From Sialis fuliginosa (lineage: Eukaryota > Arthropoda > Insecta > Megaloptera > Sialidae): a stretch of 64,000 nucleotides of DNA. The notes under the pieces were generated by a model. The model made no database searches. It was not told the origin of the DNA and worked only from the letters and a program-made list of their open reading frames with translations. The DNA lies in contig OY540820.1 of assembly GCA_961205875.1 (NCBI GenBank), forward strand, positions 5,146,001 through 5,210,000, read 5' to 3'. Below, piece after piece: positions 1 through 64,000 of this stretch (its first letter is position 1; every line of letters begins with the position of its first letter). A program made the translations under genes and the position numbers.

Positions 1-231
1 AACTATTTCAGTATTGATAAAGTGAACTTGTGTATTTTTTAATCAAATATCAACTTAATTTTATTCTTTAATTTTACTAATGTGTGGATTAAATTTTAAG
101 ATATTTTAGAAAAATCATACCTGTTAAAATTTATATTACACAAATTAAATATGGTTTCTCTATAATGTTTTTTCAATATATTTTTTACCCTCAATAACTC
201 AATTTGGTTGATATTGAAGTATGATGTAGAA
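1..231. other. AT-rich intergenic DNA, nothing recognised
   Basis: No open frame, repeat copy or structured motif was recognised here. Confidence 0.5.
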
Positions 232-300
232 CAGTGCTTCCTAAACTTTTCCTACGACAGAACACTTCACAAATCCTGAAATTTTAACAGAACATTTTGG
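232..300 (+). mobile_element. hAT-like left end, fragment
   Basis: Begins CAGTGCTTCCTAAACTTTT, close to the CAGTGGTTCCCAAACTTTT type of terminus known from many hAT elements. No matching right end was found, so this is a solo end or an old truncated copy. Family assignment rests only on this terminus. Confidence 0.4.
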
Positions 301-458
301 TTATTTTGTATGTAATATATAAAATAATGAAAAAAGTAAATTTAAATCAGGCAAGCATGTTTGAACTTCTCGCAGCATTTAAAACCATTGAATATTAATT
401 TGGATATTTTTTACGCTTAAACTGATAAGACATACATACTTTATATATCGTAGTACAG

Positions 459-480
459 ATATTATTATTATTATTATTAT
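459..480. repeat. (ATT)n microsatellite
   Basis: About seven uninterrupted ATT units. Confidence 0.85.
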
Positions 481-625
481 ATATGTAGAACTTATTTGAA
501 CCCTAAAGGTATAAAGTGTTTTTTTTTTTCAATATTTAATTTTATTTACTATCTGATATCATCCCTTAAAATAAGGTCAACAGAAATATAAGAAAATATG
601 AAAGAAATTTTAAAAATCATGGGTA

Positions 626-860
626 AATCATGTCTTAAGACTTCCGCGGTGATCTTGATATGGATCTTAGATTCTGGGTGAAAAACCGCGTCGATTTGGT
701 CGTGTTATCGGCCAACGTTTCGTCACACATTGCAGTGGACATCTTCTAAAAGTGAAGAGTTAGAAGAGCCCTAAAGATGTCCACTGCAATGTGTGACGAA
801 ACGTTGGTCGATAACACGACCAAATCGACACGGCTTACACACAGAAGCCAAGATCCATTT
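626..860. mobile_element. Hairpin retroposon-like unit with degenerate hammerhead-like core (foldback 1)
   Basis: Arms 691-745 and 774-828 are inverted copies with one mismatch over 55 bp around a 28-bp loop, and weaker pairing extends to about 661 and 858. The unit is flanked by TCATGGGT at 618-625 and 861-868, an 8-bp target duplication. On the + strand the right arm reads CTAAAGA, a stem (GTCCAC loop GTGTGAC with one bulge) and then GAAAC. The left arm, read on the minus strand, has TAGAAGA at the same place. Together they suggest an ancestral CTGAAGA, a hammerhead-ribozyme core word. Known biology: Penelope-like retroelements carry hammerheads in terminal repeats that can be inverted. Assigning this unit to them is inference; no reverse transcriptase is present. 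Confidence 0.5.
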
Positions 861-868
861 TCATGGGT

Positions 869-1670
869 TATTAGAAATCTAACTTTACATTTTCAATAAA
901 ATCCAGTAATTTTCAACCCCCTGTTTATTTATTATATTTTTAGTTTGATGATGACTATGACTATGACAGCTTGCATTTAATTTTTTCTTCAATAAGTTCT
1001 GTCGTTTAAACAAATATTTTTTCTTATTCGCTCTTTCAAAAATAATTTGAAAATTCAAAAATTGACTTAACTTATTATAAGTCTCATTAATTTTATTTTA
1101 TCTTTTTTTAGTTTGCCAGAAATATTTTTTTCGAAAATATTAGAAACACGTTCCTAGGTACACTGTTAACTGTCAGTATTACGTATAAGATATTTTTTTA
1201 GTCTTTAGCGACGAGGTGAAACGAGAGTCAAGTAAGTCCAGTCTCGTCTCGGTTTTTGGATTACAATACATCAAATAAAGTGTTAAATATTTAGAACATA
1301 GAATAAATTTGTTTGTATAAAAATAAAACATTATTAATATCCATTGTGAAAGAAATTCCGTAAGGAATTGCATTTTGAATTTTCTATTAAATGTTCACCA
1401 TTCCACTAAAGAATTGATTCTCCCTTATTGTTAGTCACATTTCAATGCCCCCAGCAAGGATTCCGTCTACTGTGCCTTGACTTCCAAATGCTCGCCAAGT
1501 ATAATGGAACTAGGAACATTGTAAAAAGATTCAACTAACATAAAATTTTCTTTAAAAAATAAAATAAACCCGGATTGTAAAAATTTGTTCTTTATCTTTT
1601 TCTTAAATTTTTAATAGCGCAATTTTTTTTTTAAATATACGAAAATTCGTAATCTATAAAAAAAACATAA
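869..1670. other. Mostly unique AT-rich DNA with an old repeat scrap
   Basis: Positions 1030-1190 resemble the interior of the hAT-like element V (AAATTCAAAAATTGA, then TTTGCCAGAAATATTTTT, then a GTATTACGTATAAGA word). The GC-richer stretch 1400-1520 has no convincing frame: its minus strand has a short open run reading WRAFGSQGTVDGILAGG, but it is under 25 codons, so it is noted only. Confidence 0.35.
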
Positions 1671-1671
1671 T

Positions 1672-1711
1672 TTGTTACCCCGGGGCCCTCGAGCCTCTAG
1701 TTACGGCCCTG
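1672..1711 (-). mobile_element. hAT-like right end, solo
   Basis: Ends CTCTAGTTACGGCCCTG, which on the minus strand is CAGGGCCGTAACTAGAG, a common hAT-type terminus. The same 40-bp end recurs at 43061-43102. No partner end was found. Confidence 0.5.
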
Positions 1712-1975
1712 CACACACTGGCCGAATGTCATCAAATTAAGCTGTTTTACAATTAAGTGTCTGTAGATTTTGATTCAGTATCAATAAATATTTCTAATTT
1801 TGTAGGTACATTTAATTAAACAAGTGTCCAACAGTGGGCTATGTTCCAAGACTGGTGCCATACCTTATTAGCACACCCAAAGCATACTATGCTTTGCAGT
1901 GTGGTATTACTCTCGTCCCATTTTATTTTCGTATGAAATTTGATAAAACGAGCATTATATATTAATTTTCTTTTT

Positions 1976-2665
1976 TTAACTTCCCAACTGAAGTTATTGT
2001 AATCGATCCGAAAATCAAAATCAAAAATGTTAACATATTTGTATGTTTCAAGGTCACTATAGTATATTTACACTATTTTCAGAAAGATGAATGTGTGTGT
2101 GTATGTAGTATGTGCGTGTCATTTTTTACGTGAACGAAATCTCGCAAATAAAAAAATCTATTGGGGTGTCAATCGAAGCGTCTTGACGTAAATATGATCT
2201 GAAAGAAAGGATTTTTTGAAATTCAACCCCTACGGGTGTAAAAAGGGGTGTAAAGTTGTTTTTTAGGTCGAATTTACTTGATTCTTAGCATAAATATTCT
2301 ACAATACAAATAAATAATGAAACATGTATTTGAAAAGCACCCTCAAAATTGTAATTTTAAATACTAATAAATAAGTCTACAATTCATGTTGTCTAGGAAA
2401 CAAATGCAATTAAATTAATAAAAACAAATGTAATTTTATTCTAACTGTCAAATTAGCTATTCTAAAAAAGTGTGTTATTTTATTGACATTTGGATATTAG
2501 AAAACTAATATTCATTAAAAATTTTCATATACGTATTAAAAAGATATTCACTTAAACCATATGGAAACAATAAATAATCAGTATTCAAGTATTTATAATC
2601 ATACCATGTTCGGAAGTTGATTGTGTGGACCTAAAGGGTCTCACCCCAACCCAAAGCTTGTTTAT
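1976..2665 (-). mobile_element. Repeat family G, copy G1
   Basis: Minus-strand copy of the repeat seen at 17283-18085 and 34605-34930. Shared landmarks are AACTTCCCAACTGAAGTT (a small hairpin), the CGAAGCGTCTTGACGT word, the AACCCCTAnGGGTGTAAAAAGG block, and AGGGTCTCACCCCAACCC near the far end. It carries no open frame of note and has no terminal inverted repeats. The terminal hairpin leaves a Helitron-like origin possible, but the TC and CTRR ends could not be shown, so the class is left open. Confidence 0.6.
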
Positions 2666-3665
2666 GTTTAATATGTAAATAATGAATATCATCAATAATA
2701 AAATATACACTAAACTAAATAGGTGGTGTAAAAAACCAATTTCACATCTTACAGTCCATGTATTTAAATGCATTTGTGTGCGTATAAATTCTCATCAATT
2801 ATTTTCAATTCAATTTTTTCCCCGTTTACAAGTTCTTGGCGTATCCCAACCCGCTACCTAAATTGAATTGCTCTGACTGAAGAAGAATCTAAATTGCAAT
2901 ATGTAAAGCACTGTGCAGTTAAGTTCTTTTCAAAACATAAATCAAATCTAAGGCAATATGCATATTGTTGAAAGCATTCTAGTAAACAGTTTTGTATATT
3001 GGATTTTTTTAACATGTTTGTAGTTGAGTAATATGCATTGTAATTTTAGTGACGACCAAAATCTTGTTAGCGTATTTACCATGTTTTAGTAGTTAGATTA
3101 ATGTTAATATTTGACTATGGATGTATTTTTTGCAGTACCATGGATGTATATTTTTTATGTACTTAAAAATATATGGTGGTTCGGCGATACGAATATTTTG
3201 AAGGAAGGTAAAATGAGTCATTTGGAAGTGATTTAAGCAAATATACCTATATACAAAGTGCGACAGTTTTTTTTATATCGGCCATTTTAGTAAATTTTTG
3301 AAAAAACCCAGATTAATACATGTTAATCGCAAAAGTTCAGAAGTTAAAAAACCTTTATTTTTAAACATGATTTTTATATTACTTAAATGTTTATGCTACA
3401 CTATCAGATCAAAATAAAATTTATGAATAACAAAAACAAAAAATGGCTGCAGTTTAACATTTAAAAACTTATAAAACTGTGATAAAATTATTTCTTTAAA
3501 AAATTATTTTATAAAATCTAGTACACTTACAGATGTTCAGATGGTTTTAAAAATATTTGATACCCTTTCGAAAAACCTACCATAATACCTACATGAATTG
3601 GCTATTTTTGTTAAAAACACTTACATTTATCCCAGATTAAGTAAGATTTCTACATTTACAAATTA
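2666..3665. other. Unique AT-rich DNA, nothing recognised
   Basis: No repeat relationship to the rest of the window and no coding signal seen. Confidence 0.4.
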
Positions 3666-3821
3666 ACTTTGAACATTTTTTTAAAAGCCAACAAAAACAT
3701 CCTGGTATTGCAAAAAAAAGAAAAAAAGAAGAAAAAAAAGGAAAAAATAAATAAAAGTTCAATGTTTTTCTTTTTGCCATACCAGGATGTTTTTGTTGGC
3801 TTTTAAAAAAATGTTCAAGGT
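3666..3821. repeat. Short inverted repeat (hairpin)
   Basis: Arms of about 50 bp at 3666-3715 and 3772-3821 share AAAAGCCAACAAAAACATCC in inverted orientation. They enclose a purine-rich A/G loop of about 56 bp. Arms are nearly perfect. No target duplication was identified. Confidence 0.75.
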
Positions 3822-4547
3822 CTATTTTTTCAATTTAAACATTTTATTTGACTTGTGTGAATTTCAAAATGTCAATTTTCAAACGTCATTATTCCGAAAA
3901 CCATTGATTTTAGAGATATGATATGCGTACAAAAAGTGTTCAAAATTTATCGCACAATTCAAAAATGGTATAATATATAGGGTGTTCTATTTAAAAAAAT
4001 CAATGATGACTGAATATGTTCTTCTTGAAACAACCTTTATACAATTTTCTTATGTCAAAAAAGCCGCAATTAAAAATACTAATCGACGGGTTCGAGCGTT
4101 CTTGCACAAAATAATTACCTGAATTTTAAACGAATTTGTTCTTTTCATCGTATACATTTCACTGTATACATTGTACAGATAAAAAATTTATAACAAAAGT
4201 GAAAAAAAAATTTTTATTTTAACATAAAATATAATCCATCGTTGGAAAGTTTTGATTCGTTGAACGAATTTTCTTAAGATCATATTAACCATAAATTTCT
4301 CCTTTGATAAAGGTTATTAATTAGTTAACAATCAACCTGATTGTGGAAATTCTAAATACATGTCCCTAACAATAACTTATCTATCTCGAGTTTTTGGCAG
4401 TCTTCTCGTTCATAAACTTTGTCAAAACTTTCTCAAGAAATATCCCTTAAAATTGATTTTAATTGTGTATTACATAACTACATAATTTACAATGTATTTA
4501 TCAAATGCGTTGCTATATTTAAAAACCTAACACAAACTTTATACAGT
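3822..4547. other. AT-rich DNA without recognised genes
   Basis: Contains a single ATATAGGGTGTTCTATTT word at about 3976 resembling ATACAGGGTG-type foldback ends. Nothing else was supported. Confidence 0.35.
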
Positions 4548-4585
4548 ACTAGCTGGGCCCGCGCGGTTTCGCTCGCGTGGACTAC
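4548..4585 (+). mobile_element. ACTAGCT-type element end, fragment
   Basis: ACTAGCTGGGCCCGCGCGG followed by TTTCGCTCGCGTGG. The same kind of end starts the element at 14169-14690. Only the end is left here, next to the left end of C1. Confidence 0.45.
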
Positions 4586-4961
4586 GGAATTATTGTTTAG
4601 GATTTAAAAAACATCTGCCAAGTAAATGCATAGTGCTTCCTCGTGCTAAATTCACCTAAGGTAGTTAATTATTCAACAACTTAAATAAAAACCGATAGTG
4701 TTTAGATAAATTGCCTGTAATTAGTTAACCATTTAATTTTTATACAATTTTACTAAAAATGATTACTTCGAAATTTATCTTAAAACGCACCTGATTATTT
4801 TTTCGTATATTTTTAATTTTTTGACAATTTCAATCTAAATCTAAATTTATGCAAACGGCAAAATGACATTTAAAACGTCAAAATGACATTTAAAACGCCA
4901 AAATGTCATTTAATATGTCCAAACAAATATCAATTTAGAAAAACAAAACACGAATTTTTAA

Positions 4962-5152
4962 CTTAAACTAAAAATATACACCTTAACCACAATAAAACAA
5001 TGTCACTCGACACGTCTGGAACTGTGAGGCTCCTGATGAGGACTTCTTGTGAAGTCGAAACACGTGTCGAGTGACATTATTTATTGTGGTTAAGGTGTAT
5101 ATTTTTAGTTTAAGTGACTAGAAACCACAGTTTCTCCATTTTTCCAGTAGTA
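4962..5152 (+). mobile_element. Hairpin retroposon-like unit inserted in C1 (foldback 2)
   Basis: The unit is bounded by a 12-bp direct repeat, ACGAATTTTTAA, at 4950-4961 and 5153-5164, and other C copies lack it. It is therefore a clean insertion with a long target duplication, as target-primed reverse transcription makes. Its body is an inverted repeat (about 4962-5015 against 5062-5117) around a hammerhead-like core. No protein is encoded. A non-autonomous derivative of a Penelope-like or other ribozyme-bearing retroelement is the preferred reading. Confidence 0.65.
5002..5075 (+). ncRNA. Hammerhead-ribozyme-like motif
   Basis: In order: a 14-nt strand GTCACTCGACACGT with C at 5016; a 16-nt segment; CTGATGAG at 5033-5040; a perfect 6-bp stem GACTTC-TTGT-GAAGTC; GAAAC at 5057-5061; and the strand ACGTGTCGAGTGAC. 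CUGANGA, stem II and GAAA match the hammerhead consensus, and the long outer helix would be stem III with a GUC cleavage site, the type III layout. Weak points: segment 5017-5032 makes a poor stem I, and the fully paired outer helix leaves C5061 unpaired, whereas the canonical A15.1-U16.1 register would need a 2-nt bulge. It may be degenerate or inactive. Confidence 0.5.
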
Positions 5153-5462
5153 ACGAATTTTTAAAATAAATTGAGATTAATCTTTGTAAGGGAATATTTT
5201 ACAACAAACGTTGTAGACCCATATTATAGGAAATTTAATGTTCTACAAAAAATATTCTATAAAATTTTCACGTAACATGTGTCGTTCTTGAGATATCTTG
5301 AAAAAATAAATATTTTGGGATGTCCCCTCACCCCTTACACACGATTTTGATGATTTTGAAATGGGACCGTCCTTAACTCAGACCCAACCATCCGATCAAG
5401 TTTCAACAATAACGGTTCAGTGGTTCATCAGTTGTGCGTATGACAAGGATTCAGGGAACAGA

Positions 5463-5484
5463 CGGACGGACGGACAGACAGACA
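5463..5484 (+). repeat. GACGGACG/GACA microsatellite inside C1
   Basis: Short GACG then GACA units. The same tract, with variable unit number, sits at the matching place in C2 (about 7705), C5 (about 48505) and C6 (about 50731). Confidence 0.7.
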
Positions 5485-5585
5485 CAGAACGAAAAGATCA
5501 ATTTAAAATATTGAAATCGGAGAACATTTTTTTGTCTCAATCTGAAACGATCACAAAGCTTCTCGTATCTTCGATATTGCGAGGA

Positions 5586-6299
5586 ACAAATACAAACCAT
5601 TGTTGTACATATTTATTTATATTACAACAAAATTTGCTAATGCAATTACTTATAATTTTTAAGACGCTTTTATACTATACATATATCGGCAAATGAGAAA
5701 ATTCTAAATGAAAGCTTATTTATTTATATGCAACACTGCTTGCTGTGTTCTGTTCAACTACTTGGCAAAGTCGACCAAGTCTGGCTATGTTAGCGGTATA
5801 ACGTAATTCAATTTAGACTTGGTATTTCGCTACTGAATTATGCTTCAAAAATAAAAGCTGTATTATTATTCATGGCGAGTGAATAAAGAAACGTAAAAAA
5901 ATTCGGTACGAAAAATCGTCTGAGTGTTTAAAAATATTTCGCTTGCTATATTTTTAAATACCGCACGTCATAAAATAAAATGTATTATTGATTATTTTTA
6001 TATCGGAGATGGAACCAATAAACATAATTTGTTATGTGGTATAATGAATACGTGTTCTGTTTTCATTAAAAAAATGATTTTATTATTATTATTATGTAAT
6101 GAGACAGGGATACGCATAATTTTCATGCCCCACCCTTTTGTTCAAAATAGTTCCATGGGCTATTGGCTTGCAAATTTAATATTTGGTGAGCTCGTAAAGT
6201 GTTAATAAATTTTCGTACGACATTTGTTAAAATTATATGTTGAAAGCTTAAACTTTCCGTTTAAAATGCATTTATTAATATTATTTTTATACTTTTTTT
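5586..6299. other. Unique AT-rich DNA
   Basis: No repeat copy, and no frame with protein-like composition. The 93-codon frame at 5924-6205 is low-complexity. Confidence 0.4.
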
Positions 6300-6640
6300 C
6301 TAAAGTTTGTGGTTTCTGAGTAAAAAATTCTTGAAAGTTCAAAATCTCGAATTATTTTGTTAGATACCTTGGACAGCTTGGGTTGTTCAAAAAAAAAATT
6401 TCAATGAAAGATTCGTGTTTTTTCACGTAGAATAAGATTACTGAATAAAAACTATAGGTTCCTATTTAAAAAAATGATGTTGACTTTCAAATATCCTTGA
6501 AGGTCACGTTAAAATAGCAAATAAATATTACTATTCGATTACCCCCTTACAACCAAACATTTTTTGTTGAAACATTTTTTTCAAGTATGCGATGGTTCTG
6601 AGATAATCAACTGTAACACTGTAAATGCCCCACCCTGTAT
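6300..6640 (+). mobile_element. Foldback family I-related half copy
   Basis: Ends in CCCACCCTGTAT and shares words TTTTTTCACGTAGAATAnnA, then AAAACTATAGGTT, with the right arm of the intact foldback at 18774-19786. The left arm is missing. Another relative of its first part lies at 31855-32275. Confidence 0.55.
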
Positions 6641-6991
6641 AATTATGGAACCAATTTAATAATTATTTTCTCACCGTTTGCGTATGCTCAATGAAAAGAC
6701 GGTAAGGAGTGAGGGAAACAACTTCTCCTCCGAAATTCGAACTTAAATTGTTCGAACTTATAGGAGTCCAACTGTACATTTTTGCATCGAGTATTTTTAT
6801 TTCAGTTAAATTAATACGACGAAAACCAATAAAAGTGCTGGAAGTCGGTATTATTCCCGAGATTACGAGCTTGTAAATTTTTATTTATAAATATTTTCAT
6901 CTCTTTATTTGATGGGTGTATATTACAAGAAAATGGTAGAGCACCCTTTAATTTGCGCATCCCTGTTAAATAAGCGATCTAATTTGTAAAA
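6641..6991. other. Unique DNA with a small palindrome
   Basis: TTCGAAC-TTAAATT-GTTCGAA at 6736-6756 is a perfect short hairpin. Nothing else was recognised. Confidence 0.4.
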
Positions 6992-7068
6992 AATATAAAA
7001 TTATTTATCGACTCTAGACTCTACAGTACTCTAGATTCTATGCAGAAGATATGCAATTTAAAAAAAAA
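6992..7068 (+). repeat. 77-bp direct repeat, left copy, flanking C2
   Basis: Identical over 77 bp to 7865-7941 and abuts the C2 element exactly on both sides. It contains three ACTCTAGA-like words. It is either an unusually long target duplication or a segmental duplication that happened with or after insertion. Confidence 0.85.
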
Positions 7069-7864
7069 CATCTGCCAAGTAAATGCACAGTGCTTCCTCG
7101 TGCTAAATTCACTATAACCGATAGTGTTCAGATAAATTGCCTGACATTGGTTAACCATTTAATTTTTATACAAATTTTACTAAAAAATCTTAGTTCGAAT
7201 TTTTTCTTAAAACGCACCTGAATATTTTTTCATATATTTTTAATTTTTTGACAATTTCAATCTAAATCTAAATTTATGCAAATGTCAAAATGACATTTAA
7301 AACGTCATAGTGACATTTAAAACGCCAAAATGACATTTAAAACGTCAAAATGATATTTAATATATCCAATCAAATATCAATTTAGAAAAACAAAACACGA
7401 ATTTTTAAAATAAATTGAGATAAATCTTTGTAAGGGAATATTTTACAACAAACGTATTAGACCCATATTATAGGAAATTTAATACTCTACAAAAAATATT
7501 CTATAAAATTTTCTCGTAACATGTGTCGTTCTTGAGATATCTTGAAAAAATAAATATTTTGGGGTGTCACCCCTCCCCCTTACACACGATTTTGATGATT
7601 TTGAAATGGGACCGTCCTCAAACCAAACCCAACCATCCGACCAAGTTTCAATAATATCGGTTCAGTGGTTCATGAGTTATGCGTGTGACAAGGATTCAGG
7701 GGACAGACGGACGGACGGACAGACAGACAGACACGGAACGAAAAGTGTTTGTCTTGACGTGAAATGGATAAATCAATTTAAAATTTTGAAATTGGAGACA
7801 TTTTTTTTTGTCTCAATCTGAAACGATCACATAGCTTCTCGTATCTTCGATATTGCGAGGAAGC
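7069..7864 (+). mobile_element. Repeat family C, copy C2 (most complete)
   Basis: This 796-bp copy starts CATCTGCCAAGTAAATGC and ends GCGAGGAAGC, and is nearly colinear with C5. It contains four repeats of a (A)TGACATTTAAAACG unit near 7288-7350, the conserved TTGAGATATCTTGAAA word, and a GACGGACGGACAGACA microsatellite. GCTTCCTCG near the left end recurs inverted at the right end. The 85-codon frame at 7564-7821 is part of the repeat and is not a gene. Confidence 0.8.
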
Positions 7865-7941
7865 AATATAAAATTATTTATCGACTCTAGACTCTACAGT
7901 ACTCTAGATTCTATGCAGAAGATATGCAATTTAAAAAAAAA
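7865..7941 (+). repeat. 77-bp direct repeat, right copy, flanking C2
   Basis: Right-hand partner of 6992-7068 with no mismatch seen. Confidence 0.85.
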
Positions 7942-8398
7942 TCTAATTACATAATTACAAATGCAAACCAAGTATTTTTATGTACTTCGGTGGACAGAAA
8001 TATTTTGTCTTCTGATAAATATATGCAAATTTTATCAAACTCATGAATGAATGGAATACATTACGTAAACCTGCACGTTTACAGTTAAATTCTTTCTCTG
8101 AAATCTTATATAGTATTCGGTGCCAGTCAATAATAAAGTTATAAGAAGAAAAAAGCTTTTGAATACATAATAGCAAGAACGTCTTTTTCGTTTGAATCAC
8201 AAATGAGCTGTCAGTGGCGACATCCGACGGGCGTAAGTGGAACTAACATTGAATATATTTCTCTTATTCCACCATGAACTAACAAATGAAATTATTTATT
8301 TTTGTTATATTATTTTTATATATAATAAAACCAAAACAACATAATATGTATGTACATTAACATAATATATGTTAACATACATAATAAAACATATACAT
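7942..8398. other. Unique AT-rich DNA
   Basis: TA-rich tract at 8310-8400. No gene or repeat copy supported. Confidence 0.4.
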
Positions 8399-9110
8399 TA
8401 GGGTGGTCCTTATATGGGGTAAGGACGAATTTTGACCGGGCCGCCCCCCAAATCAGCTCCAAATAATTCAAAAAGAATGTGGAAAAAGTTTCAGCTTCTA
8501 TCTTATAAAATGGCCATTACCAGAGGGGAATGATTTTCCTATTTAAAATACACGTGTTTTTTCGATTTTTCAAAGACCTGCGGACTAGAGTGTCCTAAAC
8601 TGTTTCTAAAAATCTAGAATACTCATGAAAGCATCCCTGGTACTTATATTCCATATCTTGATGGATAAACTTCTGATTCAACGTTGTCTGCTATATGGGT
8701 CATTGGGTCATTTCATCAAGAGAAAATTAAAAAAAATTTTTTGTATAATTTCTGGATAATTTTGTCAGAAAAACGTTTGACGATGAAAATATTGATCTTG
8801 AAATAAAAAAAATTGATTCTAAAATTAAACTTGAAAAAAAAAATTATAGCCGCACCAGTTAGAAATTGATATGGAATAATCTTTTTAGATTTTAGAATCA
8901 ATTTTTTATTTATTTCAAGATTAATGTTTTTATTGTCAAATATTTTTCTGACAAAATTATTCAGAAATTATACAAAAAAAAAAAAATATTTTCTTGATGG
9001 AATGACCCTATGACCCATATAGCTGTCAACGTTGAATCAGAAGTTTACTTTATCCATCAAGATATGGAATATGAGTATCAGGGATGCTTTCATGAGTATT
9101 CTAGATTTTT
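8399..9110. mobile_element. Foldback element L
   Basis: Inverted arms at about 8608-8824 and 8890-9110 share, inverted, AAAATCTAGAATACTCATGA, then GATATGGAATAT. A 65-bp loop contains no frame. The single-copy shoulder 8399-8607 starts TAGGGTGGTCCTTATATGG and may belong to the same element. Arms have diverged (several indels), so it looks old. Confidence 0.65.
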
Positions 9111-9313
9111 AAGGATCAAAAGTGACTTTCGATTATTTATAATTTTATCGGAAAAAATCAGAATTTTTAGGTAAAAAGGATTCAAAAACGTACTAAATTT
9201 TTGATTAATTAAAATTATTACTCTTGTGAATTTCGATGTAAAGAAAACTTACTTTAAATTGATTAATTAATAGAAAATTCATGATAGTAAAAATATTTCT
9301 GTAAACAAATAAC
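9111..9313. other. Unique AT-rich DNA
   Basis: Nothing recognised. Confidence 0.35.
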
Positions 9314-9360
9314 TCATGTGGGCCACAAGTGGCTCGGGGACCGGATGTTGTCCATACCTG
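9314..9360 (-). mobile_element. hAT-like terminus, solo
   Basis: On the minus strand it reads CAGGTATGGACAACATCCGG then TCCCCGAGCCACTTGTGG, the look of many hAT/Charlie-type ends. No partner was located. Confidence 0.4.
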
Positions 9361-9650
9361 ATATAATAAAAAAAGAAACAAACATAGGTAATTGTTTTAT
9401 TTTATAGCACTTCAATGAACAGAAAATGTCAGTTTCTCATTAAATAATTTCTCTAAACATTAACTAAAAGCGTTGAAAACGAAAAAAAAATTCCATATCC
9501 TTGTGATTCTTTTCAGATGGAAAACTATAATGATGAACGTAACTACTTCTGTTTAACTTCCGTTTCTTTTATATACCGGAAATTGTTGTGATGGCCATTG
9601 AAATCTGCATTAGATTTACGTCTCCTCATCATCCTTACATACAGGGTGTC

Positions 9651-9768
9651 CACAAATTATATGGTTAACCAATTTCATCTGAATACTTTATAGGTGTTTA
9701 TTAAAATTATTCGATAATTTGGTGAATTTAGCATGAGGAAGCACTGTGCATTTACTTGTACGATGTTT
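9651..9768 (-). mobile_element. Repeat family C fragment
   Basis: A minus-strand piece holding TGGTTAACCAATT and the end AGCATGAGGAAGCACTGTGC. It is preceded at 9640 by ATACAGGGTGTCC, a foldback-type end, and followed by a scrap of the AAGGTTCCGTAGAAAAC type. Confidence 0.65.
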
Positions 9769-9840
9769 TTTAAGGTTCCGTAGAAAACAAGGGTTTCGCT
9801 CTGTCTGTACGTCTGGATTGACGAAAATATTTTTTGACAC
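9769..9840 (+). mobile_element. AGGGTTCCG-type repeat scrap
   Basis: TTTAAGGTTCCGTAGAAAAC followed by a CTGTCTGTACGTCTGG tract. It is related to 58750 and 58976 and to element D1 at 53906. The 73-codon frame here is not a gene. Confidence 0.45.
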
Positions 9841-10452
9841 CCCTTCCATAGACTTAAATTATACTCAATTTTTTTTCACTTACCCCATAGATAAGTCTCC
9901 TGAAATGCATTACCACTGCAAAGCGAACGGGAAAAAACCGTTACGGGCTCTAACGTTGATACAATAGAGTCTTCAATTAATACTATAAAATAAAAATCTT
10001 TGTCACGTAACGCATGAAGTTAGCTGCACAATTTAAATTTGGGATTCTATGTATATTAATCTAAAATACCGAGGTTAGGGTGTGAAGTACCCAGAGGCAG
10101 AGCTCTTAATTTAAATATATCAAACATTATAGACACAAAGTCAGTAAAATAACTTTAAATATTTATCGCATTCCTTCAAAAGGAATGCAATAAACGTTTT
10201 ATTAAACAAACAATTTTATTGATTTACTTACATTTTAATAACACAGTTGTGAAGTATAATTTTAATATCGAAACATTCCATTTTAATGGAATTAAGATAC
10301 TGTTATGCAATTAAAAGCAATAAGTATTTAAAATTCAAGATAATATGAGCTGTTGAAAAAGGAGAATTCCAGTCGACAAGAAAGTCATCTTTATCAACAT
10401 CAAAATAATATATCGCAATATTATTATTTGTTTGTGTATTGTAAAATATAAC
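9841..10452. other. Unique AT-rich DNA
   Basis: Contains a small inverted pair ATTCCTTCAAAAGGAAT near 10171. No gene supported. Confidence 0.4.
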
Positions 10453-10708
10453 TACAGTGAAACTTCGATATAACGCTCCCGTTTATTATGCCCTTTTGTC
10501 ATGGTCTTGACCCAGTGACTTAAATTAATATACAAATATTGTATTGGCTTTTTTTTAAATTAAATGTACTGAATTATAAATATTTGTTGATATTTGATTA
10601 CTACCATTTCTGAATATTAATCTATATACATTTAACTGTCTTACAGCGTGATTTGATGATGATCGGCCAATAGGTGTCAAAATGGTGGACATTTAAACTA
10701 ATTTTTAT

Positions 10709-10795
10709 ACTCTGTTTCATTTAAGAATGCAGTGGTTGCTGGGGTTTTGACGGTACGTACATTTTACCGTCAAAAACCACGACAACCACTGCATT
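10709..10795. mobile_element. Small MITE B, copy B1
   Basis: TATACTCTGTTTCATTTAAG then GAATGCAGTGGTTGC, with the inverted half ACCACGACAACCACTGCATT. The right end is cut by the palindrome insertion and only TTCTTAAA survives beyond 11503. Its relatives are 34505-34563 and 55883-55978. Confidence 0.75.
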
Positions 10796-11503
10796 CCCGG
10801 GAAAAAATTTCAGATCTGAAGTGATCTCGGTTGATCTTCATTTTGGAACAAATCAGATCTTTGTAGATAAATAAACTTTTGTCTACCTTAAATAACAAAT
10901 TAATACACATATACTATATAGAAACCTTGTTTATAATTTAATCAATTAAAAAAAAATTGTACAGAAACGTATTGAATGATATTTGAGGCCCGTATATTAA
11001 ATTAATAAATAAATTCACAAAACACCCCCTGTCACAGATGAAGGGTTGTAATTGGTCTCATTCGATCCAGCGGGAAAAATACTTCGGGATACTAGGTGAA
11101 TTTTTCTCTGTTTCGCTACTTATGGTATTCATTATTCATTATAGAAAATCGTAAATATCTCGACTCCTGTGCTAGATAGAGGGTTGTTTTGCCCCCCACA
11201 CACCTAGTATCCCGAAGTATTTTTCCCGCTGGATCGAATGAGACCAATTACAACCCTTCATCTGTGACAGGGGGTAAGTTGTGAATTTATTTATTAATTT
11301 AATACACGGGCCTGAAATATCATTCAATACGTTTCTGTACAATTTTTTTTTAATTGATTAAATTATAAACAAGGTTTCTATATAGGTAGTATATGTGTAT
11401 TTGTTATTTAAGGTAGACAAAAGTTTATTTATTTACAAAGATTTGATTTGTTCCAAAATGAAGATCAAACGAGATCACTTCAGATCTGAAATTTTTTCCC
11501 GGG
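10796..11503. mobile_element. 708-bp palindromic foldback element
   Basis: Arms 10796-11098 and 11201-11503 are inverted copies (by eye about 95 percent alike) ending CCCGGGAAAAAATTTCAGAT, with a 102-bp loop. They interrupt B1 inside GCATTCTTAAA, with at most a 2-3 bp duplication (TT or TTC). There is no frame of any length. Shared landmarks inside both arms are CAGCGGGAAAAATACTTCGG and ACCCCCTGTCAC(AG). Confidence 0.85.
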
Positions 11504-11594
11504 TTCTTAAATTTTATATCTTTTGTGTTGTAGTACTTATCATTTTGTAATCGGTAGCAAGAGCTCAACAGCGTTATAACTAAGTTTCACTGTA

Positions 11595-11948
11595 ATAATA
11601 AAAGTATAGTTTTACATGCAAATATTTTTGTGTATAATTTATTTTATTTCAATATTTTATTTGTAATCATTTGTGGTTTATTTCAATTGAACATGGTTTT
11701 TTAATTTAACTCTGGTTTCCCGTCGAATTGGTATTGTAAATATGTAAATAACTACAATTTACAATTTAATTTTTTATTTTTAATTAATAAATTTGAATTA
11801 CCAAATACATTATTTGAACGTAACATTTTATAATATTTTATTTTTGACACAAAGGGCAGACCAATTGTTTAAAATGTTTTGAGATAAACTAAAAGCACAA
11901 ATTACGTTATATCGATTATAAGTCCTTCAAAAAATTTGTTTTAAATAA
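11595..11948. other. Unique AT-rich DNA
   Basis: Nothing recognised. Confidence 0.4.
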
Positions 11949-12387
11949 TAAGGTACTGACATCAGTTTTGGATATGACCCCAGTAACAGCTATTTTTAAA
12001 TTGAACTATTTAACTGTCTTGCAGCGTGATTTGATGACAATCGGCCAATAGGTTTAAAAATGGTGGACATTTAAACTAATTATTAGTATAATTTAGGTAT
12101 TATATTATCATAGCAACTGCTTTACATTGTTTCAAAGACGATTCTTTCTTTTATATCTTTTGTGTCGTAGTACTTATCATTTTATAATCATTAACAAGTA
12201 TCCATCACTGTGTGCTCATTACTTGTTTTATTTATCCATTACTGGAGAAAAGACATAAATAAAATAAAAGGCTATAATTAAAAAACAAACTTTATTTACG
12301 AACTTTAGTAATTAAATTGATTAAATGAAGTTACTTGTTTTATTAGTAATATGAGTTGATGAGAACATTATTGGTTCCAGTACCTTA
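11949..12387 (+). mobile_element. Family A MITE, copy A2
   Basis: Has both ends: TAAGGTACTGACATCAGT at the left and, inverted, TAAGGTACTGGAACCAA at the right. TA at the borders fits a TA target. Internal landmarks are CAGCGTGATTTGATGACAAT, CATAGCAACTGCTTTACATT and CCATTACTGGAGAAAA. It is shorter than A6 and lacks some interior sequence. No coding capacity. Confidence 0.85.
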
Positions 12388-12496
12388 TTTAGTTAATAAA
12401 AATCTTGTTTTACTTGTTGCAATCACCGAAGCGATTTGAATATTTAAGAAAAAAAGGAAAAAAGGCCTAATTTTTTATACAATAATGTTCATTTTT
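12388..12496. other. Unique spacer
   Basis: Nothing recognised. Confidence 0.35.
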
Positions 12497-12652
12497 CAGG
12501 GTTGTAGGTACAGACATTTTGAGGCCCGAGGTGCAAAAAATTGAGGCCTTGGGGCCTAAGTAGAAACACGCCATCTAAACCGAATTCTAAAAATGTTATT
12601 TGTTAAATTGCAACTCCCCCCCCCTCCGAACAAAATTCTTACTACACCCTTG
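12497..12652. mobile_element. Short hAT-like MITE (possible)
   Basis: Left CAGGGTTGTAGGTAC, right inverted CAAGGGTGTAGTAAG (three mismatches), with a C-run before the right end as in elements V1 and X. A clear 8-bp duplication was not found. Confidence 0.4.
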
Positions 12653-13544
12653 CATAATACATTAAGTTAAAAGCTTGTGCCGTCTTGCCCTTGGCTGAAT
12701 CTTGCCCTCTTATCCCCTACATACGAGTACATACCTATCAACTATGCATTTGTATTTGATAAAATATTAACTACCACAAAGACATCACTTCATGGGTCTT
12801 GAATCTTTATGTAGTTACATTTTTTGTTTGAATTAATGTCGTAATTGGTTTATTAACTAATCCCATATTGATTAATACCTTATCAATATTACCCCTAGGG
12901 ATTTTGTATTTTTGCGATAAATCGAATGCATCTGGAATATAAATTAGTTGTACTGAATATTGAATATTCATATTTTGGACGTAAATATTTTTTTAAAATA
13001 CTTTTTCCACGGAAATTTTATTCAAATTTCTTTGTCCTGGATTACCGTTTCGGATGTAATTTTATTTATTATCAGAGAGAAATATAATCGTAAATCAAAT
13101 TTATTACACATATTGCTTCATATTTTTTATAAATTTGTTAACGTACATAAAATATATTGTATGAATTAAATCAATTAATTTTTATACAAACATGAGATAA
13201 AAAATATTTTTTTATGAAAAAAATAGAAAATTATAAAAAAACAACTGATAAACAAATCCATCAGTAAAAGAATATTTTTTAATTAGTTAATTATGTAATA
13301 AATACTCGTAAAAATGAATTTTAAAAAATTATGAAAGATAATATCAATTAAGTTGGACGTGTGACTAATTTTTGCTCACGAATTGTATTATTTTCTGACG
13401 TTCAATGATGCTCATGAAAAAATTTAATATATCATGTTACAAATTAACTTTTGTATGTATTCGAGTTGACATTTTTCTATGAAATTTCTATGAAAAGTGA
13501 TATTAAAACTATGAAATTTGAAAACTTAAAATTTTAAATTTCGT
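12653..13544. other. Unique AT-rich DNA
   Basis: A scrap at about 13360-13420 (TTTGCTCACGA and TCTGACGTTCA) recalls the TCACG-rich repeat R at 36780. The 69-codon frame at 12960-13169 is low-complexity. Confidence 0.35.
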
Positions 13545-13705
13545 TAAAAGTATGTTTTTTATATAGAAAAAAATGTTCAAACCGCAGGTCTGTATCTCAA
13601 ACCGTTTTCGAGATATGGCCTTTCAAAGTTTCAGTTTTTTCAAAATTTTGGGGAAAAATAGCCGTAACTTTTGAATGCGTAGTCGGAATTGATTTTAGTT
13701 GACAA
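13545..13705 (+). mobile_element. Foldback Y half copy, Y2
   Basis: Shares CAAACCGCAGGTCTGTATCT and CTCAAACCGTT, then CGAGATATnGCC, with the left arm of Y1 at 59412. Confidence 0.65.
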
Positions 13706-14168
13706 ATTTGAATTGACAGACTGATGAACTGGACTGAAGGATTTTTAAATATTAATATTTTTCATTAGTCTGAAGGTCACGGACTGAACTGATACCAGAT
13801 TGATGCCAAACTCATCGTGAAACCTCTATATTAAGTCTGTCCAGGTGGATGAGAGATCAACATTGAATTTCTAATGAAACCATATTCTATTTTATTACAG
13901 GTACCTTATTTTTAAATCTGAATCGAGTGTGTAAACTTTTTTATAGATAAAAACATATCCACATTACTCTTTTATTTATTCTAGCTTGAACATACTAGGT
14001 CGTGAGTGCTTTTTTTTCACTATCATGCAAGCTAACAGGTTCATTTTTTACTATTACCAGTCATGCACAACGTATGTTTCTCGTGCCACAATTTTATGGA
14101 TATTGGAATTCAAAAATGTATTTCAATTTATTAACATCGTAATGAATATGATAAAATATATATATTTT
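13706..14168. other. Unique DNA
   Basis: Nothing recognised. The 84-codon frame at 13986-14240 runs into a repeat end. Confidence 0.35.
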
Positions 14169-14690
14169 ACTAGCTGCTACCCGCGGCTTCGTTCGCGTGT
14201 ATTTCGAAAAAACCCCATCTCCATGATATTTTTTCACTAAGGATCACGTTAAATGTATAACTAAACCAGCGTAAAATACAGCTCCAAGCAGTATTTTATT
14301 TAGCCCCCACCCCCCCTCTCACTCAGTATCTCCCGGTTCAAAAAATCTGAAAAAATTGACGAGACTTTAGTCAACATTATCATTGTAAATTTTGGAATAA
14401 TAGTCACAGAATTTATTATTTTCATATCTAGGCATGTGGGGTGTCGAAATGTAGATCTTAATTAATATAAAATATGACCATTTTTTTGAACTCAAATATG
14501 ACGCTCGTACAGGGCTCCAAGCAGTAATTTATATCGTCCCCCCCATAATTCGGTAACTATTGGCTCAAAAAATCTGACAAAAATTTGGTAACGAGGTTTT
14601 GGTGAGACTACCAACGACAAATTATTAATTCAACTATATTTTTCGAAAATCCTAGACAATAACTCCGTATTCCACGCGAGCGAAGCTAGT
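14169..14690. mobile_element. ACTAGCT-ended element, D-related
   Basis: Left ACTAGCTGCTACCCGCGGC plus TTCGTTCGCGTG; right, inverted, ACTAGCTTCGCTCGCGTGG. The interior is colinear with parts of D1 (53906-54682): TCCAAGCAGTATTTTATT with a C-run, GGCTCAAAAAATCTGA, GAGACTACCAACGACAAAT, and TCATATCTAGGCATGTG. Non-coding. The two families share a body but have different ends. Confidence 0.65.
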
Positions 14691-15793
14691 AGGTTATATA
14701 AATTGTAGTAAGGAAAATATCGGTATGGAGAACCATACATGACTTCCATGTTCTTTCTATCCTTTTCAATAATTTTTAAATATAAATTTTTTGAAATATA
14801 TTTTATTAATATAATCTACTACTATGAATATAAATTTCGTAATACATAAAAAACATATATACTTAACCAACATGAATTAATTACATATTAATTAGTATTT
14901 AAAATTCAAATTTTAAGTGTGTTTTTCACCCCTTAAATGGCTGTTTGGGCACGTACAAATAATAAATATCCCTTAGATTCAATTGAACTGCAAATGTACC
15001 AAATCTTATCAAAATTAGTGAGATAATACTCGTAATGTTCACTTTTTAGACGAAAAAAGTTACAAATTTCTAATCTTTCCAAAACCCCTAATCCGATTAG
15101 CACCAAAATCAATAAGTCTGGAGTACTCACTGAGACAAACATTATCCCCAAAAATAATTCAGATCGGTGCATTTTTACGGTAGTTATCGTGAACGAAAAA
15201 AAATCTACATCCTGACACACAGACACACGCACAGCCGCCATGCGGAAATTAACTTTTCTTTACGTTTTGAAGTTAGTACAATCAGAATTTGTCATTTTCT
15301 CGGACACGATTTTTCGATGGTATTACAATACTTCCATTTCTTTCAGAACATGGAATTAAAAACTACATTTTATATAAAAAGTTTATAAACCTCTGGTTCA
15401 GCCTGTATTATTCGACAGCTGCTAATCCCCGATTCTAGAACCCCTATTTTGCGCAATAGCAAAAAGAGTTCGAGTATTGAAAGGCATATCCTATCAATTT
15501 AATTAATGATAAAACGATTTGAAGTAATCTCGGATTAGATGACGTATTTACTAATTCTACTTCGAGTATCACTTACAAGGGATTTGTTCGCACATATATC
15601 GAGAATCTATACAAATACGATTACCTGAACCCCAAACGCCCGAAGATTCATTCAATTTTCTTTCTGAAATACATACATCAATAATGCCGATATAATACTC
15701 GTACCTATTTGTAAGTTATTATACATAACATACATATTTGTAAAGAAGAATGTTTTAGCTATAAGTTAGTATTAACATAAAATTAATTAAAAA
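14691..15793. other. Mostly unique DNA with a G-family scrap
   Basis: 14889-14960 matches the inside of G2 (TATTTAAAATTCAAATTTT, then TTTTCACCCCTT, then TGGCTGTTT). A purine/CA-rich run ACACACAGACACACGCAC lies near 15217. No gene supported. Confidence 0.4.
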
Positions 15794-16216
15794 ACATCTG
15801 CCAAGAAAATGCACAGTGCTTCCTCGTGCTAAATTTTATAGAATATTTTTTGTAGAGCATTAAATTTCCTATAATATGGGACTACAACGTTTGTTGTAAA
15901 ATATTCCCTTACAAAGATTTATCTCAATTTATTTTAAAAATTCGTGTTTTGTTTTTCTGAATTGATATTTGCTTGGATTTTTAAATGTCATTTTGACATT
16001 TGTCAAAAAATTAAAAATATACGAAAAAATAATCAGGTGTGTCTTGAGAAAAAATTCGAACTAATATTTTTTAGTAAAATTGTATAAAAATTAAATGGTT
16101 AACCAATTCCTGGCAATTTATCTCAACATTATCGGGTTTTATTTAAATTGTTCAATAATTAACTACCTTTGGTGAATTTAGCACGAGGAAGTACTGTGCA
16201 TTTACTTGGCAGATGT
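15794..16216. mobile_element. Family C derivative C3 with full terminal inverted repeats
   Basis: Left ACATCTGCCAAGAAAATGC and right, inverted, ACATCTGCCAAGTAAATGC; similarity runs about 45 bp from each end. The body is minus-strand C sequence with the microsatellite half missing. This copy suggests that C moves as an inverted-repeat element, although the longer C copies lack the second end. Confidence 0.75.
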
Positions 16217-16217
16217 A

Positions 16218-16585
16218 TTTTCTTCAGTAATGGATAAAGTAAAACCAGTAATGAGCACGCAGTGATGGACACTTACTAATGATAAGTACTACGACACAAA
16301 AGATATAAAAGAAAGAATCATCAAATTTGAAACAATGTAAAGCAGTTGCTATGATAATATAATAATTAATAAATAAATTATACTAATAATTAGTTTAAAT
16401 GTCCACCAATTTGACACCTATTGGTCGATTGTTATCAAATTACGCTGTAAGACAGTTAAATGTAAATAGATTAATATTCAGAAATGGTAGTAATCAAATA
16501 TAAACATATATTCCTAATTCAGTACCTACCTACATTTAATTAAATTTTGCCATTACTGGGCTCTTTACCAAAACTGATAATATTA
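16218..16585 (-). mobile_element. Family A, partial copy A3
   Basis: A minus-strand copy starting directly after C3 (CAGTAATGGATAAAGTAAAA) and running to TGCCATTACTGGG. The terminal AAGGTACTGGC ends are lost. Landmark CCTATTGGTCGATTGTTATC is present. Confidence 0.75.
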
Positions 16586-17282
16586 AACATTTTTTATAAT
16601 TCCCCAGTCTCCTAAACATAAATGTTTAAAACATTTAAAAATAATAAATAAGTATGAATATTAATACGCAAAGATAATATGTAAAACCACATGCGGGAGG
16701 GGGGGTATTAAATAAAATTATATAAATTGACAATGTTACTTTACTGTGTTAACTTTTCGGCACGTGTTTATATATTCTTGAATTTGTGTTTTTATGTATA
16801 TGTGTATTTTTTATCTTTACATTCAACTGGTTTAGAAAGTTCTAATTCATAGATTCATCTGGTTAATGAACCGATGAAAGTTATGTTATAGGTGTAAAAA
16901 ATCACTAGGTAATGTGGAAGAGTTATTCTTGCATTTTTTTGTTTTATTTTATTGCAATGTAAACTAATTTATATTAGTTCCTGTTTAAATTTTTGGTATA
17001 CCGTACAAGCCCACGTATCGGAACTTGCATAAAAGAGAAGGCTAAAGTTACATAAATATTTATACACAGAGTGAATAAAAAACCTTTCCTGTTAGACGAC
17101 ATTGTTCATAGACTTCCTATTAGTCTTATTCTTAGACAAGGAAAGATAAAGGACACAAATAACACATTACCTAGCGTTGTTACCATATCGCTCCACGAAA
17201 AATCACTCCGCGAGTCATTGGCGTATCATTCAGATTTTAAAATAAATATCAACTGTTTTGAATTATAAAATTAATTAATATC
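16586..17282. other. Unique DNA
   Basis: A run of nine G at about 16696-16706 may mark an old hAT-like element, but no ends were found. The 65-codon frame at 17071-17268 has no recognisable domain. Confidence 0.35.
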
Positions 17283-18085
17283 AAGCTTGGGGTGGGGTGA
17301 AACCCTTTAGGTCCACACAATCAACTTCTCAACACAGTATGATTATAAATACTTGAACTGATTATTTATTATTTCCGTATAGTTTATGTGAATATTTTTT
17401 TAATATAAATATGAAAAATTTTAATGGAATCGGTCAGAAATAAAACTCACTTTTGTATTATGAATATTAGTTTTCTAATATCCTAATGTCAATAATATAA
17501 CGATTAGAATTAAATTACATTTGTTTTATAAAACGTAACTATGCTGACAATTTAAATTTAATTGCATTTATTGTTTGTTGAATTGTAGACTTATTATATT
17601 AGTATTTAAAATTCAAATTTTGAGGGAGGTTTTCACCTTTCACCCCTTCTATGGCTGTTTAGGTACGTATAACAAAAAAAATATTGAATTACATTTTTCA
17701 TTATTTGTATTGTAGAACATTTGTGCTAATGTAAGTTTCAAGTAAATCCGACAAAAAAAAACTTTACACCCCTTTTTACCCCCTTAGGGGTTGAAATAAC
17801 AAAACAAATACCGAAATACATTTTTCGTTATTTGTATTGTAGAATATTTATGCTAAGTTTCATGAAAATCCGACCAAAAAAAAACTGTACACCCCTTTTT
17901 ACCCCCTTAGGGGTTGAATTAACAAAACAAATACTGAAATAAATTTTTCATTATTTGTATTGTAGAATATTTATGCTAAGTTTCAAGAAAATCTGACCAA
18001 AAAAAAAAACTGTACACCCCTTTTTACCTCCATTAGGGGTTGAATTTTGAAAAATCCTTTCTTTCAGTAGCTTTTTTCATTTGCG
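17283..18085 (+). mobile_element. Repeat family G, copy G2 (longest)
   Basis: From AAGCTTGGGGTGGGGTGAAA to TTTCTTTCAGTAGC. It has the G3 landmarks plus a longer middle and an amplified inner block. No coding capacity. Confidence 0.65.
17665..18050 (+). repeat. Three-copy minisatellite inside G2, period about 123-126 bp
   Basis: Each unit contains TTATTTGTATTGTAGAA, ATGCTAAGTTTCA and ACACCCCTTTTTACCCCCTT followed by AGGGGTTGAA. Successive TTGAA starts are at 17791, 17914 and 18040. Confidence 0.85.
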
Positions 18086-18773
18086 AGATTTCGACTGCGG
18101 ACTATTCGCCCGCGGACTATCCGCGCGAACAGTCCGCTTCCTGTTCAACAGAGCTTATATCGTTCAAATATGCCATAGCCAACTTTATCCTCCATATAGA
18201 AAATTAAACTTAGGGCTTGTAACCCGAAAACAAAAAGAATATATTAAAATTATGAAAGTGCCATTCAAAATATTAATAAGTACACATTACTATGTATGTG
18301 AAACGCCCAGTATAAAACAATCACTTGAATTTAAATATACAATAAAATTTATAATTATTATAAAATTAAAATTATTTCTCATAGGTACACCAATTTATGA
18401 AAGTACGTATGATGTGTACGAAAAAAATCAGAGCATAACCATATTAAAAATAAATCGATCTGTCAGCTTGTTGAACAATATTATTAATTTAATGAAAGTA
18501 CGTATGACGTAAAGTAATTATTGTATATGACATCTAGATCAATGGCCTAAATTCTTTCTCAATCACATCATCACAACTCTCAATGATTGAGAGTATTGTA
18601 TAATAAATAATCAAACTTTTAAAAACCATTTATATAAATATATGTAGGTACAAACATTCGCTAATACTGTTCAAATATTAATAATACTAATATTACACAT
18701 ACGAAAGTTATATATTAATTATGTCATTTCTTTTTTTAATAAATCATAGACTACATAACTGCAGAAAGTGAAT
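18086..18773. other. Unique DNA with a few small palindromes
   Basis: GCGGACTATCCGC with an inverted GGACTGTTCGCGCGG neighbour at 18095-18142, and ACTCTCAATGATTGAGAGT at 18576-18594. The 143-codon frame at 18081-18512 is lysine/isoleucine-rich, starts in a G copy and is not protein-like. Confidence 0.4.
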
Positions 18774-19786
18774 ATACAGGGTGAGTCATTTTAATCAACG
18801 CAGTCAAATATTTCGAAAAGTAAGCGAAATTGAGAAAAACGTTTCAAACAAAAGTTGCTTGGTTACAAGGGGGCCAAAAACGATGAACTTGCGGTTGACT
18901 TTCAAACCATTTTTCAAGGTCAAATCAAAGTCAACTTTGATTTTTAAATAAAAACCTATATTTTTATTGCATATTCGTATTCTACGTGAAAAAATTAGTA
19001 TCTTTAGTAGGAAAAAAAATTCTTAAAAATGCTTTCTTCCCTCGGTAGAAGTCGCTGTAAGATTAATCAACGAACCCAAATATTTGAAAAAAAGTTGCAC
19101 CTCATAGCTTATTAAAGTCAAACTACTTTTAGAATTACCGAAAAACAACGGCGTGGACGTGGGATGCTTTTTTATTGTGAGTCCCTTTGCCTCTCACATT
19201 TGGGCCTTCTACAACAGCTACTCAAAATTACCTCCATACGCTTGTATGCACACTCCAATCCTCCTTTCAAACTGCTCTACAGTAGTGATTAACGTTTCCT
19301 TGATAAATAATTTTAAGCAGCTGTTGTAGAAGGCACAAATATGAGAGACAAGGGGACTCACATTAAAAAAGCACCCCAAAGGAAACATACAACTACTACG
19401 TCCACGCCGTTGTTTCTGGGTAATGCTAAAAGTAGTTTAACTTTAATAAGCTATTAGGTGCAATTTTTTTTCAAATATTTGGGTTCGTTGATTAATCTTA
19501 CAGCACTCTCTACCGAGAGAAGAAAGCATTTTTAAGAAATTTTTTTCCTACTAAAGATATTAATTTTTTCACGTAGAATACTAATATGCAATAAAAAATA
19601 TAGGTTTTTATTTAAAAAATCAAAGTTGGCCTTGATTTGACCTTGAAAATGGTTTGAAGGTCAACCGCAAGATCATTATTGTTTGGCCCCCTTAAGACCA
19701 AGCAACTTTTGTTTAAAACATTTTTCTCAATTTCGCTTACTTTTCGAGATATTTGACTACGTTGATTAAAATGACTCACCCTGTAT
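18774..19786. mobile_element. Foldback element I, intact, 1013 bp
   Basis: Ends ATACAGGGTGAGTCATTTTA on both strands. Arms 18774-19230 and 19308-19786 carry several mismatches and small indels. Inside are AACAACGGCGTGGACGT and CTTCTACAACAGCT. The 77-bp loop is single-copy. No target duplication was resolved. The two ends would form a long hairpin transcript. Confidence 0.85.
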
Positions 19787-19862
19787 TTCTAACTATTTAC
19801 TATTAATTTTCTATTTTATTTTTTGTAGAAAATGTACCTACATATATCACATATACATAATA

Positions 19863-19960
19863 AGTTACTGGCACCCGTTGTAGCCGCTATAAGAGCAAGG
19901 TTTACTGTTTTTGTGATTGACGGGCTTCTTTTTTATAATTATCATAACTCATGTAAAGAA
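19863..19960 (-). mobile_element. Family A end fragment A4
   Basis: TACTGGCACCCGTTGTAGCC then GCTATAAGAGCAAGGTTTAC, the right-end 90 bp of A in minus orientation. Confidence 0.7.
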
Positions 19961-20064
19961 ATACCATATAGAATATTGTTATATTAATTTAAGATAATAA
20001 TCTATGTATTTATACTTATAATATAATAGTAGTGACGTTAGGCATGAGTTCCAGCCAGAATTCC

Positions 20065-20539
20065 GATACGCCTCAAGGTATATAAAGACAAGGTAGTCTC
20101 AACAATTCCTTGACCAATCAGCGTTGGCGCGGGAATTGACGTCACCTGGGGGATATATTCAAATGTCATAAATTTTTAATTGAATATTAATTATAAAAAA
20201 ATCCTTTATTTATTCTTGTTTTCGTATTTTTTGATATTTTAACAACACATACAATCAAATAAGTACAAAATCGACATTGTAAAATCATAAAAAAGCTGTC
20301 AAAGACAATTTGGTCAATTCGAGAATTTCGGAATTTGTACTTATATGATTGTATGTGTTGTTAAAATATCAAAAAATACGAAAACAAGAATAAATAAAGG
20401 AATTTTTTGTAATTAATATTCTATTAAAAATTTATGACATTTGAATATATCCCCCAGGTGACGTCAATTCCCGCGCCAACACTAATTGGTCAAGGAATTG
20501 TTGAGACTACCTTGTCTTTATATACCTTGGATACGCCTC
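20065..20539. mobile_element. MITE J with a 10-bp target duplication
   Basis: Element 20075-20529 (455 bp) ends AAGGTATATAAAGACAAGG on both strands. The arms are about 190 bp and nearly identical, around a central spacer of about 70 bp. GATACGCCTC at 20065-20074 and 20530-20539 is a perfect 10-bp duplication. Long inverted repeats with a 9-10 bp duplication fit Mutator-like elements; the family assignment is inference. Each arm carries TGACGTCA-like GACGTCA words and TATATAAAG. Confidence 0.85.
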
Positions 20540-20763
20540 TAAAGGTGAGTGAATAGTGCGTATTTTGAAATCCCTACTGATAAATATAAAAATATATTGC
20601 TTGTATATCATGCGCTTTTAGGTAATATATTATTTAGTACCTAATAAACCTATACAATTAGTAGAATTATTGATTGATTACAAATACGTAATTGTTAATT
20701 TACACAATCAAATAATGTATGTATATATGTATGTATGCACTGTATATTAATAACGGGTTAAAC
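20540..20763. other. Unique AT-rich DNA
   Basis: Short ATGTATGTATATATG tract only. Confidence 0.35.
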
Positions 20764-20812
20764 CAGGGATGGGGAAATTGTGGTTTTCCTCTACACTCAG
20801 TGCAACCTTCTG
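20764..20812 (+). mobile_element. hAT-like left end, solo
   Basis: CAGGGATGGGGAAATTGTGG. Terminus type only, no partner. Confidence 0.3.
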
Positions 20813-20951
20813 TAATTATTATATACAACATTTAAAATATTGTTTTATTTATGTATTATAGCTTAACTAAAAGTTTTAGTTGTTAAAAATTTTCGTTGTA
20901 ATTGCCATATTTTTTTAAATTTATTATGTTTTGTGTGCATTGGGTATATGG

Positions 20952-21734
20952 TAGAGATCAGATCGGACCTTAAAAAAGTAGCCCGATACGGTCCGAAACT
21001 TTTTTGTTTTGGCCCAGTCCGATCCGGTCCGATTTATACGATTTATATTAAGGTCCGATCCGACCCGGTTCGAACATTACAAACAAAAATTAAGCCCGGT
21101 CCGATCCGATTCGAATTTCGAACCGGATCGGGCTGGCCCGGCCCGAACTGATCTAAGAAAATTGTATTGTATTACAAAATACAATACAATTTTTTTTGAT
21201 AGTTCATATAATAAATTATATATATTAAAATATAATATAAAAATATACTAATTCATTGAGCGACGCGTTCAGTGGTAAAAATCGAAACTAACACAATCGG
21301 ATCAGTTGTCATCTAACCTGATTTAATCGATGTTTAGTAAACAATTAAATCACTGATTATATACGTACAATTAGAGTATTTAATTTCACACGTCTTAACC
21401 CAGAGACAGTGGACGCCCTTATTTTTTTACGCTATTATTATAAATTATAATGTTGTTAATAATATATAAAATAATAATAAAAGTAATTGTAAGTAAAAGT
21501 TTTGTTTTGAAAAAATAATATATTTATTTATTCTTTAGGCCCAGTCCGATTTATATTAAAGTAAGGTCTGACCCGACCCGGTCCGATGTATACCAAGGTT
21601 CAGTAAGGCCCGATCCGACCCGGTCTTGTTTATACTAAGGTCCGATCCGATCCGGTCCGAACATTACAAACAAAAATTAAACCCGGTCCGATCCGATCTT
21701 AAATGCGGATCGACCCGGCCCGAACTGATCTCTA
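20952..21734. mobile_element. hAT-like MITE S1 with GGTCCGATCC subterminal repeats
   Basis: Ends TAGAGATCAGATCGG and, inverted, TAGAGATCAGTTCGG. Flanks GTATATGG and GTATAGGT agree at 6 of 8 positions, a decayed 8-bp duplication. Both subterminal zones are packed with GGTCCGATCC-type words, and a block of about 70 bp (CGAACATTACAAACAAAAAT) recurs in direct orientation at about 21043 and 21636. The 72- and 80-codon frames at 20933-21251 are artefacts of the word repeats. Confidence 0.7.
21159..21194. repeat. Perfect short palindrome inside S1
   Basis: AAAATTGTATTGTA and its inverse around TTACAAAA. Confidence 0.7.
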
Positions 21735-21742
21735 GTATAGGT

Positions 21743-22137
21743 GCGGGCCTTGAATTTTTCGGGTCACGATTGTGATCCCACCTGAGCGTAAGCTATTTTC
21801 TTTTATTGATATTCGCGCATTTTAATGTTTAAATACCTGTGATTTAAAAGAAAATTTAGACGAAAAATAATAAAAATTAAAAATTCTTATCTTTAAATTG
21901 ATTTTTCTATGGAAAGTTGAAATTTGAAGCATGAAATATAAAACTTCATTCTGTCCATGGCCCCCACATCCTATCGCGGACCCCCGGGTTAAGATTTTCA
22001 ACGGACCCAATTTGTTACAAATATGGACATATAAGAAATTAAAAATACGTACAAATCATTTTACTGGATGTTAATTATATTATAACGCGACTCAAAATGA
22101 AAGTACGATAAATAATTATAAATACAGTCAATTATTA
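21743..22137. other. Old hAT-like scraps and unique DNA
   Basis: GGTGCGGGCCTTGAATTTTT and GCGGACCCCCGGGTTAAGAT are of the kind seen near hAT ends. Boundaries are not recoverable. Confidence 0.3.
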
Positions 22138-22515
22138 TTAACTGGGGTAAAACTGAAACAAAATACAAATCTTTCATGTTTTTTGACAGTTAACGATACA
22201 AATTCATACTTTATTTTTTTCTACTAGATGCGCTTATGAATAACCATTTTAAATACTTACTTATATGTCATTTGAACTGTATGTACGATACAACACGGGC
22301 TTTAAAAATGAAAAAAGTGTGTTTAATTTTTAACCTCAAATTTGGGAAAAAGTGAAACAGGCCTCTAATGGAAAATATTTCTCGCTAAATTAAAAGAAAA
22401 GCTGCAAAGGCAACTTTGACTTATCTTCTTTGTGACATATCAATGTGAAATTGTAACTTAAATTAATATCTGAGCTATACAGAAAGTTATGTGCAAAGAA
22501 TTTAGGGGTGACACA
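22138..22515. repeat. Region with GGGGTAAAnTGAAAC words
   Basis: ACTGGGGTAAAACTGAAAC at 22140 and GGAAAAAGTGAAACAGG at 22343 echo the ends of the inverted pair at 22516 and 23528. It may be the outer part of that element. Confidence 0.4.
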
Positions 22516-22677
22516 TCACTTATTAGGCGATTCATATTTTCAGGTCGCTTTAACAAACCTTTAATGATGATGTCAGTTTTCATAATTCCCCTATAAACAA
22601 ATAAGTTATTTAGTTGCAAGCTTGTTTCACTTTTACCTCATTTTTTGGTGTTTCAAATTTACCCCGCTCGACCCTAT
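22516..22677. repeat. Inverted-repeat arm M, left
   Basis: An inverted copy of 23528-23691: CATCACTTATTAGGCGATTC, GTTTCACTTTTACC and CCCCGCTCGACCCTATA. The well-defined edge faces inward. Confidence 0.7.
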
Positions 22678-23527
22678 AGTGGAATTACATATAAAACAGA
22701 AAATATCAAAGAGTTTGATATAAAATATTGTTGCCGAAAAATAAAAAAAATAAACTTTCAAATTGATTCCAAACAAAAATAAAAACACCACAAAACTACC
22801 CTCCTCTTCCAATATCCATGCGTGTAAATGCATCACAAACCCGCCAAAAACAAGAGGTGGCTACCGGCGCTATTTGGTTTAATAATTAATAGAATTTCGG
22901 CGAAGTTGTGTTAATACTGTGACAGAATAGCTTTGTGAAAGGACGAGGCAATATTAAAACATAATTAAACCACTTCTAGAGGTACGGCCCATTGTCGTCG
23001 CGCGCTACGCTATCGTTGTCGTTGCTGTACGCTAAACACGTAATTGTTTTCTGCGCGGAAACACCAAACTAACCCCTACCAAAACAGCACCGCCACGCCG
23101 TCCGTCTGTGTCACAGGATCTAGGAAAATACACCGAAAACAATTTCATCGAAATACAATCTACCCAAAAGAGTAATACGGTCAAAAATGAAAATCCCTAA
23201 AAATCTGTTTAATGTAATCTAGAGATAAAAAAAATATTGTAGAACATTTTTTCATGCTTCAAAAGTTTATCCCGACCCCAAAATATCAAATATAAAAAAA
23301 TGTACTTTTCAAACGCTCCCAGTTGCGTGATGTCATAATCCAGTATTGAAATGTCAGTCAATGCTTAAATATACAAATATACAAGTGAAAACGCACGAAA
23401 AATAATTAGTTATAAATATTATTTCGTACCTTGTTGTAATAAGTCAACTTAAAAAACTCCTAGAAATAGATTTATAACTGTACCAGAAGGAAACTAAAGA
23501 AAACATTAAAAGTAAGGTTATTCTATA
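22678..23527. other. Spacer between M arms, with a GC-richer island
   Basis: The zone 22980-23115 (CGTCGCGCGCTACGCTATCG, GCACCGCCACGCCGTCCGTC) is distinctly richer in CpG than its surroundings and is not related to any repeat here. It could be a captured promoter or an exon scrap. No open frame with clear splice sites was found. Confidence 0.35.
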
Positions 23528-23691
23528 TAGGGTCGAGCGGGGTAAATATGAAACACCAAAAAAAATGGGGTAAAAGTGAAACAAGCTTGTAACTAAAAAA
23601 CTAATTTGTTTATAGGAGAATTATAAAAACTGACATCATAATTAAAGGTTTGTTAAAGCGACCTGAAAATATGAATCGCCTAATAAGTGAT
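23528..23691. repeat. Inverted-repeat arm M, right
   Basis: Starts TATAGGGTCGAGCGGGG and pairs with 22516-22677 across about 850 bp. Confidence 0.7.
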
Positions 23692-23880
23692 TTCCTGTTA
23701 GTCGATGTGAAAACCTGAGACCTGGTCACTCTATTTATGTATTATTTTCAGTACCCCGCCACTGTTCCACTGTACATATATGTATATACTCAGGGGCGAC
23801 GACTTGTTAAAAATATTGGGGGGGCTCAATTTTTTGAACTCCCTTTTCCCTTATATAAGACAAAATAATAATACTATGTA

Positions 23881-23899
23881 CCCCCCCCCCCCCCCCCCC
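23881..23899. repeat. Poly-C run
   Basis: About nineteen consecutive C inside X. Length may be unreliable in assemblies. Confidence 0.8.
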
Positions 23900-24538
23900 A
23901 GAAAGTTGACGTTAGAAAATTTTTTCATAAACAATTTTTTTTTACATTTTCATTTAAATAATAATTTTATTTATTAACCTAAAAAACAGCCAAGTCAGGT
24001 CTGTATTAAGGAAAATTTTGAAACATATTTATAAAATTAATTATATTTTAGATATCAAAAATTATGATATTTAATCAAATAAAATGCATTTAAAGTGACA
24101 TACATTTATGGGGTTGGAATGATTAGTAAAACCTTATGGAATGGGTTGAGAAGTACATAAACTTAAAAAATGCCCCATGTCTAAAGTTTTTATTAAAGTT
24201 ATTTATATATATTATATATTTATAAAATTAATATAATTAATTTAAAAAAATATGTTTCAGACTTAAATTTTTCCGTAATACAGACCTGATCTAATTAATT
24301 TGTATACTATATGATCGACTATTAAAATATCTACAATTCTGCAAATCATTACGTTTTATTGTACCTTTATTTGTAATTTGTGTACAAAATAAATGTTTAT
24401 ATTTTATATATTTCACTTGCCTAAACGATTAACTTTCCAAAAATCTCCATAATTCTAATAATTTTTCATTATGACAACATTATTTTACAAAATATACTCA
24501 CTAACATATTGGCAACCTATAAATTAATCCGTTAAATC

Positions 24539-24876
24539 TTATGCCCGGTATCATAAAGGACCTAACAAATTTGTTAGCTAACAAACACTTTCAACTGAGA
24601 TATCAAACTTATATGACAGTTCTTTTGGAGTTTGATGATGACTTTGACAAGTTTCGCGCACGCGTTGAAGGTAAATACAAACGGTATTAAAACAGTGGTG
24701 ATGTTATGAAAATTATTTTGTACGGTCAAAGATGCCAACTGTGTTACAATTAGTTGAAGTGTCACTGCTCTAAATTCCATAACTAATCCATAGATACTAG
24801 TACAGTATTAATACCCCATTTGAATGTAATTGCTAGCTAACAAATTTTGTTAGGTCCTTTATAATACCGGGCATTA
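24539..24876. mobile_element. PIF/Harbinger-like MITE N1
   Basis: Element 24542-24873 (332 bp) ends TGCCCGGTATCATAAAGGAC and, inverted, TGCCCGGTATTATAAAGGAC, flanked by TTA on both sides. A 3-bp TTA/TAA duplication is the signature of PIF/Harbinger targets. It is nearly identical to N2. The minus-strand 68-codon frame is shared with N2 because the element is shared; there is no evidence that it is a protein. Confidence 0.85.
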
Positions 24877-24948
24877 ATGTATAAAAACTTAAATATTCAT
24901 CATTTATTGGGGGGGGGGGCTCATGGAGTCGGCGCCCCTGTATATACC

Positions 24949-25272
24949 CACTCTCTAGTCCCGTTCACATTCCACCGTGAACAACCCAGACCCAGTAGTC
25001 TCTTGTACTGATAGTAGATCGCACGTGGCGTATACAGTTTGTAGAAGCACTTAAGTTTCAATTCTCTACAATACTTTATAAAGAATTATGTGTCTTGATT
25101 AGATGTCGAGCAACGTGTGTTAAACATTAAGATCCAATGAACAAGTTCAAATCAAAAAGTGCATGTATGAATACAAATTTGTTGTTTTCAAATTTTTAAT
25201 AATATTGATGTCGTAAGCATTATTATTATTACAGTAATTACAACGATTGACTGAAAACAAAACTTTGTATTG
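24949..25272. other. Unique DNA, slightly GC-richer at the left
   Basis: 24955-25045 (CATTCCACCGTGAACAACCC and GATCGCACGTGGCGTATAC) is single-copy here. No frame supported. Confidence 0.35.
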
Positions 25273-26116
25273 GGTATACACATAGACATAGAGAATGGAC
25301 AGTGCATTCTGTATTTACACAATGGTGTAATATCTGTTCAAAAAGTGAGAGAGAGATGCAGTGTAGTTTGGACTATATCTATATCTTTTTCTAAGATCCT
25401 GATTGGTAGCTTACTATAGTTCAGTGTAGTATTTCTATCAGATATATTTTTGTATTTCTATCTTGTGATTTTTGTGCAATAAGTTTTTTATTAGAAAAGT
25501 AAATAATATAAACAATTAACATACTATAATGGTTCATATTTCATCGAGGAAATTAAAAAAAAAAAACATCAATTGATGTGATAGAAATTTGCAAAATTAT
25601 GAACGGATATTCCGGGAAAATAACATTTTTGCTACCAAAAATATTAAATATATATTAATAAAAAATAGTTTTAAATCAATTCCCATGTGGTTGCTACAAA
25701 ATGATGAGGTGTATTGCTACACTTACAAACAGCACATACAAGATTTACTTAACAAAATTTTAAATATTTTTTTTGATATTAGAACAAGATATTAAAATTG
25801 GTTAAAAAATTTCGAAATTTATATTATTTAGAAATCAATAATTGTTTCTTTTTTTAAATAAAATTTTTTATAACGTTAATTATTTTAACCTCTTTATATA
25901 CATAGTATAATAATATCATATATTAATCAACAGTAGATTATTATATTATGATAATATCTATGAATATTTTAATGTTCGGGACTAAGAATGAAATAGTTAC
26001 ACTCCTGTTTAAAAAAAGGACAAGTATATTCCAAACCTGTTTCTAACTCTTTTTTTTGACACGGCTCTGTGTTCGAGTCAGATGCGTGGTCCATTTTCTA
26101 TGTCTATGGGTATACA
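25273..26116. mobile_element. hAT-like element BB, perfect 8-bp duplication
   Basis: Element 25281-26108 (828 bp) ends CATAGACATAGAGAATGGAC and, inverted, CATAGACATAGAAAATGGAC. GGTATACA at 25273-25280 and 26109-26116 is a perfect 8-bp duplication. The ends depart from the CAG-type hAT ends but the duplication length fits hAT. The inner 68-codon frame at 25589-25795 is AT-rich and not recognisable. Confidence 0.8.
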
Positions 26117-27354
26117 TATGTATATGTGACGGAAAATGACTTATAAAGTAGGTTTTATAATGTGATTTAGATTCAAAATAAAAGAATCATATTTAGGGAT
26201 GTACCGGAATTTGATTTTTCAATTTCGGCCGGAAAAGAAATCGCCAAATTTCACCAAAAAATTATAATTTCATTAAATTTTATATGGTGTTTCTTAAATA
26301 AATAGTAGAGAGGTAAAGTCTCTAAATGTTCTAACTTTTACAGTTTCGTAAGGTTGATTGTTTTAAATTGTTTGTTATCATACCATATATTAATCATATT
26401 TTGTCTATGGGAGGGGGGTCCAACAAATTTTGTATGGTCTTCGTTATAATTTTCATTGAATGTACTAATTAAAAGCTACATTCTCGAATTTTTCAGATTT
26501 TTTATATCGATAGTTTAGAAAATAGAAGGAAGGAACGCTCTAATAAAAAAGGTCCTAAAACAAAACAAAATTTTCCGAAAAACTCGTCGTGAGTCTCGGT
26601 TTTAAAAGACTGACTATAATTATAAGAAAATAAAACTACAGTTATATTTAACTCAATCGTTCCCAAGGTTTTTTTTTGTTACCGATATTGCTGATTTTTC
26701 TGTCATCAATTTATACCTATCTATGTATACTAAAACTTCAGAACGTTGGTAATTGCATTATTGATGTATTCAGTCGAATACTCGAAAATTAGTATGATTT
26801 CAAACCCATTCGATTTAAAATAATCTTACATCAAACGCAAAATCTTAACAAAAGCGCTCTGTTACATATATGTAACGCTGGGCACGATTGTCCATGAAAA
26901 ATTATATTTTAATTATGCGCTTGACATCAAGTTAGCAGCAGTAATTTAAAACGCGGTGCGCGATTTCTAAAAAAACAACAAATTATTGCAAAGCTGGGAG
27001 CTGTTTTCATTTAAAACAATAACTCAATTATCGCCGCAAGAAATTGTTTTTAAATAGTCTTGACTTAATAATTTAATAAAAAATAATTTTATTTTTTTAA
27101 TGGATTTATTGTCGGTGTTATGATAATCTCGGAATTGTGACCTAGTTTAATTATAGATATTTCAAGATTATTAAAATTATCCGTTTATGAGCTTAGATAC
27201 TTGCAAAAAAATACTATATAAAGAAAATTGAAAACAAGTAATACCGTACTGTAAAAGATATACAAACATACCTATTAGTCCTGGAGGCGGCGCGGGCGCG
27301 GCGACCAAAATTTGGACATCATAGCAGCCTACAAAATTTGTTAATTGGGATATA
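26117..27354. other. Mostly unique AT-rich DNA
   Basis: TAGGGATGTACCGGAATTTG at 26194 followed by TTCGGCCGGAAAAG looks like a solo hAT-like end. A small GC-rich tract, GGCGGCGCGGGCGCGGCG, lies at 27285-27302. No gene supported. Confidence 0.35.
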
Positions 27355-27896
27355 GAGTACGTTTACACAGCGCCGTTATTCCGGTTTTATTATAACCGAT
27401 GTAGTTAAACCATTTCAAGTGGTGCTGTTTACACATAAGTAACGTCAGCTGGAATTATAATTCTGATTTGAAATACGCTATAAGTTCGTTGGTGTACCAA
27501 CAAGAAATCTCAAAAATATTTCGTCTCTTTTATGTCCCACGAATCACGTTTCTTTTGTTTTCCATCTCTTCGTCTCAGGTGTTTTAACCATATTTTAACT
27601 GACGACGCTTTTTCCAATGTTAATGCGAAGTACATTACGATGAAATCCCTATACTCCGTAGATACTTATATTTTTTTAGGTTGGCTAAATAGGTATAACT
27701 ATGTCCATGCAGTTTACACGCATTTTTACTCCTGCTCTATTCCGGTTTACTTATGCTATTCCCGTAGACCAAGAGGAATAGCATAACTAAACCCGATTAG
27801 TTATGTCGGATGTAAAGTGCCGTTTACACGGATAAAACCGGTTTTATTACATCGGTTATAGTTAAACCGGAATAAAAGCGCTGTGTAAACGTACTC
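27355..27896. mobile_element. MITE P with long terminal inverted repeats
   Basis: Ends GAGTACGTTTACACAGCGCC and, inverted, GAGTACGTTTACACAGCGCT, continuing through TTCCGGTTTnAnTATAACCG for about 50 bp. Further subterminal words (GTTTACACG, CCGGTTTA) repeat inside. The flanks share ATAG/ATA only, so the duplication is unresolved. The 84-codon frame at 27532-27786 lies wholly inside and is not a gene. Confidence 0.8.
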
Positions 27897-28634
27897 ATAG
27901 AGAACTCAGCTAGATGAATCCTTAAATCTAAGAACGATATCTTTAGATACGGCAGCATTTCAGTTTACAACAAATTAAAAAATATTAAAACAAACACCAC
28001 CGATTATATTTTCTAAGGCGGAGCTTATATAGTTGCATCATATTAAATAAAAACACAAATATACGTCCATTTCATTAATTAATTTTATATCAAGTTTAAC
28101 ATATATATTTAAATACTAAAATGAAAAAGAAAAAAAATCTAATGGGTGAAAAGTTCGATAAACCCCGTCTTTCGCATTTATAAACCGAACACCTTTTATT
28201 TTCATCATTTTTTTTAAATTCTAAGTTTCAGAAATATTCACATGGTGAGTTTGATCAAAAACGTCAATAAAATATATTGAAGGCAATACATATCCACTCT
28301 ACTTTACATAACTCATTTAAAATAAAAATGACATGCATCTTTGTACAAATGTTCACCCTGTTTTAAAGAAAACTTTCTTAAATAAATGTGTCTGAATAAG
28401 ACACCATGATATCCACACTCAACTTTATCTGTGTTGTTACTTTTTTATATTCTTATTTTGTTGTTGTTGTTACAATTGCACTGAACGTATGAAAGTGTCG
28501 ATACGTTATACAAATGTGTTTAATTTAGAAGTACCTAAATGTATTGCAAAACTTTCAACTAAACAAGAATTTGTACTTATTATTATTATATTTAACAAGA
28601 ACAAAACTTTTGATAGATTTTTAATTTTAGAAAA
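27897..28634. other. Unique AT-rich DNA
   Basis: Nothing recognised. Confidence 0.4.
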
Positions 28635-28730
28635 AGGTAGGATTTTTAATTAAATATACTGAATTAGAAATTTGTGTTGATATTTGATTATTACAATTTC
28701 TGAATATTAATCTATATACAATATACATAT
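28635..28730 (+). mobile_element. Family A fragment A5
   Basis: TTAATTAAATATACTGAATT to TGAATATTAATCTATATACA, cut off where foldback F1 begins, so F1 is the younger insertion or marks the breakpoint. Confidence 0.7.
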
Positions 28731-29475
28731 GAGGCGTTTATTTTGAATGTGGCCTAAGTCCATTTATGTTTAAACTGAGATATTTAAGAGTTTGCGTTTC
28801 AATAAAATTAAAAATATACGTGTAAGATATCATTGATTAAGTGTTACTAAGAGAGTTAAATTTACCATTAGTATTAAAATAACCCCAATTATTGAATGAA
28901 TAATATGTGTTTTTTTTACCACAAATGGATTTAAGCCACTTTCAAAATTAACAATTACATTTGTTATAAATTTAAAAGAACTCTGTTGTAACTTAAAATG
29001 CTTCAAATTGAAAAAAAAAACACTCTCTTTATTTTATATTATTTCTTTATAACTCTTAAAAAATTTATACAATTTAGGAAATCTTAGTATGTATATAGAA
29101 AACTATGGATTTTTAGGGAAAATATTTGGTACAAAAGTTTCAGGATTTAGAGAGGCAAAATCAATGGAGGTAACAATTTTAACCTTGAATGGAGGTTTGA
29201 AGGTAATTTTGGGGTCAGCAAATTTTTTTCAAAGGAGACCTATTTTTTTTAAATTCGTATTTTTCAGAAAAAAAACAACTTTTGTCTAAAAAAATTTCAG
29301 ACAAGTTATTTCAATTTTTCTGCAAAATACAAATTTGCAAAAAAATAACTAAGTTTCCATTTAAAAAAAATTTGTTGACCCCAAAATGACCTTAAAACCT
29401 CCACTCAAGATCAAAATTATTGCCTTCATTAGGTTTGCCCTGCCAGATCCTAAATCTTTTGTACCCATTATTCAT
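28731..29475 (+). mobile_element. Foldback F1 (right end missing)
   Basis: Starts GAGGCGTTTATTTTGAATG and TGGCCTAAGTCCATTTATG. The inner inverted pair includes TTTGAAGGTAATTTTGGGGT (left) against GACCCCAAAATGACCTTAAA (right). The 66-codon frame at 29089-29289 recurs in the minus-strand arm of F2 but is a by-product of the arms. Confidence 0.75.
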
Positions 29476-30486
29476 AATTTCAAATTTTCATTTAAACATT
29501 TTAACCCTTTCGTTGCAATATTCGAATATTTTTTTAATTTGCAATGAAATATATAAATAAAAATTTGAAATTATCATGTTTTTTTTTAGTTTTCTATAAT
29601 ACACTAAAATTTATTCAATAGAAATAAAAATCTTAAATAATTAATGGGGTGGGGATAAACGGTTTCACTTGTTCGAATTTTGCCTGTATTATTATAACCA
29701 TTTTACACATTTTCATAGGGGTATTTCACCCCCTCAAACTGTTTTACCGCAGCTAAAATAACTTTTTTCTTACTACCCTTGACTCCCTCTAACTATATAC
29801 AAAATTTGAATTCGATACGATTGTATCACTTGAAAAGGTTCCCTTGTCAGTAGTAGACGATTAAAAAATCAATTGTTGAGCTCTCCATTTTAAACTAAAA
29901 CAAAACAACATAGTTTAGCCCAAATGGCAGCTGGTGTTTTTAATTTCCAATTGTTTGTAAAAGTAAACTTAATACATCTAAAGCATTGAACTGTTTTTTT
30001 TTTAGAATTCCACCTAAGCGCGTTGGAGCTGTTACAATTCTATTAAAGTTTCACTTCTTTTAAACGATCAAACTTTTTTCAGCTGCCCAGTGAGTTTTCT
30101 CATTTCGCTACGGTAAATTTAATCTGGAAGGGATATTACTTGTCAACATCTGCTCTGTGGAGACAATTAGTTAAACTACAGCTCGTGACATATTTACTAA
30201 TACATGTCTATTGATATTTTATAAAAACCTAGACCTTACTTAAATAATAATCCAGTGCTCCAGTTTTTGTTCCAAATCAGAATTTTTACGGTTCGAACCA
30301 TTTTGAAACCTTAGAAATATCCAAAAGTTAAAATTAATGGTTATTAATAAATTCACAATTTTCAAATTTTGTATAGTTTATATTTTTTATTTATATTACA
30401 ATATAGTTTTTTTTTTTTTTTTAAACGATTCGTACTTTTAAGACTTCAACAGTTATATACCTACACACAATAAAAGCGCTACCTAA
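29476..30486. other. Unique AT-rich DNA
   Basis: Contains a 17-18 base T run near 30405. No gene supported. Confidence 0.35.
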
Positions 30487-30678
30487 CCCGACAATAAATC
30501 AGTGGCAGATATGGACCATACATTCTTCAAGTGTCCCAGACACAACAAGGAAAGGAAAAGTTTAAAAGAAAAATTACAAATAGAAAATGTTACCCCTACA
30601 CTGAAAAGTATTCTGATAGAACAAAAGAACTACAAATTCATCATGGAGTTCATAATGGACGCAAAATTAAATATCTAA
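30487..30678 (+). pseudogene. LINE ORF2 C-terminal fragment
   Basis: An open stretch of 63 codons, P-D-N-K-S-V then ADMDHTFFKCPRHNKERKSL, ending MEFIMDAKLNI and a TAA stop. The A-D-x-x-H-x-x-F-x-C-P-x-x-x-x-x-R-x-x-L pattern followed by a short helix-rich tail is the usual extreme C-terminus of ORF2 in R1/Jockey-group LINEs, downstream of the reverse transcriptase. The reverse transcriptase and endonuclease are absent, so the insertion is severely 5'-truncated. An in-frame stop lies directly upstream at 30484. Family is inferred from this tail only. Confidence 0.65.
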
Positions 30679-30815
30679 AATACCCCTCAATGTTTTAAAA
30701 CCTAAGTAGCCCCCCCTTCTCAATCCTATGTACATGGCCACCCTGTTTGTGCACACCAGCTATGATCGGCCCATAAGCACATCCCCATTCCACCTTGTGT
30801 CTTATATAACTAATT
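30679..30815 (+). mobile_element. Probable 3' untranslated tail of the LINE fragment
   Basis: Follows the stop codon and is GC-richer than the surroundings (TATGTACATGGCCACCCTG, GCCCATAAGCACATCCCC). The exact 3' end and target duplication are not clear. Confidence 0.45.
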
Positions 30816-31135
30816 TTTTTATTGAACCAATGACCTTAAATCTCGAAAACAAAAATTAAATTATAAACAGACATTGCGTTTTATGAGAAAAAAAAACGTT
30901 TTAAAAATTTACAAAAAATGATAGAAATGATATATTTTCTACCAATCTATCAAAATTCAACTCCTTGCAATCTCTTTTTCTCAACATCCCTCTCTTCACA
31001 CCTTCCATACTTCAACGATCGATCTCCATCAGATAACATGCATAGAAATGCGCATTTTTCCGCGCGTTGCACTTTAAAATTATCATTTCAATTGATAACA
31101 GTGGCAGCCAGTAGAAAAATACAAAAATAGTTTGC
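30816..31135. other. Unique AT-rich DNA
   Basis: The 70-codon frame at 30918-31130 has no recognisable domain and abuts a C copy. Confidence 0.35.
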
Positions 31136-31462
31136 TTCCTCTACATCTTTTCGTCTGTCTATGTGTATGTCCTCTGAATCCTTGTCACACGAATAATTTA
31201 TGAATCACTGAACCGATATTAATCAAACTTGGTCGATCCCATTTCAAAATCATCAAAATTGTGTGTAAGAGGGAGGGGTGACACCTCAAATTATTTATTG
31301 TTTCAAAATATCTCAAGAACGACGCATGTTACGTGAAAATTTTATAGATTTTTTTTGTAGAGCATTCAATTTCCTATGTAGGTATACAACATTTGTTGTA
31401 AAATATTCCCTTATAAAGATTTATCTCAATTTGCTTTAAAAAATCATCTTATTTTTAATTGA
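31136..31462 (-). mobile_element. Repeat family C, copy C4 (right half)
   Basis: A minus-strand copy from the GCTTCCTC end through GAATCCTTGTCACACGAATA, TGTGTAAGAGGGAGGGGTGA and AATATCTCAAGAACGACGCA. The left half of the element is missing. Confidence 0.75.
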
Positions 31463-31519
31463 TATTTACTTTATCATAGGTATAATGGAAATTTATATTT
31501 TTTATAACTGTATCTTAAT

Positions 31520-31841
31520 CAGGGCTTCGAGCCGTTATTTTTTTCATTTCGGTTTTTGTTCCGGTTCGAGTAAAAAAATATACTACGGTTCGGTTCCGGT
31601 TTTCGTTTTGCAAAAAATAACGTTTTTCCGGTTTTCCGGTTTTCGGTTCAGCTCCGAGTGATTAATTAAAAAAAAATATTTGTATTAAAAAAGAAAAATT
31701 TACCATGATTTTGAATATTTTATGGTACTTGTATGATAGTCCGAACGACAATTGAAGTGGGAAATAAGATCATGTTAACGCGCGTATTTTAACATGTACT
31801 GAACCGTAAAAACCGATATTCGGTTCCGGTTCGAAGCACTG
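31520..31841. mobile_element. hAT-like MITE S2 with CGGTTCCGG subterminal words
   Basis: Ends CAGGGCTTCGAGCCG and, inverted, CAGTGCTTCGAACCG. Flanks ATCTTAAT and ATCATTAA agree only in part, so the 8-bp duplication is uncertain. Words such as GGTTCCGGTT and TTTTCCGGTTTTC crowd both ends. Confidence 0.65.
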
Positions 31842-31854
31842 ATCATTAAGATCA

Positions 31855-32275
31855 AAAAACAAAATTTTTGCCCATCTTGAATTTTTCAGCATAATTAACA
31901 AAATTACTTACTCAAAAACCATTAAATTGTACAAAAGAAAAAAATGTTTATTTCGATCTATTGAAATTAAGATTATTTTAGATTTTTTTTACTATTACCT
32001 ACTATTCAATTTATTTTAGCAAAGAAATTCTCAAATAATTCCCCAAATATTTTTTTGTTCTTTTTCTCTGTTCATGGTTTTTGAGTAAAATATTTATGAA
32101 AGTCCAAAAACCTCTAATTATTTTGTTTGTAAATAAAATTTGATTCGGACAAAAAAATTTCTATAGATAAAAGCTGCTTATATTTTTCGTAGATTAAGAT
32201 ACAGTAATAAAAAATATAGGTAATTTCAAGATCAAATAAATATAATTATTGAAATATTTTTACATGAGACATTTT
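31855..32275 (+). mobile_element. Foldback I-related fragment
   Basis: Shares GGTTTnTGAGTAAAAnATT, the TTGAAAGTTCAAAA-like block and AATAAAAAATATAGG with 6300-6640. Confidence 0.45.
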
Positions 32276-34124
32276 TACCGTTTATTGGGATATCTATTAT
32301 TTCTTAGAACTTCAACTATAATATTTCAAAAGTAATAAACAAAACTGTAACATTTTAAAAATAATAATAAATATAATTTGTACAGTTCTTTGTGGTCCGC
32401 TACTGATTTCTTATGAAAAAAACGAGCATTTGAATAGTCTGGGCAAATCAGCGTCTTTACGATATGCAGGCAACTCAAGAAGCAAATGATGTGCAGCTAG
32501 CGAAGCACTCTGTACGGTAAACATACTGCACAGAATGTATACATTCACAAACGCTACACATTAACACTTTCATGCCGCACGATGATTTAAATATATCGTT
32601 GTCAATTTCCAAAAAGGAAAATTACATATGTCATTACAACATTTCCTTCCGAAGAAGGTGTGCAATGTTAAGTTCCCTCAATATTAACCCATTAACGCCC
32701 AAAAGAAAACAAAAACATGCAGAAGATTTTTGAAAATGAAATTAAGTACACATATTTAACTAAATATTACAACAAAAACTTTTTTTTTTATATTCAGAAA
32801 AAAAATAACTGTGTGTATTCGAGCGAGTAAATTAATGAAATATGAACCATATTTTGTGTGAGACTGCTCATTTTTATTAGATAAATTACATTTAAAAATC
32901 AAATTAGTTATTCCATATGATTTAAACAAAATTCTAAATCACATGTTTCAGTTGGATAGAATATATTAGCATATCATAGCCTCTATTCATATACAAATAA
33001 TTCGCAGCAATTAAAACACGTTTAAACACTCATGAAACTAATAATGTTTACAGATTTTGTTTGTTGCACTACTAGCATCTGATTTTTAAGGAAATATTGT
33101 AAATTAATATTCATACCATACACCCAGAAGTCAAGATCCATGTAAGGTCTACATAGTCCTCTAAAAAATTCAAGTTTCTAACTCAATGGAAAAATGAGTG
33201 TTTATTTTACAGATGTGGTAAAATTAAACAACGAATAATTCGTCCATTTTGCATTTTTTTTAAATTTTTTTTTTTGGCCACAACTTGTTTACATTTATTC
33301 CAATTATTTTTATATTTCAGATCAATAATCTATCTAACAAGATAAAAGAAGAACATTTCGGCGTTTACACATTGTTTATTTAAATGCATTTTCACCAATG
33401 AAAATTGACAAAACATAAAATGTTTTCAGTGTAACATTAGTTCCCGGTTGATCGCATATTTTTTCGTGTTGATTGCAGCCAATATCCGGTATCGTTTTGA
33501 CAAATTCCAATTTATATTTTTAATTGAAATTGGAACAAAAACGATAACACCTGCCACATTAACAGCGAAATGCGTCAACTATGAACAAAATGTCACAATT
33601 TTACACATTTTCACAGTAGATATAACAAGGTTTATTTGCTTATACCAGAAATTGTCAACAAATAATATTATGAAGCTGTAAAATTATTTACTGTAACTCT
33701 GTAACATCTAATTACACTAATTCACCAAAATATATATAAGTACATGTATAATCACAAAACACATTACCATTATTAATTAATGACGAACAAAAAATTACAA
33801 TACTTCTATTTTGTATTCTGTTTAATCAATACAATAATGAAAATGTTCTTTTTTTCTCTTTAATGGAATATCTGACACTACCATATTGAATTTAGAACTA
33901 CTGGCGTATCAAATTAATCGTTTAAATTCTAGGGTCACCCCTGTTATTCCAGTAACTCAGTACATATTAATGTGTACATAATTATGTATATATTAATATT
34001 TAATGATGCATACATTTAAGCATTCTAATTCACAGCTATCAATTGATTTTCTAATAGAACAATTAATTAAAACGCGCGCTATTTTAAATATAATGAAAAA
34101 TAGTGATGAGCATTAAAGAAAGAT
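32276..34124. other. Longest stretch without recognised repeats
   Basis: About 1.85 kb of AT-rich DNA. It contains the 77-codon frame at 33448-33681, which shows no domain, and no splice or promoter signal strong enough to call. Confidence 0.4.
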
Positions 34125-34462
34125 TTATGTCCGGTATCATAAAGGACCTAACAAATTTGTTAGCTAACAAGCACTTTCAACTGAGATATCAAACTTATAT
34201 GACAGTTCTTTTGGAGTTTGTTGATGACTTTGACAAGTTTCGCGCACGCGTTGAAGGTAAATACAAACGATATTAAAACAGTGTTGATGTTATGAAAATT
34301 ATTTTGTACGGTCAAAGATGCCAACTGTGTTACAATTAGTTGAAGTGTCACTGCTCTAAATTCCATAACTAATCCATAGATACTAGTACAGTATTAATAC
34401 CCCATTTGAATGTAATTGCTAGCTAACAAATTTTGTTAGGTCCTTTAAAATACCGGACATTA
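34125..34462. mobile_element. PIF/Harbinger-like MITE N2
   Basis: Element 34128-34459 (332 bp) ends TGTCCGGTATCATAAAGGAC and, inverted, TGTCCGGTATTTTAAAGGAC, with TTA on both sides. It differs from N1 at only a few positions, so both moved recently or were kept alike. Confidence 0.85.
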
Positions 34463-34504
34463 AGCATTAAAAAAACTAGGTTAGCATCAGCTGTAAAAAT
34501 CATC

Positions 34505-34563
34505 TATACTCTATTTTATTTAAGAATGCAACCACTGCATTCTTAAATGAAACAGAGTATAGT
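34505..34563. mobile_element. Small MITE B, internally deleted copy B2
   Basis: TATACTCTATTTTATTTAAG with ATGCA directly joined to the inverted half ACCACTGCATTCTTAAATG. The middle GACGGT portion is lost, leaving a 59-bp hairpin. Confidence 0.7.
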
Positions 34564-34604
34564 ATTTTTTTTAAACTTGCATAAGATTATTACAATTTCT
34601 TCAT

Positions 34605-34930
34605 TAAAACAAGCTTTGGGTAGGGGTGAGACCCTTTACACCCCTTTTTACCCCCTTAGGGGTTGAATTTCGAAAAATCCTTTCTTTCAGATCATAATCA
34701 CGTCAAGACGCTTCGATTGGCACCCCAACGAAGTTAATAATATTTTTTATTTACGAGATTTCGTTGACGTAAAAAATGTCACGCACATACGTACATACAT
34801 ACACACACACACAGATATCTTTCTGAAAATAGTGTAAATATACTATAGTGATCTTGAAACATACAAATATGTTGTAATTTTTTATTTTGATTTTCGGACC
34901 GATTACAATAACTTCCAGTTGGGAAGTTAA
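34605..34930 (+). mobile_element. Repeat family G, copy G3 (short form)
   Basis: AAGCTTTGGGTAGGGGTGAG through CACCCCTTTTTACCCCCTTA, GTCAAGACGCTTCGATTGG and the end hairpin AACTTCCAGTTGGGAAGTT. The middle is deleted relative to G1 and G2. Confidence 0.7.
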
Positions 34931-35084
34931 AAATAAATTATACAGAAAAAATATATGTTCCCTAAAATGATTAAATGAGCATTAAATTTGTAGGGTTTGT
35001 AAGAATTGAGAAATAACCTATACGCGGTTAGGTTATAATATTAGTTTATTTTTCTTCGTTAAACTCGCGATTTAAAAAAAAAAG

Positions 35085-35325
35085 ATTAATTAAAACAGTA
35101 TTATCTTGTTAACAGTGAAACGCTGAAAAAAATGACTTCATTTTCTATACAAGGTAAAAAAAATGATATTGGGCACGGTAAAAAAGTTATACAACAATTA
35201 AAATCGTAATAAATGTAAAATTTAAGATTTTCGAAAATGATGGGGGGGGGCATCTTTAACAGTCGTTCTACACAGATTTTAAAGTGGCTTCTTATCTGCA
35301 AATCTTTTTTATCTATGACCACAAT
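35085..35325 (+). mobile_element. Element U fragment U2
   Basis: Shares AACAGTATTATCTTGTTA, TATTGGGCACnnTAAAAAAGT and TTTAAAGTGGCTnCnTATCT with the right half of U1. Confidence 0.65.
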
Positions 35326-35789
35326 ACATTTATTACCACTACTTCAGAAACCCGAGCAAATTTATAACGATTTGACACCTTGCAGATAGCGTTAAATTAG
35401 CTTTTGCTCTAGAGCAAATTTTTTATAATACCCGACATAAAAGACGCACAAACTAAGGTATAAAAATATAACTGTTTCTGTATAGAAAAGAATAAAAATC
35501 TAAAACCATCGCTGTTTTAATATACACACATACATATACAATTTTATGTAAACGTCAATTGTATAAACGTCTCTATTTTCTTCTCTGTCTAATGGATTGC
35601 ACTTTACTGTTTTGTTTTTATGATATCTTTACTAAATTGTTTTCAAGATATTTTTGCGTGACTGCGAATACAATGCAATACTTTTATGAGAAAATATATT
35701 TATATATTTTAAACTTTGTATGGTTGCATGTTCTCTAATTATAAAAATAAATACGTACCTATATATTGAGTTTTACTTATTTATTTTTA
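35326..35789. other. Unique DNA
   Basis: AT-rich, ending in a T/A-rich tract of ATTTTT units at 35779-35805 that introduces O1. Confidence 0.35.
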
Positions 35790-36298
35790 TTTTTATTTTT
35801 TTTATCCCATTGGCCTGTTTTAGCTTTGGATCAAAAGTTAATAGTCCCGAAATTTCAGACTCATAGATCAAACCTGTGGACGGCGCAAACCGAGTCTTTT
35901 TCCCATTTGATTAACATGGGAAAAATTACTTTTTTACTTATGCGTGAATATCTCGTTGAAAATTTTATTTATTTTAATTTCTTACAGTAGTTTATCATAG
36001 AGAATTAAATTTCTCACAAAAAAGATCCCTAGTGCTTAATTTATAGATATGTTCGTTTAAACATGATCATAAAAAGTAAAATCCAAAAAAACATTTTTTC
36101 AACGAGATATTCACGCGTAAGTAAAAAAATAATTTTTCTCATGTTAATAAAATGGGAAAAAGACTCGGTTTGCGCCGTCCACAGGTTTGATCTATCAATC
36201 TGAAATTTTGGGACAGTTAATTTTTGATCTAAAGCTAAAACATAGGCCAATGGGGGGGGAGGGTACGACCCCTTGTCCTCCCCTTGTATACGCGCCTG
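35790..36298. mobile_element. Foldback O1
   Basis: Arms 35806-35945 and about 36100-36255 share, inverted, CCCATTGGCCTnTGTTTTAG, GATCAAACCTGTGGACGG and CGCAAACCGAGTCTTTTTCC. Beyond the right arm a G-run and CCCCTTGTATACGCGCCTG form a hAT-like end (inverted CAGGCGCGTATACAAGGGG). The 74- and 69-codon frames in the two arms are the same sequence read from opposite strands and are not genes. Confidence 0.7.
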
Positions 36299-36779
36299 TG
36301 CGAAAGATAGACATAAGTATTACGGTTTCGGTGCAGAATACTTAAAACATAATAATATGTAATCTAAATTATTAAAAATGCGTAAATGAATAAAAATTAT
36401 TTTTTCTGAAATAGAAAACATAAATTTACCTATTATAATAATTTGCTAGATTCGCCAGTTTTAACCTTTTTCAGAATACATAAAATATGTGTATATAAGA
36501 TACTTTTCCTAACCTACGTTTATCCGAATACAAGTACATGGAAAACTGTATACGTGTAGCAGAAATCGATAACATTGTATTGTTGTTTCTGCGTTTTTAC
36601 TTGTTTGTCGTTGAAATATACATACACAATATAGTCACGTTATTTTGTATTCGTAGGAATTGAGAAATTCTTACAATATCATCACATTTGTACCAAAGAA
36701 GTGAGTGAGGTAATATTCACGGTATAGTACATTAGGTGTTACATAGTTTACGAAATATTTTGCTGTGTGCTAAATGGAC
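36299..36779. other. Unique DNA
   Basis: Nothing recognised. Confidence 0.35.
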
Positions 36780-37395
36780 TAGAGCTGGGCGCGTGAGTAA
36801 TTTTGCTCACGATACGCACGTTCAGAAAATTTTTTAGTCACGCCCGCGCACTCACGGTTACAAAAAAAATATTCACGATCACGCACTCTCACGAATTCTA
36901 TTTTTTTACTCACGCCCGATCACACACGGCGGGTCACACTCGTGACCCGATTTAATGTAATTGTAAATTAAATTTTGAAATGACGAAAATTAATGTTTTT
37001 ACGTGCAATATATTGTGTAGTATATTTCATATTTTCATATTATTTTCTTCTAAATTACATTCTAGTACAGTAATAGCAAACAAAACAATAAGAAAATAAA
37101 GCTACAATTTTTAAATCTTTTTTTGGTGATCTGATATAGTTGGCAATACTGACCATGTGAAAGTGCTTTTAAAAATAACATTTATTTTTTAAACTATATT
37201 TTTTAATGTGAAAATTCGATTTTAAAACATTATTATATCTATGCATTATTAGTTCAGATATTAAAAAAAAGATCAAATAAGTTTATAAAAAAAATTATCT
37301 TCATAATATATTCACATAATCACGCACGAGAAAAATGTATTCACGCACGGTTGTTTTAATTTGACTCACGATCACGCCCGCTCACGAAAATCACA
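36780..37395. mobile_element. hAT-like element R with TCACGCACG subterminal words
   Basis: Starts TAGAGCTGGGCGCGTGAGT. Both ends are crowded with TCACGCACG/TCACGCCCG words (36835-36960 and 37318-37390), and the middle is AT-rich. The right terminus does not mirror the left and may be lost. Confidence 0.55.
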
Positions 37396-38110
37396 ATGGG
37401 GCATAAGTGACTTTTTTGGTTCTGGTTAGTGCACAGGCTGTAATTTTTGAGTAAACTTTTTTTTTAATCTTTAAATTTATTTTAAATCAACAGAGTTTTT
37501 TTTTAAATGTGTGAGATGATATACTGAGATATTAACTATTTAACTGATTTGTTAATCTGTCAATTTTAATTTGTTAATAATAGGGAAAGGGGATCTCGAC
37601 AGTCTTCGGGCATTTGATTGTCTTAAAGTTAATGATGTATTCTATAAAAAAGTTGGAGTCTGTAGGATCGCGCCAAACTGAGATATTAACTATTCAACTT
37701 ATCTATTTTAATTGACATTTTTGGTTATTTTTTTAGGGGATAGAGGGCGGAAAAATAAGTCTCGCCCAGAGTGCCAGACTTGCTAAGGCCAGTTCTGTAT
37801 GTATAACATATATTTTTACCTCGTAGAAACGCTACTGATACGAATACACACGTGACTACTGACAAAGACGTTTCTGAGCAAATTGCCGTACTGTTTGTTT
37901 AGCAAACTAACAGATTCTAACACTTTTCTTATTATTCAATGCAGAACAATACATAGAGAAGGTCACGAATAACATTGTAACACCTACTATTAAATGTTAT
38001 TCTCATGTTAAAGTATATTTTTCTCGTAACAAATTGAAACAGTTACATGTAACATTATTGTATATAGATGTTGTATGTTATGTCTCCAGTCTCTAACGAT
38101 AATAACTATC
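37396..38110. other. Unique DNA with a loose duplication
   Basis: ACTGAGATATTAACTATT occurs at about 37524 and 37678, each followed by similar AT-rich sequence and a GGGGAT word, an old repeat of about 154 bp. Confidence 0.4.
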
Positions 38111-38678
38111 AAGGTATATGGTATTGGCACTAGACTTGGATACAACCCCAGTAATGGCTATTTTTTAATTAAATGTACTGAATTAGTTTATATTTGATTA
38201 CTACCATTTCTGAATATGAATCTATATATATTTAATTGTCTTACAGCGTGATTTGATGACAATCGGCCAATAGGTGTCAACAAAATGGTGGATATTTAAC
38301 TAATTATTAGTATAATTTATTTATTAATTATTATAATATCATAGCAACTGCTTTACGTTGTTTCAAATTTGATTCTTTCTTTTATATGTTTTGTTTCATA
38401 GTACTTATCATTTCGTAATCATTAGTAAGTGCCCATCACTGCGTACTCATTACTGGTTTTATTTTATCCATTACTGGAGAAAAAACATAAACAAAATAAA
38501 AGGGTATAATTTAAAAAACAAACTATATTTGCGGACTTTGGTAATTAAATTGATTAAATAAAGAGTTACTTGTTTTATAAGTAACATGAGTTGATGATAA
38601 TTACAAATAAGAAGCCCGTAAATCACAAAAACAGTGAACCTTGCTCTTATAGCTGCCATAACTAGTGCCAGTACCTTA
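38111..38678 (+). mobile_element. Family A MITE, copy A6 (full length)
   Basis: AAGGTATATGGTATTGGCAC to GCCATAACTAGTGCCAGTAC then CTTA. At 568 bp it is the best reference for the family. The minus-strand 62-codon frame at 38471-38659 is repeat sequence. Confidence 0.85.
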
Positions 38679-38905
38679 TATGTTTATTTTGTTTATAGTA
38701 AATGTTTGTGAAATAAAAATATAAACTAATGTTAAATTCCTAGATTTAATTATTTTATATACTTGACAGATACATAATTTAAATTTCTTATACTGAATTA
38801 TATGTATTATTAATATTGTATGAAACCACTCAGAAACTCAAAACTTTTATGTCAAAGGGGACAGAAGCTCATGACCTCGAAAAGGTTATTTTAAAGTCAA
38901 TCTTA

Positions 38906-39960
38906 ATTAGTACGTCTGGTACGTAAAAAAAAACCTGCACTTTTTTATTGGGGTATGACACTTTCTGTGCTCATAGATAAGGTCAAAAGAATAATTTTCA
39001 GATAGGGAGCCACTTTAAAATCCGTGTAGAACACCATTATATCGGCTATTAAAGATGGCCCCCACTTTTTTTTAAAATATACAGAACATAAATTATAAAT
39101 AATAATATTCCAAACAAATTTTAATTTAAAAAAAAAATTCTAACACGCACCGTTTCAGAAATAATTCGAATAATTATAAAAATTACAAGAGTAAACATCC
39201 GTTTCCGGTTTTAAAAACAGCAGGTTTTCTTTTTTTTTAATAATCTTAAATATTTTTGTTCCCTCTATGTACTGTCATTTTTGAGTTACAGCGTTTACAG
39301 ACAAACAGATACACAGACAAACAAACAGATATACATACATCATGATAAAAATAGTCAGAATTGATTCAGGGAAGGTATAAATTGATATTTCCATCAAAAT
39401 CTCGAATCCGAGTAACCAATACAGGTAAACTTGACATTGAAAGATCCAAAAATAGTATATTTTTTTTAGTTTAATACGCTATTTCCAAAGAAGTTGTTAA
39501 TTAAAACAGTATTATCTTGTTATCAATGGAACGCCGAAAGAAATGTCTTTCTTTTTTATATGAAGTAAAAAAATTATATTGGGCACAATAAAAAAGTTAT
39601 GTAACAAGTAAGTTCGTAAGAAAAGTGAAATTTTCAGATTTCGGAAAATTGTGGGGAACTCTTAAGACTTAGAGAAAAATGAATAATGGTAAAAAATAAT
39701 CTTCTCAATAAGAACTTTAAAACAAACAAAAGAAAATTGAAATCAGATAACTAGGAGCTGAGATACAGCCAATTTAATAAAAACGGTGGGGGCCATCTTT
39801 AATAGCCGATATATGTAATGGTGTTCTACACGTATTTTAAAGTGGCTCCCTATCTAAAAATCTTTCCATTGACCTTATATATGTCCACAGAAAGTGGCAT
39901 ACCCCAATCAAAAATTGCAGCGTTTTGGCTTTATTTGCCACGAACCAGACGTACTAGAAT
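38906..39960. mobile_element. Inverted-repeat element U1, about 1.05 kb
   Basis: Ends AATTAGTACGTCTGGTACG and, inverted, ATTCTAGTACGTCTGGTTCG. Arms of about 170 bp carry AGGGAGCCACTTTAAAAT, GTAGAACACCATTA and GATGGCCCCCAC. The middle holds AGAGTAAACATCCGTTTCCG and a CAGACAAACA tract at 39297-39340 that is related, inverted, to the interior of V1. Non-coding. Confidence 0.75.
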
Positions 39961-40271
39961 TTTAGTATTCTGTAACTAAAAAGGGAAAAATAAACAAAAA
40001 CGAAAACGTAAGTAATGCAACATTTATCATTTAAAATCTTAATAGGTACCACACCCAATTTTGTTTAAAGTCGGTGCAAACACGTTGTCTGTTAATTAAA
40101 GATATCGGAGACATACCGTTTATTATTTTGATGAAACACGTCGACTTAAAAAAAGTTAACGTAAGCTATATCAGGTAGGTCGAGTTTTTAGATAATTATT
40201 ATATTACTTACACGTTTTTGCTTTTGTTTATTTTTCCTTTTTAATTATTTTTTTTTAATAAAATTTTTAAA
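39961..40271. other. Unique DNA
   Basis: Nothing recognised. Confidence 0.35.
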
Positions 40272-40452
40272 ATTGCAAATAAATTATCACGGTAGGTGTT
40301 CTGTTAACACTTAAATATTTCCGAAATTTCCGATGTTCATCTTCAGACTCCGCTATTAGGACTGTTATATCACCCTGGAAGATATTATACAACCTACTAT
40401 AATCATGGGCGGGAGGGGGGTGCAAGGAGGTGCACTTGCACCCCCCTGTCAA
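40272..40452 (-). mobile_element. Retroelement/hAT-like composite scrap
   Basis: On the minus strand a hAT-like end CAGGGGGGTGCAAGTGCACC comes first, then CTGAAGATGAACATCGGAAA, then AAGTGTTAACAGAACACC. The CTGAAGA...GGAAA pair faintly recalls the hammerhead-like cores at 771 and 5033, but the stem between them is very short. The 67-codon frame here (ending ESEDEHRKFRKYLSVNRTPT) is not a recognised protein. Confidence 0.35.
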
Positions 40453-40645
40453 AAAAGAAAAAACATGCAAAAATTAAAAAATACAATTTTTATTTTAAAA
40501 TTCACTCTTTGAATAACAGTTTAAGTCGCCTTGATAGTTGTTCAAACATTAAATGTACCATTTGGCCATACTTGATGAAAATTACGTTTTATCAAAAAAT
40601 ATGACGCGAATAAGAGGTCTACACGCATAATACGGACCGAAGAAT
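40453..40645. other. Unique DNA
   Basis: Nothing recognised. Confidence 0.3.
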
Positions 40646-41844
40646 ATTTGAGGCGTTTATTTTGACAGTCCATTTTCCACTTTTTTTTAGTTAACTGTGT
40701 AGAATTAGAAGTAATCTATCATAAAAAACAATTTTTGATTAAATATATTCAAAGGAAAAAATTTTTTTGAACACGTTAATTTTCACACTTAATTTAAAGT
40801 TAAAAACTTTATTTTGAAAGTGGCCTAAGTCCACTTCAGTATTGATAATGTTGTTAATTTATCACAATGGCTGGAAAACTAAACCTTCTTACGGAAAATG
40901 TTGGGTACAAAAGTTTTAGGATTAAGCTGGGCAAACCTAATGAAGGTAATAATTTTGACCTTGAGTGGAGGTTTTAAGGTCATTTTGGGGTCAACCAATT
41001 TTTTTTAAATGGAAACTTAGTTATTTTTTTGCAGATTTGTATTTTGCAGAAAATTAGAAATAATTTTTGTCTGAAAATTTTTTTAAAAAACTTTAATTTT
41101 AACGTAATTTTTTTATAAATTCATAATTTTTTAAATCAAAAAAAATTTTTTTTAATGTAACAAAATAAAAAAAAATGTTAAAATTAAAATTTTTATAAAT
41201 TTTTTCAGACAAAAGTTGTTTCTTTTTCTGCAAAATACGAATAAATAGGTTTCGTTCGAAAAAAATTTTCTGACCCCAAAATGACCTTCAAACCTCCACT
41301 CAAGGTCAAAATTGTTACCTCCATTGATTTTGTCCCTCTAAATCCTGAAACTTTTGTACCAAATATTTTCCCTAAAAATCCATAGTTTTCCCTACACACT
41401 TAAAGTAATCTCATAGTTTTCCATATATTAATAATCTCAAGATTAAAAAATCATCCTGTATACATACTTAGATTTCCTGAATTGTATACATTTTTTAAGA
41501 GTTATAAAGAAATAATATAAATTAAAGTGAGTGTTTTTTTTTCAATTTGAAGCATTTTATGTTACAACAAATGGACTTGAGTTCTTTTCAATTTATAACA
41601 AATGTAATTGTTAATTTTGAAAGTGGCCTAAGTCCATTTGTGGTAAAAAAACACATATTATTCATTTAATATTTGGGGTTATTTTAATAGTAATTGTAAA
41701 TTTAACTCTCTTAGAAACATTTAATCAATGTGGCATATTGATATCTTACACGTATATTTTTAATTTTATTGAAACGCAAACCCTTAAATATCTCAGTTTA
41801 AACATAAGTGGACTTAGGCTACTTTCAAAATAAACGCCTCATTT
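40646..41844. mobile_element. Foldback F2, complete, about 1.19 kb
   Basis: Element 40650-41840 ends GAGGCGTTTATTTTGACAG and, inverted, GAGGCGTTTATTTTGAAAG, with ATTT on both sides (4-bp duplication possible). Nested inner arms include GACCTTGAGTGGAGGTTTTA against AACCTCCACTCAAGGTC, around an A/T-only loop at 41085-41200. The minus-strand frame 41205-41399 mirrors that in F1. Non-coding. Confidence 0.85.
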
Positions 41845-41848
41845 AAAA

Positions 41849-42116
41849 AAATAACATACCTGGACTGGATGTCCTAATTTTTGTGATTTTCAACCGCTAG
41901 AGACGTGATTATCCTCACAGGCGAAGATGCGTTTCACATATATGCATATTAAAATACTCGCGTGATATGAATTTTAAACAAATTTAATTTTATATACCCT
42001 GAAAGAAATCCTGCCGGCACCCATGACTATAATAATACAATTGGTGACTGACCGTACTAGAAAATTTTCATAAAATGTTTTAATACCATTGGTGTTCACT
42101 TACCGCACGTGCGAGA
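41849..42116. other. Unique DNA
   Basis: GC-slightly-richer 41870-41945 (TCACAGGCGAAGATGCG), not recognised. Confidence 0.3.
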
Positions 42117-42216
42117 AACTTATCAAACACTTAATGATACTTCAAAGGAACTGTCATATAGATTTGATACCCCATTTGAAAGTGCTGGTTAGCTCCTTTA
42201 TAATGTCGAGCATTAA
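42117..42216 (-). mobile_element. N-family MITE fragment N3
   Basis: GGAACTGTCATATAGATTTG, then GATACCCCATTTGAAAGTG, then CTCCTTTATAATGTCGAGCA. It is a deleted and diverged relative of N1/N2. Confidence 0.5.
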
Positions 42217-42929
42217 ACTGTACAATAAATATATCGATCGATACAAATAAGTTCTAATTAAATTATCAAGTTGTAAACAAAAATAAATACCTACTTTATA
42301 ATTTTAATTTATAATACATACTTAAGAACTTTTACGAATAAATTTACACATATAAAATAAAATATCCTGGTTCAAAAAAAAGCTTTTTCGTAGCGTACAA
42401 AAATATATTTTTTTAAAACATTTTTTAGCTTCTAGCAAATTAATAATTATCGTTTCAAAAGTATGTCTCACTCATAATAAAACATAAATACAAAACGTTA
42501 GCATCAAGTAATTTTTTTTTATATAGATTGGACATAAAATAACGACGTATTTAATTATATATGTAGGTAGATTTACCGATAAATCGCACGGATGTCTTGA
42601 GGCAAAATAAATAATGAATCAAAAGAATTTCGTTTTGTATTTGATCTTTTATATGCCTTTGACATTTTAAATAAATAAATAATAAATTTTTTAATCATTC
42701 ACATTATTTTAGAAATAATTATAGCTAATGGAATAAAAAAAAGTAAATGTAAATGTATTAAAAATTCAACAAAATGATTTTCTAATTATCTACAAAAACA
42801 CTCATTTCATATAAATATAAATTCTCGGAAATATAAATAACAACAAATAAATGTATAATCTTCAAGATGGTTTTACTCTGTAAATTTCAGTATTATAAAA
42901 GCAAAATTATTTGGGAAGTATACACTACC
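42217..42929. other. Unique AT-rich DNA
   Basis: Nothing recognised. Confidence 0.4.
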
Positions 42930-42990
42930 CTGCAAAAGTTTAAGACCACCTGAAAAAATATCGATTAATATTAAGTGGAAAATTGAAAAT
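42930..42990 (+). mobile_element. Tc1/mariner-like left end, fragment
   Basis: TACACTACCCTGCAAAAGTT followed by TAAGACCACCTG, the look of Tc1-type termini with a TA target. No transposase or right end. Confidence 0.5.
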
Positions 42991-43060
42991 TGGCAACGAA
43001 AAAAAAAGGCCTTCAATTTTTATATTTTGTATATGTACATACTAGGGGCCACTCGGTCAC

Positions 43061-43102
43061 TTGTTACCCCGGCGCCCTCGAGCCTCTAGTTACGGTCCTG
43101 AT
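43061..43102 (-). mobile_element. hAT-like right end, second copy
   Basis: TTGTTACCCCGGCGCCCTCG and AGCCTCTAGTTACGGTCCTG match 1672-1711 with few changes. Confidence 0.5.
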
Positions 43103-43470
43103 CTCGTATATTGTTACAAAGGAATATTTGTGTCAGTGGCGTAGATAGGGGGGGGGGGGGGGATTAAGATGATCAATCACCCCCCATGAGTTTAATTCAT
43201 GAGAAAATTTAAAGACATTCTTTTAAATTTCTCTAGTATGAACAAAATAGTACAAGTAAATAGGGAAGATTTGGTAAATTAAGAGTAAAAAAAAAAGTCT
43301 TGAGTTATTTTTCAATTTTGTATGACCTTTTTTACTTTCTTATACCATGTATATGAAATATACATTTGTATAAGTAAGTATAGTGAAGCCGATTTTTTTC
43401 GAACTCCGGATTTTGACGGAATTATCTATTTTGACCTTCCCTGAATCCATTCTGACTATTTTCGCCATGA

Positions 43471-43495
43471 TGTCTGTGTGTCCGTCTGTCTGTCC

Positions 43496-43529
<34 letters not shown>
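43471..43529 (+). repeat. TGTC/CGTC microsatellite
   Basis: About fourteen CTGT/CCGT units, in V1. The frame running through it is not coding. Confidence 0.85.
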
Positions 43530-44263
43530 AAGCGCTGTAACTCAAATACGACAAATCGTAGAAGGCTGATATTTTATATTTAAGATTAATTTTTGGCTGG
43601 GAAGAAAACGTCCTATTTTTGAAAACGATCTTTCAACCGGATACGGATGTTTACCTACGTCGATTTTTTAATTTTTCGAATTACTCTGAAACAGTGCAAA
43701 ATAGAGAAAAATGGTCAAGTTAAAAAATGTAGGTAATATCTATATCTATAATTTATGTTCTATTCATTTTTTTGTAAAAACGAATTTTTGAAAAAAAAAA
43801 AATTATTATAATTCAAATGGTTCATAACAGAGGAGAAATATCTGCCATGAGTGTCATGGGACTTTCTTATACGTATTACAGAGATTGAACAGTGTGTGTA
43901 TTTGCCGTAGGTAACATAAGACTTTCTTATACGTAATACTGAGAGTGAACTGTGTAGGTGAATCTAAATAATTACATAAAAAATTCTTTCTGGCTAAATC
44001 ATAAATGTTGGGAAAAAATGTATGGGGAATAAATTATAGATAATAACATACTCGACATTTTTTATCTAAAACATTTTTTTCTTATTTCAAAAATAATTCA
44101 AAAATCCAAAAATTTACAAGAGTAAACATCCGTTTTCAGTTATTACGTTAAAAAAAATCACTTGTTATTATAATGGAGAGAATAATATTACCTATATTAT
44201 TCATTTTGTTTTATTTTGTTAGAAATGTTTCTAATAAACAAAGAATCACGTATACAATTCACT

Positions 44264-44280
44264 GTTAGGTTAGGTTAGGT
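44264..44280 (+). repeat. Interstitial TTAGG run
   Basis: Three units of the insect telomere repeat inside V1. Another two-unit run lies at about 57018-57030. Too short to mean a telomere. Confidence 0.5.
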
Positions 44281-44485
44281 ATAAGAAAGTCCCGTGGTTC
44301 CCAAGGCAGATATTTTTAGTAATAAGAAGTAACAGTTTATATGATCAAAAAAAAAAAAAAGGTGATTCAATTCAAAATTACAATAATAATTTTTTTTAAT
44401 TTCGCATACTTTAGAGGCCCCTCAGCCACCACTCATATCCCCCCCCCCCCCATCGCAAAAAGCTATCTACGCCACTGATTTGTGT

Positions 44486-44866
44486 TACATACTCGTTATT
44501 TCATATTATTAATTGATACTGAATCCCAAACCACAGATTTTTTATTACTCATGTTATAAAACACTTTATAACCTCAAATTTGTCACAGGGATTATAAAAT
44601 AAGCCACCACAATTATTATTCAAATGGAAGGTAAATTTAAAATATATGTAGATCAATAAATAATACTCATAGTATTTATAGATTTTCATTAAAAAGAGGG
44701 ACTTTTTTCAATTAGTTCAGTTTTAGCTCCGGATTTTTTTGTATCTCCGGGACAACTCCGTTTTTACCGAAATCAGAAAAAAAAACATTTATGCAATCAA
44801 TACGTCTTATAGCTACTGAAATACATAATTATAGTAAATGGTAGATTAATAATAGATAAGAGTTAT
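44486..44866. other. Unique DNA between V1 and H
   Basis: TAGCTCCGGATTTTTTTGTA with CTCCGGGACAACTCCG near 44730, unrecognised. Confidence 0.35.
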
Positions 44867-46851
44867 GAGTCAAGTTTTCTGAAGTGGGAACACTAAAAAT
44901 CAACTTCTTCAACTTAAACTTTTTATTGTAGAACTTTGAAGTTTTATTATCCAAAATTAATGTTCTGAAATATTTTTTGAAAATTTTGATTTTTTAAAAT
45001 GTTAGAAGCAAATGAATTTTTATATAGGTTTTTTTTGAAATTGTGATTTTTCTGTAAATACTGAGTAAAAAATAATGAAATTTTTATGATAGGACTAAAA
45101 ATAATTCACAATTTAGATGAAATAAATTTTTTATTAAAGTTTTCATTTTTTCTTATAAATAATAAATATTTTAATAAACAAATAGAAATTTAACCAACTT
45201 CTCATATAGATAGAAACAAAATTTTTTCACAGTATTGTTCTATAAAATCTACTTAACTTTTTCCTGAAAAAAAATTTTAGTACATTTCATAAACAAAAAA
45301 GTTACGAATGTTTAAGTGCCGTTAGATAGGCGCGCGGCGCGCTGCCGCGCGAGGCATACAAGCGCATTCACGCGCTTGGCTACTCACCTACTCGAACAAA
45401 AGTAATTTTATGGTTGATTATTATAGATTTTGGGACGTAGATTTCGAATAAAATAACCCGGACTGAAGAAAAGTGGTGCCACACCCTTAAAAATGGGGTT
45501 GAAGGGTGAAGACTCCGTTTCCAACCTTTTTTCAATTTATCTCAAAATCTAAATCGATGATGGGTTTTTTTTATAGTTGATATTTGTTAGGGACACACAA
45601 ACAAATTGATTGGGACCACATATACTGAATTTGACCAAAAATTACTCTTTCTAGAGGGTTTAAAAAAAGTAAAAATGCTTCTTTTCGGGGAAAATATTTT
45701 AAAAATTAATAACTTTTGTTAAAATCATCCAAATGACTCGTAATTGGTCTCAAATTGTTCCCGAAGTTCCAAAGAATAATGATCAATCATAATTAAAAAA
45801 TTATATTAATAGCTTAACCAATGAAAATCGCTAATGTTTAAGGGTAAGTAACGTACATTTTTTAAAAACTACCTTTTTACTAAAATTTAAATAAAAATAT
45901 CAGGGTTGAATATAATACGTTTTATTCAAATAATGCATTTCTTCTTTGGAACTTCGGGAATAATTTGAGACTAATTACGAGTCATTTGGATGATTTTAAC
46001 AAAAGTTATTAATTTTTAAAATATTTTCCCCGAAAAGAAGCATTTTTACTTTTTTCAAACCCTCTAGAAAGAGTAATTTTTGGTCAAATTCAGTATATGT
46101 GGTCCCAATCAATTTGTTTGTGTGTCCCTAACAAATATCAACTATAAAAAAAACCCATCATCGATTTAGATTTTGAGATAAATTGAAAAAAGGTTGGAAA
46201 CGGAGTCTTCACCCTTCAACCCCATTTTTAAGGGTGTGGCACCACTTTTCTTCAGTCCGGGTTATTTTATTCGAAATCTACGTCCCAAAATCTATAATAA
46301 TCAACCATAAAATTACTTTTGTTCGAGTAGGTGAGTAGCCAAGCGCGTGAATGCGCTTGTGTGCCTCGCGCGGCAGCGCGCCGCGCGCCTATCTAACGGC
46401 ACTTAAACATTCGTAACTTTTTTGTTTATGAAATGTACTAAAATTTTTTTTCAGGAAAAAGTTAAGTAGATTTTATAGAACAATACTGTGAAAAAATTTT
46501 GTTTCTATCTATATGAGAAGTTGGTTAAATTTCTATTTGTTTATTAAAATATTTATTATTTATAAGAAAAAATGAAAACTTTAATAAAAAATTTATTTCA
46601 TCTAAATTGTGAATTATTTTTAGTCCTATCATAAAAATTTCATTATTTTTTACTAAGTATTTACAGAGAAATCACAATTTCAAAAAAAAACTATATAAAA
46701 ATTCATTTGCTTCTAACTTTTTAAAAAATCAAAATTTTCAAAAAATATTTCAGAACATTAATTTTGGATAATAAAACTTCAAAGTTCTACAATAAAAAGT
46801 TTAAGTTGAAGAAGTTGATTTTTAGTGTTCCCACTTCAGAAAACTTGACTC
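44867..46851. mobile_element. Giant near-perfect palindrome H, 1985 bp
   Basis: Arms 44867-45776 and 45942-46851, about 910 bp each, differ at only a handful of positions that I could see (for example near 45062, 45075 and 45358). They surround a single-copy loop of about 165 bp. Ends read GAGTCAAGTTTTCTGAAGTG. Each arm has a CpG-dense patch (45330-45385 and 46333-46388: GCGCGCGGCGCGC, AAGCGCATTCACGCGCTT). No frame of note on either strand and no clear target duplication. Either a very young foldback transposon or an inverted duplication kept alike by gene conversion. Confidence 0.85.
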
Positions 46852-47204
46852 TATATAAATAAAATTTTAAGTTTTGTGCACTTTTTAAGAGGGGCTGATG
46901 AATTATCAAAAAAATGTTTTTTAATCCAGGCGAGTGCGGTATCAAATTTTAATGATAGCTGACAATTCAAGGAATTTAATTATGTAAACATTTTGTTATT
47001 ATTTAAATTTTTATTTATAAAATTATAAAAAAACGTATGTAAACGAATGTGAGAAAAATTTGATTTTTTTTTCAAGAATAATTTAATAAATAGAAAATTC
47101 AATTATCTTTAATTTTATATAAAACTAGTATTGCCGTAAGTTAATAAATATTCAATGAAAATATTTAAAAACAACATTACTAATAATTAATAGACTACAT
47201 ATAC
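46852..47204. other. Unique AT-rich DNA
   Basis: Nothing recognised. Confidence 0.35.
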
Positions 47205-47330
47205 AGGTTGGTCCGGTTTGGGATATAGATATTTTAAGAACTGATTCCTTTGCTCACTGTGAGTAAAAAATTGTACGGAAAGGTGGGGTCTATCTTCAAC
47301 ACCCTCTGAGCTACAGGGTGTTTAAAAACT
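47205..47330. mobile_element. ACAGGGTG/ACAGGTTGG-type foldback scrap
   Basis: ATACAGGTTGGTCCGGTTTG and CTACAGGGTGTTTAAAAAC resemble ends of foldbacks such as I. The unit is incomplete. Confidence 0.35.
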
Positions 47331-47499
47331 TTCTTCAGAGTAGTACTTACAAACAAAGATTATCTCATAACTTCCAAAGTAACGTAACTAGAAGAACCAC
47401 AATGAGTCTGTTTCATAGGTAATTAACTAATGTATTTTAGCGGTGTTTCCAGTTAAGAGTTATTGCTTCTTTTCGAAGTCCATGGTCAGATTCCAGTAG

Positions 47500-47695
47500 G
47501 GTAGTAAGAAAAAAAATTGGAGGGGGGGAGTAAATAAATTGAGCAAATTTTTTTTAGGTATATTGAACTGATGTTTTCTCAACACGTTTTTTTAGAACAC
47601 TGAATATTTCGGGGGGGGGGGGGGGATATGCGGCCCTTGGTAGATTGGGTTTATGCTATGCGGCCCGAAAGGTTCAAAAGGTTGGACACCTATGT
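47500..47695 (-). mobile_element. hAT-like right end with a poly-G run
   Basis: A G-run of about 15 at 47611-47625, then GCGGCCCTTGG and GCGGCCCGAAAGGTTC. On the minus strand the end reads ATAGGTGTCCAACCTTTTG, typical of hAT/Charlie-type elements. Left end not found. Confidence 0.45.
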
Positions 47696-47871
47696 TTTCA
47701 AGTATATTTATGCTTATAAATCATTGTGATGGGCAGTTTTGGCTTTTCTTTCACAAAAGTTTCAGGGTATTTTTACAAACAAATTTTGCGGACACCCCTG
47801 TCCATTGCGTAAACATAATATATGTTCTTTACAGAAAAAACACGTGCCAAAAAGGTCACTTTAAGTAAAAA

Positions 47872-48671
47872 ACATCTGCCAAGTAAATGCACAGTGCTAC
47901 CTCGTGCTAAATTCACTAAAACCGATAGTGTTCAGATAAATTGCCTGGCATTGGTTAACCATTTAATTTTTATACAAATTTTACTAAAAAATCTTAGTTC
48001 GAAATTTTTCTTAAAACGCACCTGAATATTTTTTCATATATTTTTAATTTTTTGACAATTTCAATCTAAATCTAAATTTATGCAAATATCAAAATGACAT
48101 TTAAAACGTCAAAGTGACATTTAAAACGCCAAAATGACATTTAAAACGTCAAAATGACATTTAATATATCCTATCAAATATCAATTGAGAAAAACAAAAC
48201 ACGAATTTTTAAAATAAATTGAGATAAATCTTTGTAAGGGAATATTTTACAACAAACGTAATAGACCCATATTATAGGAAATTTAATGCTCTACAAAAAA
48301 TATTCTATAAAATTTTCTCGTAACATGTGTCGTTCTTGAGATATCTTGAAAAAGGAATATTTTGGAGTGTCACCCCTCCCCCTTACACACGATTTTGATG
48401 ATTTTGAAATGTGACCGTCCTCAAACCAAACCCAACCATCCGACCAAGATTCAATAATATCGGTTCAGTGATTCATGAGTTATGCGTGTGACAAGGATTC
48501 AGGGGACGGACGGACGGACACACGGACAGACAGACAGACACGGAACGAAAAGTGTTTGTCTTGACGTGAAACGGATAAATCAATTTAAAATTTTGAAATT
48601 GGAGAACTTTTTTTTTGTCTCAATCTGAAACGATCACATAGCTTCTCGTATCTTCGATATTGCGAGGAAGC
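47872..48671 (+). mobile_element. Repeat family C, copy C5 (full length)
   Basis: An 800-bp copy colinear with C2 from ACATCTGCCAAGTAAATGC to GCGAGGAAGC. Unlike C2, its flanks show no long direct repeat. The GACGGACG/GACA tract has a different unit count. Confidence 0.8.
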
Positions 48672-49145
48672 AAAAATACAAACCTAAATATAAAATAACA
48701 CTATCTCGAAAAAGAATCAATAATCCAATTTTTAAATCATCCGTTTCAATTAACTTCAAGCATAAAAAATGTACGTTTCTATCTCTCTCCACCGATTCAA
48801 CAAAAGACTGGTCTACTAACAAGTGCACACACACACAAATGTAACGTCAACTGAATAATGTAACACTTTTGTTTGGAAATCCGTATGCAAATCATTGCTA
48901 GTTGCGGTTTTCATAATTTAGTAACAAAGCAACGGTAGTCGTATCAATCAGAACAGATCAAACACTGTAGCTTCGAATATTATCTGATTATTGTGTTTCA
49001 TTAACGTGGAGAGGGTCAACAGAATTCTATTGAATTTTGTCATTAATTTTAATTGGTGTTGTTATTTAAACTATATTTTATGTATGATTGACTTTAAATG
49101 TATTTCAATGAACAATAATTTATGGTGTTTGGAATTTCTAGTATG
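48672..49145. other. Unique DNA
   Basis: An ACACACACAC tract at about 48825. The 122-codon frame at 48991-49359 begins here and runs into element T, so it is not a gene. Confidence 0.4.
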
Positions 49146-49153
49146 TACAGTCG

Positions 49154-49710
49154 CCTGCATTCAGTGTTGCCAGTATGAACTCCCTAAAAAGTACGATAGG
49201 CTTACCAAAATGGTACGAAATTTGACAAATAGGTACGGTTTCAACTTTTTAAACTGTTGTGTGAAAAACTTTTTTTGTCACATTTTGTCGCCCTCAACCC
49301 CTTATACTACAAATGTTAAAATTGTTAGAAATGTATTTGAATTATTATTTTTTATTTAATTATACCCTTTATTTTATTTTGTGTTAAAAGACATCAATTA
49401 TTAAGTAATTAATGGACGCCATTCGGAACGCCCCTAATGTTTCGTTAAAAAACCGTTAATACTGAAAAGTAGATATAGACGAAAAAATCAAGGTACGTTT
49501 CATTTTTACTTTAATTTTTATTGGTGTTATTCATAATAAACATTTTATTTTTTTATAATTTTTTTACGTAGTGAAGCTGAATAAAAGCTTGAAAAAATCT
49601 TTGTGGGGCAAAAGGTACGGTCAGAGCTGAGGTACGATTTTGGTACGGTCGGGTCATGAATAGTACGAAAACCGTACTAAAAAGTACGTTCTGGCAACAC
49701 TGCCTGCATT
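49154..49710. mobile_element. hAT MITE T, perfect 8-bp duplication
   Basis: Element 49162-49702 (541 bp) ends CAGTGTTGCCAGTATGAAC and, inverted, CAGTGTTGCCAGAACGTAC. CCTGCATT at 49154-49161 and 49703-49710 is a perfect 8-bp duplication. CAGTGTTGCCA is the classic hAT terminus. GGTACG/CGTACC words crowd both subterminal zones. Confidence 0.9.
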
Positions 49711-50075
49711 AATGGTCTTGCAGTTTGTATTCATTTTCGTTTATCACAAACTTAGTAGGCTCCTCCCATTGGATTATTATAATATTTAAATCATTTCTCC
49801 ATGTATCAAACAAAGACAGATATTTTGAAATTCATTTGCTAGATAAAGAACTACTCTTCGTTTAAAGTACTCATATATATTTGTGCAATTAAATTATTAT
49901 GTAAGCTATTGAAAATTGTACAAGTAAATTTTGTGGCAATAAATATTTGATATTTTAGTATTTAAATATATTAAACTTGATAGAAAAAGATAACCGATGA
50001 TGTTTGTCTTTAAATTTGGAATCTGTTGTAAGCGATTCTAGCCTATAAGGTGCCAGACGAGTTCTGCAGGTGACT
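49711..50075. other. Interior of CC, AT-rich
   Basis: No frame and no other repeat seen. Confidence 0.35.
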
Positions 50076-50226
50076 GTACAAATCATCTTTAATGTTTGAT
50101 GCAAAATGTATTTTAAATATTACTTGTGACCAAGTACAGCTTTTTAGTATTTCATAAAATATGTCCGTCTGTCTATCACAGCCTTGTTTAATTAGGTCTT
50201 AATAAACCATAGAATTTGCACTTAAA

Positions 50227-50898
50227 AAAATCTGCCAAGTAAATGCACAGTGCTTCCTCGTGCTTAATTCACCAAAGGTAGTTAATTATTGAACAATTGC
50301 CTGGAATTGGTTAACCATTTAATTTTCATACAAAACTAAAAAATATTACTTTAAAAGACGCACCTGATTATTTTTTCGTATATTTTTAATTTTTTGACAA
50401 ATGTCAAAAGGACATTTAAAACGTCAAAATGACATTTAATATGTCCAAGGAAATATCAATTTAGAAAAATAAAACACGAATTTTTAAAATAAATTGAGAT
50501 AAATCTTTGTAAGGGAATATTTTACAACAAACGTTGTAAACCCATATTATAGGAAATTTAATGCTCTACAAAAAATATTCTATAAAATTTTTACGTAACA
50601 TGTGTCGTTCTTGAGATATCTTGAAACAATAAATATTTTGGGATGTCATTCCTCCCACTTACACACGAAAGTTTCAATAATATCGGTTCAGTGGTTCATG
50701 AGTTATACGTGTGCTAAAGATTCAGGGGGACAGACGGACGGACGGACGGACAGACAAATAGACACGGAACGAAAAGTATTTGTCTTGACGTGAAACGGAA
50801 AGATAAATTTAAAATTTTGAAATCTGAGAACATTTTTTTTTGTCTAAATCTGAAACGATCACAAAAAGCTTCTCGTATTTTCTATATTGCAAGGAAGC
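50227..50898 (+). mobile_element. Repeat family C, copy C6
   Basis: Colinear with C2 but with interior deletions (fewer TGACATTTAAAACG units and a shortened segment before TTTCAATAATATCGGTTCAG). Microsatellite GACGGACGGACGGACAGACA at about 50731. Confidence 0.8.
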
Positions 50899-51207
50899 TA
50901 AACTATTAATATGAATTAAAATATTTAAAATTTCGGGAATTTCCGGTAAACTTGATTTCCTATTTTCGATTCCAGGTATTTAAAAATTCACAGAAATTTG
51001 AAAACAGTACATGCATAGGCATACCTATGTATGTAGATACCTACTCATAGATATTGATAAATGAAAGTAAATTATGTACTGTATTATTATGAGTTAAGTG
51101 AAGATATTCTTAAGATTGTTTTTAGCTGATGAAGACATTGTCCACCAAACTTCATAGTCAAAGATTAAAAACATATGTATATAAACAGCACATTTTATTT
51201 TCATAGA
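50899..51207. other. Unique DNA
   Basis: Nothing recognised. Confidence 0.35.
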
Positions 51208-51758
51208 AAGGTAGTGGAACCAGTCATGGCAAAAACCCAAGTAATGGCAAATTTTTAATTAAATGTACTGAATTAGAAATATGTGTTGATATTTGATCAC
51301 TACCATTTGTGAATATTAATCTATATACATTTAACTGTCTTACAGCGTGATTTGATGACAATCGGCCAATAGGTGTCAAATTGGTAGACATTAAAACTAA
51401 TTATTAGTATAATTTATTTGTTAATTATTATATTATCATAGCAACTGCTTTATATTGTTTTAAATTTGACGATTCTATATTTTATATTATATTTTGTGTA
51501 GTAATACTTAACATTTTGTAATCATTAGCAAGTGCCCATTACTGCGTGCTCATTACTGGTTTTATTTTATCCATTACTGGAGAAAAGAACTTGAACAAAA
51601 TAAAAGGCTATAAATGGTAATTAAATTGATTATATAAAGAGTTACTTGTTTTATTAGTAACATGAGTTGATGAGATTTACAAAAAACAAGCCCATTATTA
51701 ATCACAAAAACAATAAACCTTATTCATATAGCGGCCATAACTGGTGCCTTTACCTTAT
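51208..51758 (+). mobile_element. Family A MITE, copy A7
   Basis: AAGGTAGTGGAACCAGTCAT to GCGGCCATAACTGGTGCC then TTTACCTTA. Full length with diverged ends. Confidence 0.8.
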
Positions 51759-52403
51759 GTACTTATATTTTTAAAAGAACTTTATATAAAATCAAAACGC
51801 TGTTACTTCTCAATTGAATAAAGATTGCTCAAAGGTCTTTTTACAAAAAAAAAGATTTATTAATACAATAGTATTTTTAAGGATTCTTCGATGAATGGGA
51901 TGAAAAAAGGACCGGTATTTATTTTAGATATTCCTTTTATATGTTTTCAAATCCCTTAACTCCAGAAAGATTTTCATAGTGCAAAGAGGAAGCTTTGTAC
52001 TAATGTAAAAATCTAAAATTCAAATTTTTGTGAGTTTTTAGGTTGGAGATTTTCTCGAATTTCAAAGAATACAACAATATTCCTATATTTCTTAACTGTT
52101 CCTTATAGAATGATCATTTATAATGTAATGACTATTGATTAATGGTTCAAAGTTTCTGCGGAGTTTACTCAATAATTAATATTATTTTCTGTTATTCTGA
52201 TACATGGATTTTCTTATATAAATTAATCATATCTAGTTGATGAATGAGTATTAATTTTTAGAACCAATTCTATTTGTTTTCTAAATGCATTCAATACCTT
52301 TACACATAACGGCTTTATTTAGTGTTTGTTTTAGTAATTATTGCATCAATATATCAAAGACTTGATTCAGAAAAAGTGTTTTTAGATAGACACTACATAA
52401 AAA
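51759..52403. other. Unique AT-rich DNA
   Basis: Nothing recognised. Confidence 0.4.
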
Positions 52404-52675
52404 TAAGGTACTGGCACCAGTAATGGCCGCTATAAGAGAAAGGTTTACTGTTTTTGTGATTCATGGACTTCTTTTTTGTAATTCTCATGAACTCATAACT
52501 CTTTATTTAATCAATTTAATTACCAAAGTCCGCAAATATAGTTTTTTTAAATTATAGTCTTTTATTTTGTTTATGTTTTTTTATCCAGTAATGGATAAAG
52601 TAAAACCAGTGATAGGTACCCAGTGATGAACACTTGCTAATGATTACAAAATGATAAGTACTGCGACACCAAACG
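52404..52675 (-). mobile_element. Family A, half copy A8
   Basis: A minus-strand copy with an intact end TAAGGTACTGGCACCAGTAA, cut after GATAAGTACTGCGACACC. The 64-codon frame at 52552-52746 spans its edge. Confidence 0.8.
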
Positions 52676-52970
52676 TACTCGTATACAAATATTTTGACAA
52701 CTACTGTTTGTATTGGATTCAAATCAGAATGACAGTTATAACTCAATAGTTTTGTTTATTTGTTTTACTTTAAAGCAGAAAAACCAAGTTGCGGTAAATC
52801 ATAAGTGATGGATATCTTGAAAACAGTAAATAAATGTAATTTTAGTTGAATATACAGGGCTGTATTTACATCTTTTAGAGATAAATCAATGAACAATCTA
52901 ATATATTTACTGTTTAATTGTCAATTGTTAGTTGAACTTCGCGTACTTACTAGTATCCCGTATCGTATAA
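52676..52970. other. Unique DNA
   Basis: Nothing recognised. Confidence 0.3.
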
Positions 52971-53495
52971 TTTTGTCTTGGATATGACCCCAGTAATGAC
53001 TATTTTTTAATTAAATGTACCGAATTAGAAATATTTGTTGATATTTGATAACTACCATTTCTGAATATTAATCTATATACATTTAACTGTCTTACAGCGT
53101 GATTTGATGACAATCGAGCAATAGGTGTCAAAATGGTGGACATTTAACTAATAATTAGTATAATTTATTTATTAATTATTATATTATCATAGCAACTGCT
53201 TTACATTGTTTCAAATTTGGCGATTCTTTCTTTTATATCTTTTGTGTCGTAGTACTTATCATTAGCAATTGTCCATCACTGCGTGCTCATTACTGGTTTT
53301 ACTAAACAAAATAAAAAGGTTTAATTTAAAAAAATAAACTATATTTACGAACTTTGGTTATTAAATTGATTAAATAAAAAGTTACTTGTTTCATTAGTAA
53401 CATAAGTTCATGAAAATTACAAAAAACAAGCCCATTAATTCAAAAAAACCGAAAACTTGTTCTTATAGCGGCCATAACTGATGCATTTACTTTAT
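52971..53495 (+). mobile_element. Family A MITE, copy A9
   Basis: TTTGTCTTGGATATGACCCC to AGCGGCCATAACTGATGC. The terminal bases are eroded. Confidence 0.8.
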
Positions 53496-53905
53496 AAATA
53501 ATTTATAGAAAAGTTGTTAGACCGTCTCTGGCTAGTTTGAATTCATCCCAAGCTCGACTTTATTTCCCCTCAACCTGATCTATTATTTCTCTGGCAATAC
53601 CGCAAACAAAACGCAAATGTTGTTTTCTCATTTTGGTTCGATTTATTCTCGCGATGGCGATATTTATTGTTCAATCTGCGATATTGTCTCGCGGCCCCTC
53701 GCTGCCTGGCGGTCGTCCGTATTGAGTTATACGTAATCCGAGCTGAGACGCGCGGCGATCGTCAGCACATCCATCACCGCGGTGCAGAAACACTGTCAAC
53801 ACTAGAACGGAGGGTCCCCAAATCTAGCGGGTGACGGTTTATGACTTAAGAAAACATACGCCATACCCAATACAAGAATAAACTGACCTGGTCGGCACAA
53901 GACTT
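53496..53905. other. GC-richer single-copy island
   Basis: 53640-53830 (TTCTCGCGATGGCGATATTT, GGCCCCTCGCTGCCTGGCGG, GACGCGCGGCGATCGTCAGC) stands out in base composition and matches no repeat here. It could be a host promoter, 5' exon or old element. Frames are short and none is convincing. Confidence 0.35.
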
Positions 53906-54684
53906 TTTAGGGTTCCGAAGAAACCCTATTAATATCGCTTTGTCGTCCGTCCGTATGTACGTCCGTCCGTCCGTCCTTTTCACTCAAAGCTAAATAGCTC
54001 GTAAACTATATAAGCTAGAAACTTGAAATTTTTACTGAACATGTAAAATGACACCCTCTAGTAAAATATGTACAAATTTATTGAATAAATAATTTTTCAG
54101 GGGGGGCAATAAGGAGCTAAAGCTAGGTAAAAAAAATATTTTTTTTATACCAAGGCATGTGGCACGTTAAAATGTATAACCAAACAAGCGAAATTTGACC
54201 CTTTTTTTATTTTTTTTCTAAATCAAAAATGGTGCCTGTAGGGGGATTTAAAGCAAATCCAAAAAAACAAAAAAATTGTATACCAAGACGTGTGGCACGT
54301 CTTAATTAGTAGAAAATGCCCCTATTTTTTATTTTTTTTCTAACTGTAGGGGGCTAAAAGCAGTATTTTATTCTGTCCCCCCCCCCCTCTATCAATGTAA
54401 CTACTGGCTCAAAAAATCTGAAAAAAATTTGGTAACGAGATTTTGGTGGGACTACCAACGACAAATACTAAAGTCAATAATATAATTTTAAATTTTGGAA
54501 TAATAGGGAGGGGTGTAAGAGAATTTAAAAATTTTATTTTCATATCTAGGCATGTGATATGTCAAAATGTACATCTCAATTAGTAGAACTTGACACTTTT
54601 TTATATTTTAACTTTAACTTAAAAATGCACCTGTAAGTGGTTCCAAACATTTCACGTATTACGTACTTCGGAACCCTTATGGCA
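53906..54684. mobile_element. AGGGTTCCG-ended element D1
   Basis: Ends TTAGGGTTCCGAAG and, inverted, TAAGGGTTCCGAAG. CGTCCGTCCGTCCGTC microsatellite near the left end. The interior shares CTACTGGCTCAAAAAATCTG, GGGACTACCAACGACAAAT and TCATATCTAGGCATGTG with 14169-14690. A C-run lies near 54390. Non-coding. Confidence 0.7.
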
Positions 54685-54758
54685 TACACTCGTGTATGTC
54701 TTGCCCGAATTATTTATACATCATGATAAAAAATAAATTAAATATAAACTGCATTACA

Positions 54759-55211
54759 TTAAGGGGGGTAAGGTTTTAAAGGCGAAAAAAAGGCATATTT
54801 TCATGATTTTTTTTTTAAGATATGAATAATGTTGGTTTATTTATTTCATATACACGTTATAGTATGACATCTAAAGTATCTTGGGAAAAATTTTCAATTA
54901 AAAATATCAAAAAATAAGTCCATGACAGCGAATCTCTGGAGGCGCCTCGAAAAAAAGTTGTTATGCGGTGAACTCCATAACTCGTTACCGGATCATCTAA
55001 AACAAAAAAATCGAAATGTGCTTAAAAGGTGATATGTTTCCCTAGGTAGTCAGAGAGAGTTTTTTTTTTCGATTTAATTATTTTTGGCATCATTTGAAAG
55101 TGAAAAACGTGATTTTCGCTAAAAAGATTTTAATACTCTCGACATGTTGTACATTCAAAAAATTTTAAAAAAAATGCATTTTAAAACCTTACCCCCCCCC
55201 CCCCCCCTTAA
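54759..55211. mobile_element. TTAA-flanked MITE (piggyBac-like target)
   Basis: Element 54763-55207 lies between two TTAA tetranucleotides and ends GGGGGGTAAGGTTTTAAA and, inverted, a longer G run plus TAAGGTTTTAAA. A TTAA duplication is characteristic of piggyBac-type elements. Assignment is inferred from the target alone. Confidence 0.65.
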
Positions 55212-55629
55212 AGCGTCGATTACATTGAGCGAGTTTACAAGCTACAAGCCAGCTTTTTTACAAGCTGCTTGAAAACTCGCTCAGTGTAATCATGATCACT
55301 AGCTAACAAGCTGCTTGTAAACAATCTGCTACAAAAGTTGAAAGCCGGGCTACTTTACTCGCTGGCTTGTAGGCTTGTTAGCTTGTTAGCTTATAAACTA
55401 GCCGTGTGTCATCATAGTAGATAGTTCGCTAGCTGCTAGTATCTCGGTGATTCCTGCTTTCAGTGTCTATAAAATGTATTCACAACACGTGGTTTACTCG
55501 CTAGCTAGTTGGCTACTGAGCGAGTGGAAAGTTTTGTGTGTCATCATCACAATCTTGCAAGCTAACAAGCCAGCTTGTAATAAGCTGGCTTGTTAGCTTG
55601 TAAACTCGCTCAATGTAATCGTCCCTTTA
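55209..55629. mobile_element. MITE Q rich in AACAAGCnnGCTTGT words
   Basis: Ends TAAAGCGTCGATTACATTGA and, inverted, TAAAGGGACGATTACATTGA, extending to GCGAGTTTACAAGC. Many copies of ACAAGC, CTAGCTA and AGCCAGCTTG words lie inside. It abuts the TTAA of the previous element, so one may have inserted at the edge of the other. Confidence 0.75.
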
Positions 55630-55710
55630 TTGTAGTTTTTGTTAATGTTTGAAATATATTTAATTCTATTCTGTGATTTTATTTCAAACATTTTTATTAT
55701 ACACCAGTAT

Positions 55711-56361
55711 AAGTTACTTGCATATGACCCTATTTTTAAATTAAATGTACTGAATTAGAAATATATGTTGATATTTGATTACTACTATTTCTGAATATTA
55801 ATCTATATACATTTAACACTGTCTTACAGCGTGATTTGATGTTAATCGACCAAAAGGTGTCAAAATGGTGGACATTTAACTATACTCTATAAGATAATAC
55901 TCTTTAAGAATGCGCAGAATCGTGCATTACACCGTCAAAAACCACGGCAACCACTGCATTCTTAAATGAAGTAGAGTATAATTATTAATATAATTTATTT
56001 ATTAATTATTATATTATCATAGTAACTGCTTTACCTTGTTTCAAATTTAACGATTCTTTCTTTTATATCTTGTGTTTCGTAGTACTTATCATTTTGTAAT
56101 CATTAGCAAGTGTCCATCACAGCGTACTCATTACTGGTTTTACTTTATCCATTACTAGAGAAAAAACATAAACAAAATAAAATGCGATAATTTAAAAAAC
56201 AAACTATATTTGGGGACTTTGGTAATTAAATTGATTAAATAAAGAGTTACTTGTTTTATTAGTAACATGAGTTGATGAGAATTACAAAAAAGAAGCCCGT
56301 CAATCACAAAAACAGTAAACCTTACTCTCTTATAGCGGTCATAATTGGTGCCAGTACCTTA
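55711..56361 (+). mobile_element. Family A MITE, copy A10, with nested B3
   Basis: A sequence split after GGTGGACATTTAAC by B3 and resuming AATTATTAATATAATTTATT. It ends GGTGCCAGTACCTTA. The left end is eroded. Confidence 0.85.
55881..55980. mobile_element. Small MITE B, copy B3
   Basis: About 96 bp between TA dinucleotides, TACTCTATAAGATAATACTC at the left and, inverted, TACTCTACTTCATTTAAG at the right, with ACCGTCAAAAACCACGGCAA inside. The uninterrupted A copies show the empty site TTAACTAATTATTA, proving TA target duplication. Confidence 0.85.
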
Positions 56362-56426
56362 CTTGTTTATATCAAACTGTTTATTATTATACATATATTC
56401 CTGCATCATAATAATTTAGGTTACAG

Positions 56427-56610
56427 TTTAAAATATTGTAGTAAAATAAAACATAAATCATTCTTCAATGATTTAGAGCAGCAGCGTTTAGAAGAGGTTG
56501 ATCTTTGCAAAATAAAAATAACCCCTCTAGAAAGTACAGAAATCCTCTGTCAAGATTTCGAAACAGAGAAGATAGATTATGTTCTGGCCCCAAGCTGTGA
56601 ATTTCATTAA
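56427..56610 (+). CDS. Possible terminal exon of an unrecognised gene
   Basis: After an acceptor-like TTTAGGTTACAG, a frame of about 61 codons runs to TAA at 56608-56610, containing FNDLEQQRLEEVDLCKIKI, TPLESTEILCQDFETEKID and YVLAPSCEFH. Composition is mixed and protein-like, acidic, and GC-richer than its flanks, unlike the other frames of the window. It lies downstream of A10 and matches no repeat here. The frame continues upstream into A10, which would not be translated if the exon starts at 56427. No domain recognised and no upstream exon found. It may be a gene remnant. Confidence 0.3.
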
Positions 56611-57442
56611 AAAAACAATACTGTATTTGATAGAATCGAGTGATTTCTTGGTTTTCAACAAAGATGATATATGTATATATGTTTTTACATATTCAGAAAA
56701 AAAATATTTCTTATATTTTTTTCTGATTTTCATTGCATTTACGACTCAGCAAGAAATTTAATCTTATTGTTTGTTTTACATATTATTAATATAACACTGT
56801 AAAATTAATTAAAAGAAAAATACTATTAGTTGATATACTTACAGGATGATTTCCAAGGAAGGTAAAATATCGAAATTAATTATTAACCTATTTATTTTTG
56901 ATTTTTATACAAATTCTAAGACGGGACCTGGTGTTTCTTGAGGGTTGTAAGATATAAATTTATACGAATTTCTCAATAACTACTCAACAGATTTTATTCC
57001 GGGTTTCACTAATGGATAGGTTAGGTTAGGAGTATAATTTTTTTATATTTTGTGTAAATTTCATATTTTGTGTAAACCGATGATTACTTAATATTTAATT
57101 GAATTAATATTCCCGGGTACACCAGGTCCAATTCGCTAGTATTTTATAAATTTTAAACTACATATATTCAATATTCACTATACCTACATAATTATGAAAA
57201 TCATCACAACACAACATGTATATTTGCAAACTAATTTATATAATATAATTAATGTATAAACTATAACTGAAATCAAAATTCACGTACATATACATATACA
57301 CTGATTGATTTATCAAAGGCATACTAATTATGAACATATTATAGCAACTTATTTATTATTCATATTAGTTTTATTAATCAGATAGGTACGTTATTTGCGA
57401 TTAGTATAGCCGCTATACGCGGCGCATTATATTATAATATAT
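56611..57442. other. AT-rich DNA with a weak inverted pair
   Basis: GGGACCTGGTGT at about 56933 and ACACCAGGTCC at about 57120 are inverted and may bound a small element. TTAGGTTAGG at 57018. Nothing coding. Confidence 0.35.
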
Positions 57443-57741
57443 GAGGTGTTTATTTTGAAAGTGGCCTAACTCCATTTATGTTTAAACTGAGATATTAAAG
57501 AGTTTACGTTTCGATAAAATTAAAAATATACGTGCAAGATATCAATGTGCCACATTGCTTAAGTGTTTCTAAGAGAGTTAAATTTACAATTACTATTAAA
57601 ATAACCCCAATTGTTAAATGAATAATATGTGTTTTTTACCACAAATGGACTTAAGCCGCTTTCAAAATTAACAATTACATTTGTAATTTTAAAAGAACTC
57701 CAGTCCATTTGTTGTAACTTAAAATGCTTCAAATTGAAGAA
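57443..57741 (+). mobile_element. Foldback F3 (truncated)
   Basis: GAGGTGTTTATTTTGAAAG to TGCTTCAAATTGAAG, the left arm of F only. It stops where the following LINE/SINE-like insert begins. Confidence 0.75.
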
Positions 57742-57744
57742 AAA

Positions 57745-57994
57745 AAACCGTGTAGGGTCGGAATACAATACCCCTACCGTAGTCTCTACGTGTCGTAAAA
57801 GACGACTAAAAGGGACCCAAGCTATGGTGTGGGCTACCGTGCTTAGGGCAGAATGACACTGGGGAACAGTGTCGTGAACGGTGCCTCTGGGATACCAGGT
57901 CGCCTCCCAGAGTATAAAGACCTTACCCCGGCAAACCGGGCTCTCCTGGGGTGGACTGTTAGTTCCTAGGATACTATAAATAAATAAATAAATA
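57745..57994 (+). mobile_element. LINE 3' end or SINE with an (AAAT)n tail
   Basis: Much GC-richer than its surroundings, it contains ACGTGTCGTAAAAGACGACT, AAAAGGGACCCAAGC, CGCCTCCCAGAGTATAAAGA and CCGGCAAACCGGGCTCTCC, and ends in five AAAT units. A short GC-rich body plus a simple-repeat tail is the form of a retroposed LINE 3' end or a SINE. No tRNA-like A and B boxes were obvious, so a truncated LINE tail is preferred. Its target duplication is unclear, since F3 and O2 flank it directly. Confidence 0.6.
57973..57994 (+). repeat. (AAAT)n microsatellite tail
   Basis: Five units that terminate the retroposed copy. Confidence 0.8.
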
Positions 57995-58375
57995 ATTTCT
58001 TACCACAGCATATTGTAAAGAATTAAATTTTCTACAAAAAAGATCCCAAGTGCTCAATTCATAGATCCAGTATTTTTAAAGATATGTTCGTTTAAATATT
58101 ATCATAAAAAGTAAAATCCAATTTTTATGATAATTTCTAAACAAACATATATTAAAAATTACTTATTTCTCTATAAAATATTCTTCTGATAAATTCTCAA
58201 AAAAAATTTTTTTCAACGAGCTATTCACGCGTAAGTAAAAAAATAATTTTTCCCATGTTAATTAAATTGGAAAAAGACTCGGTTTGTGCCGTTCATAGTT
58301 TTGCTCTACGAGTCTAAAATTTTGGGACAGTTAACTTTTGATCCAAAGCTAAAACATAGGCTAATGGGACCGAAA
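57995..58375 (+). mobile_element. Foldback O half copy, O2
   Basis: Shares AAAAAAGATCCCnAGTGCT, TTCAACGAGnTATTCACGCG, TAAGTAAAAAAATAATTTTT and AAAGACTCGGTTTGnGCCGT with O1. The left arm is missing. Confidence 0.75.
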
Positions 58376-58732
58376 AAATAAAAATAAAAAACACTCTAAT
58401 ACATAATAATATACCATATATACGAAATATCACATTTCAGAATAAGCGATTGAAGAGAAATGGAGAAAAGGCAGTTTTAATATAGAATTTAAAAATAATG
58501 TTTTAATGAATTGTCAGTGTAATATTCTTGAGTTACATCAGCTCTTGAGAATTTTTTTTCTCTTTATAAGAAAGAAAGCATAAAAATACAAAGATAATTG
58601 ATTTCGATTCTTATGGATTTGTGTTTAAGACAATATTAAAATTGAATATTGTTGCGCAGTTATACGGACCGTTGTACTTTTGTTACGAATTTTTAATGCT
58701 ATATTAACGTAATTGTTTATGTATAAATGTAT
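58376..58732. other. Unique AT-rich DNA
   Basis: Nothing recognised. Confidence 0.35.
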
Positions 58733-59170
58733 ACGTGCATTGTCTTTTTTTAGGGCTCCGTAGAAAACTAGGAAGCCTTTTAGTTTCTCTCTGACTATAT
58801 ATCTCTGTATATACATATATATGTATGTCATAGCCCTCTCATACTCTCATTTATAAACCTATTAAGATGAAATTTGGTGTACAGACATAGATTTATAATT
58901 AAAGATTGGAAAAATAGTTTTTCAACTATTGCGTAAAAATGCATTTATTGTAATTTACGTGCATTGTCTTTTTTTAGGGCTCCGTAGAAATCTAGGAACC
59001 CTTATAGTTTCTCTCTGACTGTTTGTCTGTATATATTTATGTCATAGCCCTCTCATTCTTTCATTTATAAACCTATTAAGATGAAATTTGGTGTACAGAC
59101 ATAGATTTATAATTAGAAATTGGAAAAATAGTTTTTCAACTATTGCGTAAAAATGCATTTTTTGTAATTT
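58733..59170 (+). repeat. Two-copy tandem repeat, period about 224 bp, AGGGCTCCG family
   Basis: Units start ACGTGCATTGTCTTTTTTTA at 58733 and 58957, each followed by GGGCTCCGTAGAAA, CCTATTAAGATGAAATTTGG and GGAAAAATAGTTTTTCAACT. They differ by a few substitutions and an indel. Confidence 0.85.
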
Positions 59171-59395
59171 TTATTATATATCTCCACCGTTTTCCGAAAA
59201 CTGGTATGATACACAATTTGAAATCAACTATTTGCAACTACCTTTCCAACTATTTTAAAACTATTTCCGACAGTTTTTACTACTTCGTTTGCAGTTATTT
59301 AATCGTAAAAAAACTATTTACCAGTTAATTCCGAAAAAAAATTCAACTAGTAACTATTTCATTGAACAACAACTATTTTCCAATCTCTATAACCC
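59114..59395. mobile_element. Possible hAT-like MITE Z with AACTATTT words
   Basis: Left TAGAAATTGGAAAAATAGTT and right, inverted, TAGAGATTGGAAAATAGTTG. AACTATTT words repeat throughout 59220-59390. No matching 8-bp duplication seen. Confidence 0.45.
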
Positions 59396-59411
59396 AAAAG
59401 TTGAAGTTCAC

Positions 59412-59953
59412 TGCAGGAAATTTCAAAATTTTTTTTTGAATTTTTGATTTCATTAAAAGTATGTTTATTGTATGGAAAATGATGTAAAATTTTCAAACCG
59501 CAGGTCTGTATCTCAAACCGTTCTCGAGATATAGCCTCTCAAAGTTTTAGTTTTTCAAATTTTTAGAGAAAAACAACCATAACTTTTGAAAGGGTGGTTT
59601 GAATTAATTTTAGTTTTTTGTCTAAAATCGATATTTTTTGGATTTTTTTCAATTTTTCGTGAATTTTTTTTTCTCGATTTTTAAGGTATTATATATGTAA
59701 TTATATTGATTTTGACACTCTCTATTCAAATTCGTCAACAAAAATTAAATCCGACAACTCATTCAAAAGTTATGGCCATTTTTCTCCAAAAATTTGAAAA
59801 ACTAAAACTTTGAGAGGCTATATCTCGAGAACGGTTTGAGATACAGACCTGCGGTTTGAACAGTTCAACTTTTTACGTCATTTTCCATACAATAAACAAA
59901 CTTTTAATGAAATCAAAAATTCAAAATTGTTTAGTGAAATTTCCTGCAACTTG
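59412..59953. mobile_element. Foldback Y1
   Basis: Arms about 59412-59605 and 59750-59953 share, inverted, TGCAGGAAATTTC, CAAACCGCAGGTCTGTATCT and CAAACCGTTCTCGAGATATA. The AT-rich middle contains TTTTTTTCAATTTTTCGTG. Non-coding. Confidence 0.8.
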
Positions 59954-61051
59954 TCATACACATATCGACTAAAATACAAGAAAATAAGACGTAGTGGTAT
60001 TATAGTTTTATAATTGAGCGTGTAAATTAATATTAAATGCTTGATTTTTGGTTAAAATGTTTGATTTGCGCATTAAGATGAATATTCTAATAATATATAT
60101 TTTTTTGGCATTCATTTTCATATAACTACAACCAGTTATTAACGTCACTATGCCACTACCAGACATGGATGACTGGGGGGATCAAAAAGTGCCCTCGGGC
60201 AATCAGGGCAGGAAACAGTCACGAAGCCCATTTCATCCACGGGTAAAGTCCTAGAAACAGACAATAAGTTCTTATTTCTATCTTAGCCTATACAGTCGTT
60301 GTCGAATTGAACAACCCCGTATGCTTCTGATTCTCCAGCTGCCACGGGGGTAATAATATTTTAAAATTATTTATTAACTGAAAACACAGTTTTGTATTAA
60401 TTTGCCCATAAAGTAAGGGAAGCACTGCTTCCATGGATGCTTCCCACTGATGAACTATATGAAACATCAATATGTGTTTTATTTAATGAACTACGGTAAT
60501 TAGTTCCGGCGATATAAGCTTTTATAATGTATTCTAAAATCCCCGCATCGTGATCACGAAGTTACCACCAATACCGCTGGGAAGACGTAGTTCTACTTCA
60601 AAAATACTATAACAACTGCGCCGCAACTACTATTAACATAGAACTACGTTTATTGTCACTTTTTCGCTATCTTTTCAATATATAAAATTCTAAATACCTC
60701 TATTTACCATTTTGTAGAGATGTAATAATGTGTCAAATATATAATTCAGGCATTCTATATATTTCCATATTATTTGCTAATTATATGCACTTTTTACTAT
60801 TTGCATTTTTTATAAAACTTGATCCTTTAAGAGACATACAAAAATAAAATATTTCAATACTTAGAGCGGAAATTATGGGTTTTGTAGATTGCGCCCATTA
60901 CAACTTTTGACCAGCACAAAGAAAAGACAAATCTTATTAATTTTTAATTTAATAATTCATAAAACAAAAAAATTAATCTATTTTTTATATAATAGTGTAT
61001 AAAAAAAATCTTATGATGTCCACAGTAGTTAATAATTCTTTTAAAAACTCT
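59954..61051. other. Mostly unique DNA
   Basis: 60155-60265 (CTACCAGACATGGATGACTG, AAGTGCCCTCGGGCAATCAG) is GC-richer and unrecognised, possibly an old retroelement scrap. 60580-60650 has an inverted GTAGTTCTA/TAGAACTAC pair. No gene supported. Confidence 0.35.
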
Positions 61052-61580
61052 TAAAGTACTGGCACCAGTCTTGGAAAAGATCCCAGTAATGGCAAATTTT
61101 TAATTAATTATACTGAATTAGAAATATGTGTTGATATTTATTACTACCATTACTGAATATTAATTAATGTACATTTAACTGTCTTACAGCGTGATTTGAT
61201 GACACGCGGCCAATAGGTGTCAAAATGGTGGACATTTAAACTAATTATTTGTATAATTTATTTATTAATTATTATATTATTATAGAACTGCTTTACATTG
61301 TTTCAAATTTGACGATTCTTTCTTTTATATCTTTAGTGTCATAGTACTTATCATTTTGTAATCATTACTGGTTTTACTTTATCCATTATTGAAGAAAAAA
61401 CACGAACAAAATAAAAATTTATAATTTAAAAATTAAACTATATTTGCTGACTTTGGTAATTAAATTGATTAAAAGAATCCCTTGTTTTATTAATAACATG
61501 AGTTGATGAGAAGTACAAAAAAGAAGCCCGTCAATCACAACTTTGCTCTTATAGCGGCCATAACTGGTGCCAGTACTTTA
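61052..61580 (+). mobile_element. Family A MITE, copy A11
   Basis: TAAAGTACTGGCACCAGTCT and, inverted, TAAAGTACTGGCACCAGTTA. Well-kept ends with a couple of interior deletions. Confidence 0.85.
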
Positions 61581-61984
61581 ATTGTTTTAACTACTTACAA
61601 ATATACTCATAAGAATAAATAAGTAAATAAAAAATAAATGCAAAATAGTGTTTGCACTTTGACGGTTTCTTTTTTCCACGCTTGTTATGAATAGCAGCCC
61701 GTGATAGAAAATACGTGTCATGCGCATTGAACCCTTATATGAGATAACCTGTACAGTGGTCCACCAGCCGCTAGTCCAGCATCCAATCTCATTCAGCGAA
61801 GATACAGCTGTCACCCTTCCAATGTATGAACATTACCGTATTGTTACGCGTTCGCGCGTTCAACAGTGAAAATTAGTGCACGAAAGTCATTGTTTAGATT
61901 ATAATGGATTAGTTGTCGGTTATATTGTTTACAATTAAGAGTGTAATAACGTTACTAACAACTAGAAATTTGAATTTTGAGAAT
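61581..61984. other. Single-copy DNA, possible promoter region
   Basis: 61720-61870 is GC-richer and holds ACGCGTTCGCGCGTTCAACAG near an initiator-like TCAACAGTG. No coding exon follows that I can support. The minus-strand frame 61587-61814 is not recognised. Confidence 0.25.
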
Positions 61985-62254
61985 ATAAAGGTAATATGCA
62001 ATAATTAGTAAATGTATTATAAATAAAGTTATTATTTAAAATAATTCAATTCAGATTCGACCAAATATTCATATTTTATTTTCATATAGAAACAATGAAA
62101 CAAAATTTAAATATTTGTCATAAAGGTAATATGCAATTATTAGTAAATGTATTGCAAATAAAGTTATTATTTAAAATAATTCAATTGAGATTCTACCAAA
62201 GAAGGATATTTATTTAATTTATATTTTATTGTCATATAGGAACAATGAATTGGT
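61985..62254 (+). repeat. Two-copy tandem repeat, period 135 bp
   Basis: ATAAAGGTAATATGCAAT plus TTATTTAAAATAATTCAATT, repeated at about 61985 and 62120 with small differences. Confidence 0.8.
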
Positions 62255-62844
62255 TAGGTATGATTTTTTAAAGTCAAAATATATTAAATAAAAACATTAT
62301 TTTTAATAATGGTCGTACAGGAGAAGTGGTCAGTCAAGGAAAGTTAATTGTATTCATTTTATTTGGTATAGGTTATATATTAGTATTATATCAATTATAG
62401 CAAATTTATTTGTAATAAATATATTTTATTGAAAAAAATTTAACAATCTAGCATTCGATTCACAAAATTATCGTCAGGCTGTTATAAATATGACATTTTT
62501 AATGCTATTTCATCAATATTTTTTATTTTTATATATAACATTCATTATTTCTTTGTTATCTAGTAAAAAAATGTGTATTAAATATAAATGTCTTGCTTTT
62601 TTTAGTGCAGTTTGAAAACAGTACAGTTATACATTATTTTGAAAGAAAAAAAATTCATTAATTATAACGTATACAAAAAAATTAACTTGTTCATAGATTT
62701 AAAAAAAAAGGAATGTTAGTATTTCAAACGTCACATTTGTTTGGACCCTTTCCCACTCCTCGTCACGTATCATCACGCTAGGCAATTGTCCCCCCTACTT
62801 CTAAGTACTTTTCGAAATATTTTACTCATTCGTCAATACATCAT
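62255..62844. other. Unique AT-rich DNA
   Basis: Nothing recognised. Confidence 0.4.
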
Positions 62845-63245
62845 TGTCATGGGACTTTCTTATACATATTACAGAGATTGAACAGAGTGCATTGTGCATG
62901 TTTGCCATAGGTACCATGGGACTTTGTTATACGTAATACTGACAATGAGAGTGAATAGTGTGGGTGAGTCTAAATAATTATTTAAAAAAAATTATTTCTG
63001 ACTTAATCATAAATGTTGGAAAAAAATTTATGGGAAATAAAGTATAGATAATAACATACTCGACATTTTTTATCTAAAACATTTTTTTCTTATTTCAAAA
63101 ATAATTCGAAAATTCAAAAATTGATGAGTAAATATCCGTTTTCGGTTAAAAATATTCGTTTGGTACATAATGTAGACATGGAGAATAATATTATTATTAT
63201 CTTTTATTAGTTTGTCAGAAATATGTTTTAATAAAATATGAATCA
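62845..63245 (+). mobile_element. Element V interior fragment V2
   Basis: TCATGGGACTTTCTTATAC, TATAGATAATAACATACTCG, ACATTTTTTATCTAAAACAT and AATATCCGTTTTCGGTT match the interior of V1 but without its CAGTGGCG ends. Confidence 0.75.
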
Positions 63246-63577
63246 CGTACAACCGAACGAATATAAGGAAAATAATATCTTTATTTCATAGAATATGTAA
63301 GGTTATGGAGGCAAATAAGGTCCACTTTAATTAAAAATGCTTTATTTCGGGTAATAAGTTATTTATATTAAAAAAGCTATGTTAATGGTAAACTTTAGTT
63401 TATTATTAATCTAAAGAAGTATGAAAACCAACTTTTTTTACAATTAAATGATTTTTTCCTTTTTAAGACATCTTAAAAAAAAGTAACTTCATGCCTTATT
63501 AAACCATTGTGGTATAATAATGCCACTTAACTAAATTACACATTTTCAGATAATTATAATGTTATTTTGTATGGGCA
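63246..63577. other. Unique AT-rich DNA
   Basis: Nothing recognised. Confidence 0.35.
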
Positions 63578-63659
63578 CTATGTTTTAATCAACATTTGGC
63601 GTAATGTTTGCTTAATTACACCAAATAAATAAACAATTAATAATTTTATTTTAACATTT

Positions 63660-63752
63660 ATTTTATATCCATAACGTGCCGATGCTACATCTATAGCAGC
63701 TGCTAAACTCTCACCAGACCACGTTATTTCTTCGTTGTAGATGATTTTTTTT
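63660..63752 (-). CDS. Possible internal exon or coding remnant, unrecognised
   Basis: The minus-strand frame (full open stretch 63578-63781) contains NEEITWSGESLAAAIDVASA then RYGYK. This short core has balanced codons and higher GC than the lysine/isoleucine-rich ends of the same frame. An acceptor-like TTTATTTACTAATAG lies upstream and a donor-like GGTGAGAGT lies inside. No family recognised. It may equally be a chance frame. Confidence 0.22.
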
Positions 63753-63781
63753 ATAAAACTATTAGTAAATAAAAATGACAT

Positions 63782-64000
63782 ACCAATCTAAAACAAAATA
63801 TGTGATCATAAATTGTAATAAATAATAAAAAGTTCAATCTTTAACGTGGGCCTTAACTTATAAACATAGAAAACAACTTTTTACCATAAAGATTACCTGA
63901 ACAAATAAGAAACATATAATGCATAAAAAATTTTAACAAAAATTGAGATTATTTGTTGGTTGTTTTTATAAAATTGAGCATTCGTCACCATCTCTCGCAA
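63782..64000. other. Unique DNA to window edge
   Basis: Minus-strand GAGAGATGGTGACGAATGCT at the edge starts a short open run of about 33 codons (MVTNAQFYKNNQQ), too short and cut by the window to judge. Confidence 0.25.

Follow-up and report, generated by a model that had tools for sequence, protein, structure and literature searches.

A palindromic insert with a putative hammerhead ribozyme in Sialis fuliginosa, best read as the leader of a Penelope-like element

The window, the whole 64-kb stretch of DNA analysed here, carries a 191-bp hairpin insertion at positions 4962-5152. The insertion is bounded by a 12-bp target-site duplication, with ACGAATTTTTAA at 4950-4961 on the left and its perfect repeat at 5153-5164 on the right (no strand assigned to either). 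The antisense arm (4962-5013, minus strand) is the reverse complement of the leader of a Penelope-like element (PLE), running inward from about +102, where the tail starts, and lacking the tail, and the sense arm (5014-5152, plus strand) is the same leader from +2 through the whole tail, numbered so that the A of TCAGTCTGG in longer copies is +1. The tail (5115-5152, plus strand) contains the stem-loop AGAAAC-CACA-GUUUCU at 5120-5135, and both of its edges coincide with two inferred reverse-transcription start points. The outer inverted arms are perfect over 36 nt. When the flanks were joined without the insert, they aligned to 7063-7839 (84%) and 47866-48646 (82%), both of which are insert-free and as such represent empty sites. 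The initial annotation, which described a 191-bp hairpin between perfect 12-bp direct repeats that is missing from sister copies, was thus correct in its coordinates, its repeat and its empty sites. A match to mir-4477 below the Rfam cut-off turned out to be the hairpin itself and was set aside.

Other palindromes occur in the window. A second palindromic insert at 617-868 has arms at 683-745 and 774-836 that are 95% complementary, an 8-bp flanking repeat TCATGGGT at 617-624 and 861-868, extra sequence on the left side only, and CTAAAGA...GACGAAAC. Possibly another PLE family made a two-ended insertion here, oriented the other way round. A large inverted repeat spans 44867-46851, with arms of 913 nt that are 99% complementary and spaced by 159 nt, and an inverted repeat with 63-nt arms lies at 3660-3827, similar sequence also flanking the copy at locus L088.

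The sense arm carries a putative type I hammerhead, and any self-cleavage activity is predicted from its sequence. On the plus strand, the 5' strand of stem I (GCUC, 5029-5032) is followed by the core CUGAUGA (5033-5039), one unpaired G (5040), a 6-bp stem II (GACUUC-UUGU-GAAGUC, 5041-5056), the core GAAA (5057-5060) and helix III (ACACGUGU, 5060-5067), a palindrome that is either loopless or forms 2 bp with an ACGU loop. C17 and the 3' strand of stem I (GAGU) complete the motif at 5068-5072, with predicted cleavage at 5068/5069. The window copy therefore has the type I core CUGANGA/GAAA/NUH with three helices, in a canonical register within the sense arm, and the cut is predicted after C5068 (+56/+57). 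The hammerhead core that the initial annotation had recognised (CTGATGA, a 6-bp stem and GAAA), of the kind known from Penelope-like elements, is indeed present. Its register, with the long helix as helix III and a cut at 5016, was rejected because the canonical type I register needs only the sense arm; what had been taken for helix III is the two inverted copies pairing with each other.

A three-helix hammerhead scanner reported two places in the window, at 5033 (plus strand, score 14) and 40346 (minus strand, score 10), compared with four matches and a best score of 11 in 4 Mb of sequence simulated at the dinucleotide make-up of the window. In the Rfam covariance scan that had been proposed as a check, a Hammerhead_1 match was found in the window (17.7 bits, E 1.1 in 2.5 kb), but it stayed below the gathering cut-off of 34, and a gathering-level scan of the window gave no matches. 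The Hammerhead_1 cut-off was reached in none of the six other copies scanned, all of which share the core (17.7 bits against 34), and five loci of other PLE families had no Rfam hammerhead match. A genome search with RF00163 gave no match, yet its controls were equally silent, so that it is evidence in neither direction.

Stem I had been described as weak, and the outer stem I is weak in the window copy, where it departs from the majority sequence (GTTAGG to GTGAGG; CATTGTTTTATTG to CATTATTTATTG). Elsewhere a pairable stem I, the absence of which from consensus copies had been named as grounds for refuting the ribozyme, is common: among the 67 sense arms that start at +5 or upstream, the inner GCUC/GAGU is found in 55 and the outer GGAAC with GUUUU in 54, and the core and stems are intact in 48. 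The hammerhead anatomy was also observed directly across families. In 28 of 31 PLE loci of other families, many of them near-identical, the scanner score was 13-17, and it was 0 in L057, L058 and L087, which are the family used as query. All 28 scoring loci have one extra nucleotide before stem II and none lacks it. The letters of the helices in these families are GAAUG/CAUUC or GGAAU/AUUCC in stem II and AUGCA/UGCAU or AAGCA/UGCUU in stem I, with UUA as the cut site. Helix III, read by eye, is palindromic across the groups read (ACACGUGU, UAGCUA, AGCGCU) and altered in one copy, L078. Efficient cleavage within a single molecule is doubtful, since RNAfold of the leader favours a rival hairpin over helix III.

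The genome (392 Mb, 20 contigs) was searched for further copies. A first look gave 1,403-1,515 candidates, of which 40 were scored in each search. When 39 copies from 38 loci were compared with the window copy, they followed a single plan with few exceptions: an antisense arm beginning (C)TTAAACTAAAA is separated by a variable centre from a sense arm that closes with the tail TGACTAGAAACCACAGTTTCTCC(G/A)TTTTTCCAGTA. In all, 97 copies were recorded from 96 loci (0.4-3 kb fetched for each) and the window; L013 gave two, and L018 yielded none because its tail is broken. Possible duplicates were counted anyway (L105 and L106, with the same upstream sequence, and L045 and L046, with similar left flanks). 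The arm lengths of the first sample are biased, since it was chosen by likeness to the window copy. To lessen this bias we read all 40 best matches of a tail-anchored query, and rates refer to these 40 unless stated otherwise. All sampled copies come from tail-bearing queries; a tail-free query gave no matches, probably because its words were too common.

An inverted arm with its outer end at +99 to +112 was found in 70 of the 97 copies, and 11 more inverted matches end short of +99. These 70 two-armed copies form the full set, which was selected partly by resemblance to the window copy. Across the 97 copies we observed a PLE hallmark, a pLTR-like arm with an inverted partner and an optional tail at one end. 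Minor variants at a diagnostic site suggest subfamilies.

Longer copies join the same leader to a coding end. The coding end QLDAAESLEILRDKTRIF...DKPF* precedes it in L088, L093, L097, L100 and L115, five of the 32 loci fetched with a sense-arm query, and in these parent copies DKPF* is followed by about 30 bases and then by TCAGTCTGG and the leader; shorter pieces of the coding end occur in L090 and L092. The parent frame shares 31% identity across 124 aa (E 3e-15) with a PLE frame of the same genome that is PF01541-positive, while its own Pfam GIY-YIG score is sub-threshold (E 0.0045). RVT_1 was found in the family of that PF01541-positive frame, and an RT-like piece of the parent was recognised by eye only, in L120. 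The parent frame has many relatives in the genome, one of which is 89% identical and sits in an 854-codon open frame. A GIY-YIG profile search of the genome gave two matches, and further PLE families were found through the L048 frame. The parent was identified through the longer leader copies; the 31 PLE loci L057-L087 gave no convincing DNA match to the leader. Since a GIY-YIG-like coding end adjoins the leader in these longer copies, PLE leader is the best reading of the insert from sequence; the idea of a separate minimal retroposon is not borne out, since the longer copies present the sequence as part of a PLE.

Right-arm outer ends lie at +136 to +141 in the 97 copies, counted only if they reach +134, and the left-arm outer start lies at +101 to +106 in 65 of 70 copies, for which +99 to +112 was required, so that both ranges are partly set by the filters. 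The tail was found in none of the 81 inverted matches, apart from a separate neighbour copy in L013. In the tail-anchored 40, right arms start at or upstream of -42 in 7, at -2 to +1 in 9 and at +6 to +69 in 24; 33 stop at or inside the inferred start and 7 run past it. The filter recognised an antisense left arm in 28 of these 40 and missed long left arms in three more (L089, L093, L122). When the inner arm ends of this sample were pooled, 21 of 68 fell in -2 to +4, compared with 4.0 expected for a 7-nt bin if the 59 ends within -2 to 100 were evenly spread. This cluster probably marks the RNA 5' end. The TCAGT at the inferred RNA start resembles the arthropod initiator. Secondary clusters of inner ends at +44 to +47 and +64 to +69 lie beside the rival hairpin and are perhaps RT pause or jump points.

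The ends near the predicted cut at +57 are few, with 1 of 68 in +55 to +59 against 2.9 expected under an even spread in the tail-anchored sample. Across the full set, the same interval holds the ends of 6 of the 70 left arms and of 0 of the 97 right arms. RNA cut by the ribozyme thus does not look like the usual template, although left arms may at times have been copied from it in view of these six.

The target duplication is exactly 12 bp in 34 of the 70 two-armed copies and 12-15 bp in 48, compared with a mean of 4.1 and a maximum of 10 in a shuffled-pair control. The retroposed origin and the target duplication proposed at the outset are supported. In the 27 copies without a recognised left arm, some of which own long left arms missed by the filter (L089, L093, L122), the sense arm is flanked by repeats of 8-12 bp in six (L104, 12 bp; L107 and L118, 11 bp; L140, 9 bp; L096 and L141, 8 bp) and of at most 5 bp in 21. 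The tail-anchored sample has 28 two-armed copies. In 13 of them the left arm extends more than 5 nt beyond the right, in 8 it is the right arm that extends farther, and in 7 the two lie within 5 nt of each other, while in the biased full set of 70 the right arm is longer in 46, the left in 14 and the two are about equal in 10. All 59 copies that could be classified (of 70; 11 could not) have the same variant in both arms at the diagnostic site, 51 the major form and 8 minor forms, compared with a mean of 44.5 and at most 51 agreeing copies when arms were shuffled. This speaks against arms copied from random, independent RNAs. Both arms of a copy would therefore come from one source, either two transcripts of one locus or a self-copy. 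The arms overlap by 1-8 nt at the junction in 36 of the 70 copies, meet bluntly in 12 and are separated by filler in 22; at least two shared bases were present in 45% of 22 eligible copies against 16% in simulation, which is only suggestive.

A head-to-head layout was also found in long copies. One such copy, C5:28208274-28210264, is laid out as in the short inserts, its two arms of about 1 kb meeting and sharing the flank TAGAACTATGT. Where neighbouring matches of the parent-type coding end have opposite orientations, they meet 5' to 5' in 13 of 13 pairs (145 of 152 matches entered; five second matches of C10 copies left out). In arrays of other PLE families (120 matches), 23 of 29 opposite pairs meet 5' to 5' and 6 meet 3' to 3'. 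Long head-to-head PLE arrays, for example at C10:984944-1019606, have open frames of about 896 codons in units of about 3.56 kb, the left-hand units being antisense and the right-hand ones sense. Of the 26 PLE arrays, five lie less than 200 kb from a contig end (C3, C5, C7, C10, C11), a distance picked after inspection of the data, against 1.4% of the 14 counted contigs. Contig C7 starts with (CCTAA)n and the end of C3 is not telomere repeat; a possible enrichment of PLE arrays in subtelomeres is suggested.

Taken all together, we consider it probable that the insert is a two-ended PLE insertion, made from leader RNA only and primed from both ends of a 12-nt staggered break. The PLE protein would make a cut in the target that is staggered by 12 nt. 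Reverse transcription of the PLE RNA would then be primed by one DNA 3' end at about +138 to +140, where the tail has its outer edge, and by the other at the inner edge (about +102). Both cDNAs would extend toward the RNA 5' end, many halting at the initiator-like TCAGT, and the two antiparallel cDNAs would be joined head to head to give the hairpin. Priming from both DNA ends is suggested by the two outer starts about 37 nt apart, the staggered cut and the frequent ending of the cDNAs close to one point, and it fits the anole PLE protein in vitro, for which PMC11167929 reports that both strands are cut and extended from two starts bounding the tail. While the parent copies, arm anatomy and target duplications were observed directly, we infer indirectly that priming took place twice, where the RNA 5' end lies, how the cDNAs were joined and whether the RNA is cleaved. 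Some observations weigh against two-ended insertion: unequal arms could stem from later deletion at the palindrome centre, the right arm is longer in 46 and the left in 14 of the biased 70, where the filter recognised no left arm, flanking repeats are at most 5 bp in 21 of 27 copies, a 3' to 3' meeting is seen for 6 of the 29 opposite pairs in arrays of other PLEs, and the parent frame's Pfam GIY-YIG score is under the cut-off (E 0.0045).

The agreement between arms in 59 of 59 classifiable copies also counts on that side: it implies one source, as expected from snap-back, but likewise from two transcripts of one locus or from gene conversion. In a snap-back, the cDNA would fold on itself, or self-prime on antisense RNA, and copy the inverted arm, the centre being trimmed later. 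Self-priming on an antisense template is the published reading of rotifer palindromic junctions (PMC3846280), and the excess of longer right arms (46 of 70 in the full, biased set) is in its favour, as is the arm agreement. However, in 13 of the 28 tail-anchored two-armed copies the left arm has leader that is missing on the right and the right arm has tail that is missing on the left, so that simple copying of one arm from the other would not give this state unless a deletion followed. Trimming after snap-back could mimic unequal arms, but the constant left-arm outer end at about +102 is not expected from fold-back copying, and we regard this route as rather unlikely.

Another possibility is that the arm, which bears an initiator-like start, a hammerhead and a tail, belongs to a separate non-autonomous, retrozyme-like family with its own start site and internal priming signal, mobilised in trans by the PLE protein. 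The 33 of 40 right arms that stop at or inside the start, against 7 that run past it, are consistent with this, and so are the minor variants that suggest subfamilies. We nevertheless hold such a family to be unlikely: a PLE that has coding copies carries this sequence as its leader, which makes a separate family unnecessary, and head-to-tail tandems of the unit, the hallmark of animal retrozymes, were not found among the matches at the 96 loci or in the window copy. That the insert is a foldback or MITE-type DNA transposon with a ribozyme likeness by chance is highly improbable; the perfect 36-nt outer arms would suit it, but the 37-nt tail is at one end only, arm lengths vary between copies, and the scanner did not exceed 11 in 4 Mb of simulated sequence against 14 in the insert. 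We rejected it on the one-sided tail and the coding PLE relatives.

Within two-ended insertion, the palindromic helix III could be an RNA dimer signal, by which two transcripts of one locus would pair, travel together on a protein dimer and each be reverse transcribed from one end of the same break. This idea is improbable as it stands. If true, it would account for the shared variant of the arms in 59 of 59 classifiable copies, for the two-ended inserts, for a helix III that stays palindromic while its letters change, and for templates that look mostly uncut (1 of 68 ends in +55 to +59). This genome offers a large set of short insertion products with all ends readable, a natural data set, and these products fit two-ended priming with fixed starts and a 12-nt stagger and speak against plain snap-back.

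A literature search on two-strand, target-primed insertion of Penelope listed one paper, PMC11167929, and earlier statements of two-ended insertion are possible. A close layout is that of Pen2a from the rotifer Adineta vaga, for which PMC3846280 describes an inverted pLTR that falls short of the full pLTRs by 37 bp and a tail of 31 bp at one inverted pLTR; an initiator-like TCACT is noted there in a rotifer pLTR. The shorter inverted pLTR, one-sided tail, target duplication, initiator-like site and head-to-head order are all shared with the copies described here (PMC3846280). Unlike Pen2a, most sampled inserts here have no coding part, many of their arms stop close to a single point, the duplication has a sharp length of 12 bp, and there are about 1,400 candidates in one genome.

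The Poseidon PAc protein of Anolis carolinensis, according to PMC11167929, cuts and extends both strands in vitro and starts at two adjacent internal RNA sites that bound the tail, with a hammerhead just upstream; the ribozyme is dispensable for insertion in vitro, with which the uncut-looking templates here agree. Here too a hammerhead lies just upstream of two internal start sites bounding the tail. The RNA printed there has, by our own reading, CUGAGGA, one extra nucleotide, stem II, GAAA and an ACGU palindrome. The PAc evidence is from work in vitro, whereas our record consists of genomic insertions, and in the parent copies read here, unlike in PAc, the leader lies 3' of the stop codon. 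Like metazoan retrozymes as characterised in PMC7229834, the units are small and AT-rich, with a type I hammerhead and target duplications of more than 4 bp, and axolotl retrozymes have a weak helix III with a palindromic tetraloop. Metazoan retrozymes are tandem repeats that give circular RNA, whereas the units here are inverted and have a coding PLE parent. Published work on PLEs already covers inverted pLTRs, tails, hammerheads and two-strand priming, and the insert is probably a further, informative member of this group.
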